DNA of 64,000 nt from Puccinia triticina. Its lineage: Eukaryota; Basidiomycota; Pucciniomycetes; Pucciniales; Pucciniaceae. This document shows positions 1 to 64,000 of this stretch, one piece after another. The translations under genes were made by a program, and so were the position numbers. Numbering within the stretch: position 1 is the first letter of the stretch; every line of letters begins with the position of its first letter. Location: assembly GCF_026914185.1 (NCBI RefSeq), contig NC_070569.1, positions 1,736,001 through 1,800,000 on the forward strand. Direction: 5' to 3'. The notes beneath the pieces were generated by a model. That model did no database searches, was not told the DNA's origin, and worked only from the letters and a program-made list of their open reading frames with translations.

Positions 1-98
1 CAATATAGATAATGACCCACTTCTCATCAATTTCTTTTCTGAACTTAACACTATGAAAAAATCTGGAGAAACCCCTGTCAGTTGACATGCGGCATACT

Positions 99-1068
99 TG
101 TGAGCCTGAGTCTCTATAGTGACAGCAGGACACAAGAAATGGGGGGGCAATAGTTGGATTTCTTGGGATAAAGAAATTACAACTATAAAAGAAAAAGAGA
201 GAAAGAGAGAGAGAAACCAAGCAGGATAAGAAGGAAGAGAAGTACTAGGTTATTCTAGTGGGAATGCACGTCCACTGGCAATGCTACTCTTCAGAAGAGT
301 GCTGCTAATCTGTGCAAGAAGTGCTACAGCTTCCTCTCAGGAGGGTATCTGGATTAGATAAGTCTTAATCCAGCCACAGTTTTTTAGACTTCTCTCTGGA
401 CAGTCAAGGTTCTTAAAGGGAAACCTGAGGGACAGCCCTGAACCTAGATTTTGAGGCAAAGGCCTGATGATAAGAAGGGACAGCCCTGTAATCAAGATGG
501 AGGCAAAGGCCTATAGATTTGGAGGGACAGCCCTGTGATCAAGGAGGGAGCAAAGCAAGAAGAAAAAGCAGATCAAGCAAGACACAGAGTTGTACCTCTG
601 AGATAATCAAGGTTCAGTGAAAGAGGTTACTTACTGTCAATATCCTAGGCGCCTGTGACGGTAGGTATACTGGGAGTAGAGTAGGCTCTTTGGTGGTGAT
701 CCTGGGGTTATCTGGGTGGTGGTTCTGGTGTGCTGAAGTCTGTAGATCCGCCTCAGGCAAGGGGGATCCTGACTACGAAAATTTTCACAGTTTGCTTATG
801 TAATTTACATATGTACATGTGGTTTGGCGCGCCTGGTAGCGCTGACACGTCACAACTGCGCAAGGGCGCCATAACTCAGTAACTCAGGGAAGGAGTATAG
901 TTACAAGGAATTGATAAGTTGTAACTAGGGTTAAAATTGCATGAGGAAACAGAATATGAAGTCAAAACAAGGTTATCTCTTAAGATGAAAAAGATATAAA
1001 GTAATTTATATGTAACAAAGGTAGAACAGGCAGCTTTTAGGTCAGCTGTGATGACTCTAAGGCTGACA
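99..1068 (-). repeat. Gypsy LTR (duplicate of element B 3' LTR)
   Basis: This is a 970-bp LTR with TG...CA ends (TGTGAGCC...GGCTGACA). It reads as identical to the LTR at 3672-4641, and both share a G where the LTR at 12219-13188 has a T (12954). It therefore belongs to the tandem duplication and is not the 3' LTR of element A. It contains imperfect repeats built on GGGACAGCCCTG spaced roughly 35-50 bp apart. Confidence 0.85.
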
Positions 1069-1105
1069 TTCCCTACCACCAAAAGGGTTGGATTTCTGTA
1101 AGAAA

Positions 1106-3618
1106 TTAAACCACAGGGTTAGACCTCTTCTCACTTCTGAATTTCCTGAGAAGGATAGCAGAGTCTGGGATGTCTTTCTCAAGGAGCCATTCATCATGAT
1201 CAGCACTCATACCTTTGTATCTAGCTAAGTACATCATAACATCTCTGTTTTCCACTCTCAATCTCTTGTCTCTGAGAATCTTTTGTATGACTTTACTCTG
1301 AGGGGTCTTATCCATGGGGGGAATGACAACTTTAACTTTCTGTCTCAAAGGGAACTTGTCTGGATTGGGGTCTTTGTATGGTTTCACCAAGCTGACAGGA
1401 AATGTGGGATGTTTCCTGCTAAACTCTTCAGTCAGTATCACTTCTACAGCATTCTTCCCATGTAAAGCTTTTACAAGGAATGGTCCAGTGAAGGAGTCTC
1501 TCATCTTCTTAGGGCCAGACAGGTTGTTGAAGTTTGCTGTGGATATTAGGACTTTATCACCAACTTTAAAAGATGGTTCTTTGTGACTCTTGTCCCATCT
1601 CTCTTTGTTGTAAGATGTAGCTTCTGTTATGCATTGCTCAGCATGTTTTCTAGCTTTCTCAAAGATCTTTCCATAGGCAAGAGCAGTAGGATGAATGTCT
1701 ACAGAGTCTTGCTTCAAGAAATTCCTGGGAAGGTTTGGGATCCAGCCTTTTTCCAGGATGGCAGGAGGTTTTCCAGTGGTTGAATGTATGCTGGTGCAAT
1801 ATGCTAGCTCAAGGATTGGTAGAAGTGAAACCCAATCATGAGTGTAACCATCATTGTCTTTGAATTCTAGACCATATGCACAAAACCTCCTGATCATATC
1901 TTCAAGTGTTTGAATCATCCTTTCAGCTAATCCATCAGTTTGAGGGTGGTAAGCAGTGGAGAAAGAGAGTTTTGTTCCTAACATACTATGTAAACCAGTC
2001 CAGAATTCAGATGTGAACTTAGGGTCTCTATCAGAGATGATGATTCTGGGGATGCCAGTCCTAGGCATTACTCTGTTCCAAAACAGAATGGCAGTGTCCA
2101 TGGCAGAGTCATCCTTGAAGCAGGGTACAAATATAGGGGTCTTAGAGTATCTGTCCACTATTACCAGACAAGCATTGAAACTAGCAGCTCCTCCAGGGGA
2201 CAAGGAAGTTACCCAATCCATGTTAATAACATCCCATGGTTTTGAAGGTTCCTCAATTTTCATGAGCAGTCCAAATCTTTTGCCTGTGGCTTTATTTGCT
2301 TTCTGGCATCTATCACAGGAAGAGCAGTATTCACTAGTGTCTTGTCTCCAGTTATCCCACCAAGCAGTATCAGCTACTTTTTCTAAAGTCCTATCTTCAG
2401 AAAGATGACCAGAGTAGACACTGTCATGGCATTCATGCAAGATGGTGTTGATACTTTCTTTGTCAGCTAGGACTAGGACAGAGTTGTGTTTCTCTCTGAA
2501 GTAGATGAGGCCATCAAATATAGAGAATCTTCCTTCATCATATAGCTTTCTCCAAGGATCTTGTAAGGAATTTTTTAGCTGGGCATCTTTAGCATCTTTC
2601 AACAAAAGTTCAGACAATATGGTAGTGTTCTTGTCCTGCTTGTAGCCTTCTCTCACTGAGTCAAAGAACTCATTCTTGAAAGTAGAGACATGTATGCCCA
2701 TGATGGGGAATCTATCATCATCCTTGTCTTCTGGGTCATAAGCAGGGTTACTAGGATCATTTGGTAAAGCCCACCTGCTCAGTCCATCAGCATTCTTGTG
2801 AATATTCCCATCTCTGTGGATTATGGTCATATTGCCTCTGTATTCCTGAATAGCAATCTGCCACCTGAGCATATGTCTGTTGGGAGTCTTCATGTTCAGC
2901 AGTGATCTCAAAGCTGTGCAGTCTGTTACAACATGAAAGACACTGCCATCTAAGTAGTAATGGAGTTTTTCCAGGGCCCAAACCAGACATAAGCATTCAA
3001 GTTGACTAGCACCATATCTTGTTTCACTGTCCTTCAGTTGTCTGGATATGAAAACAATGGGTCCTTCTTTTCTCACTCCATCAATGACTTGGACTTGATG
3101 TAAAGCAGCACCTAGACCAGTCATGCTAGCATCTACATATAGTGTGAAGGGATGGGCCCAGTCAGGAAACAGTAGCAATGGAGCTGTAGTCAGTTTCTCT
3201 TTTAACAAGTTGTAGGATACTATTCTATGATGAGTCATCTCATATATAACATCAATCCTTGTCAGTTCAGTTAGAGGTTTTGCTATCTCTGCAAACTTCT
3301 CAATGTGTTGTCTGTAGTAACCAGCAAAACCAAGAAATGATTGCATTTCTTTCCTACTGCTAGGTACAGGCTTCTGGAGGACAGCAGCTACTTTATTCTG
3401 ATCTATCCCTATGGCAATGCCAGAGACAAGATGGCCCAAAGCTTTGATCTAATCAAATCCAAAGTTACACTTCTTCAAGGAGATCTTCATGTTCATGTTA
3501 ATGACAACTTTCAAAATCCTGTCTATCCTATTGAGGTGTTCTTCCCAAGTGTTGGACATAATAATGATATCATCAATATAGATAATGACCCACTTCTCAT
3601 CAATTTCTTTTCTGAACT
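1106..3618 (-). pseudogene. Hybrid gypsy pol fragment (RT end, RNase H, integrase, chromodomain)
   Basis: This is the 3' half of a Ty3/gypsy polyprotein on the minus strand. In order it holds the end of RT with YIDD (near 3576-3587), RNase H ([11 protein letters not shown]), an integrase with an HHCC finger, the D, D and E catalytic residues, and a C-terminal chromodomain. An in-frame TAG at 3449-3451 replaces the Gln codon found in element B (CAG to TAG) and separates the RT motif from the rest. The gene has no start, because a CACTA-like terminus cuts it at 3619-3622. The integrase part matches element B and the RT part matches element A, so this is a recombinant reading frame made by the tandem duplication. 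It is not expected to be functional. Confidence 0.85.
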
Positions 3619-3671
3619 TAACACTATGAAAAAATCTGGAGAAACCCCTGTCAGTTGACATGCGGCATACT

Positions 3672-4641
3672 TGTGAGCCTGAGTCTCTATAGTGACAGCA
3701 GGACACAAGAAATGGGGGGGCAATAGTTGGATTTCTTGGGATAAAGAAATTACAACTATAAAAGAAAAAGAGAGAAAGAGAGAGAGAAACCAAGCAGGAT
3801 AAGAAGGAAGAGAAGTACTAGGTTATTCTAGTGGGAATGCACGTCCACTGGCAATGCTACTCTTCAGAAGAGTGCTGCTAATCTGTGCAAGAAGTGCTAC
3901 AGCTTCCTCTCAGGAGGGTATCTGGATTAGATAAGTCTTAATCCAGCCACAGTTTTTTAGACTTCTCTCTGGACAGTCAAGGTTCTTAAAGGGAAACCTG
4001 AGGGACAGCCCTGAACCTAGATTTTGAGGCAAAGGCCTGATGATAAGAAGGGACAGCCCTGTAATCAAGATGGAGGCAAAGGCCTATAGATTTGGAGGGA
4101 CAGCCCTGTGATCAAGGAGGGAGCAAAGCAAGAAGAAAAAGCAGATCAAGCAAGACACAGAGTTGTACCTCTGAGATAATCAAGGTTCAGTGAAAGAGGT
4201 TACTTACTGTCAATATCCTAGGCGCCTGTGACGGTAGGTATACTGGGAGTAGAGTAGGCTCTTTGGTGGTGATCCTGGGGTTATCTGGGTGGTGGTTCTG
4301 GTGTGCTGAAGTCTGTAGATCCGCCTCAGGCAAGGGGGATCCTGACTACGAAAATTTTCACAGTTTGCTTATGTAATTTACATATGTACATGTGGTTTGG
4401 CGCGCCTGGTAGCGCTGACACGTCACAACTGCGCAAGGGCGCCATAACTCAGTAACTCAGGGAAGGAGTATAGTTACAAGGAATTGATAAGTTGTAACTA
4501 GGGTTAAAATTGCATGAGGAAACAGAATATGAAGTCAAAACAAGGTTATCTCTTAAGATGAAAAAGATATAAAGTAATTTATATGTAACAAAGGTAGAAC
4601 AGGCAGCTTTTAGGTCAGCTGTGATGACTCTAAGGCTGACA
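3672..4641 (-). repeat. Element B 3' LTR
   Basis: This is a 970-bp LTR with TGTGAGCC...GGCTGACA ends. It carries the GGGACAGCCCTG repeats and a conserved palindromic region near 4396-4440 (GGCGCGCC, AGCGCT). Bases 4642-4653, read on the coding strand, are the purine-rich GGTGGTAGGGAA, the likely polypurine tract directly before the LTR. Confidence 0.9.
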
Positions 4642-4678
4642 TTCCCTACCACCAAAAGGGTTGGATTTCTGTAAGAAA

Positions 4679-7600
4679 TTAAACCACAGGGTTAGACCTC
4701 TTCTCACTTCTGAATTTCCTGAGAAGGATAGCAGAGTCTGGGATGTCTTTCTCAAGGAGCCATTCATCATGATCAGCACTCATACCTTTGTATCTAGCTA
4801 AGTACATCATAACATCTCTGTTTTCCACTCTCAATCTCTTGTCTCTGAGAATCTTTTGTATGACTTTACTCTGAGGGGTCTTATCCATGGGGGGAATGAC
4901 AACTTTAACTTTCTGTCTCAAAGGGAACTTGTCTGGATTGGGGTCTTTGTATGGTTTCACCAAGCTGACAGGAAATGTGGGATGTTTCCTGCTAAACTCT
5001 TCAGTCAGTATCACTTCTACAGCATTCTTCCCATGTAAAGCTTTTACAAGGAATGGTCCAGTGAAGGAGTCTCTCATCTTCTTAGGGCCAGACAGGTTGT
5101 TGAAGTTTGCTGTGGATATTAGGACTTTATCACCAACTTTAAAAGATGGTTCTTTGTGACTCTTGTCCCATCTCTCTTTGTTGTAAGATGTAGCTTCTGT
5201 TATGCATTGCTCAGCATGTTTTCTAGCTTTCTCAAAGATCTTTCCATAGGCAAGAGCAGTAGGATGAATGTCTACAGAGTCTTGCTTCAAGAAATTCCTG
5301 GGAAGGTTTGGGATCCAGCCTTTTTCCAGGATGGCAGGAGGTTTTCCAGTGGTTGAATGTATGCTGGTGCAATATGCTAGCTCAAGGATTGGTAGAAGTG
5401 AAACCCAATCATGAGTGTAACCATCATTGTCTTTGAATTCTAGACCATATGCACAAAACCTCCTGATCATATCTTCAAGTGTTTGAATCATCCTTTCAGC
5501 TAATCCATCAGTTTGAGGGTGGTAAGCAGTGGAGAAAGAGAGTTTTGTTCCTAACATACTATGTAAACCAGTCCAGAATTCAGATGTGAACTTAGGGTCT
5601 CTATCAGAGATGATGATTCTGGGGATGCCAGTCCTAGGCATTACTCTGTTCCAAAACAGAATGGCAGTGTCCATGGCAGAGTCATCCTTGAAGCAGGGTA
5701 CAAATATAGGGGTCTTAGAGTATCTGTCCACTATTACCAGACAAGCATTGAAACTAGCAGCTCCTCCAGGGGACAAGGAAGTTACCCAATCCATGTTAAT
5801 AACATCCCATGGTTTTGAAGGTTCCTCAATTTTCATGAGCAGTCCAAATCTTTTGCCTGTGGCTTTATTTGCTTTCTGGCATCTATCACAGGAAGAGCAG
5901 TATTCACTAGTGTCTTGTCTCCAGTTATCCCACCAAGCAGTATCAGCTACTTTTTCTAAAGTCCTATCTTCAGAAAGATGACCAGAGTAGACACTGTCAT
6001 GGCATTCATGCAAGATGGTGTTGATACTTTCTTTGTCAGCTAGGACTAGGACAGAGTTGTGTTTCTCTCTGAAGTAGATGAGGCCATCAAATATAGAGAA
6101 TCTTCCTTCATCATATAGCTTTCTCCAAGGATCTTGTAAGGAATTTTTTAGCTGGGCATCTTTAGCATCTTTCAACAAAAGTTCAGACAATATGGTAGTG
6201 TTCTTGTCCTGCTTGTAGCCTTCTCTCACTGAGTCAAAGAACTCATTCTTGAAAGTAGAGACATGTATGCCCATGATGGGGAATCTATCATCATCCTTGT
6301 CTTCTGGGTCATAAGCAGGGTTACTAGGATCATTTGGTAAAGCCCACCTGCTCAGTCCATCAGCATTCTTGTGAATATTCCCATCTCTGTGGATTATGGT
6401 CATATTGCCTCTGTATTCCTGAATAGCAATCTGCCACCTGAGCATATGTCTGTTGGGAGTCTTCATGTTCAGCAGTGATCTCAAAGCTGTGCAGTCTGTT
6501 ACAACATGAAAGACACTGCCATCTAAGTAGTAATGGAGTTTTTCCAGGGCCCAAACCAGACATAAGCATTCAAGTTGACTAGCACCATATCTTGTTTCAC
6601 TGTCCTTCAGTTGTCTGGATATGAAAACAATGGGTCCTTCTTTTCTCACTCCCTCAATGACTTGGACTTGATGTAAAGCAGCACCTAGACCAGTCATGCT
6701 AGCATCTACATATAGTGTGAAGGGATGGGCCCAGTCAGGAAACAGTAGCAATGGAGCTGTGGTCAGTTTCTCTTTTAACAAGTTGTAGGCTACTATTCTA
6801 TGATGAGTCATCTCATATATGACATCAATCCTTGTCAGTTCAGTCAGAGGTTTTGCTATCTCTGCAAACTTCTCAATGTGTTGTCTGTAGTAACCAGCAA
6901 AACCAAGAAATGATTGCATTTCTTTCCTACTACTAGGCACAGGCTTTTGGAGGACAGCAGCTACTTTATTCTGGTCTATTCCTATGGCAATACCAGACAC
7001 AAGATGGCCTAGAGCTTTGATCTGATCAAATCCAAAGTTACACTTCTTCAAGGAGATTTTCATGTTCATGTTAATGACAACTTTCAGGATCCTGTCTATC
7101 CTACTGAGGTGTTCCTCCCAGGTGTTTGACATAATGATGATATCATCAATGTAGATAATGACCCACTTCTCATCAATTTCCTTTCTGAATTCAATGTCCA
7201 TCATTCTCTGGAAATGAGAGGGGGCATTTTTGATCCCAAAGGGCATTCTCAGGTACTCATAGATTCCTTTGTGCATGATAATCCTGAGTAGATGTCTGGA
7301 ATCTTCTGCAATGACATTCTGGTGAAAACCTTTGAGTACATCCATGCTAGTCAGATATTTAGCTTTGGCCAGGTTGTTCAGAGTCTCACAGATCTTAGGA
7401 ATGGGGTATCTGTCTGAAGCAGTGTAGGAATTCAAAGCTCTGAAGTCTCCTACCATTCTGGACTTTCCATTGTGCCAGGCAATGATTACAGGAGTAGTGA
7501 TCTCAACTACTTCATTATGACCAACTTTCCTTAGAACATTCAGGTTTACTAGCTCTTCAATGTGTTGCTCAAGAGCTTCTCTGCTTTTGGGGCTGGCAGG

Positions 7601-9826
7601 ATAAGGAGGTCTTCTGAGGAGAGGAGGATAGGGTCTCTCAGTTGTCAGCTTGATATGAACTTCATGACCTTTAATGGCACCAAGGGGCTGGTTGGTGTTG
7701 GAGAAGGCAAAGTTGTTATTGTAGAGGACTTCAAACAGCTTCTCTTTTTGCTCAATAGTCAACTTATCACTGAACTTGGCTTCACAGAGTTCTTCTATAA
7801 TAAATTTCTGCAGTTGAGGATGGGACTTCTTTACAGCAGAAATTTCATTGGAAGGGCTCATTTTCTCCAGATGATGAGACTTAAAGCTGAATTTCTTCCT
7901 CTTGTTCTCATTCCCAATGGTAAAGAATCTCTCTTTGCTGTTTGTGATGTCAAAGCCATAAAGAGACATGTAATCATTTCCAAGGATAAGATAGTTAATT
8001 CTTGCATTTCTCATGACTACAAATTCTGCTAGAATTCTAATGGAACCTTTAGTGTGAGGAAAAATCAAAGCCATTTCTATTATGCCCATGGGCTGTAATT
8101 GGTCACTACAGCTGTGAAATTTAGCATGGTTAATTGGCATGAGCTTATTTTCCCATTCTGGTAATATAGAATCTAGCAATTTGTTGCTGATGATTGAGCA
8201 AGAGGCTCCACTATCAAGAAGACATGATTGTTCTCTGGATTCAATGAGGACAGTAGTAAGATTTGCTTTTCCAGTAAGATGAGCTTTTCCTCTATCAGGC
8301 TTACATTTCATCAGTCTAGCATCTTCTATGTGGGAAGACTGACAGGATTTGTCCCAGGTCTGAGGTTGATGAGTTTCAGCTTGAATTTCAGCAATGGAGA
8401 AATCTTGGTTTATTTCACACTCTACAGCATGTGCTCCAAAGTCAAAATCAACCAAGGGATCATAATTGGCACCATTTCCATTGTCCATGGCAAGAATCAT
8501 GTGATTGGTTCTATGATTCTCTTCTTCTTCATCTAGTTCTGATTCAGATTTATGTGGTTCACCTTGATCTTCTCCATTGTCACTCTTGGGATCATCATCA
8601 TCATCCATTCCTACATTATTGATCCTGTTCTTCTTCTTAGGGCATTCCCTGGAGAAGTGGCCAGTTTGTTTACAGAAATGGCATATAAGTTTTTCTTTCT
8701 CAGGGGCAGAGACAGGATTCTTTTTGGTAGAGGAGTCAGTTGGCTTATCAGTTTTCTCAGGGGCAGGATTGCTTCTCCATTGGGATCTGTTTGGAGTGTT
8801 ATAATTGTTTGTCACAGGCTTGTTCCTTTTCATGACTCTGTCTATGACCTCTTCAGCAATTATAACCATATCCTCAAAACTCATTTCAGTGGCATCTCTT
8901 TTGTATCTGCTTTTAATAGCATGCTCAAGGTTTGGAGGGCACTGCTTTAAGATTTTCTCACAAATAAGATACTGATTGAGTTCAGGTTGATAAGCTTTCA
9001 GTCTTTCTCTCTGATTACCAAACCATTTGTGGATTTTCCTCCCATCATAGGTGAAGTGATCATTCTCAAACTCTTGTTGCATTTTCCATTTCCAGTTCTC
9101 AGTGCCAAACTTATTTCTGATGGCATTCTTCCACCAAGCCCAAGATTTGTTTCCATATTCATCTCTAATGCCTAGGTACCAATTCCTTGCGGTGTCAGTT
9201 AACAAGATTGTTAATCTACTGATTATCATGTTATCCAGCATCAAGTAGTCTCTGACTAGGATATCAGTATTTTTAATCCAAAGCTCATGATTGTAAGGCA
9301 ATTCTCCAGAGAATTTCTCCCAGTCTCCATTTTTGGGGATACTTTTCCACAGTTCTTTCCTCATTTCAAAGTCTATTGCTCCATGATCAATGTAGGGGAA
9401 TTCCTCTTGGGTCTTAGCGTCAGGAGTATTGCTAGCAGGTTTAGGAAAGCTATCTCTCGGTGGTCTCTGGGGTTCAGGAGTAGGAACAGGAGGAGGTGGT
9501 CTGTGTTCATGTTGTGGCTCATGGTGGACATTCTGGAAGGGATTATTGTATAAGAGATGAGGGGGATGGTCTCTGTCATCTGGTATTAACACTGAATCCA
9601 GCTTTGAGCTCACAGTGTTTACTACAGAAGATATGTCACTGAATCTTCTCTTAGATTGTTCAAATCTGTTGTGCTCATTGGCATGAAGGTCATTGATCTG
9701 ATTACCAATGGAAGTAAGATTGTTGCTCACTTTCTCTTCAAAATCTTTCAGATTTTGGCCAATTGTATCCATGTTAGAATGACATTGTGATTCATTTACC
9801 AGAATCAAATCTTGAACAGTCTCAAA
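4679..9826 (-). CDS. Element B Gag (C-terminal part)-Pol polyprotein with chromodomain
   Basis: One frame of about 1715 codons follows a TAG at 9827-9829. Domains in order: the Gag capsid region; a CCHC knuckle [14 protein letters not shown] (near 8645-8690); an aspartic protease with LLDSGAS (near 8200-8225); RT with YIDDIIIMS (near 7130-7155); RNase H (DASMTGLG, near 6700); integrase with an HHCC finger (CHDSVYSGH, then CSSCDRC) and catalytic D (MDWV), D (SDRDPKF) and E (LAERM); and a chromodomain near 4690-4850 (YLARYKG...DEWL). These domains are those of chromodomain-bearing Ty3/gypsy elements, in which the chromodomain guides integration to marked chromatin. Gag and Pol share one frame, so no Gag/Pol frameshift is needed. 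All catalytic motifs look intact, so only the upstream stop appears disabling. Confidence 0.92.
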
Positions 9827-11458
9827 CTAATCATCTATGTGTTTCTTCAGTTGTTCTAACACATTGTTATTCACTGTGGACTTCTCTCTGGCACTTTCAC
9901 CTATGTTGTTCAGGATTTGATCAAGCAAAAAGGGAATGAATTCATTTTTAAACAGATCAAGAATGGAATGATTCAGGACATCTTTAAAATTGCTGACACA
10001 AGATTCAAGAAGAGTACCAGGGATGGTTTCAACAGTACCAGATAATTCAGAGAGAAATTTAGAGAACAAGACTTGTAATTTTTCTTCTAGAAGCAAAGGA
10101 CCATTTCGAGACATTTCAGAGTTAAGATTATTTAGAAAAAATTCTCTATTTGAAGGATCAGAGAGGTTATCAATATCTAAACTGAGGCCTAGAGGTGAAT
10201 CACTGCTTAAGGAACTTTTAGGCAAGGATTCATCTAATAGGGGCCTCTCCCTCTGGCTCTCCCGCGTCCATAGCCTCTCCTCACTCCTCTGGTGGCTCTC
10301 ATTAAGTATTCTCCTATTTCCAGAACTCTCTGAGTGTCGTCCTGAGGGCGTCTCCAGTTCCTCCCTGATCCTCTCCAGTTGCTTTGAGGATGAGAGGGGT
10401 TGTGGCCTGCGAATTCTTGCGGCATTTGAGGATAATGGGGTGGATTGTAGCCGCCAGTTTGAAGATGCGGGCTGGGGCGGAATAATTGAACTACCTCCCG
10501 CGGTATAGAAGCTGGTGGCGGCCTCACTTGGAGCGTCTGCGGCGGTGGCGGCGGCGGCAAGGGAGTTCCTTGATAGTGTTGGCTCTCTAGGCGCGGCTGG
10601 GATTGAGGCTGCTGTTGAAACTGAGCCTGGTTGGAGGGGATAGGACCCTGGAACTCCTGCGCTATAGCTCGTAGCTGAGAACCCGTGGGTTCTGGCGTTG
10701 GCGTCGCTAGAATGGGTTGCTGGTTGGCGTGCGGCACTAAAGCTAGCTGCGAATGAGGCCGGGATACTTGCGCCGTGGAGTTCTGCGGACCTAGGCCGTT
10801 GTTCTGGTTCATTAGAGAAACTTCCAGGTTGTGTAGCTCGTCTCTGGGTATCCATTCTTGACAGAGACGGATACCGTCTTTCCTCCCAACCAATTCTATT
10901 ATCATTTCCTGCGTCATAGATGCTTGAGAGAGGAGGCGCCTCATGGTTAACGTGTTCTGCGCCTCCCTGGCGCGGACAAATAGGTCGAACTGTTCGTTGA
11001 ACATGCTGATGAGGCTGGAGAGCTCTTCCTCTTCCGGGATAAGGTCCATGGGACCGGAGGACTCCTCCCGTCGAGGGCTCTGAGTGTACGGAAGGAGGGC
11101 TAGATTGGGCGGTGCCGTGGATCTCATGCCCTCTGGGTTGATAAGCTGGGAGGGCGGTTGACTCGTCGGAGGAAGGTTCACCGTCAAGTCTATCTGTTCC
11201 CTGTCGATAGGCCGCGGAACCGGCGTGGATCTGCTCGACGCTAGGGCTATGGAAGTTTCCCTCGGCTGGTATAGGGCCGGAGGGATCCCGGTATCTGGGG
11301 GGAGCGGCTCCTCTTCCGGGAGCTTGAGGAAATCCTCCTGTAGAGGCGGCAAGGCTGCTTCTAGCCCTTCGAAGCCGTTCTTTGGCGGCTGGGCTAAGGC
11401 GGTACCGGTGGCGGAGCTCTTCGGAGAGGTCTCGGCCATTTCTAAGGTGAGGAGGCAT
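9827..11458 (-). CDS. Element B Gag N-terminal region (ends at premature TAG)
   Basis: The frame runs 543 codons from ATG 11458 and stops at TAG 9827-9829. Element A has GAG AAG and element C has GAG-AAG-like codons there, so the stop is a recent nonsense change and not a programmed one. The first about 410 residues are Ser/Pro/Arg-rich, look disordered, and overlap a second long frame at 10234-11439. Residues after about 410 (from SLSSDSPLGLSLDI) are conserved in A and C and look like the real start of structured Gag. The Gag-like part also has heptad-like segments. It is possible that only the C-terminal third is true Gag and the rest is a passively open frame. Confidence 0.75.
   Translation of the reverse strand: MPPHLRNGRDLSEELRHRYRLSPAAKERLRRARSSLAASTGGFPQAPGRGAAPPRYRDPSGPIPAEGNFHSPSVEQIHAGSAAYRQGTDRLDGEPSSDESTALPAYQPRGHEIHGTAQSSPPSVHSEPSTGGVLRSHGPYPGRGRALQPHQHVQRTVRPICPRQGGAEHVNHEAPPLSSIYDAGNDNRIGWEERRYPSLSRMDTQRRATQPGSFSNEPEQRPRSAELHGASIPASFAASFSAARQPATHSSDANARTHGFSATSYSAGVPGSYPLQPGSVSTAASIPAAPREPTLSRNSLAAAATAADAPSEAATSFYTAGGSSIIPPQPASSNWRLQSTPLSSNAARIRRPQPLSSSKQLERIREELETPSGRHSESSGNRRILNESHQRSEERLWTRESQRERPLLDESLPKSSLSSDSPLGLSLDIDNLSDPSNREFFLNNLNSEMSRNGPLLLEEKLQVLFSKFLSELSGTVETIPGTLLESCVSNFKDVLNHSILDLFKNEFIPFLLDQILNNIGESAREKSTVNNNVLEQLKKHIDD
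10234..11439 (-). CDS. Overlapping ORF in gag leader (MAET frame), element B
   Basis: A 401-residue frame starts at an ATG 19 nt inside the Gag-frame ATG and ends just before structured Gag begins. The start context is strong (G at -3, G at +4). The protein has a Pro-rich N-terminal half, a helix-like block at about residues 130-215 (SSLISMFNEQFDLF through LCQEWIPRDELHNLE), a Gln/Pro-rich linker and an Arg/Gly tail (RRGYGRGRARGRG) that resembles an RGG-type RNA-binding tail. Element A keeps the same frame open for 400 codons although its Gag frame is broken. By hand count of the first about 155 codons, A and B differ at about 15 residues in this frame against about 30 in the Gag frame. It may be a separate product made by leaky scanning, or an ORF1 joined to Gag by frameshift. 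I do not recognise its family. Confidence 0.6.
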   Translation of the reverse strand: MAETSPKSSATGTALAQPPKNGFEGLEAALPPLQEDFLKLPEEEPLPPDTGIPPALYQPRETSIALASSRSTPVPRPIDREQIDLTVNLPPTSQPPSQLINPEGMRSTAPPNLALLPYTQSPRREESSGPMDLIPEEEELSSLISMFNEQFDLFVRAREAQNTLTMRRLLSQASMTQEMIIELVGRKDGIRLCQEWIPRDELHNLEVSLMNQNNGLGPQNSTAQVSRPHSQLALVPHANQQPILATPTPEPTGSQLRAIAQEFQGPIPSNQAQFQQQPQSQPRLESQHYQGTPLPPPPPPQTLQVRPPPASIPREVVQLFRPSPHLQTGGYNPPHYPQMPQEFAGHNPSHPQSNWRGSGRNWRRPQDDTQRVLEIGEYLMRATRGVRRGYGRGRARGRGPY

Positions 11459-11523
11459 GATGATTATATGTAAGAAAAGAGGGTAATTAAGCGGTAAAAA
11501 GGAGGATTAAGGGTTGTTTAAAG

Positions 11524-11976
11524 TTAAATACCTGAAGATCTGGATTTAGCGGAAATCCTTTTGCTTTTCCTAGTAGTAGAAGACGATTTTTTCTTGTTTT
11601 CTTTTGCGCTTGGCTTCGCAGAGGAATTAGAGGTCCACTCGGCTATGTTAACAGGAGCTACGGTCTTTTTTCGACGAGTTTTCGGCGCTTTTGCGGTAGC
11701 AATAGGAGTCCACGCGGTGCTACTAATCAAATTTCCGTTACAAGGATTTGCTACTATTTTGTCGTTGTAGTTTTCTTCGTCTGCGCTATTCTGCGCCGTC
11801 AAGAATTTTTTTACGGTCAACTGCGGTAATTGTAGATGAGAAGCAGGAGAATCTTTTGAGCGCACTCCGTTTTTCTCTATCTCCTCTTGATTCGAAGATA
11901 TGGAGGGTTCTGGGGAGGATAAGTCCGACGAAGGGGTGAATAGCGGCACGGAGGAGTCGCAATTCTGCACTTTCAC
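11524..11976 (-). CDS. Small basic ORF upstream of gag, element B
   Basis: A 150-residue open frame lies between the primer site and the Gag ATGs and is separated from the latter by about 66 bp. It starts at a GTG-containing stretch (VKVQNC) with no clear ATG in B. Its C-terminal third is strongly basic and Ser-rich (PKTRRKKT, RKSKRISAKS), like a nuclear-localisation or nucleic-acid-binding segment. A has the same sequence with a frameshift near its oligo-T run (20270-20280). In C the frame is shorter and runs straight into Gag. It may be the first exon or N-terminus of Gag joined by splicing; the ORF ends at CAG|GTATTT, but no convincing acceptor is visible. Confidence 0.45.
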   Translation of the reverse strand: MKVQNCDSSVPLFTPSSDLSSPEPSISSNQEEIEKNGVRSKDSPASHLQLPQLTVKKFLTAQNSADEENYNDKIVANPCNGNLISSTAWTPIATAKAPKTRRKKTVAPVNIAEWTSNSSAKPSAKENKKKSSSTTRKSKRISAKSRSSGI

Positions 11977-12199
11977 GAGTACACAAGACGTAAAAAAATT
12001 TTTTCAAGGGTTCAGTTAGGAAATTTATCAATATAAAAGCAATTTTAGATAATTTTGGGAGAATTTCAGCGTTAGTAGGATATGTAGAAAAATTTTTAAG
12101 TGATTTTTTCGAATTTTAAGAGTTTTTTGTTTGATTTAGTCAGGATGATCAGTCCTTTGGCTTTATAGCAGTCTAGAATTATGAAAAGGTGAGTAATTT

Positions 12200-12216
12200 T
12201 CCCGATGAGGCCCCCA
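12200..12216 (-). other. Element B primer-binding site
   Basis: Two bases after the 5' LTR on the coding strand is TGGGGGCCTCATCGGGA, which begins with TGG as expected for pairing with a tRNA CCA end. The same 17-mer is at 33496-33512 in element C, and a one-base variant is at 20671-20687 in element A. I cannot name the tRNA. Confidence 0.6.
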
Positions 12217-12218
12217 AT

Positions 12219-13188
12219 TGTGAGCCTGAGTCTCTATAGTGACAGCAGGACACAAGAAATGGGGGGGCAATAGTTGGATTTCTTGGGATAAAGAAATTAC
12301 AACTATAAAAGAAAAAGAGAGAAAGAGAGAGAGAAACCAAGCAGGATAAGAAGGAAGAGAAGTACTAGGTTATTCTAGTGGGAATGCACGTCCACTGGCA
12401 ATGCTACTCTTCAGAAGAGTGCTGCTAATCTGTGCAAGAAGTGCTACAGCTTCCTCTCAGGAGGGTATCTGGATTAGATAAGTCTTAATCCAGCCACAGT
12501 TTTTTAGACTTCTCTCTGGACAGTCAAGGTTCTTAAAGGGAAACCTGAGGGACAGCCCTGAACCTAGATTTTGAGGCAAAGGCCTGATGATAAGAAGGGA
12601 CAGCCCTGTAATCAAGATGGAGGCAAAGGCCTATAGATTTGGAGGGACAGCCCTGTGATCAAGGAGGGAGCAAAGCAAGAAGAAAAAGCAGATCAAGCAA
12701 GACACAGAGTTGTACCTCTGAGATAATCAAGGTTCAGTGAAAGAGGTTACTTACTGTCAATATCCTAGGCGCCTGTGACGGTAGGTATACTGGGAGTAGA
12801 GTAGGCTCTTTGGTGGTGATCCTGGGGTTATCTGGGTGGTGGTTCTGGTGTGCTGAAGTCTGTAGATCCGCCTCAGGCAAGGGGGATCCTGACTACGAAA
12901 ATTTTCACAGTTTGCTTATGTAATTTACATATGTACATGTGGTTTGGCGCGCCTTGTAGCGCTGACACGTCACAACTGCGCAAGGGCGCCATAACTCAGT
13001 AACTCAGGGAAGGAGTATAGTTACAAGGAATTGATAAGTTGTAACTAGGGTTAAAATTGCATGAGGAAACAGAATATGAAGTCAAAACAAGGTTATCTCT
13101 TAAGATGAAAAAGATATAAAGTAATTTATATGTAACAAAGGTAGAACAGGCAGCTTTTAGGTCAGCTGTGATGACTCTAAGGCTGACA
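12219..13188 (-). repeat. Element B 5' LTR
   Basis: This is a 970-bp LTR that differs from the 3' LTR at one position I can see (T at 12954 where the 3' LTR has G). It is followed by target duplication ATACT at 13189-13193. The leader between it and the first ORF (12032-12218) holds the primer site and an AT-rich stretch. Confidence 0.9.
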
Positions 13189-13399
13189 ATACTCGAGTTC
13201 AGTCTCCATTTAAACAAGCCTCTTAAAAAATGAATCCCTCCTGGAATTTTTCCAAAGTTGCTTGGCAGTTTGAGCTAAGCCTCTGCTCAGCCACACCAGC
13301 CACCACACTAACTTTGTGCACAGTTAGTGTGGAGCTGCTCAGCTGGCACAGCAGTAGCACCTAAATACATACAGGCACCCTTTCAAGCGGGAGGCATCC

Positions 13400-15250
13400 C
13401 TCCCTGCCGCATACACCCACCCGCGTGGACCAGGAGGAATCCCTCCCGGTCAACAACATAACACGACCCGGAGGAATCCCTCCTGCCCCTGGTAAACAAG
13501 GCAAGACAACAGGCGACCGGGCGGAATCCCTCCCGGTCGACAGTTATATACAACTGTCTCGACTGGGAGGACTCCCTCCCGGTCGACATCATCACACAAC
13601 TGTCAACCGGGCGGACTCCCTCCCGGTCAACAGTTATATACAACTGTCGACCGGGCGGACTCCCTCCTGGTCGACATCACCACACAACTGTTGACCGGGC
13701 GGACTCCCTCCCGGTCGACAGTTATATACACTGTCTGGACTGGGGGACTCCCTCCCGGTCAACAACATCACACAACTGTCGCGACAGTTGTGTGGTGATG
13801 TCGACCGGGAGGGAGTCCGCCCGGTCGCCTGTTGTGTGATGATGTCGACCGGGAGGGATTCCTCCCAGTCCAGACAGTTGTACATAACTGTTGACCGGGA
13901 GGGAGTCCGCCCGGTCGACAGTTGTGTGGTGATGTCAACAGGGAGGGAGTCCGCCCGGTCAACAGTTGTGAGCCTGAGTCTCTATAGTGACAGCAGGACA
14001 CAAGAAATGGGGGGGCAATAGTTGGATTTCTTGGGATAAAGAAATTACAACTATAAAAGAAAAAGAGAGAAAGAGAGAGAGAAACCAAGCAGGATAAGAA
14101 GGAAGAGAAGTACTAGGTTATTCTAGTGGGAATGCACGTCCACTGGCAATGCTACTCTTCAGAAGAGTGCTGCTAATCTGTGCAAGAAGTGCTACAGCTT
14201 CCTCTCAGGAGGGTATCTGGATTAGATAAGTCTTAATCCAGCCACAGTTTTTTAGACTTCTCTCTGGACAGTCAAGGTTCTTAAAGGGAAACCTGAGGGA
14301 CAGCCCTGAACCTAGATTTTGAGGCAAAGGCCTGATGATAAGAAGGGACAGCCCTGTAATCAAGATGGAGGCAAAGGCCTATAGATTTGGAGGGACAGCC
14401 CTGTGATCAAGGAGGGAGCAAAGCAAGAAGAAAAGGCAGATCAAGCAAGACACAGAGTTGTACCTCTGAGATAATCAAGGTTCAGTGAAAGAGGTTACTT
14501 ACTGTCAATATCCTAGGCGCCTGTGACGGTAGGTATACTGGGAGTAGAGTAGGCTCTTTGGTGGTGATCCTGGGGTTATCTGGGTGGTGGTTCTGGTGTG
14601 CTGAAGTCTGTAGATCCGCCTCAGGCAAGGGGGATCCTGACTACGAAAATTTTCACAGTTTGCTTATGTAATTTACATATGTACATGTGGTTTGGCGCGC
14701 CTGGTAGCGCTGACACGTCACAACTGCGCAAGGGCGCCATAACTCAGTAACTCAGGGAAGGAGTATAGTTACAAGGAATTGATAAGTTGTAACTAGGGTT
14801 AAAATTGCATGAGGAAACAGAATATGAAGTCAAAACAAGGTTATCTCTTAAGATGAAAAAGATATAAAGTAATTTATATGTAACAAAGGTAGAACAGGCA
14901 GCTTTTAGGTCAGCTGTGATGACTCTAAGGCTGACAACAGTTGTGTGGTGATGTCGACCAGGAGGGAGTCCGCCCGGTCGACAGTTGTATATAACTGTTG
15001 ACCGGGAGGGAGTCCGCCCGGTTGACAGTTGTGTGATGATGTCGACCGGGAGGGAGTCCTCCCAGTCGAGACAGTTGTATATAACTGTCGACCGGGAGGG
15101 ATTCCGCCCGGTCGCCTGTTGTCTTGCCTTGTTTACCAGGGGCAGGAGGGATTCCTCCGGGTCGTGTTATGTTGTTGACCGGGAGGGATTCCTCCTGGTC
15201 CACGCGGGTGGGTGTATGCGGCAGGGAGGGATGCCTCCCGCTTGAAAGGG
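13400..15250. repeat. Inverted array of palindromic units inside the CACTA-like transposon
   Basis: Units such as GACCGGGCGGACTCCC followed by TCCCGGTC recur about every 40-50 bp, separated by CAACTGT/ACAGTTG spacers. The array inverts at a perfect palindrome at 13771-13792 (CACAACTGTCGCGACAG, centre 13781/13782). The left arm then repeats as its complement to about 15340, including the non-array flank with CACACCAGCCACC. The solo LTR at 13967-14936 interrupts the right arm. Subterminal repeats bound by transposase are known in CACTA elements, but palindromic units in kilobase-scale arms are extreme. A transcript would fold into a very long hairpin. Confidence 0.8.
13967..14936. mobile_element. 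Solo LTR of the A/B gypsy family
   Basis: This is a complete 970-bp LTR with target duplication ACAGT at 13962-13966 and 14937-14941 and no internal region. It is a product of LTR-LTR recombination after insertion into the hairpin array. It differs slightly from B's LTRs (for example AAAAGGCAG instead of AAAAAGCAG near 14430), so it came from a separate insertion. Confidence 0.9.
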
Positions 15251-17691
15251 TGCCTGTATGTATTTAGGTGCTACTGCTGTGCCAGCTGAGCAGCTCCACA
15301 CTACTGTGCACAAAGTTAGTGTGGTGGCTGGTGTGGCTAAGCAGAGTCTGAACATACTGCTTAGGCTGAGCTAACCCATAAAAATACATGGATTCAACCA
15401 GGAATAAAGCTGGACAAACTCAGATATGTGGCATTGTATCGGCCTGGATCTGGCATGTCAACTGACACCAGTTTCTAGAGTTTTTTTCACAGTGTAATGT
15501 CCATCATTCTCTGGAAATGAAAGGGGGCATTCTTGATCCCAAAGGGCATTCTCAGGTATTCATAGATTCCTTTGTGCATAATAATCCTGAGTAGATGTCT
15601 AGAATCTTCTGCAATGACATTCTGGTGAAAACCTTTGAGTACATCCATACTAGTCAGATACTTAGCTTTGGCCAGGTTGTTCAGAGTCTCACTGATCTTG
15701 GGAATGGGATACCTGTCTGATGCAGTGTAGGAATTCAAAGCTCTGAAGTCTCCTACCATTCTGGACTTTCCATTATGCCAGGCAATGATTACAGGAGTCG
15801 TGATCTCAACTACTTCATTATGACCAACTTTCCTTAGAACATTCAGTTTTACTAGCTCTTCAATGTGTTGCTCAAGAGCTTCTCTGCTTTTGGGGCTGGC
15901 AGGATAAGGAGGTCTTCTGAGGAGAGGAGGATAGGGTCTCTCAGTTGTCAACTTGATATGAACTTCATGACCCTTAATGGCACCAAGGGGCTGGTTGGTG
16001 TTAGAGAAGGCAAGTTTGTTATTGTAGAGGACTTCAAACAGCTTCTCCTTTTGCTCAATGGTTAACTTATCACTGAACTTGGCTTCACAGAGTTCTTCTA
16101 CAATAAATTGCTGCAGTTGAGGATGGGACTTCTTTACGGCAGAGATTTCATTGGAAGGATTCATTTTCTCCAGATGATGAGACTTAAAACTGAATTTCTT
16201 CCTCTTGTTCTCATTTCCAATGGTAAAGAATCTCTCTTTGCTGTTTGTGATATCAAAGCCATAAAGAGACATATAATCATTTCCAAGGATAAGGTAGTTT
16301 ATTCTTGCATTTCTCATAACTACAAATTCTGCTAGAATTCTAATGGAACCTTTAGTGTGAGGAAAGATCAAGGCCATTTCTATTATGCCCATTGGCTGTA
16401 ATTGGTCACTACAGCTGTGAAATTTAGCATGGTTGATTGGCATGAGCTTGTTTTCCCATTCTGGTATTATAGAATCTAGCAATCTGTTGCTGATGATTGA
16501 GCAAGAAGCTCCACTATCAAGAAGACATGAGTGTTCTCTGGATTCAATGAGGACAGTAGTGAGATTTGCTTTTCCAGTGAGATGAGCTTTTCCTCTATCA
16601 GGTTTACCTTTCATCAGTCTAGCATCCTCTATGTGGGAAGATTGGCAGGATTTGTCCCAGGTCTGAGGTTGATGAGTTTCAGCTTGAATTTCAGCAATGG
16701 AGAAGTCTTGATTTATCTCACACTCTACAGCATGTGCTCCAAAGTCAAAATCAACTAAGGGATCATAATTGGCACCATTTCCATTGTCCATGGCAAGGAT
16801 CATGTGATTGGTTCTATGATTCTCTTCTTCTTCATCCAGTTCTGATTCAGACTTATGTGGTTCACCTTGGTCTTCTCCATTGTCACTTTTGGGATCATCC
16901 TCATCATCCATTCCTACATTGTTAATTCTGATCTTCCTCTTAGGGCATTCCCTGGAGAAGTGGCCAGTTTGTTTGCAGAAATGACATAGTTTTTCTTTCT
17001 CAGGGGCAGAGACAGGATTCCTTTTGGTAGAGGAGTCAGTTGGCTTATCAGTTTTCTCAGGGGCAGGATTATTTCTCCATTGGGATCTGTTAGGAGTGTT
17101 GTAATTGTTTGTCACAGGCTTGTTCCTTTTCATGACTCTGTCTATGACTTCTTCAGCAATTATAACCATATCCTAAAAACTCATTTCAGTAGCATCTCTT
17201 TTGTACCTGCTTTTAATAGCATGCTCAAGGTTTGGAGGGCATTGCTTTAAGATTTTCTCATAACTAAGATACTGGCTGAGTTCAGGTTGATAAGCTTTCA
17301 GTCTTTCTCTCTGATTACCAAACCATTTATGGATTTTCCTCCCATCATAGGCGAAGTGATCATTCTCAAACTCTTGTTGCATTTTCCATTTCCAGTTCTC
17401 TGTGCCAAACTTTTTTCTGATGGCATTCTTCCACCAAGCCCAAGATTTGTTTCCATACTGGTCTCTGATGCCTAGGTACCAATTCCTTGCAGTGTCAGTC
17501 AACAAGATTGTTAATCTACTGATTATCATGTTATCCGTCATCAAGTAGTCTCTGACCAGGATATCAGTGTTTTTAATCCAAAGTTCATGATTGTAAGGCA
17601 ATTCTCCAGAGAATTTCTCCCAGTCTCTATTCTTAGGGATACCTTTCCACAATTCCTTTCTCATTTCAAAGTCTACTGCTCCATGATCAAT

Positions 17692-17872
17692 TATGGTGTT
17701 CAAAGTTGGTTTGCATATTTTTATGCTTGCATAAATCATAAAATCATAAAAATATTTTGGTGAGGAAATTTTGTATTACATAATCAGACAGTCATATCCC
17801 CTGCAAAAAAGATTTTATGATTTTATGATTTATGCATGCATAAAATTATGCAAACCAACTTTGAACACCATA
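17692..17872. mobile_element. 181-bp MITE in element A gag
   Basis: Terminal inverted repeats of about 60 bp begin TATGGTGTTCAAAGTTGG and carry a run of ATCATAAA repeats. AAT lies on both sides (17689-17691 and 17873-17875). Element B has the uninterrupted sequence at 9385-9400, which gives the exact empty site. It is non-coding. The superfamily is uncertain: a 3-bp duplication fits Harbinger- or CACTA-like transposases. Confidence 0.85.
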
Positions 17873-18717
17873 AATGTAGGGGAATTCCTCTTGGGCATTT
17901 GCATCAGGAGTATTGCTTGCAGGTTTGGGAAAGTTATCTCTTGGTGGTCTCTGGGGTTCAGGAGTAGGAACAGGAGGAGGGGCTCTGTGTTCCTGTTGTT
18001 ACTCATGGTGGACATTCTGAAAGGGATTATTGTATAAGAGATGAGGGGGTTGGTCTCTGTCATCTGGTATTATCACGGAATCCAGCTTTGAGCTCACAGA
18101 GTTTACTACAGAAGATATGTCACTGAATCTTCTCTTAGATTGTTCAAATCTGTTGTGCTCATTGGCATGAAGGTCATTGATCTTATTACCAATGGAAGAA
18201 AGATTTTTGCTCACTTGCTCTTCAAAATCTTTCATATTTTGACCAATTGTATCCATGTTAGAATGACATTGGGATTCATTTACCAGAATTAGATCTTGAA
18301 CTGTCTCAAACTTCTCATCTATGTGCTTCTTCAGTTGTTCCAACACATTATCATTTACTGTGGATTTCTCTCTGGCACTTTCACCTATGTTGTTCAGGAT
18401 TTGGTCAAGCAAAAAGGGAATGAATTCATTTTTAAACAGATCAAGAATGGAATGATTCAGGACATCTTTAAAGTTGCTGACACAAGATTCAAGAAGTGTA
18501 CCAGGAATGGTTTCAACAGTACCAGATAGTTCAGAGAGAAATTTAGAGAACAAGACTTGTAATTTTTCTTCTAGAAACAAAGGACCATTTCTAGACATTT
18601 CAGAGTTAAGATTATTGAGGAAAAATTCTCTATTTGAAGGATCAGAGAGATTGTCAATATCTAAACTAAGGCCTAGTGGGGAATCACTACTTAAGGAACT
18701 TTTAGGCAAAGATTCAT

Positions 18718-19920
18718 CTAATAAGGGCCTCTCCCTCTGGCTCTCCCGCATCCATAGCCTCTCCTCACTCCTCGTGTGGCTCTCATTAGGTATTCTCCTA
18801 TTTCCAGAACTCTCTGAGTGTTGTCATGAGGGCGTCTCCAGTTCCTCCCTGATCCTCTCCAGTTGTTTTGAGGATGAGGGGGGTTGTGGCCTGCGAATTC
18901 TTGCGGCATCTGAGGATAAAGGTGTGGATTGTAGCCGCCAGTTTGATGATGCGGGCTGGGGCGGAATAACTGAACCACCTCTCGCGGTATAGAAGCTGGT
19001 GGCGGCCTCACTTGGAGCGTCTGCGGCGATGGCGGTGGCAAAGGAGTTCCTTGGTAATGCTGGCTCTCTAGGCGCGGCTGAGGTTGCGGCTGTGGCTGAA
19101 ACTGAGGCTGATTGGAGGGGATAGGACCCTGGAACTCCTGCGCTATAGCCCGTAGTTGAGAACCCGTGGGTTCCGGTGTTGGCGTCGCTAGAATAGGTTG
19201 TTGACTGGCGTGCAGCACTATGGCTAGCTGCGAATGAGGCCGGGTTATTTGCGCCGTGAAGTTCTGCGGTCCTGGGCCGTTGTTCTGATTCATTAGGGAG
19301 GCTTCCAGATTGTGTAGTTCGTCTCTGGGTATCCATTCTTGACAGAGACGGATACCGTCTGTTCTCCCAACTAGTTCTATTATCATTTCCTGCGTCATAG
19401 AAGCTTGGGAGAGGAGGCGCCTCATGGTTAACGTGTTCTGCGCCTCCCTGGTATGGACAAAGAGGTCAAATTGCTTGTCGAACATGCTGATGAGGCTGGA
19501 TAGTTCCTCCTCTTCCGGGATAAGGTCCATAGGTCCGGAGGACGCTTCTCGTCGAGGGCTCTGAGTGTACAGAAGGAGGGCTAGATTGGGCGGCGCCGTG
19601 GGTCTCATGCCCTCTGGGTTGATAGGCTGGGAGGGCTGTTGACTCGTCGGAGGAAGGTTCACCGTTAGATCTATCTGCTCTCTGTCGATAGGCCGTGGGA
19701 CCGGCGTGGATCTGCTCGACGCTAGGGCTATAGATGTCTCCCTGGGCTGGTATAGAGCCGGAGGGATCCCGGTATGTGGGGGGAGCGGCTCCTCTTCCGG
19801 TAGCTTGAGGAAGTCCTCCTGTAGTTCCAGCAAGGCTGCTTCTAGCCCTTCGAAGCCGTTCTTCGGCGGCTGGGCTAAGGCGGTAGCGGTGGCGCAGCTC
19901 TTCTGAGAGGTCTCTGCCAT
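18718..19920 (-). CDS. Overlapping ORF in gag leader (MAET frame), element A
   Basis: A 400-residue frame is homologous to 10234-11439 in element B (about 91% identical by hand count). It begins 19 nt inside the Gag-frame ATG and ends in an Arg/Gly tail (GYGCGRARGRG). It is uninterrupted although the Gag frame in the same DNA has at least two stops. Its last 34 nt overlap an ATG (18751) that opens the structured Gag frame, so reinitiation or frameshifting into Gag is conceivable. The helix-like block SSLISMFDKQFDLF is retained. Confidence 0.55.
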   Translation of the reverse strand: MAETSQKSCATATALAQPPKNGFEGLEAALLELQEDFLKLPEEEPLPPHTGIPPALYQPRETSIALASSRSTPVPRPIDREQIDLTVNLPPTSQQPSQPINPEGMRPTAPPNLALLLYTQSPRREASSGPMDLIPEEEELSSLISMFDKQFDLFVHTREAQNTLTMRRLLSQASMTQEMIIELVGRTDGIRLCQEWIPRDELHNLEASLMNQNNGPGPQNFTAQITRPHSQLAIVLHASQQPILATPTPEPTGSQLRAIAQEFQGPIPSNQPQFQPQPQPQPRLESQHYQGTPLPPPSPQTLQVRPPPASIPREVVQLFRPSPHHQTGGYNPHLYPQMPQEFAGHNPPHPQNNWRGSGRNWRRPHDNTQRVLEIGEYLMRATRGVRRGYGCGRARGRGPY

Positions 19921-20689
19921 TTCTAAGGTGGGGAGGCATGGTTATTACAGTTATGGATGGAGGAAATAAATGGGAAAAGGGATTAAGGAGGGTTATATAT
20001 CTGCTGGGTTAGACTTAGCAGATATTCTTTTGCTTTTTCTCGTAGTAGAAGAAGCTTTTTTCTTGGTTTCCTTTGCGCTTGACTTTGCTGAGGAATTAGA
20101 GTTCCACTCGGCTATATTGACGGGAGCAACAGTCTTCTTTCGACGTGTTTTTGGCGCTTTTGCGGTAGCTATAGGGGTCCACGATGTGCTACTGATAAAA
20201 TTGCCGTTGCGCGGGTTTGTTACTATTCTGTTGTCGTAGTTTTCTTCTTCTGCGCTAGTCTGCGCCGTTACAAATTTTTTTTACGGTCAACTTTGGTAGT
20301 TGTAGATAAGAAGGAGGAGAATCTTTTGAGCTTACTCTGTTTTTCTCTATCTCTTCTTGATCCGAAGATATGGAGGGTTCTGGAGAGGATAAGTCCGACG
20401 AAGGGATAAATAGCGGCGCGGAGGAGTCGCAATTCTGCACTTTCACAAGTACACAAGACGTAATTTTTTTTTTCAAGGGTTCAGTTAGGAAATTCATCAA
20501 TATAAGAGCAATTTGGGATAATTTTAGAAGATTTTTAGCGTTAGTAGGATATGTAGAAAAAAAATTTAAGTGATTTTTTCGAATTTTTAAGAGTTTTTTG
20601 TTTGATTTAATCAGGATGATCAATCCTTTGGCTTTGAAGCAGTCTAGAATTATGAAAAGGTGAGTAATTTTCCCAATGAGGCCCCCAAT

Positions 20690-21658
20690 TGTGAGCCTGA
20701 GTCTCTATAGTGACAGCAGGACACAAGAAATGGGGGGAGCAATAGTTGGATTTCTTTGGATAAAGAAAATACAACTATAAGAGAAAGAGAGAAAGAGAGA
20801 AAGAAACAGAGCAGGATCAGGATAAAGAGAAGTACTAGTTTATTCTAGTGGGAATGCACGTCCACTGGCAATGCTACTCTTCAGAAGAGTGCTGCTAATC
20901 TGTGCTAGAAAGAGCTACAGCTTCCTCTCAGGAGGGTATCTGGATTAGATAAGTTTAATCCAGCCACAATTTTTTAGCTTCCTTCTGGATAGTCAAGGTT
21001 CTTAAAGGGAAACCTGAGGGACAGCCCTGTAACCTAGATTTGAGGCAAAGGCCAAATGATAAGAAGGGACAGCCCTGTGATCAAGATTTGTGGCAAAGGC
21101 CAGTAGATTTGGAGGGACAGCCCTGTGATCAAGAAGAAGACAAAACCAGCAGAAAGAGCAGATCAAGCAAGACACAGAGTTGTACCTCTGAGATAAACAA
21201 GGTTCAGTGAAAGAGGTTACTTACTGTCAATATCCTAGGCGCCTGTGACGGTAGGTATACTGGGAGTGTTGTAAACTCTTTGGTGGTGATCCTGGGGTTA
21301 TCTGGGTGGTGGTTCTGGTGTGCTGAAGTCTGTAGATCCGCCTCAGGCAAGGGGGATCCTGACTACGAAAATTTTCACAGTTTGCTTATGTAATTTACAT
21401 ATGTACAAGTGGTTTGGCGCGCCTGGTAGCGCTGACACGTCACAACTGCGCAAGCGCGCCACAACTCAATATCTCAGGGAAGGAGTATAGTTACAAGGAA
21501 TTGATAAGTTGTAACTAGGGTTAAAATTGCATGAGGAAACAGAATATGAAGTCAAAACAAGGTTATCTCTTAAGATGAAAAAGATATAAAGTAATTTATA
21601 TGTAACAAAGGTAGAACAGGCAGCTTTTAGGTCAGCTGTGATGACTCTAAGGCTGACA
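20690..21658 (-). repeat. Element A 5' LTR
   Basis: This 969-bp LTR has the same ends as B's but many substitutions and small indels (for example GGGAGCAATAG, AGAAAGAGC), so A is older. The A primer site is at 20671-20687. The bases after it are TGTGC; the matching left flank is outside the window. The stretch 19940-20689 holds the leader and a frameshifted copy of the small basic ORF (about 19990-20455). Confidence 0.85.
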
Positions 21659-23313
21659 TGTGCCCAGACGCGCTTGATGTACTATACTATTTTGGGTCAT
21701 GGGTCAAACCAACCTATTAGGTGCCAAAAACCCCCAAATTGACTGTTGGGTTGCAGGCTGACATGATTAGGAAATAGGCTGCCCGAACCCAACCCAATGA
21801 TTTTACAAGTTGGGTTTTGGTCATGTCATTTTCTTTAAGAACATGCCCAAACCCAACAGTTCTTGGGTTGGTTTTGGGTCAGCCCAACCCATTTACACCC
21901 TTACTTGGTGCATCATTTAGAGTCTGGGTTTTCCAAGAAACAGGGGGCGGGTACCCGCCAAGCAGATGTGGGAATTGAGCGCGCCATATTTGAACTGTTG
22001 GTTTAAATCATGAAAAACTGCAGTAAAGTGCTGTGAGTGTGCAGGGTGGGTCCAAGCCAGGTACCCACCCTGGGTCCACAGACAGATTCTTCAATCTCAG
22101 TTCTGCCAACCAGTTCCCCCAATTACTCCTCACCACCATCTGGCATGGTTTGTCATGGAAGCCAATCACAAGAAGCAGCACAAACAGTCACCATCCTCTG
22201 CGTCCTGATCTGACCACATGTCTCCAGCTAAATTGAAAATTATCATAAAGGCAAGAATCAGATTGTTGTTGATCTTGTCAAAAGCTCTTATCAAGAACAG
22301 GAAGCCACCAACTGTGGTAGAAGGCGAGTGCCGGGCTGCAAGGACAACTGGTAGGGTGTGTTTGTTGCTTGAGGGTGTAGGGGAAGCGGGAGCGGAGGCA
22401 GGTATGTGAGATGCGCCCAGCTGGAGGTCTTTGACAATAAGCAAGCCCCCATGGTGGCTGCGCCTGTTAGCTTGTGTGGAGCCATGCACAGTGTCATTGG
22501 AGAAGCTGAGGATGAGTTGAGGATCATGATGTGTTGATGGGCACAGGGGTTGCAGGACTGAGGTTCAAGGACTGAGTCTTGTGACATGGGGAGCTGCTGA
22601 CACACAGAGACAATGAGGGTTGTATTCAGTAAGGAGAGAGCTCCAGGATCAGAGGTCAGACAGACTAAATACAACACCAAAGCATAACTATAATAGAAGC
22701 ATAATGTACTAGGTATCAGCATATCAAAATGATGGAGCTCTCAAGCTGGTCTGTCTCCGCGCCGCAGTGGTGTCTAAGGATATCAATTCCACCACCAAAT
22801 TATGTAGCTTGAATGCAGGAGTGTAAAGTTTGGTTATAATCCAAAATAATCTGATAAGATGAATGATAATCCTGGAATTAAATGACAAGCTCGGACGATG
22901 ACAACACGGACTCCCTAACAGCAACACACCTGCAATTTTGCAGTTGTAATTTGTTTGAATTTTAATAGTGAAGGAAGCGCGGCGAGGATTTGATTAGTCT
23001 CTCTTCACGAATGTTTTGATATAATGCGCGTGTATATTTTCATTGTTGAACAATAAGAAGTAATAAACAAAAGAAAAGCATAAAGATAGCGGACCTGATA
23101 AGATGAATGATAATCCTGGAATTAAATGACAAGCTCTGACAACAACAACACGGACTCCCTAACAGCAACACACCTAGACATAAACAAAAGATTATGAAGA
23201 ACAGTGGAGAAAAACATTTAGATGATTGGATATGAAAAAATGTTGATTGATTCATATGTGTATCATACCTGTGATTTTGCTGTTGTAATTTGTTTAAATT
23301 TTAATAGTGAAGG
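21659..23313. other. Intergenic flank between nests A/B and D
   Basis: No gene is supported. Bases 21690-21905 are rich in AACCCAACC/GGGTTGGG and partly self-complementary, like a short repetitive element ending in CATTTACACCC. Bases 22854-22990 and 23094-23317 are two diverged copies of one segment (both contain GATGAATGATAATCCTGG and ATTTTAATAGTGAAGGA). The second copy is the insertion target of element D. The open frames at 22166-22722 look random. Confidence 0.6.
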
Positions 23314-23317
23314 ACGC

Positions 23318-24225
23318 TGTGGTGGCCCCTCTCGTGGCCAGCTAGTCAGGAGCAATTCCACCGCCTCCGCCAGCAGGATGACCATCAAGACTCAAATTCC
23401 TCCTCACTCCTCAAGACTCAAGAATTCCCCCCCCCTTCAAGATCCTCAAGACTCTCAAAATTCTACACTCCCCATCTCTCCTCATCTTTTACCCTTCTCT
23501 TCCATACTCCTTCCCCTCTTCTTTTTCTCTCCTTCCATATCCCCTCTTCTTTTTCTCAGTTCCCAGCCTTTTTCAGCTTTCTTGGTCCTAACACAGCGCC
23601 TGCTGTGGGTTTATTCCCTGGTTGTTTCTGGTTCTCTTCTTTCTGTTTTGTTCTGTCTGTTCTGTCCTGAGTGTTTCTGCCTCTTCCTTCCTCTTTTCCT
23701 TCTTCTTTCCTCTGGTTCTTCTCCTTCTGTCTCATCTCACTTTGATTTCCTTGTTTCTTTTTTTTGTGTTTTCTTTTCTTTCCTGTTTCTCTTGTTTGTT
23801 GTGTGTGTGTGCGCGCGTAGCGCGCGGAGGATGTGATGAAATCTATGTGACATGTGGCTCTCCCGGAGTCCAAGTTCGCCAAACTTGGATGATGGGAGAG
23901 GCATGGCATTCTGATCCCCAGAATACGGTCCATCACGGAGTTTATAGATCAATCTTCAGAGTTCAGATTCGAGCTCCGCTCGCCAATCATTCATCATCAG
24001 AGTTTCCAGATCCCCTTCTTTCCGCTTCCTTAAGATCACACCTCCCTTTTCCGCAAACAAAACAACCGCCGCCAAGGATCCAAAACCCCGGCGAACATCT
24101 CAAAACCACCAGCTATCCTCGATCCTTTTCCGCGCTCATCTCCACGGACCACCACACGAGGGCAGCCTAAACAGCACCCATCCCCTCACACGACTGCCTC
24201 CGCTTGTACGGACAGGAGTCCCTCA
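23318..24225 (+). repeat. Element D 5' LTR
   Basis: The LTR starts TGTGGTGGCCCC and ends GAGTCCCTCA. It contains a pyrimidine-rich tract at about 23480-23790, a (TG)n then CGCG run at 23800-23825, and many TCCGC/GCGGA words near its 3' end. The open frame 23222-23836 across its left edge is a by-product of the low-complexity tract. Confidence 0.9.
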
Positions 24226-24227
24226 TT

Positions 24228-24280
24228 TGGTCCCCCGAGCCGGGATCGAACCAGCGACCTCAAGATTTACAGTCTCGCAC
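24228..24280 (+). other. Element D primer-binding site with extended tRNA-Tyr complementarity
   Basis: Two bases after the LTR the sequence TGGTCCCCCGAGCCGGGA begins a stretch whose complement reads as the 3' two-thirds of a tRNA-Tyr. It has a TCGGGGG acceptor strand, a T-arm GCTGG/CCGGC, and an anticodon loop with GTA (complement of 24268-24270). About 53 nt are tRNA-like, against the usual 10-18 nt, and there is no intron at the usual position beside the anticodon. No matching 5' half (CCCCCGA and D-arm) follows, so it is not a tRNA gene. Confidence 0.75.
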
Positions 24281-24476
24281 TGTGGTTTTGAGGCGCTCCG
24301 AGCGGTTTTAATTCTATCTTTTTCCTCTCCCATCATCCGCGGAGTCTTCCCGAATCCAAGCTGATCTTCGTTTGGAACTTTCCGCTCCGCAACCTCGTCT
24401 ATTCCGCTCTGAAACCTTGTCTATCCCGCTCCGCAATCGTTGAGGTGTTCAGCAGCGGGGCACAGGAGAAGTAGAA

Positions 24477-24580
24477 GTAAGTCCCCTCCAACTCAGTAGC
24501 ACCTCCGAAGCTCTACGTTATCAAAACATCATCGCCACTCCGTGAGCCGCCTCCGTCGTTTTTGTTTGTCTGCTCCGCAG
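24477..24580 (+). other. Predicted intron i1 of element D (5' leader)
   Basis: This is a 104-nt segment from GTAAGTCCCCTCC to GCTCCGCAG, ending 11 nt before the gag ATG at 24592. It shares its 5' block, a GCACCTCCG block and an internal GTGAGCC block with the segments at 42905-43019, 43325-43436 and 46591-46707. Confidence 0.6.
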
Positions 24581-24591
24581 TTTCAGTTGTC

Positions 24592-25971
24592 ATGGCCGAA
24601 GTGGGAGGCGATCCGCGGCCCGCCAAAATGAGGAAGATCAAGCCGCAGGAGGGCTTGAAATTTGACGGCTCAAACATAGAGCGTTTCTTGGCCAACTATG
24701 AGCTAGCGGCGGAGCTGGACGAAGCTTCAGACTATGATAAGGCTCGACAGATTGTGCGCTTTGTCAAAAATGGCGAGACGCGCGCTGTTTTGGAGACGCT
24801 GGAAGGCAACGCCCCGCCGAATTGGTCAAAGCTGAAAGCCGCTATGCTCAGCTACTGGGCGGACGTGGACACGGCTCTTTTCACCGAGCGAGACATCGTC
24901 AGCTTGGTATCCAAATGGGTTGTAAAGGGCGGAGTTTCCTCCGTCTCCGATTATCACGAGTTCCGCAAGGCTTGGGACCCGATCCAGGCCTATCTTGTCT
25001 CCAAAGGACATATCGAGTCCAACGAAGAGCTGAAGAAACAGTTCTATTAGGCTTTTTCCGTCGTTTTTCAGGCTCGTATCCGGGATCAGATGATCAAGGA
25101 AAGCACTCTAATTGTCACGGCGGACAATCGGGCCCGGCTTCCGGCTTTCAAAGTACTCCGCGCCAGGGTTGATACCGTGATGAAGGGACAGATTTCTCTT
25201 ACGTTTGAAGACACTCGATCTGCCGCTCCGGTTGCCTCTCCGTTCCAAGAAGCTAACGACATTCTGAAGAAGATGGGTGCCGAGCGGAGGCCTGTTGCGG
25301 AAACCTCCGCCCCGAAGCCCAAAACTTCTATGGACGAGCTCACCAAGATGTTCAAGGTCTTCGAGCAATACATGAAGAGCGGAAACCCTAAGTCCGCTCC
25401 ATCAGCGGAGCGGGGTCCAATGGTGTGCTACTACTGCCATCGGGAGAATCATGGGACTCTCCGCTGCGTTGAGCTTCAGAAGGATAAGGAGGCCGGACTC
25501 GTGGAGCAGAAGGGGAATAATTTCTTCTTGCCCAACGGAGCCCTCATTCCGTTTGATCGATCCCGTCCTATTCGACATGTGGTGGCTTCATTCCAACCCG
25601 GTCAAGCCGCTCCTTCCCGCCCACAGTCTCCTGGGCCCCGGTCTTTCGCTCGTCCCGCCTCCGCGGAGTTTAAGTCAAGCTGCGGAGCGTTGGATCCGTG
25701 GTATCCTCCCGCAGTGTCATCACACTCTTTCTCCGGAGCCTACAAGTCCGATGCGGCCGGAAGGAAGCGGCACGAGGAGGCTAGACCTTATAAGGCCCCT
25801 CTAGCCCCTCCTTCCCAGGCGAAGCGGCCGCTTAGGAGATCACCGGCCACGCCTGGTGAAGCTGTTGAATCCGATCCAGTTGAGGAGCAAGAGCTCTTCA
25901 ACCGAATCATGAATGATCCCGCTCCGCATCTCTCGTTGACCAAGGAAACCGCGGCTAAGCCGGCCACCCCA
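24592..25971 (+). pseudogene. Element D gag, truncated and with one stop
   Basis: A Gag-type ORF starts MAEVGGDPRPAK with a good start context (GTCATGG). It continues to residue about 460, where element E interrupts it. The capsid-like region is at about 25-150. A CCHC knuckle CYYCHRENHGTLRC lies near 25427-25468, followed by a Pro/Ser-rich tail. TAG at 25048-25050 interrupts the frame; the homologous E protein reads through at the equivalent position (FLSAFS). GCGGA/TCCGC words are very frequent throughout. The protein would coat the element's RNA. Confidence 0.85.
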
Positions 25972-26392
25972 TTACATACACAACCTAGCTGCTGGACAGC
26001 TACACATACTCATCTACACTGCATAGTATGTACATACATTCTAAATTAGTGGATTTTCACAACTGACAGCTGCAGGTGACATCATAGAAGTACCACATTA
26101 AATCCCTCATGTTCTGACCAATCATAGTCACTCATTCAGTTTCCCTGCAGCTAAAATCCCTCATACAGGGCCTCCTTGTAGCTAAATTCCCTCACATTTG
26201 TCTATATAAGGAGCTCTCTTCCCCCCCTCAGTGGTCTTTTCCTCAGTTCATTACTCACCAATTACAGTCACCCCAACATTTACATTTACAGTCTTACATA
26301 TACATAACAACCCTTACATTAACAATAACAACAAATTATTCAGTGTCATCAACAAGCTCATCTTGAACCAACCAACCCTATCACTTCATTAA

Positions 26393-26424
<32 letters not shown>

Positions 26425-26514
26425 ATCTGATAGTATAGAAGGGCAGAGTTTGCACCTCCATCATCCCCTTCTCCATTCAGCAAAAGGTTCTCAGGAACAC
26501 TTTTGAGTCTTACA
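25972..26514 (+). repeat. Element E 5' LTR, lacking its first 174 bp
   Basis: It begins at TTACATACACAACC, which is internal in the 3' copy (41840), and directly follows D's gag without the TG end. It ends ...GAGTCTTACA. It contains the TATA box at 26203-26210. A deletion at the left junction would explain the missing end and the unknown target duplication. Confidence 0.85.
26203..26210 (+). promoter_or_regulatory. LTR TATA box, element E
   Basis: TATATAAG lies in CTATATAAGGAGC, repeated at the same place in the 3' LTR (from 42071). A C-rich run and CAGT follow about 20-35 bp downstream, a plausible transcription start for the element. Confidence 0.55.
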
Positions 26515-27118
26515 AGGGAGTCCCCAACGTGATAGGATAATCTTGTTGGATCAACAAACGTATAACCAATTTCAATCAAAACCAGAAGCATTCGTTGAAG
26601 GATTTCAACTTTGGACGGAAAAAGGAATCGAATTTATCAACAAATCTAGAATACTCAACGGCATATTCAGTTATTCTCTTGGACGACTAGTTAAATTTTA
26701 GGAACCATCTACGGGACCGATTACAAACCTCTGAAGAGAAAGTGTAACCACCGGATCTGAAAGGAGTTTTTCAAAGGAAGCGGCTGATTATATACTGGAA
26801 GACGGTGTGTTGTACCAAAGGATCCGGATAATCAGATACTGTTAGAAGAAAACTCTGGAGCCAACTCGAAGGAAACAGCCAATTATATACTGAACGACGG
26901 TGTGTAGTACCTAAGGATTCGGATAATTAGGATACTGTTTGAAGAATACTCCCATTACGGTAAAAGTTATTTATTTTTTTGAAGTATTGAGAAGAAAACC
27001 CCCAATTTGCCCTGGTAAAGAGACCAGAGACCAGAGATATTATTGTTTCTTTTTCAGAGCACAGTAACAGTTAGCCAAGGATTGACATATTATAAAACTA
27101 GGAATCAACACAAACAAC
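26515..27118 (+). other. Element E 5' leader
   Basis: About 600 bp separate the LTR from the gag ATG. No standard TGG primer site directly follows the LTR; the bases there are AGGGAGTCCCC. A possible intron runs from GTAAAAGTT (about 26961) to TTTTTCAG (about 27057), but it does not resemble D's introns. No gene is seen. Confidence 0.5.
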
Positions 27119-28816
27119 ATGAGTTTACCATTCAATATACCAGATTTGGAAGATGGATTCGCGCCCTCAACCCCGTTCAGGAACAGACCACTAGCCGGAA
27201 CTTCAGGAACGCTTTGGAACCAGGATACCCAGAATCCACCGCCACCACCTCGAAAGGACAAAGGGAAAGGACCAGAAGATCAGTTCCGGACCCAAATGGA
27301 AGAAGACGTATCAGATTCAGATGAAACCCCACAACATCAAAATATACCACCAAGACAATCCACACCTCGACAACAACAACCATCTGGGTATGGAATACAC
27401 AACACGGAAAACAGACAAGAACCAATGTTCCAGCCTCAGTTTCAACCAAAAAGAAATCAGGCTCAGGCTGGACAACAACAACCTTTACGACCAGAACCAC
27501 GAAAACCAGATCAACAAACTGGGTCAGCATATTACGAGGCTGCCTACCCACCAAGGCCGGTCATTATCAAGGACTCGGGACTTTACTATGAAGGAACTCA
27601 GTTCATGAAGTTCCTTAACAGATTTGAAAGAACAGCGAATGCATACGGGGCCACCGATCACGATAAGGCGGCTCAGATCCTGAGATTTATACGAAAGGAG
27701 GAGTTAAAATGTCAACTTGAGGAAATGGACGGATACGACGCTTACAATTGGACAAAACTCCGAGCAGAAATGGTGAAAGCATGGGGCGACCTGGATAATA
27801 CGATCATGTATACAATCGACGACCTTGTGAAAGTAGCAAAACAACAAGCAAAGGAGGGTATCACAAATTATTGGGACTATAAGCTATATGTATCAAAGTT
27901 CACGCTAGTACTCTCCTATCTGGTAAAAAACAAACATATCAACAAGAACGACGATGCCGGAATATTATTCTTAAGCGCCTTTTCAATTGAGAGTCAACGA
28001 AGCATCAAACGTACACTAGTCACCAAGGATCAACTACCAAAAGCCAAGGATGGAAGTAACAAGGCTCCTAAATGGGACGATTTACTGATAGCGGCAGAAA
28101 CGGAAGTGCGAGTTGACGAGGGATACACGAATCTCTCAAATTTCTCGGAAGCAAACCGTACGATGCAGAAAGACTTGGACATAAAGAAAGGAGATGGGAA
28201 GCGACGAGATCAGATGTTAAAGGAAACACCAAACGATAAGATAGTGGAACAACGGATTCAAGACATGCAGCAAGAATTTGCGGCAATGAAACAGAAAATG
28301 CAGAGTATCTTACCAACAACATACAACCGACAAGGTGCCACAGATAGACAAGAATTTTCTCAAGAAGCGCCACGACCATCAACACCATTATACGAAACCA
28401 TGGTCTGTTATTACTGCAAGAGAGAAGGGCACGCTACGGCAAGGTGCCCAGAATTTCTGAAAGACGAGGAACAAGGATTGGTGAAACGAGTGGGGAAAGA
28501 TTGGTTCTTACCCAATGGGGAACACATACCATGGATACTTTCAAGGCCAATTCGCTCGGTAGTTGCCACCTCATCAGCAAATCCTCAAATGCAGGACACC
28601 ATCAGAAGTTTGGCAGAATCTCGAAGAAATGGGAACGGGAATACTCCGCTTATGAAGTCTTCGGCGCAAACCATAGATTGGGACCCACCGTCGTTAGGAG
28701 CAGATAACTTTATGAAGAACCATGCTATTACGAGATCTGAAGGACAGAAGGGACGTCGAAGCGTTAGGATTCAAGAACCAGAGAAGGATACTATGGATAC
28801 TGACCAAGAAGACGGG
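27119..28816 (+). CDS. Element E gag (interrupted by element C)
   Basis: About 566 codons run from MSLPFNIPDLED. The N-terminal 150 residues are Gln/Pro-rich and disordered. Residues about 160-320 form the capsid-like core (YEGTQFMKFLNRFERT...). A CCHC knuckle CYYCKREGHATARC lies near 28405-28446, followed by FLPNGEHIPW, which is also in D (FFLPNGALIPF). Element C then inserts with duplication ACGGG, and the frame would resume unchanged at 34536. Gag and protease are therefore one reading frame in the uninterrupted element. Confidence 0.88.
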
Positions 28817-29826
28817 TGTGAGCCTGAGTCTCTATAGTGACAGCAGGACACAAGAAATGGGGGGGCAATAGTTGGATTTCTTGGGATAAAGAAATTACAA
28901 CTATAAAAGAAGAAAAGAGAGAGAGAAACCAAGCAGGATAAGAAGGAATAGAAGTACTAGGTTATTCTAGTGGGAATGCACGTCCACTGGCAATGCTACT
29001 CTTCAGAAGAGTGCTGCTAATCTGTGCAAGAAGTGCTACAGCTTCCTCTCAGGAGGGTATCTGGATTAGATAAGTCTTAATCCAGCCACAGTTTTTTAGA
29101 CTTCTCTCTGGACAGTCAAGGTTCTTAATGGGAAACCTGAGGGACAGCCCTGCAACCTAGATTTTGAGGCAAAGGCCAAGTGATTATAAGGGACAGCCCT
29201 GTGATCAAGATAGAGGCAAAGGCCTGTAGAATTGAAGGGACAGCCCTGTGATCAAGATAGAGGCAAAGGTCTGTAGAATTGGAGGGACAGCCCTGTGATC
29301 AAGGAGGAGGCAAAGCAAGAAGAAAAGGCAGATCAAGCAAGACACAGAGTTGTACCTCTGAGATAATCAAGGTTCAGTGAAAGAGGTTACTTACTGTCAA
29401 TATCCTAGGCGCCTGTGACGGTAGGTATACTGGGAGTAGAGTAGGCTCTTTGGTGGTGATCCTGGGGTTATCTGGGTGGTGGTTCTGGTGTGCTGAAGTC
29501 TGTGGATCCTCCAGCTGCATGGGGGATCCTGACTTCGAAAATTTTCAAAGTTGGATGACATAATCACACATGTACATGTGGTTGGGAGCGCTCAGGCGCG
29601 ACTACACAACGCTGCTGCGCATGTGTGTCACAAACCACAAACTCTATGAAGGAGTAGAGATATTGTAAAGTGATCAGTGAACACTGGGGTCAAAATTGCA
29701 TGAGAAATCAGAATCTGAAGTCAAAACAACCTTATGTTGTAAGGTTAAAAAGATATGAGCACATTTAGGCATAAAATGGAGATAAAAGGCAGTTTTAGGT
29801 CAACTGTGTTGACTCTAAGGCTGACA
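28817..29826 (-). repeat. Element C 3' LTR
   Basis: This is a 1010-bp LTR. Its outer two-thirds are close to the B LTR, with one extra GGGACAGCCCTG repeat unit. The end nearest the internal region (from about 29500) has diverged strongly from B, so C defines its own LTR subfamily. Confidence 0.9.
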
Positions 29827-29936
29827 TTCCCTACCACCAAAGAGGTTTGATTTCCATAAGAAATAAAACCAAGAAGGTAGAAACTTTCACACTCCTGGGC
29901 CTCCTTACAGGATGTATGCATCTTCACTTGAGATGT

Positions 29937-32900
29937 TCAGCAGAAATTATCCCAAGTCTGGGGCTGATGGGTCTCTGCTTGGGTTTCACATTCAACTGCA
30001 TATGTTCCAAAGTTGAAGTCAATCAGGGGATCATAATTGGAAAGATTCTCCTGTTCCATGGCTAGGCTCATGTGGTTGTTTCTATGATTGTCTTCTTCAT
30101 CATCCAACTCAGATTCTTCCTTTTGATTGGAGTCTACTTCTTTGTCTTTCTTATTCTTGGAGTCATCATCAGAATACGTACCTACATTATGTAACTCACT
30201 TCTTGTTCTGGGACATTCTCTAGAAAAGTGACCTGTTTGTTTGCAAAAATGGCAAATGAGTTTTTCTTTTTCTGGATCTGGGACAGGGTTCCTTCTTGCA
30301 AAAGAGTCAATTGGATTTTCAGCTTTATCAACTGCTGAGGTATTTTTCCAATTGTTTCTATTTGGATTGGTATAGTTGTTGGCTACAGGTTTATTGCTTT
30401 TCATAACTCTGTCTATGACTTCCTCAACAATTATAACCATGTCTTCAAAGTTCATCTCAGTAGCATCTTTCTTGTATCTGCTCTTAACAGCATGCTCAAG
30501 GTTGCCAGGACACTGTTTCAAGATCTTCTCACAGATGAGATAATCACTGAGTTCAGGCTGATAAGCTCTGAGTCTTTCTCTTTGGGTTCCAAACCATTTG
30601 TGGACTTTTCTACCATCATAATCAAAGTGGTCATTCTCAAACTCTTCTTGCATTCTCCATTTCCAGTTTTCGGTACCAAACTTATTTCTAATGGCATTTT
30701 TCCACCAAGCCCAAGATTTGTTCCCATATTCATCTCTGAGTCCAAGGTACCAATTTCTAGCAGTGTCAGTAAGAAGAATGGTCAACCTGCTGATTATCAT
30801 GCTGTCCAACATTAAGTAATCTCTCACAAAAATATCTGTGCTCTTAATCCATAACTCATGGTTGTATGGCAATTCTCCTGAGAACTTCTCCCAGTCACTA
30901 TTCTTTGGTATGCCTTTCCACAACTCTTTCCTCATGTCAGAATCAATAGATCCATGATCAATATAAGGGAATTCATCATTGGTAATTAGATTATTATCAT
31001 TGCTAGCTGACTTGGAGGAATTGACTCTAGCAGATTGGTGGGGGTCAGGTAGAGGAGTATTGTCCATGGCATGTGGAGGTTTGTGAGAATCATATTGGGA
31101 AGGATTTCTCTGATTGCTTTGATTGTGATGACTCTCACTCTGCAAATTAAGCAATGGGTTATTATAATTGAGATGAGGGGGACAATCCCTATTAGCAGGT
31201 GCAATGAAACTCTCTAACTTGGTATTGGTTTGATGTACCACAGAAGAAATATCACTAAATCTTCTCATACTTTGCTCAAACCTGTTATGACCATTAGCTT
31301 GAAGATCACTCATTTTGTTTTCTAAAGAAAAAAGCTTGTGATGCATTTTGTCTTCCATATCATCTAAGTTCTTACCAAGTGTGTCCATGTTGGAGTGGCA
31401 TTGGGCTTCATTGACTAGAATAAGGTCTTTTACTCCTTCCAATTTCTCTTGGACACCTTCCAGCTTCTCCTCAATGAGTTTTCTCAATTGTTCTAACTCA
31501 TTGGTGTTCCCAGGTGGTCTTTCTTTGGCACAGTCTCCCACTTGGTTCAGGAATTGATCAAGCAATTGAGGCATAAATTCCTCTCTAAAGATGTCTATGA
31601 TTGAAACATTCAGTACTTCTTTGAAGTTATGGACACAAGATTCTAACAAGTAACCTGGGATGGTTTCAAAATTTTCAGATAACTCAGACAGGAATTTAGA
31701 GAAGAGTACTTTTAATTTTCCTTCTAGCAACAAGGGGCCATTATTGGATAAGTTATCATTCAAGGTATTTAGAAATACTTCTCTACTAGAGGGCCTACAG
31801 GGATTTTCTAGGTCTAAACTTAAACCAATGGGAGAGGCTGAACTTAATGAGGAGTGCTTCTGCCTCTGCCTCTCCTGTTGTCCCTCCCTGTAGTTTGAGT
31901 GAGTCTCATATAGAACTCCCCTACATTGAGGATTTGATTGGTGTCCGCCATGGGCAGGTTCCTGTTTCTCCCGGATCCTCTCAAGCCGCGCGAAGGGGCT
32001 TGGGTCTGTCTGCTCGCGTGCAGCACTTCGGCGTGCGGATAAGAAGGTTGATGTTGTTGGTAGCTCGCTTCCTGGCGCTCGTAGGGATGGTGTCGCGACG
32101 CTAGGTTCGCATCGAGCTGTGTAGAAGCTGGATGGCATCTTGCTATTTGCTTTTGCAGCGGCGGCGGGAGCGCGCGCTGAAGCGGCCGGTCGGAGGAGCG
32201 GGTAGGATCCCGGTAATCTACTCAGTGCGCTCGGTGTTAAAAATCTGGCGGCTCTGGCGTCGGTGTAGCCATCAAGGGCTGGTGGCTGGGGTGCGGAGCT
32301 ATAGCTAGGCTGGGATGGGTCTGAGCTATTTGCTCTGGTTTGTTTGGCGGCTTGGTGCCGGTGGTCCTGTAGAAGAGGGACCTTTCTAAGCTTTCCAGCT
32401 TGTCCCGAGGGAGCCATTGCTGGCAGAGTCGACTGGCTTCGTCCCTCCCGACTATCTATACTATCTTGTCTTGGGTCGTTGCGGCCTAGGACAGGAGCAT
32501 TCACATGGACTGGATGTTCAGTGATTCCCGGGCTCTGATGAAGAGGTTGAACTGGACGTTGAAAAGGTGGACTAGACTCGTCACCTCCTACTCCTCTCGA
32601 ATGACTTCCATCGACCCGGAAGAACTCTCCATGCGTGGGGCCGGAGCGAGCGGAAGGAGGGATGGGCTTGGGGAGGCTTTTGTTTGTAAGCTTTCGTGAG
32701 GGGTGGCTGTAGAACTGGTCACAAACAAACGGCTCAGCAGCTCGTTGTAGCTTGCTCTTGGGCAGTTCTCCGCTGCACTCGCCGTCTCTTGCTCCACCTG
32801 ACGAGGGATGGGAGTGAATTGATTCGACTCCATGGCCATGGACGTGGCTCTCGAGTTGTACAGGGCTAATGAGATTACCGTTTCCTGCGGGAGGGGTTTC

Positions 32901-33269
32901 CCTTCCGCAAAGACCAATAGATCCTTGTTGACCATAAGCAAGGCTGACTCTACGTCTTCGAAGCCTCTCTTCGGCGGCAGGGCTAAGTTTGTAACGGAGG
33001 TGTTGCTCGGTTGAGATATCTCGGCCATCTCTGAGGGGCGGAGGCATATCAATCAGCTCAGATGTTTTCTTCCTCTGCGCTGTCCTGCGGCGTTTGACAA
33101 CTTTTTGCGGTCTATATTGGCAATTACAGATAAGAAGCCGAGGAATCTTTTGAGAGTATTTAGATTTTTTTATCTCTTCTTGTTTCGAAGATATAGACGA
33201 TGCAATGGGGAATAAGTCCAACAAAAGAGTAAATAGCGGTGCGGAGGAGTTGCAATTCTGCACTTTCAC
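29937..33269 (-). CDS. Element C Gag, intact long form
   Basis: This is one open frame of 1110 codons. It comprises the small upstream ORF segment, MPPPLRDG (ATG 33047), a long Ser/Pro/Arg-rich stretch, structured Gag from SLSSASPIGLSLDL onward, a predicted coiled-coil segment (LEQLRKLIEEKLEGVQEKLEGVKDL), the capsid region and a CCHC knuckle [14 protein letters not shown] near 30205-30250. It stops shortly after QTWDNFC, at the point where B continues toward protease. No internal stop is seen, so this Gag may still be made. The coiled coil carries an extra EKLEGVQ repeat compared with A and B. Confidence 0.88.
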   Translation of the reverse strand: MKVQNCNSSAPLFTLLLDLFPIASSISSKQEEIKKSKYSQKIPRLLICNCQYRPQKVVKRRRTAQRKKTSELIDMPPPLRDGRDISTEQHLRYKLSPAAEERLRRRRVSLAYGQQGSIGLCGRETPPAGNGNLISPVQLESHVHGHGVESIHSHPSSGGARDGECSGELPKSKLQRAAEPFVCDQFYSHPSRKLTNKSLPKPIPPSARSGPTHGEFFRVDGSHSRGVGGDESSPPFQRPVQPLHQSPGITEHPVHVNAPVLGRNDPRQDSIDSREGRSQSTLPAMAPSGQAGKLRKVPLLQDHRHQAAKQTRANSSDPSQPSYSSAPQPPALDGYTDARAARFLTPSALSRLPGSYPLLRPAASARAPAAAAKANSKMPSSFYTARCEPSVATPSLRAPGSELPTTSTFLSARRSAAREQTDPSPFARLERIREKQEPAHGGHQSNPQCRGVLYETHSNYREGQQERQRQKHSSLSSASPIGLSLDLENPCRPSSREVFLNTLNDNLSNNGPLLLEGKLKVLFSKFLSELSENFETIPGYLLESCVHNFKEVLNVSIIDIFREEFMPQLLDQFLNQVGDCAKERPPGNTNELEQLRKLIEEKLEGVQEKLEGVKDLILVNEAQCHSNMDTLGKNLDDMEDKMHHKLFSLENKMSDLQANGHNRFEQSMRRFSDISSVVHQTNTKLESFIAPANRDCPPHLNYNNPLLNLQSESHHNQSNQRNPSQYDSHKPPHAMDNTPLPDPHQSARVNSSKSASNDNNLITNDEFPYIDHGSIDSDMRKELWKGIPKNSDWEKFSGELPYNHELWIKSTDIFVRDYLMLDSMIISRLTILLTDTARNWYLGLRDEYGNKSWAWWKNAIRNKFGTENWKWRMQEEFENDHFDYDGRKVHKWFGTQRERLRAYQPELSDYLICEKILKQCPGNLEHAVKSRYKKDATEMNFEDMVIIVEEVIDRVMKSNKPVANNYTNPNRNNWKNTSAVDKAENPIDSFARRNPVPDPEKEKLICHFCKQTGHFSRECPRTRSELHNVGTYSDDDSKNKKDKEVDSNQKEESELDDEEDNHRNNHMSLAMEQENLSNYDPLIDFNFGTYAVECETQAETHQPQTWDNFC
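31844..33028 (-). pseudogene. Remnant of the overlapping MAET-type frame in element C
   Basis: An ATG at 33028 lies 19 nt inside the Gag-frame ATG, exactly as in A and B. It starts a frame (MAEISQPS...) similar to MAET for about 147 codons, to 32588. The frame is then closed. The terminal Arg/Gly-rich part is recognisable again at 31844-32026 (GSGRNRNLP...NVGEFYMR...RGRGR). In C the Gag frame is the open one and this frame is lost, the reverse of element A. Confidence 0.55.
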
Positions 33270-33495
33270 GAGTACACAAGGCGTAAAAAAAAAAATTTCA
33301 AGGGTTCAGTTAGGAAATTTATCAATATAAAAGCAATTTTAGATAATTTTGGAAGAATTTTAGCGTTAGTAGGATATGTAGAAAAAATTTTAAAGTTGTT
33401 TTTTTCGAATTTTAAGAGTTTTTTGTTTGATTTAGTCAGGATGATCAGTCCTTTGGCTTTATAGTAGTCTAGAATTATGAAAAGGTGAGTAATTT

Positions 33496-33512
33496 TCCCG
33501 ATGAGGCCCCCA
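33496..33512 (-). other. Element C primer-binding site
   Basis: The 17 bases are the same as in element B (coding strand TGGGGGCCTCATCGGGA), two bases from the 5' LTR. This supports priming by the same tRNA and mobilisation by the same machinery. Confidence 0.6.
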
Positions 33513-33514
33513 AT

Positions 33515-34530
33515 TGTGAGCCTGAGTCTCTATAGTGACAGCAGGACACAAGAAATGGGGGGGCAATAGTTGGATTTCTTGGGATAAAGAAATTACAACT
33601 ATAAAAGAAGAAAAGAGAGAGAGAGAGAGAAACCAAGCAGGATAAGAAGGAATAGAAGTACTAGGTTATTCTAGTGGGAATGCACGTCCACTGGCAATGC
33701 TACTCTTCAGAAGAGTGCTGCTAATCTGTGCAAGAAGTGCTACAGCTTCCTCTCAGGAGGGTATCTGGATTAGATAAGTCTTAATCCAGCCACAGTTTTT
33801 TAGACTTCTCTCTGGACAGTCAAGGTTCTTAATGGGAAACCTGAGGGACAGCCCTGCAACCTAGATTTTGAGGCAAAGGCCAAGTGATTATAAGGGACAG
33901 CCCTGTGATCAAGATAGAGGCAAAGGCCTGTAGAATTGAAGGGACAGCCCTGTGATCAAGATGGAGGCAAAGGTCTGTAGAATTGGAGGGACAGCCCTGT
34001 GATCAAGGAGGAGGCAAAGCAAGAAGAAAAGGCAGATCAAGCAAGACACAGAGTTGTACCTCTGAGATAATCAAGGTTCAGTGAAAGAGGTTACTTACTG
34101 TCAATATCCTAGGCGCCTGTGACGGTAGGTATACTGGGAGTAGAGTAGGCTCTTTGGTGGTGATCCTGGGGTTATCTGGGTGGTGGTTCTGGTGTGCTGA
34201 AGTCTGTGGATCCTCCAGCTGCATGGGGGATCCTGACTTCGAAAATTTTCAAAGTTGGATGACATAATCACACATGTACATGTGGTTGGGAGCGCTCAGG
34301 CGCGACTACACAACGCTGCTGCGCATGTGTGTCACAAACCACAAACTCTATGAAGGAGTAGAGATATTGTAAAGTGATCAGTGAACACTGGGGTCAAAAT
34401 TGCATGAGAAATCAGAATCTGAAGTCAAAACAACCTTATGTTGTAAGGTTAAAAAGATATGAGCACATTTAGGCATAAAATGGAGATAAAAGGCAGTTTT
34501 AGGTCAACTGTGTTGACTCTAAGGCTGACA
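33515..34530 (-). repeat. Element C 5' LTR
   Basis: This is a 1016-bp LTR, 6 bp longer than the 3' copy through extra GA units near 33615. It is followed by target duplication ACGGG at 34531-34535. Confidence 0.9.
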
Positions 34531-34535
34531 ACGGG

Positions 34536-35234
34536 GAGGAAGCTCCTGCTCCAAAAGAACTACCTAGGAGGACGTCTGAGAAAGTCTGGAGTAGGGAACG
34601 AATACCGACTATCAGCACGAAGGAATCCCCAGAGGAAGCTCTAATACATGACTTGGACAATGTTAAGATTCCTACAACTTTTGCGCAACTCACTGCAATA
34701 TCACCTTCTTACACAGAACAGATCATAGCAAAGTTACAGGGACGTCTTTCGGGGAAGAATACTTCAACCACCTACATTGCAACAAAAGAAGCTAAAGTAG
34801 CGGCGCCAATGACCACCCTACCAGAGGAAGAAGGTCCGTCTGACCCATGCTACTACAGTTGCGCCCTAGGATACATAACAGCGCAAATCGGCGGGGAAAA
34901 AGTCGACTTTATGGTGGATTCCGGGTCTATGGTCAATGTCATACCCCGATCAGTAGCCGAAGATTTGGAGCTAGAATCTGTGATAGTAAACATACCCATG
35001 CAAGGTGTTGGTGGGGCCAGATGCGACATAACCGGCGTAGTCGAAAATTGCCCAATACAGATTGGCCGATTTTCTGGGCCCGCTCACCTCTTTATATCAC
35101 CAAAAGCTCAAGATTGCATTTTAGGACGGCCTTTCCTTTTTGACTACGACTGCACCTTGGAATACCACGAAACGGGGGAGACTCTCACGTTTGCAGGAAC
35201 CAAGGGCCGGCGAATTTCAGTACCATTGGCTTGA
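34536..35234 (+). CDS. Element E aspartic protease (continuation of gag frame)
   Basis: The E gag frame resumes here after element C. It has a low-complexity start, then a retropepsin-like domain with the catalytic motif FMVDSGSMVNVIP (near 34907-34945), followed by GVGGARCDITG and a hydrophobic ILGRPF (near 35118-35140), the usual second motif of such proteases. It stops with TGA at 35232-35234. Element D has the matching C-terminal end at 42384-42566. The protease would cut the polyprotein during particle maturation. Confidence 0.85.
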   Translation, partial: EEAPAPKELPRRTSEKVWSRERIPTISTKESPEEALIHDLDNVKIPTTFAQLTAISPSYTEQIIAKLQGRLSGKNTSTTYIATKEAKVAAPMTTLPEEEGPSDPCYYSCALGYITAQIGGEKVDFMVDSGSMVNVIPRSVAEDLELESVIVNIPMQGVGGARCDITGVVENCPIQIGRFSGPAHLFISPKAQDCILGRPFLFDYDCTLEYHETGETLTFAGTKGRRISVPLA

Positions 35235-35666
35235 ACCGGGCAAGGTCGAGGATGGGATAATCGGAAGGACCTCAGCACCAATAGCGTGAAATCGGTTCCT
35301 GCATCAGAACATGTCGAGAGCGAAGAATATCGAATGTTCAAAAAGGCACCTAGTCAGCATTTTTTATAACTACCGGCATCCAGCTAGGGAGTAACTCGCT
35401 TCAGCTAGTCAAGCGGGTTATATCTCGGACGCCGGATTTCATCGACTGGCTCAAATCATTCCTCTTAAAACACTTCGGGAAAACATCAAAACAAATAAAA
35501 ATATACCTCTTTAACTTTTTTTTACTTAAAAAGAACATTCTTATCATTTTCCTTAAGCTATTAAAAATCTGTAACATAAAGAAGGACTCACCTACAAAAC
35601 CAGATTCGGGCCCTTTAAATAAACCTGGGATTTTTGGATTATCTCTTTCCGTCAACACCACGAGAA
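35235..35666 (+). other. Element E protease-RT linker, possibly an intron
   Basis: No open frame crosses these 430 bp; stops occur in all forward frames. The right edge CAAACAG followed by ACAACGACTTG matches the 3' end of predicted intron i3 in element D (ATGCAG followed by ACAAAG...GATTTG), both leading to the same pol position. Splicing between protease and RT is therefore plausible in both elements. The donor in E is not clear. Confidence 0.45.
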
Positions 35667-38600
35667 TATTGCAAACAGACAACGACTTGCAACAGCCTAT
35701 CAAAACTTTACTCTCTAAAGGATTAGGGTCAACATTTCAAGACAGACTGTGCCAAAGCTGGAAAGACGGAAACTTATGGTGTATGACAAAATATAAACCA
35801 GTCGCCAAGAAGGTTCAACCAATCAACCAACCAATTCCGCAAACATTAAATCCTCCACTTCAGCGACCTCCATTTTCACGGGACCCATATAAAACGCCAC
35901 TCACACCAAACCCTCCAGACTTCACCCCTACCTCCAGGATCACTGAGGAACGATTAAAGGTAGTTAACTTTGGGCCAGAAGGGTGGCTTTGGGAAGAAGA
36001 GTTGAAACTTTTTAAGCACCTGATTGTGATCCGGGAAAAAGTGGTTGCCTTCACGCCAGAAGAAAGAGGACTCTTGAAGCACTTGTATGGTTTACCTTAT
36101 GTCATACCAGTAATCGACCACGTGCTGTGGCAGAAGAAACCCATTCCAATCCCAGCCGCCATTAAAGACGAATATGTGGAGCAAGTACGCGAACGGGTAC
36201 GGAATAAACTCTATGAACAATCGACATCAAGTTATTCCAGTCCGGTGTTTTGTGTACTCAAGCATGACGGAAAGTTAAGGATAGTTCACGACCTGCAAGA
36301 AATGAATAAGGTTACCATTAAAGATGCAGGGCTACCACCCGCAACCGAAGAATTTGTCGAATCGTTCGCCGGTCGTGCCTGTTATGGATTGGGGGATATT
36401 ATGGGCGGTTACGACGAAAGAGAATTAGCTCCAGAATCTAGACCCCTTACCACCTTTGATACTCCTTTGGGCAGATTTCAACTCACAAGACTTCCACAAG
36501 GCGCCACCAACTCGGTAGCAGTATATCAAGCACAAATGATGTGGATCCTTCAGGACGAAATACCAAAACACGCAGGAGTGTTTATCGACGATGGAGGTAT
36601 TAAAGGACCAGGCACCACATACAATAACGAAGTTCTGGAAGAAAATTCAGGAATACGCCGTTTTATCTGGGAATACGCTCAAACACTGGAGCAAATATTA
36701 TTTCGAATAGAAGAAGCAGGACTCACTATTTCAGGAAAGAAGTTTGCATGCTGTGTACCTGCTTTGGATATTGTGGGTCACGTGGTCTGTAAAGAAGGTT
36801 GGAGGGTATCGGATCAGAAAAAGAATAAAATAACAACATGGCCAACTCCCAACAACATTACGGAACTCCGAGGCTTCATGGGGATAGTAACTTACGTCAG
36901 GATTTTTGTAAAAAATTTGTCTGAAATTGCGGCTCCCCTTTGAAAGTTAACTCGAAAAGACATAGAATGGCTCTGGGACAAAAGCTACGACAATTCCTTC
37001 AACCAGTTGAAAAAGATAATTGGAGAAGACATCACCCTCAAGAATCTCGACTACTCTCCGGACGCAGGGCTGATCGTACTGGCTGTAGATTCCAGTTTCA
37101 TTGCGGCTGGAGCAGTACTTTCACAACAGGAGCTTGAAACAGGACTAAACCAACCAGTATTATACAAATCAATAGTGTTTTCGCCGGTTGAGTCGAGATA
37201 TTCGCAGGCAAAATTGGAACTCTGCGGTGTGGCGCGAATTTTGAAGAAATTACAGACACTTCTATGGGGCCAACACTTTGAACTTCAGGTAGACGCACAG
37301 TCCCTAATTCAGATGATCAACTCACCTTTGCTCCCAAATGCACCCATGACGCGATGGGTAGCATTCATCCAACTCTTTTCGTTTGAGATGGTCCACAAGC
37401 CAGGAAAAACTTTCACAATGCCGGATGCACTTTCTAGACGACCGATAAGTGACAAAGAAGAAGAATTCTATAACGACACAGAGGACTTTGATGAAGATGA
37501 ACCTGTAATCAAAGTCTGCTCACAATTTAATGAGACATCCACCACCACAGAAGTCTTTGAATGGGAGGCCCCAGGATTCTGGACAGACTTGAAGGAATAT
37601 CTCAGGACGCTTCGTAAACCTCACTCTATGGACTCAGACGAATTCCAGAAACTCAAGCGAAAATCAGCAAACTATTTTATCCAAGAAGGACGACTCATGC
37701 GCAGGCACTCACCAATGTCACAACTAGTCATCTCCAAGACATCCTACCAATGCAAAATTTACGAATGGTACATGAAGACCTTGGGCATCGTGGTCTTGAA
37801 GAGACATATCAGCGATTAGTGTGTAGATTCTGGTGGCCTAGTTTGAAGAAAAAAGTCAAGTTATGGGTACAGAGCTGCAAACCTTGTCAAAAGAGGGACC
37901 CACTAGTTCCACGGGAAATACGGCACCCGACAGGAGAGAGCAGCTTATTTGGGCGCGTAGCTTTGGATGTCTGTCATATCAAGGCTGGACGATATAAGTA
38001 CTTACTAGTGGTGCGGGATGATTTATCCGGATGGGTCGAAGCGGCTCCTCTGGTGAAACTGACAGCCGCAACCATTGGAAAATTTCTCCTTGAAGAATGG
38101 GTCTATTGGTACGGCGTAATCAAGACGGTCACGGCAGACAATGGACCAGAATTCAAGAACGAGTTTATAAAGGCAGTAGAAAAGATTGGAGCTACTTTCA
38201 AACCACCTACACCCTACTACCCTGAGGCTAACGGCATGATTGAAAGAGGCCATTGACCCATTAAGGACACCCTGATCAAGATGTGCGGAGAATCGGGTGG
38301 TAAATGGCGAGAATATCTACCATTAGTTCTTTTTGCAGACAGAATCTCCACCAAGCGAACAACTGGATACTCACCATATGAGCTAGTATTTGGCCAAAAA
38401 GCAGTGCTACCCGTGGATATTGAGATGGACACTTTTCTTGGGATCGATTGGACCGAAATTCATACGACGGAGGAACTCCTGGAAGCCCGGACCAAGCAAC
38501 TGGAGCAACGGGAAGAGACTCTGGGAATAGCTTATGAAAAATTGCTAAGAGCGAGGGAATCATCAGTCAGATATTGGGATCGGCGGATGGCGGCTAGGCT

Positions 38601-38934
38601 TAGAAGATCCTTGGATCCTGGTGAAATGGTTTTGGTTTACAACAAAAGCCTGGAGGACCAGTGGGGGAAACTTTTTGCGCACCGCTGGAATGGACCTTTT
38701 AGGATCAAGAAACAACTACCAAAAGGAGCTTACATATTGGAAGAACTAGACGGGACGGAACTCAAGAGGGCCTATGCAGCTTCCCATATCAAACGGTTTT
38801 ATCCTAGGGGAAGGGAGCTTTCTGAAATCAAAATCAACGAGGATCCCAATCAATCAGGTTCATCAGAAGAACAGGAGTCAGAGGATGAGGAAGGAGAAGA
38901 GTTCTCCAGTGGTCACTCTTCTAATTCAGATTAA
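35667..38934 (+). pseudogene. Element E pol (RT, RNase H, integrase), disabled
   Basis: RT is open to 36943 with the catalytic motif VFIDDGGIKGP (near 36576-36610), a Phe variant of the usual YxDD. RNase H carries LAVDSSFIAAGAVLS, with its catalytic Asp. Integrase has an HHCC finger (EDLGHRG... CKPCQKR) and D (LDVCHIKAG), D (TADNGPEF) and E (NGMIERGH). Lesions are TGA at 36941-36943, a one-base frameshift near 37740-37760, and TGA at 38254-38256. Both stops fit CGA-to-TGA changes, judged against D. There is no chromodomain; the C-terminus is acidic and Ser-rich (SSEEQESEDEEGEE). Confidence 0.88.
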
Positions 38935-38949
38935 CCAGCAAAATTTTTT

Positions 38950-38963
38950 AAGTTGGGGGAGGA
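38950..38963 (+). other. Internal copy of the E polypurine tract
   Basis: AAGTTGGGGGAGGA lies 15 bp after the pol stop and is identical to the tract before the 3' LTR at 41652-41665. A shorter version (GTTGGGGGAGGGG) is near 39177. The antisense gene sits between the two identical copies. Confidence 0.7.
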
Positions 38964-39613
38964 AGACTTGCATTCATTCTTTATTAGTCACTTCTTTTTC
39001 CTCTACTACTTGCCTTCCCCATTCTTAATTTTGGGATATGCATATTTTTTATAAACCCCAGGAGGGTACACTCACTTAAAACATTCAGTCTGGGAACGTC
39101 ACATTTTTTCTTCAAGACCGCTCATCACGATGGACGGGTTTTTCTCACAAGTTCGCGACGGCTGAGGACAACCGGAGTTGGGGGAGGGGAGGAGGATAGA
39201 TTGGCATCAAGACTAAAAAGATAAATAAAACAAACTAAAACATAAGTATAACAAGATAAAAGAACAAAAAAAAAATCAGTTTTTTTTAGATTTAGGCGGT
39301 TTTTTCGATTTTTTTTCGGATTTAGAAGTTATCTAGCGATTTTTTTGTGGTTTTGTGATTTCAAACCCCCGAATAGGCGTCGCTCAAGGACAGCCAAGTC
39401 CATCACACCATCAGCACAGCCGAGGGAACAAACAAGAAAACAAAAACTAAGGAAAATATATCAGCAAACAGTAAAAGAGGAAAATGAAGAAGAAAAATTG
39501 AGCTCACAGAAGCAAAGAAAGACTTGGTTGGATTCTGAAACAACATCAAAGAACAGGAAAGAAAGGCAATCAGTAATAATGAAAAAAAGAAGAAGTAGGA
39601 ACGAAACACTTAC

Positions 39614-41287
39614 CAGGAGGAGCGATCAGTAGGATGGGTTCGGACTCGAAGGCGGTGGTTGAGTTGCAGGTATTGACGGGTGACAAACTTGAAGAGGCGG
39701 ACGCGTTCCATGTGTTGGAACGGATTGGAAGCCGGGCAAAGGTTGCAGTAATGAACAAAGGCGTTCATGAAGCACTGGTACATCTGGTCGAGTTCAGCAG
39801 GGCCGGTGGCGTAGACATCAAATCGGCGAGGGTCGATATTGGCAGAAAGAAGATTTCCAATTTGACGGTCGTCAAGACGGTGGTATTCATCTGGGTCATA
39901 AAGGCCGGGTGGATTGGGTGAAGCAACACGCTCAAGATTCGCGTTTGGGTAGATATGAGCTCGACCGCTAGCCGAGAAAGGTGCACTGATAGAAGATCGA
40001 CGAGATCGGGACTCATCAACACTGGTGGCGTTGGAAGCTGAAGACTTGGTAACAGGCGAGGAAGCTGGAGCAGCCGGGCTGGATATGGAAAGGAGACTAG
40101 CTGCGGTACTTGGAGTGTCCAGGTCACAAGGCCGAGGAGCAGCCGGAGGCGACCAGAATCCCGGGATGATAGCTCGGTTGGACTGGAGCATCTGTGGAAT
40201 AAGCAACATCAAAGGTTTCATCAGTGGCAGCATACAAGAGAACGATCAACGAGGAAAACATACCTCATTCAAACGGTTCAGTGCAGGACTACTGACCACA
40301 AAGGGCCTGGACCCAGGCGATAACTGAGGGCGGACAGGAGAGGAATGCTGAGTTTGATAGGCCGGGGATCGATCGAGTTCAGACTCAGGGTAAGCCTGAT
40401 ACATTGGGGATTGAAGATGCGGGCCTCCTAAACCGGGAGGAGTACGGGGACAAAGCGGGGTTGTCAGGGAATTAAACCCGGAAACCTCAGATGGGACGGC
40501 TGGCGAAGCATTCAGGACCGGGGTAAAGGAGCTCTCTCGAGAGGCTCCTCCATTTGGGCTGGTCGTCTAGAGAAGGAAAAAAAAAAAAAGAATAAGTATC
40601 GAATCTAAGTACATATATATAACATAACTAGGAAGGCGCACTAAAAACGGGGAAGCAACGTTGGAAGGGCGCGAACGCAAAGCGTAGCGGACGTAGGGAC
40701 GATTGGTTGGGCGATTTCGATGGATACGACGGGTCATGATGAAGCTATGAGTAGGATAAAACTTGGGACTACGATGAATGAGGAGAAAACAGGCGGCGAT
40801 TGGTCCACCTTTTAAAGTAAAGGAAGCAGCTACACGAGAATAAAAAGGGCTCGTAACTTCGGCACAAGAGTCAGGACGTGAATTCTTGAGGAAAAGAGGT
40901 CGCGTCCGGTTCTGACCAACCAGAAGACTTGACTCACCGATCTTCGGAACACCAAACAAGGCTAACTCATCAGCTCCAGGATCCTGACCAATGCGGCGGC
41001 AGGATCCAGGTTTACATGCAAGTGGTGGACCACGGTGGCTCGAGAATCGTACGAGGAACGATTGTTGGCTCCCCCATTTCGTCATCACACTAGAAAGAGA
41101 AGAGAAATGGAGAGTCAGCTGTCAAACATAAAAAAAAAGAAAAAGAAGAAAGAAGGAACTTACGTGCGATGGCGACCAATCTGCAAATCCAATCAAAGAA
41201 CTCGGAAGACTGAGACCTAGGCGGCGAAAGAGATGTAGTGTTGCCGGCATATGTATATGGTAGGAGTGGGGCCGGTCGGGGAAACAA
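39614..41287 (-). CDS. Antisense, probably spliced gene within element E
   Basis: On the strand opposite to E pol, open segments are bounded by good splice signals. A first segment (41287-41164) ends at GTAAGT. The second (41089 to about 40610, with ATG 41085) follows a TTTCTAG acceptor. The third (40566-40264) follows TTCTCTAG and ends at GTATGT. The fourth (40191-39614) follows TTCCACAG and ends at GTAAGT. The third and fourth join in frame and give about 290 uninterrupted codons, including LYDPDEYHRLDDRQIGN and RLFKFVTRQYLQLNHR. I do not recognise the protein. Element D has only about 190 bp at this place, so the gene is an addition to E: either a captured host gene or an antisense accessory ORF, as known in some plant gypsy lineages. 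Confidence 0.5.
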
Positions 41288-41651
41288 TCGAGTTGAGTCC
41301 GGTTTGGATCAGCGCGCGCGACTAGGAAGCAGAGAGCTGCGCAAATCGCAGCGCAGGACCAGCGCGCTCTAGAATACTAGCACAACCACTGCGGACGCCA
41401 TGGACACACGACGTCGACTGCTGCGCAACTGCGGACTGCGCGCAGCACCTCGACTCCCAGACATCAAATAAATTTAACCCCTCCAATAAAACCAAAAATA
41501 ACAAAACCCACTGGTTTGAGTTCAATTTACCCCTCACTCAGCCTCTCAGGACACGCGCCGCAGAGACTCAAGGACAACTCTTCAAGTTTCAAACCTCTCA
41601 ATTTGCAAGTTACCACACTTTTCACAGCAAAATTGTCTGGGGACAGACAAT

Positions 41652-41665
41652 AAGTTGGGGGAGGA
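41652..41665 (+). other. Element E polypurine tract
   Basis: AAGTTGGGGGAGGA directly precedes the 3' LTR (TGTGG at 41666). It is the expected primer for plus-strand DNA synthesis. Confidence 0.8.
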
Positions 41666-42261
41666 TGTGGTAGACGGAAAGGTTCCACTACATCCTAAAC
41701 TAAAAAAATTCTCTGTTTTCTTTTCTTTACATAGTATTCATCAGGAATCATGGACTATGGCGCAAGGACGGGACTTGACAGGACTAGAAGTTACATTCCA
41801 AGCTACATATACATCTCACCTCCTATTACAACCTCGCGTTTACATACACAACCTAGCTGCTGGACAGCTACACATACTCATCTACACTGCATAGTATGTA
41901 CATACATTCTAAATTAGTGGATTTTCACAACTGACAGCTGCAGGTGACATCATAGAAGTACCACATTAAATCCCTCATGTTCTGACCAATCATAGTCACT
42001 CATTCAGTTTCCCTGCAGCTAAAATCCCTCATACAGGGCCTCCTTGTAGCTAAATTCCCTCACATTTGTCTATATAAGGAGCTCTCTTCCCCCCCCTCAG
42101 TGGTCTTTTCCTCAGTTCATTACTCACCAATTACAGTCACCCCAACATTTACATTTACAGTCTTACATATACATAACAACCCTTACATTAACAATAACAA
42201 AAAATTATTCAGTGTCATCAACAAGCTCATCTTGAACCAACCAACCCTATCACTTCATTAA

Positions 42262-42293
<32 letters not shown>

Positions 42294-42383
42294 ATCTGAT
42301 AGTATAGAAGGGCAGAGTTTGCACCTCCATCATCCCCTTCTCCATTCAGCAAAAGGCTCTCAGGAACACTTTTGAGTCTTACA
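41666..42383 (+). repeat. Element E 3' LTR (complete)
   Basis: This is a 718-bp LTR from TGTGGTAGACGG to GAGTCTTACA. It defines the real left end missing from the 5' copy. TATATAAG begins at 42071. D's interior resumes directly after it at 42384. Confidence 0.88.
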
Positions 42384-42566
42384 ACGGCCGGGGAGCGGAT
42401 TATTCTTCCCGATTCTGAGGGGCGGAACATTGAAGTGTCACTCTGTCCCGTCGAGAAGGGACGATGGGAAAGGGAGTTCCCGGCACATGGACGGAAAGCG
42501 GTCCTGACTCACTGCGGGCGCATCTTGGAGTTGGCCGAGGGAGTGGAGGAACCGCCTTTTTTATGA
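42384..42566 (+). pseudogene. Element D protease C-terminal end
   Basis: The frame GERIILPDSEGRNIEVSL aligns with the last residues of E's protease (GETLTFAGTKGRRISVPL). It continues to a stop at 42566 after about 40 more residues. The protease core was lost or displaced where E inserted. Confidence 0.6.
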
Positions 42567-42904
42567 GAGGAGTTGGTCCATTTGCTGGTAGTTTTAATGT
42601 AGGGTCTCGAACTCTACCGGCGGATTCAACTCAACTCTCAGAGACCCACAGTTGCGGTTTCCATTCAGCTCTTTCTCCGCTTTCATCTCTCATTCCGACT
42701 CACAAAAAATTCGAAATCCAAAAACATCAGCAAAATCAAAAATCTTCAAAAAATGCAGTCTCAGCCGTTTTCCATTCTCCGTTTCCGCTTCTTTCCAAAA
42801 CCTTTTCTCTTGACTCCGCAAAGCGGACCCGCCGGGCCTGCGGAGGGGCTTGCGAGGCGGAAAAATTGAAACATGGGTGTTCAGCGGGGGCACCAAGTGC
42901 AAAA

Positions 42905-43019
42905 GTAAGTCCCCTCCATAGTATGCATCTCCGGGTAGATTCTACCGCTTCATCAAAAAAATTACCGCGTGCCACACTTGTGAGCGTTCCCTTGGTTCCG
43001 CCTTCTTCTCCGCTTTCAG
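42905..43019 (+). other. Predicted intron i2 of element D
   Basis: This is a 115-nt segment from GTAAGTCCCCTCC to CGCTTTCAG, with AGTATGCATCTCCGGG after the donor and CACTTGTGAGC about 40 nt before the acceptor. It is clearly related to i1, i3 and i4. Confidence 0.6.
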
Positions 43020-43324
43020 GTAGACCTTCATCCTACCGTGGAAGCTCCGCAGAGGACCTTCATCCCTCATCGACTTCCCTTCAAGATGTTTCATCTCAAG
43101 ATAATGGCTTCATTCTCCGCGAAGAGAATAAACTACTCCCCCTCTGCAAATAGGCTAAACTATTTACGTCTGTTGACGGCCTCCGCAATGAGGGTAATCT
43201 AGTTTCGTCCTCCGTGACCCTCCGCAATGAGGATAAACTAGCATCTCAACCAGCTCACAACTGGGTTCCAGCGGAGGGAGGTTGGGTGGATTTCGGGATT
43301 CTGCGGAGGATTGGGAGACTGAAA

Positions 43325-43436
43325 GTAAGTTCCTCCCAATGTGCACCTCCGGGGCTGGATGCCACCAAAGACGTGGAAAGCCTACGATTCGCCACAGTTG
43401 TGAGCCATCCCCTACCCTCTGGTTTTTCGTATGCAG
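43325..43436 (+). other. Predicted intron i3 of element D (protease-RT linker)
   Basis: This is a 112-nt segment from GTAAGTTCCTCCC to CGTATGCAG with GTGCACCTCCGGGG and CACAGTTGTGAGCC blocks. Splicing would join ...DSAEDWETE in frame to NKAPFNDLAELRTW. The latter aligns with the start of RT in E (DNDLQQPIKTL), which also follows a CAG. The unspliced frame is open too, so splicing is not proven. Confidence 0.6.
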
Positions 43437-46400
43437 ACAAAGCCCCTTTCAACGATTTGGCGGAACTCCGGACGTGGAGTCTTCTTCAGCGGGGTCTCAG
43501 TCCTTGATCCCAGGCGGAGCTCCTTAGCGCATGGCGGAGCGGAGAGTACTTGGCTTTTGCATCCAAGTACAAGCCAGTCGCACGCAAGATCAAACCAGTC
43601 AATGTTCCGATGCCTCAGGGACTTAATCCGCCGCTCCAGCGCCCTCCGCTTTCGCGGGATCCATATCAAGGGCTTCCCACAACACTGGCGGGCCCGTTTG
43701 TCCCCAAGGGAAGGGTGACTGCGGACCGTCTTTCTGTAGTGAATTTCGGGCCCAAAGGGTGGCTATACCCAGACAAGCTCAATCTCATCAAGAATGTCTT
43801 AGCGGAGCGGAATGCGGCCATCGCCTTCAATGAATCGGAGTGGGGTTTGTTAAAAGATTCATACGGTCTCCCATACATCATCCCCGTCGTCGAACACTCA
43901 CCTTGGCAGCAGAAGAAGATCCCCATTCCGGCGGCAAAGATGGACGAGTACACTCAGATTTTGAGAGAGCGGGTCCGCAACGGGCTCTACGAGCAGTCAA
44001 CCTCTTTGTACACTAGTCCGGTCTTTTGCGTCCTTAAGAGCAACGGGAAGCTCCGCGTTGTCCACGATCTCCAGCAGCTGAACAAAGTGACCGTCAAAGA
44101 TGCGGGCATTCCGCCCGCCACGGAGGAGTTTGTCGAATCATTCTCCGGACGCGCTTGCTATGGCCTTGGAGATATTCTTGGCGGCTACGATGAGCGCGCA
44201 CTGGATCCTATCTCCCGTCTGCTGACCACTTTCGACACTCCGCTTGGCAGATTTCAACTCACTCGCTTGCCTCAGGGGGCTACCAACTCCGTAGCCGTCC
44301 ATCAGGCCCAAATGATGTGGGTACTGCAGGACAAGATCCCGGAGCATGCCGGGGTGTTCATTGATGATGGCGGAATCAAGGGTCCCGCATCTGACTACGA
44401 CAATGAGGTTTTGAGTTGGCACTCCGGAATCCGGAGATTCATCTGGGGATACACTGAGACGCTGGAGCGAGTGCTTTTCAGGATTGAGTAGGCGGGGCTG
44501 ACGGTTTCCGCTGCAAAACTCGCCGCTTGTGTTCCGGCTCTTGAGATTGTGGGGCACGTCGTTTGCAAGGAGGGGCGGAGGATGGCAAGAAGCAAGGTGA
44601 ACAAGGTTCTCTCGTGGCCTACTCCGCAGAATGCGACGGAGGTCAGGGGTTTCTTAGGGGTGGTAGTGTACGTGCGCATCTTCATTCCCGCACTCTCACA
44701 AATCTGTCTTCCGCTCCGCCGTCTGATGCGCAAGGATGCGGACTTTGTTTGGTCTTCCGATTGCGAGGAGGCGTTTGGGAGGCTGAAGGCTTTGGTCGGA
44801 AGTGATATTGTCTTGGTGAAGATCAACTACGGACCCGAAGCGGGGATTTTGAAACTCGCAGTCGACTCTAGTTTCCACGCCGTTGGTGCTGTTCTCACTC
44901 AAGCGGACTCCGCAGGGCGGGACCGCCCCGCTTTGTATGAATCACTATTGTTCTCCGAGGTGGAGTCGCGCTACTCTCAGCCCAAACTGGAGCTGTGCGG
45001 AGTGGCAAGGATCCTGAAGAAGTTGCAGACGATCCTTTGGGGGCAACACTTCCAGCTTCTTGTTGATGCCCAATCCTTAGTTCAAATGATTAATTCCCCA
45101 AGCCTGCCCAACGCCCCGATGACGCGCTGGGTGTCTTTCATTCATTTGTTTTCCTTCGACATGGTGCACCGCCCCGGTAAAAGTTTCACGATGCCCAACG
45201 GTCTATCTCGTCGTCCACGAGGGGATGACGAGTCGGACCCTCCCCCTTCCGACTTTGATGAGGACGCTCCGCATGTCCAGCCGTTGCATTCTTATACAGG
45301 TGCGGAGCTCGCGGACTATCACAGGTATCAAGAAGGCTTTTGGAGACAGATGGAGCTCTATTTGACGACCTTGCTCTGCCCTCCCGGTATGGATTTGGCG
45401 GAGTTCCGCGCGCTTCGGCGGAAGGCTGCGGAGTTTTTCGTGCAGGCGGGACGCCTTTTGAAGAGAGGTTCTCCGCTACCCCGCATCGTAGTCACAATCC
45501 CGGACAAACAGGACTCAATTCTCCGCAGGCTGCACAAAGATTTGGGCCACCGCGGAGTTGCGGAAACTTACCGACGGGTTGCGGAGCGGTTCTGGTGGCC
45601 TTCTTTGAAGCAGGCCGTCGCGCGTTGGTGCCAGAGCTGCGAGGCCTGCCAGAAGAGGGACCTCTGGCGGCCTTTGGAAACGCGGTACCCGACTGGGGAG
45701 GAGACGGTTTTCGGAAGAGTGTCGATGGACGTGGTCCACATCAAAGCCGGAGGGGCCAAGAACCTCATCGTTGCGCGCGACGACTTCTTGGGTTGGGCGG
45801 AAGCAAAATTTCTCAACAATCTATCGTCGGAGGCCGTAGCCGCATTTTTGCACGAGCACTGGACCATGCGATATGGTCTTGCGCGCTCCTATTCAACGGA
45901 CAGAGGCTCGGAGTCCGGCGGAGCGCTTGCGGAGATGCTCCGGGCGCTGCCAGGGCAGCATCGCGTATCTACCCCTTACTATCCGGAGGTTCAGGGCATG
46001 GTTGAGCGTGGGCACGCGCCACTCAAGGCGGCGTTGGTGAAACTAGCCGGAGAATCAGGCAAGAATTTCCAAAAAGTTTTGCCCCTGGTGCTTTTTGCCG
46101 ACCGGATCTCGACTAAGCGTACGACAGGATACTCCCCGTACAAGCTTGTTTTTGGCCAGCGAGCGGCGCTGCCAATTGATCTGGACATAGAGTCCTATTT
46201 GGGTGTTGACTGGGAAGAGGTCCGGGACACGGCGGGTTTGTTGGTGGCGCGGTCGAAACAGCTGGAGTGGAGCAAAGAAACTTGGGCGGTGGCGTACGAG
46301 CGCTTGATGAAAGCGCGCGGCAAATCAGTCCGCTGCTGGGCGGACAAGAATTCTAGTCGATTCCGCGCTCCGCTCTCCGCGGGCGACCTCGTCCTTGTTT

Positions 46401-46590
46401 ATAATCGATCTCTCAAAGTTCAGTGGGGGCAGCTGTTTGCTCACAAATGGAACGGCCCCTACCGGATCGTCCAGCAGGTTCAAGGAGGCTCTTACTTCCT
46501 TGCCAAGCTTGATGGGACGGAGCTCAAGCGCCAGTTTGCGGCGGATCAGGTCAAGCGGTACTTTCCGCGTGGGGGCATTACTGACCAAAA
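43437..46590 (+). pseudogene. Element D pol (RT, RNase H, integrase) with two stops
   Basis: The order is: an N-terminal region (KYKPVARKIKPVNVP); RT with VFIDDGGIKGP (near 44357-44390); RNase H (LAVDSSFHAVGAVLT); integrase with an HHCC finger (HKDLGHRG...CEACQKR), D (MDVVHIKAG), D (STDRGSE) and E (GMVERGH); and a C-terminal domain with YNRSLKVQWG. Stops are TGA at 43505-43507 and TAG at 44489-44491, where E has a sense GAA codon (IEEAG). Otherwise the frame is open to TAA at 46592-46594, which lies inside predicted intron i4. If i4 is spliced the protein would continue into the 3' LTR region. There is no chromodomain. GCGGA words are very common. Confidence 0.88.
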
Positions 46591-46707
46591 GTAAGTCCCC
46601 CTCCTTAGTATGCACCTTGGGCTCTACTGCCGTCATAGTCGTAAGCTCTACTCCAGCCACTGTTGTGAGCCGCCTGCGGGGACCCCTCCTCTTTCCGTTT
46701 TCTTTAG
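46591..46707 (+). other. Predicted intron i4 of element D (over the pol stop)
   Basis: This is a 117-nt segment from GTAAGTCCCCCTCC to TTTTCTTTAG with TAGTATGCACCTTGGG and CACTGTTGTGAGCC blocks. It contains the pol stop codon. Removing it would replace the last residue with FSLSLLAAHPSKES and a longer tail. Confidence 0.5.
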
Positions 46708-46763
46708 GTTTTCCCTCTCTCTCTTGGCCGCGCATCCGTCGAAGGAGTCTGGGGACAGACTCC

Positions 46764-46777
46764 AAGTGGTGGGTGGA
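46764..46777 (+). other. Element D polypurine tract
   Basis: The purine-rich AGTGGTGGGTGGA directly precedes the 3' LTR. It is equivalent in position to the AAGTTGGGGGAGGA tract of E. Confidence 0.6.
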
Positions 46778-47684
46778 TGTGGTGGCCCCTCTTGTGGCCA
46801 GATAGTCAGGAGCAATTCCACCGCCTCCGCCAGCAGGATGACCATCAAGACTCAAATTCCTCCTCACTCCTCAAGACTCAAGAATTCCCCCCCCTTCAAG
46901 ATCCTCAAGACTCTCAAAATTCTACACTCCCCATCTCTCCTCATCTTTTACCCTTCTCTTCCATACTCCTTCCCCTCTTCTTTTTCTCTCCTTCCATATC
47001 CCCTCTTCTTTTTCTCAGTTCCCAGCCTTTTTCAGCTTTCTTGGTCCTAACACAGCGCCTGCTGTGGGTTTATTCCCTGGTTGTTTCTGGTTCTCTTCTT
47101 TCTGTTTTGTTCTGTCTGTTCTGTCCTGAGTGTTTCTGCCTCTTCCTTCCTCTTTTCCTTCTTCTTTCCTCTGGTTCTTCTCCTTCTGTCTCATCTCACT
47201 TTGATTTCCTTGTTTCTTTTTTTTGTGTTTTCTTTTCTTTCCTGTTTCTCTTGTTTGTTGTGTGTGTGTGCGCGCGTAGCGCGCGGAGGATGTGATGAAA
47301 TCTATGTGACATGTGGCTCTCCCGGAGTCCAAGTTCGCCAAACTTGGATGATGGGAGAGGCATAGCATTCTGATCCCCAGAATACGGTCCATCACGGAGT
47401 TTATAGATCAATCTTCAGAGTTCAGATTCGAGCTCCGCTCGCCAATCATTCATCATCAGAGTTTCCAGATCCCCTTCTTTCCGCTTCCTTAAGATCACAC
47501 CTCCCTTTTCCGCAAACAAAACAACCGCCGCCGAGGATCCAAAACCCCGGCGAACATCTCAAAACCACCAGCTATCCTCGATCCTTTTCCGCGCTCATCT
47601 CCACGGACCACCGCACGAGGGCAGCCTAAACAGCACCCATCCCCTCACACGACTGCCTCCGCTTGTATGGACAGGAGTCCCTCA
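46778..47684 (+). repeat. Element D 3' LTR
   Basis: This 907-bp LTR differs from the 5' copy at about seven places (for example CTTGTGG for CTCGTGG and GATAGTC for GCTAGTC). It is followed by target duplication ACGC and then GCGGCGAGGATTTG, which matches the uninterrupted paralogue at about 22974. Confidence 0.9.
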
Positions 47685-47688
47685 ACGC

Positions 47689-49051
47689 GCGGCGAGGATT
47701 TGATCTGAGATGGGTGGTAGTGATGGAATAGGACAAACAATATAGGAAAGAAGAGGAATTTGGATGGTCAGTTTTGTTGATGTTGTTTTGGGTGATCGGG
47801 GTTGAATGCTTACTAGTCTCTCTTCTTCACAAATGTTTTGATATAATGCGCGTGAAGGAAAGAGACTAGTCAGTTGTGGCAATACTTTTGCTTTTGAGTG
47901 CGGCGGAAAAGTATTGGTTAGGTTTGCTGATGTTGGTTAGGTTTGGGTGTGGTCGAACTCAGTTTGCTTCAGATGCGAGTGACAATTGGATGTGCTGCGC
48001 TGCGTGCGCTGAAATTTGTCCTAACTTAACAAGGAGCCAAACAATTGAGGGTGGGTTTGATGGATGACGAAGTGCCCTTGCATGGATTCGTGTCCGGGAG
48101 GGTGAGGTTTTGATTTGCTCAAGCTGGGAAGACTGATGACATCAACGACAAGGGCCGGAGTGGGCATCTGCCATGACAGGGCAATCCCGGCCGCCGTACA
48201 AGTTCGGGAGTAACGGCCTGGAGTTTCGGGCCTCAGCGGAGGCAGTGAGCACTTGGGGACGGATGCTGAGCATGTTGACGAGTTTCCTAACGCCGATTGC
48301 AGTGTGGCGGTAGTACTTGAAAACGTAGACGGCTGTTGGGCGACTTGGGGCCTGCGAATCGGCAGTTGCAGTTGGTCATCCCGGGCGCACCCGAAGGCTG
48401 GCAATCGATGTTCCGCTGGCCAATATTTCCAGTTGACCGCCACGCCCACGCCTCGTTTTTCAGCCAGCTTCGCGCCCCGTGGGACTCTCTTATAGGTCAC
48501 ATCGGGGCCCCTAAGGTACGCGTCCTCCATCCCAGTTGGCAGTCACTAGGCGATAAATAACTGGATCAAGCGCAGGCAATCCGATGAGCAGACTGTGTGG
48601 TCAGAAGCAAACCACATTAATGCCGAACGTCAGGAGCAAACATATTTACGAACACGCAAGAATTGCACGGTCGCCTGGATTGATTGTCAGACCACCACCA
48701 AGCGCTGTCCGCGGGCCTCGTTATCCAAGTTCGTCATTCTCCATCATCTCATGTTGCCTGCCACTATTCGAGTGTTGGGTCCTGCATCTTCAGTAACAAC
48801 CATTTTCTTCTTTCTCTGGTGTACAGCCATTTCCATGATTATGAACCAGTCCATTTTGCTTTTGATCCCAACTCTGGAATATTGGTGTCGATGGGACTAT
48901 TGCGTCTGAAAAAGGGAGAGACAACATCCGTTCGGTAGTACAACGGAACCAACACATCGTAAGGTCTCAACACCCCTCGATCAACACCAGCCAACGCCTG
49001 TTCAAGCCGCACCCAAGCCAGTCCATCCTCAAGAGTGAAACGCCCGCCGCC
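47689..49051. other. Intergenic region upstream of the secreted-protein gene
   Basis: It starts with the continuation of D's target site and a short palindrome with arms ACTAGTCTCT and AGAGACTAGT (47811-47875). Bases 48020-48560 are more GC-rich and open on both strands (a 169-codon frame on minus, shorter ones on plus). Neither translation resembles a known family, so this may be a gene relic. No promoter motif is clear. Confidence 0.5.
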
Positions 49052-49564
49052 ATGAAACTTGCAACACTGCCCCAAGGGATCTTCCTAGCGGTTCTTCTCC
49101 TGTCATCGACCGTCTGGGCAAAGTACACATGCGCCCACTGTGGGAAAGGAGATGCTGACATCAAGGTGACAGGCCACCAGCTCGAGGAAATGGACACATG
49201 CGGCTTCGACCTTGGCGCCCAAGGATCCTGCGCACGCCAATGCCGGAAGCAGATCTTGTGGTGTAAGGCATGCCACAAGTGGACGGGCCGGAATGTCCCG
49301 GGCGATGCGACCCTCACTGCATGTGGTCATCATCAACATTATTACCAGGTCGATCCTATTACTGGGGTTAGAGCACCGCCCCTCATCCCATACAAAGAGC
49401 CTGGCGCACCGCCCCCCATCCGATCCAAACGACCAAGAGGCAGGCCGCCTGGAAGTGGAAGTGCCAGGCGTAAAAAAGGTCCAACCAATGCAGAAGACGC
49501 TTCAACCTCAGCAGCGGACGATTCAACCTCAAATGCTCCTCGGGTATACTATAACTGGTTGTAA
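49052..49564 (+). CDS. Secreted cysteine-rich protein with AT-hook, candidate effector
   Basis: This is a single-exon gene of 170 residues with a good start context (GCCGCCATGA). Residues 1-23 are a typical signal peptide (hydrophobic FLAVLLLSS, likely cut after VWA). The mature part has eight cysteines (27, 30, 50, 60, 64, 71, 74, 91), with CxxC at 27-30 and 71-74 and His at 93, 94 and 96. That spacing could bind zinc or form disulfides. A YxC motif at 25-27 is common in rust secreted proteins. Residues 127-134 (RPRGRPPG) are a canonical AT-hook core, followed by basic RRKK at 139-142, an acidic Ser/Thr stretch and YYNW. Secretion plus an AT-hook and nuclear-signal-like cluster suggests a protein delivered to the host nucleus, but this is inference. 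The nearest genes are TE relics. Confidence 0.75.
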   Translation: MKLATLPQGIFLAVLLLSSTVWAKYTCAHCGKGDADIKVTGHQLEEMDTCGFDLGAQGSCARQCRKQILWCKACHKWTGRNVPGDATLTACGHHQHYYQVDPITGVRAPPLIPYKEPGAPPPIRSKRPRGRPPGSGSARRKKGPTNAEDASTSAADDSTSNAPRVYYNWL

Positions 49565-49911
49565 AGTCTATTGACACATACCTGGCTTGTTGCACAGCAA
49601 TCTGTTTCAAAACTTTGATTTATGGCAACCTACAGTGCCCCGCACCTCTTCTCAACTACCCTGTGCCTGCAAAAAATGTTATGCCCCCATAAATTGTTCA
49701 CAATTTGCCCTATAGCCACATACTATATATTTCTATGGAGCTTGCAGAGAAGAGTTTTATGTAGCAGATCCCTCTGGGATGCCTCAATCAAACATTATCA
49801 GTTTTTTGGGTTGTCAAATTTGGAATGGTTGCCTTTAACCCCATATTTTTGGGGTATACTATGGAATTATAAAGTATGTTTTATGTACTTAAGTGTTAAG
49901 TTATGTATTTA

Positions 49912-50089
49912 CAGTCAAACCTGTCTAAGGGCATGCCCTTTTAACAGCATAATCTGCCTAACAGCATAGAAAAAGACTTCCCCAGATTCTTGATTTCCCA
50001 GCAAAATAACCATCTCTAAGGGCATAACCTGCCTAAAGTCATACCAAAAGTCTTCTCCCAAAAGGTATGCCCTTAGACAGGTTTGACTG
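49912..50089. mobile_element. Pogo/Tc1-type MITE, 178 bp
   Basis: Its inverted ends CAGTCAAACCTGTCTAAGGG are flanked by TA at 49910-49911 and 50090-50091. CAGT-type ends with TA duplication fit pogo/Fot1-like transposases of the Tc1/mariner group. It is non-coding. Confidence 0.85.
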
Positions 50090-50231
50090 TAAACTGCTTT
50101 GAACCACATGATGAGGTAACTTGTCACCACACCACAATTGTGTGTGTGTTTTCTACAAAATTTTTATGCTTTGTAAGTGTTGCTAGCAGGAACCATTGTG
50201 AGTTCTTGTCTCCAAATTCTCTTCCTCCTAG

Positions 50232-50682
50232 CAACACTGGGTTGCTACGCTAACCATAGCGGTTAGCGTAGCGTAGCGCAGCGCAAATGCGCTATTTTTT
50301 AGCGTAGCGTTAGCGCAATTGCACGCATATGCGCTAACGCTACGCGCACGCGGTGCGCAGCTATTTTAGCTGATAGCGTAGCGTTAGCGCAGATGCGCGC
50401 AATTGCGCTAACGCTAAACATGCAGGGCGCAAAAGAGCGCGCGCTACGCTGCGCTACAGCGCCTTTAGCGGGGAAAAAGGGCTTTTTTTCCGCTAAAAGC
50501 GCTGTAGCGCAGCGCAGCGTAGCGTAGCGACTGAAGCGGCGCGCTAACGCTAACAAAGAATTGGCGCGCTGTTAGCGCCGCTGAAAATTAGCGCAGCGTA
50601 GCGGCGCTAACAGCGCGCTAACGCTATGCAAAATAGATGGGCGCTTTTTGCCGCTACGCTAACGCGTAGCGACCCAGTGTTG
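50232..50682. mobile_element. Word-repeat TIR element W1 (GCGTAGCG type)
   Basis: This 451-bp element has ends CAACACTGGG...CCCAGTGTTG and a 7-bp duplication CTCCTAG at 50225-50231 and 50683-50689. Nearly the whole interior is built from a few words (TAGCG, CGCTAACG, GCGC) and their complements. It folds around a centre near 50475-50480 (GCGGGGAAAAAGG / CTTTTTTTCCGC). It has no coding capacity. Confidence 0.8.
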
Positions 50683-50689
50683 CTCCTAG

Positions 50690-51082
50690 GAACAAAGGGT
50701 AATTACGTTACGTTGTGTTATTATGCACAATTTGGGTAACGTAACTACCCCCGTTATCTGAGGCCCCCCGTTACTTTACTAGTAATGGTCTCATTTCAGG
50801 CCCGGCGCATAACGCAACGGGCCTCAGAAATGAGGCCAGTTATTAAGTTATCCGGGGGATAACGCAATAACGGGTCATTCAAATTAAGGCTTTTTCAGCC
50901 TCATTTTTGCCCACTCTCAGGGGCTCCGCACGCCCGGATAACGCAACAAGCATAAAAAAACGGCTTCATGTGGTGCAATAATGTAATTGCACCGCCGTTA
51001 TGCGTAACGGGTAGATAACAACAAAAAATCTGTTACGTTACCGTTATCTACGTGTTACGCGTAGCGTAACTACCCTTTGTTG
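50690..51082. mobile_element. Word-repeat TIR element W2 (GTTACG/ATAACG type)
   Basis: This 393-bp element has ends (G)AACAAAGGGTA...TACCCTTTGTTG and the same 7-bp duplication CTCCTAG on both sides (50683-50689 and 51083-51089). It therefore abuts W1 and shares the middle copy. The interior is rich in CGTTAC, TTATC, GGATAACGC and complements. It is non-coding. Confidence 0.75.
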
Positions 51083-51403
51083 CTCCTAGGCCAGGAGCCC
51101 TCACAATGTGTGCCATAAATAAATATCCATGTACATGTTTATTTCTCAGGCTAGGTAAAAAATTTCCAAGGACTGTCTAAGACTATTGCAATACAGCTGT
51201 AGGATGAATTTTCCCCTAGAAACATGAAAAATTATCAGAAAAAAGCCCCCTTACCCCTTGTTGCTCTAGCTCCACTCTTCTACCTTGACAAAAGCCAACT
51301 CAGGATCAAAACCCTTGTCCAAGACAGCTTTACTCCATTTTTATTCTTCTGCTATTGAGATCATCACCTGCTTGGTAAAAAATCCCTCATTGTTTGACTC
51401 AAA

Positions 51404-52275
51404 ACCCCTTTGCCTTTGATCCCCAACTGGATGGCAACTCCATTAACTTCCCTGCTTGGCAATCCAGATTCAAGGATGTTTTAGCTATTCAGGTGGTGGG
51501 TGCTTGAAATTGTACACAGGAAGGTCCCTCACCCACAAGAACAACTGTCTGATGCAAACCCAATTGTTTGCACGGAGAAAGGGTACAACCCAGAAGAATT
51601 CCGGACTAATTGGGATACACTATCTGATGTAGCTTGCTCTACCATCAAGCTTACGCTTTTGGTTGACGTATCCATCTGGCACTGCTACAAAGATCTCAAG
51701 CCCACCAGCAAGCTGTTTGATACCATCTGCAAAGCGTATGAGAGGAACACCTGGGCCTGCAGACAGATGCTTGAAGACTTGTTCTGGTGTGCCAGACACA
51801 ACCAAAGTCTTTGCATTGGCAAATGGATTGCTTGGTTTTGCAACACAGCAACAGACCTCATTAGTGTCAAGCTTACCCCAAACAATCAGAATCTGTGATT
51901 GACTCCTTCACCAGGAAAAAACAATGATCACTTGTCTGCAGGTGACATAGCAAAGTAAAAAAGGGCCTTTTCACTATTTCATGTCACTTTTAGGCAAGTG
52001 ATCATTGTTTTTTCCTGGTGCTTTGAGGTCTCAATGACTCCTGGAAACCAATTTGGGATCATCTTGTTTACTCTCCGGTTGAGTTCTCTCTCAAAAATGC
52101 TATAGGTGCTCTGGAGTTGCATGAAGTCTCAACTCAAGTCTTGAACAAGCATTTTGATGCCACTGCCTCCGCCGCAAAGACCAAACCTAAACTAGGCTGT
52201 TGGAACTCTGGCCAGAAGGGCCATCACTCAACCAGGTGCCCAAATCTATCTATCAAGAAGAAGCATGATGCTTAA
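51404..52275 (+). pseudogene. Decayed Ty1/copia gag
   Basis: The translation shows a copia-type Gag start (LDGNSINFPAWQSRFKDVL near 51429-51475). A longer frame at 51500-51898 follows (LFDTICKAYERNTWACRQML). Then, after MITE M1, a knuckle-like GCWNSGQKGHHSTRCP near 52197-52243 appears in which the second Cys is Ser. Several frameshifts and stops occur. No LTRs are recognisable. Bases 51090-51403, between W2 and this relic, show nothing else. Confidence 0.6.
51909..52020. mobile_element. MITE M1 (CACCAGGAAAAAA ends)
   Basis: This 112-bp element is almost a perfect hairpin: CACCAGGAAAAAACAATG ... CATTGTTTTTTCCTGGTG. CTT is duplicated at 51906-51908 and 52021-52023. It lies in the copia gag relic. 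CAC ends with a 3-bp duplication suggest a CACTA-like transposase. Confidence 0.85.
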
Positions 52276-53640
52276 TCTAAGTCAACTGAAGCTCAAGCTG
52301 AGTCTTTCTCCTTTGACACTCTGGGAAACTATGAATTAGATGACTGCAACATTGTATGGGGCTAAGGAGGACAACCCTCCAGACAAAATTGTTATTCTTG
52401 ACAAACACAACTCTGCTGTAAGTTAATGGTCAATCTTTCAAGCGCGTTTGATTTCTGGATACTTATTCACTGTTGTGGTGTTTACCTGTGCCTTGCCTAT
52501 ACTTTCTGACCAACTTGAAAAAAATGGGTGCAAGACAATAGTGTTCCCATGTAAGTTGTGAGGTTTTTCTGAGATGGCCTTCCTTTCAATTAGATTGGCT
52601 TATCAGTTTGACCATTTTAAATTCCAGCTGCTGCTCTAAAATCTCCTGCCCTACTTACGAGTTCCAGCGGTGGGCAGATACGTTACCCAAAATTCCGTAT
52701 TTTTGCTTTGTAAATTTGAATTTTGCACACAAAGGTTCAAGTTATCAGCAAGATTTAGAGATCAGGGCTTTGTAACACCATTATCTTCAATTTGTGCCAA
52801 AAATATCCAAACATCTTATGGAAAACTTGGAAAGGGGACATTTCTACCCACTAACCAACCTTTATTCTCACACCGGAGAGGTAGGAATGTTTTATTTCAA
52901 AGAAACAAGACATAATAGAATAAAAAAGAGGAGCCCAACAGAGCAGGGGTGGTTTAGATTCCTTGGAAAGGTGGCTGGATCCTGCTAATCAGGTGTGGTT
53001 GTGATCCCAGGAGATAGATAAAGTGGGGGGAGCAAGTTGTGTAGGGGAGGGGCTATTACTTACTTATGGAATAACCTCCCCAAGAGAAAACTAGCTCAAA
53101 GAGTATGTGAGGACGGAAAAATAGAAGGCTTAATACAACAAATTCCTAAGAGCAAGATCTACTGATTGCTTGATAATGAATCAAGAGGAAGAGAATTTGA
53201 GTGCTGTCAGAATATCAAGTGGGTGTATGAAGCTGAAGAAAGGAATCAGGAGAGGAGAACTAACTTCCTTAATAATATTTCTTCCTCCAAGGGAAGATCA
53301 TTATCCTGGTCAGTCTTCAAGTCCTTTGTTGGATCAAGTGAGAGGCAAGTGGCCAGTTGGGGTTAGTGGGACATCTCTCTGAATCTCCAATCCTGGTATT
53401 TGAGTGATGAGCTTTATAGGTGACAGTTTCCATTCATGGGGACTTGTCACTTGTCTGTTAATGACCCGCTTGCCGCCTATTTTGCATGACAGATTTGAAA
53501 ACCCAAAACAGCTGTTGGACACATCCTTTAGTTCGCGGCAGTACGCGCCAAGACCCTTTTGATCATTCTTTTTATAATGTAATATTATTTCAGTGAGGTC
53601 TTTTTATGTTATGCTGGCTTGTGCTTTGCAGGCAGAAGTT
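52276..53640. other. Intergenic stretch
   Basis: No gene is supported. Two open frames (52670-52915 and 53170-53382) have no recognisable motif. A purine-rich stretch lies at about 53010-53060. Confidence 0.5.
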
Positions 53641-53659
53641 TATAAGTTCTACTTTCATG

Positions 53660-53925
53660 GTGGCTTGTGCTGTGTAGCCAGCTGACATTCCTGGTCATTG
53701 AAAGGGATGAGTCCTTCCAATGACCAGCAACAGTCATTGAGAGGGTTGTTTCCTCCCAATTACCAGTCTCAACTGGTCATCAAGAGGGATGAGTCCTCCC
53801 AATGATCAGCCCCAGACATTGCAAGTAATGTGTCCTACCAATGACCAGCACCGGTCATTGAGAGGTTTTTTTTACTCCCAATGGCTGGTCTGCGGCGGCC
53901 ATCAAGGGGGGAGTGTGAAAGGGTG
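53660..53925. repeat. Array of palindromic units (GGTCATT...AATGACC)
   Basis: Five or six units of about 45-50 bp recur, such as GGTCATTGAAAGGGATGAG followed by TCCTTCCAATGACC, each self-complementary. The core (AGGGATGAGTCCTTCC) is organised like the unit core of the 13.4-kb array (GGGAGGGAGTCCGCCC). The two arrays may derive from related transposons. Confidence 0.65.
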
Positions 53926-54148
53926 CACTCCAAGGTTTTTTGGAGTGCGCTTCTGCGTACTCCAGCATTTCCTGGGGTGAAAATAGTTCACTCCAAAAAC
54001 CACGTCTTTTTGTAGTGAAATATTTTCACTGCAAGAAATGTTGAGTTGTCTGTTTGTCTGCTACCATGATGTATCACCACAGTATGGCGGGCTGTTGGAT
54101 TGACTCATGAGCACTACCAACCAACCACCCAGCTGGCAGCCACAAGCA

Positions 54149-54179
<31 letters not shown>

Positions 54180-54303
54180 AGTATGTGTCTCAGCATGGCT
54201 GAGGTTGTGAGTTTGACTCTCACCAGACACATCTTCATTCTACAGTCATTACAAGAAATGCTGGAGTGCACGCCTGTGCACTCCAAAAAAACCTTGGAGT
54301 GTA
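53924..54303. mobile_element. TIR element enclosing a tRNA-like sequence
   Basis: Ends of about 50 bp are inverted copies (TGCACTCCAAGGTTTTTTGG at left, its complement at right), each also containing an internal hairpin with CACTCCAA/TTGGAGTG. The outer edges blur into the flanks, so the exact termini and target duplication are unclear. The middle holds a tRNA-like segment at 54146-54230. Confidence 0.6.
54146..54230 (+). ncRNA. tRNA-like sequence (degenerate, long variable arm; SINE head or tRNA relic)
   Basis: A D-arm GCC-TAGTCGGTAAA-GGC matches an A box. A T-arm GTGAG-TTTGACT-CTCAC matches a B box. A stem-loop CTCAG-CATGG-CTGAG sits where the long variable arm of tRNA-Ser/Leu would be. 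The acceptor stem pairs only partly (TCTG/CAGA), so it is not a functional tRNA. Confidence 0.55.
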
Positions 54304-54714
54304 CAGCTTTTTTGGTGTGTGCAGGGGATTTTTTTGGTGTGCAAAAAGACAGAACCTAAAAAAAAGGAGTTGAATGTTTTTTTTTTTTCACTCCCTGTGT
54401 TTTGACAAGGGCGCTGCTCCACACTCTGCCCAGCGCAAGAGACGGATTGATTTACATATAAGGTGGAGGACTTGTGACATGTTAAGTTAGATTCATCCCG
54501 CCTGCGGAGTCGGGTTCGGGGTCGGGGGCTCTCACCCGGGGGCTTGGGGTACAGGCCTCGACCTCCGCAGACCATCGGGATCATTGATCATCAATCCTCC
54601 CTCCTAGCCAGCACGCCCTCCTCTCCGGAACAGAGCCCTACCTAGCCCTACCCAGCCGAAAACAACCAAGTCGAGACTACGCTTAATCGATTCATCAAAT
54701 CCCTTCGCTAGTTG
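54304..54714 (+). promoter_or_regulatory. Upstream region of the BZW gene
   Basis: There are AT-rich runs at 54320-54390, then GC-rich DNA and TCCTCCCTCCTAGCC before the start. No TATA box is clear. The likely 5' UTR includes GATCATCAATCC and ends CTAGTTGATG. Confidence 0.4.
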
Positions 54715-56567
54715 ATGTCTGCCGCTGCTGCTGCTAAGCCCAGTCTTGCCGGTGTCCGGAACAAACAACGGTCAGTGCTCTCTGTTATTTATCACCCGAT
54801 CGAACTCGAAACTGAACATCTCTTGCTGTTCTTGTTGGCTGGCCTGTCCTTGCCTTCCAACACATATCAGAAAAGGCGTCGCCAAAGCTGCAGCTAAATT
54901 CGAGCCCGAAGGTATGTAGATTCACATAAACACTTTTTCCTGCTCGCTCGATCCAACGAACAAGCTTTTGAAAACGTTGATGATCGGCCTTATTGACCCG
55001 AAACTCACATTTCTCCTTGTATACGTATCACAGAATTTCGCGATCAGATCCTCAAACATCTCTCGACTTTACCACCCAACGATCTTGATGCAGTAGCTGC
55101 CAAACTCGACACACTCGGAAACCAACTAGACTACCGTAAATATGAAGGCCCCTTGTTCGAGGTCCTCCTCGTCGGTGGTATCCTCGCTCCCGGTGGAAGC
55201 TTTGTCGATGATGGTGCAGAAAGAAGCCCGTTTAGTATACTGACAAGTACCCAATATCCAATCGATCAAGCCGATATGAAGAAACACGTCGATGTCTTCA
55301 ACAAGCTCATCAGAAGGTTCACCCTCCCCCTACCTATATCAGCACACTCCTGCTAACTTTTTTTCGTTAACTCATTTCAGATACAAGTACTTGCAAAAGA
55401 TCTTCGAAGAGAACGCTCTCACCGGCTTACTTCAGTACATCAACAAGTTTGAAGGACCTGACCTCGAGAAGCTGGCCTACTCCTTGGCCTTATTCATGTC
55501 TACCGCATTGACGAGCTCAAATGTCCTCTTAACTTTGCAGAAGGAGCATTTGGTTAAAGATGGTAAATAGTCGGCACCCTCACAGTTTCTTTGTTTCCAT
55601 TAGACTCGATTTATTAACAATATGTATCCTGCAGGCGTCTCTTTAAACTTCATCACCAAAGTTTTTACAGCCTATTTACAGGTTGAGTCAGCAGACCATC
55701 TCTCGGGAGCTCTTCGTCGGGGTGGGGTCGTGGACATGTACGGCTTCTTCCCGCCCCACAAACGCGAGCCATCTGATTTGGAGGCCCACTTCAAAGCAGC
55801 AAAGTTGGACGCGATCGTCGCGTATGCCCACAAACAGCGAAGCGGGCAAGTAAGAGACGAGACCTTGGTCAGGCTCCGAGAGATGGTTGCTTCAGAGGAC
55901 CCACAGAGCGAGGTTTGGCCGTCTTACCAGTCTCCCTCGGTAGATGTGATCAGCGCTAACACTTGCTTATTTCGTGTAGATCATCAGCTTCTTGCAAGAG
56001 CAAGCACAAAGCGGATTGATTCCTGATGTCGACTTCATCGCCTTGGTATGGCACGGCCTGATGGATAGACTAGACATGGGCAGTCGACCGGATCAGATTG
56101 TCGACATGGTCGTCAGAGCAGTCGTCGTAAGCATTTCTTTGATTTAGCTATCCCAAAGTACATATGCTCATAAATTGGTTTTTGTGGTTTGCTCTGCAGG
56201 CTGTAGCCCCTGTATTGGCTGCCTTTTGCAAGAACGCTAGGACTCAAATCTCGATGATTAACACTATTCAAGTCTGGGCCTACGAGTCAGTAGGCTTTTG
56301 ATCTTCTGTCCTGCGCTTGATAGAGATCACTTTTTTTATGACTGACTTTGCTGACACCTGTGTGTTCCTAGGAACACGAAAGTGATGGGGGCGTTTGCAA
56401 AGATCATCAAGGAGCTCTACGCGCACGATGCGCTTAGTGAACAGGCGATCTTGTACTGGCATAGCAAGGGCAGCAAGGCCCAGGCCCGCCAACACTTCCT
56501 CAAATCGACTGAGCCCCTGGTCAAGTTCTTGAAAGAACAAGATGAGGACGATGATGATGATGAGTGA
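54715..56567 (+). CDS. BZW: BZW/eIF5-mimic protein (W2 domain), 8 exons
   Basis: This translation regulator is related to eIF5; it binds eIF2 and eIF3 through its C-terminal W2 (HEAT-like) domain, competes with eIF5 and raises start-codon stringency. Exons by splice sites and reading frame: 54715-54770, 54871-54911, 55034-55316, 55381-55562, 55635-55912, 55980-56126, 56200-56285, 56372-56567. These give 422 residues, the usual family length (about 419). Recognisable blocks are FEVLLVGGILAPGGS, FNKLIRRYKYLQKIFEENAL, SLNFITKVFTAYL, and in the W2 part ISMINTIQVWAYENTKVM, ILYWHSKGS and FLKSTEPLVKFLKEQ. The acidic tail DEDDDDDE follows. All introns are short (64-122 nt) with GT-AG ends. It is the only housekeeping gene in the window and looks intact. 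Confidence 0.92.
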
Positions 56568-57483
56568 TGATACATGGGTTCTGTTCATGGGACTTGTATT
56601 ACTCTTCTTTCTTTCCCTTGGTCTGTCTTATGATATCAGGCCCTTGAGGGGGAGAGTTTCTCTCTCTCTCAGTCATCTTGAATCTTCATCGTCATCATTA
56701 GCTGTCCTCGCAAGAACCTCAGGTCATCTAGATACATTCTTTTCTCCTATTATGCAAGCTTATTAGGACTCTCTATAGCTTGGAAGAATGGTTCGATCTG
56801 ATAGTTGTTGTGTTGTTGGGGCAGCTGAGGCCGCTGGTTCAGAGCACAGTGATCATGATACTTTACTGAGGTTATTCACTCTCTTGTAGTGTTCAGTCAT
56901 CAAGCAGATCTTGTGAATTGGGCAAAGTTGACATGTCCCAGGAACATCATATGGACTGTCAATGTCTTTTTATGGGTCTACTACTCTAGCAACAATGGAT
57001 TACAGAAAACCAGATCATTTTTCTTGCATCTCTCTTCTTGTAATTCATCATACATCAAATGAATAATCATTGAACTTGAACTATGACTCCAAACTCAAAG
57101 GTATTCAAGCTTGAATTCACTTGAGATCAGAATCAATGGCAACAATGCCACATAGATATTGGTCCTTATGTTGGATACGCTGAAAGGATGACAGGTGACT
57201 TTGTGTGATGCAAGGTGTTACAAAAGTCCTGATAGAAGCATGTGTTTCCACTGGCCCGGTTGATGCTTAAATTGAGATGGAGGAGAGACAATCATTTTGG
57301 CTTGCTTGAATCCTGCATACTGCATCTCCCAAAATGATAACACTTGTTGTTCAATGTCTCCAACAGGCCCTTGATATTGCCATTGGCAAGAAATGGTTCT
57401 ACTTTGGTCAGTATTTTCTGTTGAAAAACTTTGCTTCCAAGCAGTTTCTCTGATTACCAATTTTTGCCACTGACTGTCACATT
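56568..57483. other. 3' flank of BZW, no gene seen
   Basis: T-rich, intergenic DNA follows the stop codon. The short open frames show no motif or family likeness. Confidence 0.5.
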
Positions 57484-57683
57484 CACCAGGAAAAATAAAG
57501 TGTCACCAGACATCAGGTGAAATCAAGCAACAATGGCTGTCACTTTTTTCCAGCTCTGGTGCTACCACAACTAGGCTAGAATGGCCCCTTTGTTTCCTAC
57601 AAGAGCCTGTGCAACTGGTGGGTAGCTCATTGGACTTGGGCTGATGTCACCGGTAGTCTAGTGATAGTTTATTTTTCCTGGTG
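57484..57683. mobile_element. MITE M2 (CACCAGGAAAAAT ends)
   Basis: This 200-bp element starts CACCAGGAAAAATAAAG and ends with the complement (TATTTTTCCTGGTG), the same family as M1. Flanks are ATT on the left and ATA on the right, a possible 3-bp duplication with one change. Confidence 0.75.
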
Positions 57684-58832
57684 ATATTTGTCATCTGTTT
57701 TGCAGGAAATGACTTGGCTGGAAATAGGTATGTATGTCTCAGTCAAATTGCTTAAAATGCTGCTTGCTGAACATTTGGGTAACTCTTTTGGATGTACACA
57801 CAGGCTCAGCTACTATGAGAAGCATCTAATTGCAGTTGGTGGCCTTTTGATTGATGAAAGTGATTCTGTTGGAATTCTCTCACCTCAATCCCATTGTTTA
57901 CTGAATAAAATCCATGTATAGATCATTAAGTGAGCATTACTAGTAAGATTAATCATACAGCTTCTCACACCTTGTAGTCTTGAACCCTGAGTAGTAGAGA
58001 TTGTCATGTCATTTTATCTTCATGTGTAGACTCCGCAAAATTATCTTGTTGATATCTAATTCATTTTGCATCAACCACATCTTTGCCGCATGTACTTAGT
58101 CTATTTATACCATATCCTAACCATGCAAATCAAACCCATTGGTTCTCTTCTATTTTTTCCACCATGTCAATCCCAGAACTGCATCTGGTCAGACTCCCTC
58201 TCACAAGCCATCCATCTTCCTGTCATTTGTGACAGTTCTCTCATTTTTTCCGCATCCCTGATCTCACAAGCTTAACAAGACCCGCGAGCACCACAAGTTG
58301 TGTAGGTGCAAGCGGGGCTTATGACCAAAAGGAACATGTTTGCGTGAGGCTATCTTGGAAATAGGGGTACAGTTTTGCCGCTTCCAATTCACAAATCCCC
58401 ACAATATGTAATTATTTTCCTGTTTTATCCCAGCTAAGCACTGGGATCTTGGCTATCTTTCTGTCCGCTCAGTTTCTCTCCAACTGGTTTTGTATTTTTC
58501 TATCTTTTTTTGAAGTTGCCAACTCCTTCAAGTTGGGTTGGCCCTTTACCAATTTTTTCCTTTTGGCAACTAGGGTTTTGGTAGGAAGTCGAGGTAGCTG
58601 ACCACTTCCAACCAGCGGAAAAACCCAAAATCCAAGAATTGGAAAGATTATTGGGCATGATGGAGATGGAATATAGGTATTCTGAGCAGACGTGATCAAC
58701 AAGAATATGCTCAAGCTCACATGGTCAGGAGGAATCATGAACTTGGTTGATACTGAAAGTGCTGTGGAGGAATAACATCCTTCACCACCAAAATTGGTGA
58801 ATGCTCTCACGCCAACACAAGCCAATAGTTCA
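57684..58832. other. Intergenic stretch with a short hairpin
   Basis: No gene is supported. Bases 58272-58322 form a hairpin (AAGACCCGC...GCACC / GGTGC...GCGGGGCTTA) similar in outer sequence to the one at 58833-58920. Confidence 0.45.
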
Positions 58833-58920
58833 TAAGCCCCCTCCACGCGGGAGAGATCACAGTGCTACACTTCTCTCCCCAGGTAAAATCTGCCTGCGCC
58901 GCAGCGTGGACGGGGGCTTA
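58833..58920. repeat. Short inverted-repeat element (TAAGCCCCC...GGGGGCTTA)
   Basis: This 88-bp unit has arms TAAGCCCCCTCCACGC and GCGTGGACGGGGGCTTA. It lies just left of W3. A second hairpin of similar design is at 58272-58322, so it may be a tiny MITE family. Confidence 0.55.
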
Positions 58921-58941
58921 GTTAAGTTTGCTGATCTCAGG

Positions 58942-59327
58942 CAACAGTGGGCCCCTACGCTACGCCAAAAAATGAGCTAACAGCAAATTACGCGGCCCTT
59001 TCCGCAGCATTGAACCACTTAAACTGGTGAGAATATTCTAGGAGCCTCCCTGATCAAAATGGTCCAGCAGGACCATTGCATCAGGGAGTCAGAACATCCT
59101 GGTTACCAGATGCAGAGCCAAAATTCCATTTTGAGGACAGTTCAGCTAACATGTTCTGTTTTGCAGCATTCAACTGCTTGCCTTGTGTGGATTGAACTAT
59201 AAGCCTCCAAGAGGGATCAGTCAATTAGGCCTGCACAATTCAGGGATTTTGGAAAATCCTGATGCCAGCTGCGCCGCTGTAATTGTCAGTTAGCTGATTT
59301 CTAGTGCAGCGTAGCGGCCCACCGTTG
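58942..59327. mobile_element. Word-repeat TIR element W3
   Basis: This 386-bp element has ends CAACAGTGGGCC...GGCCCACCGTTG and a 7-bp duplication TCTCAGG at 58935-58941 and 59328-59334. Subterminal CTACGCTACGC and GCAGCGTAGCG words are as in W1, but the middle is ordinary sequence. Confidence 0.8.
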
Positions 59328-59534
59328 TCTCAGGCTACCCTGCTCCAGCCATAGCTTCAACAGATTCTAGTACAACTTGTTCAAACTGAGTTGATTTGTT
59401 AAACCAGATCACCAATTATACAAGTCTTACCATCCTTGGTGGTTATAATTATGTAGGATGGAGCAGGTAAATTATCTGTGTTTGTCTGCATCTCTGACAA
59501 TTCAATAGTATTAACAATTTTCCTTCACTCACAG

Positions 59535-59873
59535 CAGCAATGGGCCACTGCACTACACTAACCTTATTGGAAAATAACTGTTAGTTTAGTCATTTTATTT
59601 ACTCCCAAATTCATGTTATTTGTTATCTGAGATACCAGTATCCATACTAACAATAACAGGAAATAACAGCAATAACAACAATAACAGGCCTTTTATTGCT
59701 ACTAACAGGATACAATAACAGTTATTGATGTTATCCATCACTATTTCCTGGGCAAGTTCCTGTATTGTTAGCAACACAAAAAACAAGATAACAGAAAATG
59801 TTGTTATTGTTAGCTGGTTTTGGCTAAAATACACTACACTAACAAATAATGTTAGTGTATTGGCCCACCGTTG
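59535..59873. mobile_element. Word-repeat TIR element W4 (AACAATAAC type)
   Basis: This 339-bp element has ends CAGCAATGGGCC...GGCCCACCGTTG and a 7-bp duplication CTCACAG at 59528-59534 and 59874-59880. The interior is dominated by AACAATAAC/GTTATTGTTA words and complements, with CACTACACTAAC near each end. Confidence 0.8.
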
Positions 59874-59880
59874 CTCACAG

Positions 59881-60559
59881 GGCCTCTTCCCAGGCAATTT
59901 GTAAATTTTGAATTTGAATCATAATGATCCTACCCCATAGTTTTTGAGGAACTAAATGTGTAGCTATCTTGGACCATTGGAAATAGTGGTGCTTCTTCAG
60001 GTACCATACTCACCATTTACTGCCACAATGGTTGGCTTGGTTATCATTCACCCAAAAGCAGCTACCAACAATTGAGGTAGACAGCTCGGATGTATCAGCA
60101 ATGAGCCTCCCAATCAATGAGCTAACTGTGGGCTCCCTCATACAGGAATTACAAGCCAACCAGTTGTGACTTTCAAAAGTCAGGGAGTTAGAGCAACAGG
60201 AACAAGCCATAAAAAAAGTGCAATTAACACCAGAGAAAATCTTGGGGATTCATGAGAAACCCCTTACTGCCAGATCTCCATGCGTCCATTTGTGCCCCTC
60301 CGTCAATTTGCACAGGCTCTGAGGAACTAATTATTTTTGTTTTCTTCTGCCATTGACTAGGGGAGTCTATCAAACCTATTGGTGATCATGCAGAATTGGA
60401 CAGTAAAAAAGAAAAATGAGCATGATTGCTTTGTCTGCATTTACCCTTCAACCACAAACCAATCCTGATCAAACTTGGCAGCCACAGTTGTGGAAACCTC
60501 AGCTAACTCTCAGGAAATAGACCAACACCTGGTTCATCAAGAATTGCCAATCTCATTTG
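59881..60559. other. Intergenic stretch
   Basis: No gene is supported. The minus-strand open frame at 60010-60210 contains several Cys but no recognisable motif. Confidence 0.45.
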
Positions 60560-61437
60560 CACCAGTAAAATGAAATATTCAGTTGATGACAAGTGACATC
60601 ACACCTGCTCCAGCCAGCTACCCACCATCTATCCAATATCTATCCACTATCTACCCCAATCTCCCAACCATCTCCTCAACTTCCAAAATTTACCAAGGAG
60701 GTCCTGTTCAGTTTTTGATGAGCCCAACTGATCCTCAGTTCTGTCCAGCTGATACTCAGCTTTGGTACCCAGCTCATGCTCAGCTTTTATGCCCAGCTCA
60801 TACTCAGCTTTTTTACGCAGCTCACTCTCAGAATTGGAATAAAGCCTTTTGACCAGTCCTTGCCCAGGTGATGCTCAGCTTTGTACTAGTCCTGGCGCAG
60901 CTGATGCTCAGCTTTGTACCATTCCTTGCTCAGCCTTCTCTTAGTCCTGTCCCAGCTGACGCTCAGCTTTGACCCAGTCCTGGGCCAGCTGGCCCGCTGA
61001 TGCTCAGCTTGCTGAGTATCAGCTGACCCAGGCCAGGGAAAAAGATGGGAATCAGCTTGGACAGGATCAGAGCTGAAACTCAGCTAGGCTAGGGCCAAAG
61101 ATGAGCATCAGCTGAGCCACGGCCAAGGCTGAGCATCAGCTGTGCCAGGGCCAAAGACGATCATCAGGTGGCCGGTTCCAAAGTTGAGCATCAGCTGGGC
61201 CAAGGGAAAAACTGAGTATCAGCTGAGCTAGGGTAAAACCTAAGCATCAGCTGAGCCAGGGCCAAAGCTGAGGATCATCTGGTTTTTTCACATTGAGTGC
61301 TTTTATCCTGACACCTATCATGTGAGCCCTAGATGTGCTGGTGGAGAGGAGCAGCATTGGAGCAGTGTTGGAGCTGAAAACAAAGCTGTGTACAGTCATG
61401 TCAATTGCCATCAAGTGACTACTTTTTTTTCCTGGTG
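60560..61437. mobile_element. TIR element M3 with mirrored tandem-repeat arms
   Basis: This 878-bp element has ends CACCAGTAAAATG and ...TTTTTTTTCCTGGTG (M1/M2 family) and duplication TTG at 60557-60559 and 61438-61440. The interior (about 60690-61280) is an array of about 30-40-bp units with GCTGATGCTCAGCTTTG. It inverts near 61010 into units reading CTGAGCATCAGCTG. It is non-coding; the open frame 60583-60852 reads through the array. Confidence 0.8.
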
Positions 61438-61440
61438 TTG

Positions 61441-62508
61441 TTATCTCCATGAAAGTACTTTTGTAGAGGTCTCATTTTCTGTTACTTTTGTACACATACT
61501 TCCCTGCTTGTGCTGTTTGGTTTGAGTAAGAGGGAAGATTTGAAATTAAAAGGATTGAATGTGAATCAATAAGATTATACATATTATCTTTTAGCCAAAT
61601 AAAAATCCTGTTTTATTATTCTCATCAACACTGTTTGTCTTTTGTGAACTGCAAATCAACTAAATGGTGTGTTGATCTCAAATGAAGTTGATTGAGCTCT
61701 TCAGGTAATCTTCTGTTCCAATTCAGGTGGTAAATTACTGCCTTAAAGCAGAGCTTGCCACTGCCAATCACTCATGATTTCTGTCTTTGCAAGGAGTTTT
61801 CCCTGCGCTACATAGTGCCTTTGCCATGAGGGAGTCCAAGTATATGCAGCGCCAGCTAGCAATGCTATGTACCCTGCAGTCTCAAAATGTGCTTCTGTTG
61901 TCCAATTGCGGACGTCCACGCGCTGGAAGGTCCCCTCCGCAACTGCAGCTCCAGCCCCTTGGCGCCTTTCCAACAGCAAGCAATTGGCTGAAACTGACCT
62001 GATCACTTGATCCTATTTATTGGCACGCTTGACGCTTGGCTGGAATCTATTGCATCGTGCGTCTTCCCTTTCCCTCCATTGCTTTGACCTTCCTGGGCAG
62101 AATTCTTGATGGTACTCATGTCTCACCTTGGCACTAACATATTTGGCCGTTCTGTTTTTTCAGGACAAAACTAGTATGTTAAGCCCAGTTTGACCCCATA
62201 ACCAATCCACAATTCTTGGCCGGGGGGAGGCCTCTAGCCTAGCTCACGTGTGCGCAGGGGCTAGGCTACAAGACTTGCTTTACAATTTCCTCAGGTGCAC
62301 AGACCTGCACTTCCGGTAACAGAGCATGACTGTGACCCCCAAGCCCCGTAGGGGATTGGGATTTGTTTTCCCCCCTCGAGCCCAACTTCATCAACAAAAG
62401 TCTTCACGCTACCCATTTCAATATTTTCTTCCTTCACTAATCACACAGACAACCTCCTTGAGACTCAGGCAATAAGGCTGTGCCCCAAAAGCGGGGTTCA
62501 GGTCATGC
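61441..62508. other. Intergenic stretch before the copia element
   Basis: No gene is supported. Short frames at 61743-62006 show no motif. GC-rich short inverted words occur near 62220-62270 (CTAGCCTAG/CTAGGCTA). Confidence 0.45.
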
Positions 62509-63071
62509 TGTTGAAACTCGTTGTGACATGTCTCCCTTGACTCGCGCCATTGCTCGCGCCATTGCTCCGCGCTCTTTACACTGCGGCGCAACAACCTCGA
62601 TCTCATCAAACTAAACCTAATCTCTCAGCGTATCTTACTCTTCAAGATTGCTAGTGGTTCCTCATCGACTCTCAAACTTTAATCATCTGTCACCACTCTC
62701 AACCGAACTCAACATTACTTGTCAATCATCCTTGCGCCTCTCCTCAAACAAGATCAAGACTTCAAGACACTCACAGCGTCAACAACTTCCCGCCGACAAG
62801 TCTCCGCAAAGCTTTAGCTAGGCCCGCCTGTATATATAGCTTGCAACTTGGTGAGAAATGCGACCCTGCGTTTCCCGAAGACTCTCTTTGATTGGCTCAA
62901 CTTTACTAACTTCATTCTCCCATAGTCATTTTCCTTAGATCTTTGCGCACTTTCTTCCTTGACTTATACTGTTGTCCTTACTTTCTATCTGGGTTTGTTC
63001 TCTTATTCATTGTCTATATCATTCATCTACCACCGACAACTAATCTTCAATCTCAAACATTCAGCTCAACA
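62509..63071 (+). repeat. Probable copia 5' LTR
   Basis: A stretch from TGTTGAAACTCGTTGTGAC to CAGCTCAACA has short inverted ends (TGTTGA/TCAACA) and precedes a copia gag by about 200 bp. Promoter-like TATATATAG is at about 62831. With no second LTR in the window the boundaries are tentative. Confidence 0.45.
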
Positions 63072-63277
63072 ACAGTACTTGTCTAAATCTTTACTCTCAG
63101 TTGTTCTTCCACAGATAGCCATCTGTCTCAGGGTTTGTTTCTTTATCTTCTCTTCTACTTATATTACCCATTGTTTTCTTACAGTCAATTCTGTTAGTTT
63201 TTGGTCTTTTTGCTCTGAAATACAGTCTCAGGTTCTTTACGATTAACAGTCAAAACCCCAGAGACCGATCCACCTTT

Positions 63278-64000
63278 ATGTCCAGCGGCGATAACCCTGC
63301 TAAACCTCAACCAAGCTCTACCGCTGTCTTCAAAGACCAAAAACCTGTTTTGACAACTGCTTCATTTATGGACGGAATTCATAACTCTCTCATCAAGACT
63401 GTTGTCGAAGGGATTCCACTTCTGTCAATGGACAACTATACCTTATGGCAACAACGTACTTCAAATTTTCTTGATGTAGTTAAACTCAAAACCGATCTCA
63501 CCAGTCCTACCGGTGTTCTCAGCCCTGACAACAATGTCTATCTCAAGGCAATATTGGTAGTTAAACTTGAATCTTCCGTCCAAGCTAATGTTGTGAACTC
63601 AGCAAACGAGAACAACGCTCTATTGATCTGGAGCGCTATTGTCAAATTTTTCGCCTCCAATCAAACTTCGAACAAATCTCAGGTGTTCCAGTCATTCTTA
63701 AGGGCTCCATACACTCCTAGCGATGTATCTGGATTCATCACTGCCATGAAGACTTTTCAAACTCAGCTCATTGAAGTCAAATGGTTGTTCTCGGATGATG
63801 CGTTGGGCCATATGATTTTTCACAAGTTCCCTGCCGATATGAATGACATAGTTAATCAAATCACTCATTCCGACAAAGAACCATCAATTGATGTCGTCTT
63901 TGAGCATCTCAGGATTCACGAACACAACTCGGAAATTTGTGCTAGTTCCAGTGGATCAAAATCAAATCCTATAACTTTATACACTGACGAAGCAAAGAGA
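63278..64000 (+). CDS. Ty1/copia Gag (partial, runs off the window)
   Basis: An uninterrupted frame of 241 codons runs from ATG 63278 (MSSGDNPAKPQPSS) to the last base. It has the copia Gag core of the UBN2/gag-polypeptide type: NYTLWQQRTSNFLDVV, LIWSAIVKFFASN, FITAMKTFQTQLIEV, FHKFPADMNDIVNQI. The zinc knuckle and pol would lie to the right. Unlike the relic at 51404-52275 it has no stop, so this insertion is young. The leader 63072-63277 holds the likely primer site, which I cannot identify. Confidence 0.85.
   Translation, partial: MSSGDNPAKPQPSSTAVFKDQKPVLTTASFMDGIHNSLIKTVVEGIPLLSMDNYTLWQQRTSNFLDVVKLKTDLTSPTGVLSPDNNVYLKAILVVKLESSVQANVVNSANENNALLIWSAIVKFFASNQTSNKSQVFQSFLRAPYTPSDVSGFITAMKTFQTQLIEVKWLFSDDALGHMIFHKFPADMNDIVNQITHSDKEPSIDVVFEHLRIHEHNSEICASSSGSKSNPITLYTDEAKR

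Follow-up and report, generated by a model that had tools for sequence, protein, structure and literature searches.

Four short elements of Puccinia triticina are hAT7-type passengers whose terminal words are associated with transposase lineage

Among the closest described systems are short hAT derivatives with 8-bp TSDs; mar of Drosophila is reportedly such a hAT MITE. The usual duplication of hAT elements is 8 bp (PMC4890040). In December 2025, the name hAT7 was given to Puccinia hAT families that have 7-bp duplications, with a place near Ac and Tam3 and a Tet/JBP gene in some families as further traits; the terms "subterminal," "MITE," and "BED" are absent from the main text of that paper (PMC12730594). 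Subterminal repeats are bound by the N-terminal zinc fingers of hAT transposases in Hermes (PMC10368747) and Tgf2 (PMC4890040). The section on Hermes describes BED fingers that bind these repeats, with C51, C54, H71, and C73 as ligands, and with the DNA read by Q64, S66, N67, and R70 and by the main chain of R63 and T65 (PMC10368747, section 7).

The window, meaning the whole 64,000-nucleotide stretch of P. triticina DNA that was analyzed, contains four elements (W1 to W4) that a preliminary description had listed as terminal-inverted-repeat elements flanked by 7-bp duplications. The coordinates and exact duplications of all four were confirmed, as follows:

50225..50231, unstranded: left duplication of W1, 7 bp CTCCTAG
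50232..50682, unstranded: W1, 451 bp, non-autonomous hAT7-type element with 34 TAGCG words in both orientations
50683..50689, unstranded: CTCCTAG, a single 7-mer common to W1 and W2, which lie head to tail
50690..51082, unstranded: W2, 393 bp, non-autonomous element with 12 TAACG words; ends align with the L068/L057 transposase lineage
51083..51089, unstranded: right duplication of W2, 7 bp CTCCTAG
58935..58941, unstranded: left duplication of W3, 7 bp TCTCAGG
58942..59327, unstranded: W3, 386 bp, non-autonomous element with TAGCG-like words beside the tips only
59328..59334, unstranded: right duplication of W3, 7 bp TCTCAGG
59528..59534, unstranded: left duplication of W4, 7 bp CTCACAG
59535..59873, unstranded: W4, 339 bp, non-autonomous element with 17 TAACA and 10 CAATA words; tips match the element at C8:190623-198284
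59874..59880, unstranded: right duplication of W4, 7 bp CTCACAG

The ends had been described as variants of CAAC..TGGG(C/T)C. They do form one group with like ends, although W2 departs from the motif: its tips, GAACAAAGGGTA and, inverted, CAACAAAGGGTA, are not of the TGGG type, and the first base of W2 is altered. The proposal that the interiors are built from repeated, unlike words holds for three of the four. YGYTA words number 43 in W1 (mean 15.3 and maximum 25 in 200 shuffles), 17 in W2 (5.1 and 13), and 19 in W4 (3.7 and 10), whereas W3, with 3 words where 200 shuffles give 2.0 on average, shows no excess. Its interior is not built from words, and its middle is unique sequence that is also present in another locus (L026). 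For each of the other elements, at least 40 family copies were scored, the window copy included: among 972 candidates for W1 (the other 39 at 96–99% identity), among 312 for W2 (84–86%), and among 114 for W4 (93–97%). A GATGC-rich stretch at 60751–61250 of the window was set aside as another repeat.

Both the end motif and the duplication length extend well beyond the window. A genome search for CAACRSTGGG ends, as the preliminary description had proposed, covered 122.8 Mb in 18 contigs, a number that fits the chromosome count of Puccinia, and returned 1716 + 1720 occurrences, compared with 265 + 270 for a reversed-pattern control. The motif is therefore 6.4 times commoner than its control, and most of the pairs tabulated have a 7-bp duplication. 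An exact 7-mer duplication was found in 17 of 24 end pairs, one with a single mismatch in five, and none in two; in this set, pairs longer than 600 bp were reported only when a duplication was found, so the long pairs lean towards success, and the pattern misses W2, which was read by eye. On contig C1, exactly 7 bp fits 25 of 29 distinct end pairs, which were preselected for a pyrimidine at position 2 and a purine at position 6 among 100 places listed on that contig, leave out five repeated pairs, and share elements with the 24-pair set. Two of the remaining four are off by one base, and two (spans of 5.6 and 1.2 kb) are probably wrong pairings. An exact 7-bp duplication also flanks 10 of the 11 transposase-gene copies that have both ends, the one at C3:7673k having none. 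The 8-bp duplication expected of a hAT element fits no pair among the 29 on C1 or these 11 copies, and 7 bp is a real property of the group. The same cannot be said of the CTC-like appearance of the duplications. Genome-wide, the bias is towards a pyrimidine at position 2 and a purine at position 6 (1901 of 3436 ends, 55%, versus 130 of 535, 24%, in the reversed-pattern control), which makes the CTC appearance a chance feature of the window within a weak symmetric preference.

Autonomous-type relatives, which the preliminary description had suggested seeking, do exist. Two long copies, C1:2769042-2773056 and C1:474585-478189, have W-type tips and 7-bp duplications and encode the hAT C-terminal domain (Dimer_Tnp_hAT, above the cut-off with E 2.1e-11 and 3.3e-13); it is from these long relatives that the domain is known. 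Searches of the genome with one part of each returned 178 and 150 matches, which are exons and pieces rather than elements, and of which only the best candidates were scored. The hAT domains of the long copies were the ground on which Mutator, CACTA, Tc1, P/Galileo, Dada, and KDZ were set aside. The 7-bp duplication, which had been said not to match the common superfamilies, does match a known group, hAT7 as described (PMC12730594). One protein fragment from a long relative shares 96% identity with PTTG_30554 of P. triticina, which lies within the hAT7 host range (Puccinia/Melampsora). At C4:4774136 lies a transposase whose 3′ end contains TAGCG words and, like W1, terminates in CCCAGTGTTG; an open reading frame for a Tet-like 2OG oxygenase (PF20515, E 4e-57) lies approximately 1.3 kb upstream on the same strand. 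This gene was found by reading the open reading frame upstream of the W1-like transposase; a genome search for a Tet gene with the PF12851 profile was silent, as were 14 controls. The 5′ tip of the element was not found within the next 3 kb upstream, and the two genes likely lie inside one element. W1 to W4 are short non-autonomous passengers of hAT7 type, with like tips, 7-bp duplications, and, for W2 and W4, coding homologues.

The origin of the short elements can be read in part from their ends. W2 can be aligned with the 5′ end of L068 for about 100 bp and with the L057 3′ end for about 90 bp. These two termini belong to a single element, whose duplication is TTGTTAT; with the tip left out, the best local scores are 67 and 84, against medians of 20 and 21. 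Judged by these alignments, W2 derives from both ends of a single transposase lineage. The 3′ part of W4 aligns over about 110 bp with the 3′ end of the element at C8:190623-198284 (score 51, versus 29 for the next); that element is flanked by CTCCAGG, and its 5′ end combines TAGCG with TAACA words. In addition, the 5′ tip of W4, CAGCAATGGGCCACT, unlike its 3′ tip, matches the 5′ tip of that element, CAACAATGGGCCACT, over 26 bp. At the level of alignment, these matches show W4 to be akin to the C8 element. For W1, the match to L077 covers 45 bp and is confined to one end, the second end having no clear source among the transposase-bearing ends compared, and no source for W3 was found among the coding elements compared. 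W1, W2, and W4 look word-built because little but the word arrays was kept.

To compare such arrays, 37 transposase-gene loci were sampled over their terminal ~250 bp, at the 5′ end in 31 cases and at the 3′ end in the 6 whose 5′ tip fell outside the stretch. These were taken from 48 loci available for the 5′ part of the gene (L013, L025, and 46 fetched), of which 11 without finger or tip were dropped (L080, L084, L087, L091, L092, L093, L097, L098, L102, L110, and L112); no tip was found in these 11 of the 48 loci read, most of which also have no word array. Rows L033, L034, L035, L036, and L039 were dropped from the 3′-end set, and the tips of L085 and L090 are guesses. Across the 37 loci, the tips are near CAACNNTG, with exceptions of CAGC in two and CAAG in three. 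Most termini are rich in one short word in both orientations, with 4–19 copies per ~250 bp against a background of 0.1–0.5 per 250 bp (window positions 1–49800). Counted by row in the 35 loci that have a finger, the word is TAACG in nine rows (4–10 copies each), TAGCG in 11 (8–18), and GATGC in four (8–13). Others are CAGCG in L101 and L104 (12 and 19 copies), AAGCG in L103 (16), CAATA in L089 and L105 (12 and 8), TACCG in L059 (9) and L060 (8, alongside 7 TAACG), and TAACA in L076 (10, plus 7 CAATA); L025 and L069 have mixed words and L090 a weak array. The dominant word thus tracks the transposase lineage across the 37 loci, while the tip is near-constant. On the transposase tree, the word classes require 12 changes, against a shuffled mean of 21.4 (0 of 200 as low), with seven labels (L013, L025, L059, L060, L069, L076, and L090) set by hand before the tree, and the clustering persists on a tree with the finger left out. 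An association of dominant word with transposase lineage is therefore shown, and ends with two words (L060 and the C8 element) suggest that change along lineages proceeds word by word.

Our main reading, to which we give a probability of roughly 80%, is that hAT transposases with genes at other genomic sites mobilize W1 to W4, and that each transposase lineage would have its own subterminal repeats, mostly one word in both orientations. By analogy with Hermes, Ac, and Tgf2 (PMC10368747, PMC4890040), the N-terminal zinc fingers of a transposase multimer would bind the words, and the multimer would bring the constant tip to the catalytic core. The words would then be transposase-binding subterminal repeats that switch along with the finger: as DNA-contacting residues change, a lineage's words may be replaced copy by copy, leaving families with like tips and unlike words. 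Short copies would persist because both arrays are kept.

An N-terminal finger is present in each of the 35 loci of the finger set; L079 has no finger in the stretch, and L096 has one with too little sequence after it. Across 18 aligned rows there is no variation at C15, W17, C18, N31, L32, H35, D37, G38, C49, or A55, and the Asn stands at the place of N67 in the Hermes register. The invariant residues include C, C, H, and a later C, the fourth ligand being placed unlike that of Hermes. By sequence, the finger is not clearly of the BED type: the zf-BED profile gave E 0.02, below the cut-off, in one of eight fingers; the best PDB matches of the finger profile are C2H2 fingers with no BED entry among them, and UniRef names a "BED-type domain" in 2 of 21 homologues. 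Among the 25 lineages at finger distances of at least 0.15, finger distance correlates with word distance (r 0.59, p 0.0005, the lowest value that 1999 permutations allow), and there is no clear correlation with 8-bp tip distance (r 0.10, p 0.07). This 25-lineage result was preferred to the Mantel value over the full 35 rows (r 0.68).

Common descent might produce this pattern with no part played by the finger, if old lineages have diverged arrays and the words are targets of a host factor or of a different portion of the transposase, or act as promoter or methylation signals. Residues behind the finger track the words as closely as the finger itself or more so (r 0.69), and therefore descent alone could explain the association; CpG-bearing words adjoining a Tet-like oxygenase gene would also fit a role in methylation. 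However, a partial correlation of 0.39 (p 0.0005) between finger and word is left after allowing for the post-finger part. The columns within the finger most tied to words are C+12 (S66 in Hermes, r 0.45), C+11 (T65, 0.35), and C+6 (no contact, 0.31); against a finger-specific reading, C+21 to C+27 behind the finger reach 0.32–0.59, partly because two groups are gapped there. Sets of columns scoring as high as the contact columns make up 0.9% of 1365 when these are Q64, T65, S66, and R70 (a choice that omits R63, though T65 is likewise a main-chain contact), 5.3% of 455 for side chains only, and 1.8% of 3003 for all five variable contacts. Contact columns exceed the remaining ones, with a clarity that depends on the chosen set. 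Also against descent alone, on the tree without the finger L077, with TAGCG words and Ser at C+12, is placed together with the TAACG lineages and L076 (96/83). A single clade uniting every TAGCG, CAGCG, and AAGCG row is rejected there (p-AU 0.019), with the caveats that this clade was named after the first tree was seen and that a long branch is involved. TAGCG and TAACG/TAACA words therefore parted at least twice. In both partings, Ser or Tyr stands against Gly or Ala at C+12, these two events being too few for a test. We consider it unlikely that descent is the whole explanation.

A still less probable account is that CpG decay (CG to CA or TG) made TAACA from CG-bearing words, so that W4 only appears to represent a new word class. 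The 5′ tip of W4 does have CA at two places where the C8 element has CG, but such changes make up only 1 of 10, 1 of 14, and 1 of 11 differences between three W4-family copies (2–6 of 5–19 between four W1-family copies), and decay cannot convert TAACG to TACCG or GATGC. As a general cause of word change, it was rejected, the hint at the W4 tip being local and unsupported by the differences between copies. The unusual copying process first invoked, which would rewrite interiors in a self-complementary word, is very improbable: near-equal word counts in the two orientations (18/16, 6/6, and 9/8) and the 87% match of W1 positions 211–288 to their own other strand would fit it, but it is unneeded because transposase-bearing copies have these very words throughout their terminal ~250 bp. 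W2 and the 3′ portion of W4 can be aligned with such ends, and word positions agree between W2 and both ends of its source, while family copies differ by ordinary substitutions and some ends mix two words.

Returning to mobilization by lineage-specific transposases, we give even odds to the further proposal that one transposon group has repeatedly rewritten its docking sites, with switches matched by contact residues of the finger, and that sibling families thereby cease to mobilize each other. This bears on the question of how hAT zinc fingers come to select particular DNA words and how transposases evolve in step with their dispersed sites. Many sibling lineages with readable word arrays in one genome make that question testable by simple binding assays, and the puzzling word-built repeats of a rust genome are explained without new chemistry. 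If the proposal is true, this genome would amount to a naturally occurring table of recognition by BED-like fingers and would also document the copy-by-copy replacement of binding-site arrays, with Gly/Ala versus Ser/Tyr beside the invariant Asn as the table's first letter.

The hAT7 group, MITEs, and subterminal repeats are already known, and no description of word switching between sibling lineages was found in the open-access literature searched. The group of W1 to W4 shares with hAT7 as described (PMC12730594) the host genus, the 7-bp duplication, and, in the long relatives, a hAT transposase; a Tet-like oxygenase open reading frame also lies upstream of one transposase in this genome, likely within one element with it. 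W1 to W4 themselves are short and non-autonomous. Like the hAT MITEs with 8-bp TSDs, they are short hAT derivatives in many copies; unlike those, they have 7-bp duplications, and W1, W2, and W4 are nearly all words. The finger (C-x2-C-x16-H, with Asn at the N67 place) resembles that of Hermes, although its last Cys is farther from the His and its binding is predicted. As in Hermes and Tgf2, short words are scattered near the tips in both orientations, but the arrays here are denser, and many different words occur among sibling lineages of one genome.

Head-to-tail pairs of hAT7-type elements (hAT elements with 7-bp duplications) occur in only two cases in the window and the other stretches covered, and the spacing is 7 in both:

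Window 50673-50699: head-to-tail junction of W1 and W2, single 7-mer between
L015 862-888 (pair at C1:694240-694915): head-to-tail junction of two hAT7-type elements, single 7-mer between

It is as if the target duplication of one element had been the insertion site of the other.

Further features lie on contig C1, among them a W1-family copy that is itself interrupted:

C1:4618431-4625354: 6.9-kb end pair, 7-bp duplication GTTCAAG
C1:4130773, 4208153, 4285527: recurring element, first set, same duplications
C1:4153994, 4231368, 4308726: recurring element, second set, same duplications
L022 798-3344 (C1:2389797-2392343): W1-family copy interrupted by an insert, duplication GCTGCGG

In both sets the same elements and duplications reappear at ~77-kb intervals, pointing either to a long segment that is repeated or to an artefact of the assembly. 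The L022 insert (~2 kb, ends CACCAGGAAAAA, flanked by TAC) has an interior of word repeats, CTCGCCGAG/CTCGGCGAG, and by eye appears CACTA-like. It also contains units similar to a repeat in the window, where other small features were seen:

60740-61280: CAGCTGATGCTCAGCTTTG-like repeat units, strand reversing near 61010
49912-50089: 178-bp element, long inverted ends CAGTCAAACCTGTCTAAGGGCAT, TA flanking either side
52665-52688: solitary end CAGCGGTGGGCAGATACGTTACCC

The 178-bp element resembles a MITE of the Tc1/mariner kind. The C4:6346354 transposase lineage (L074) has a 3' end similar to this solitary end, for which no partner was seen.
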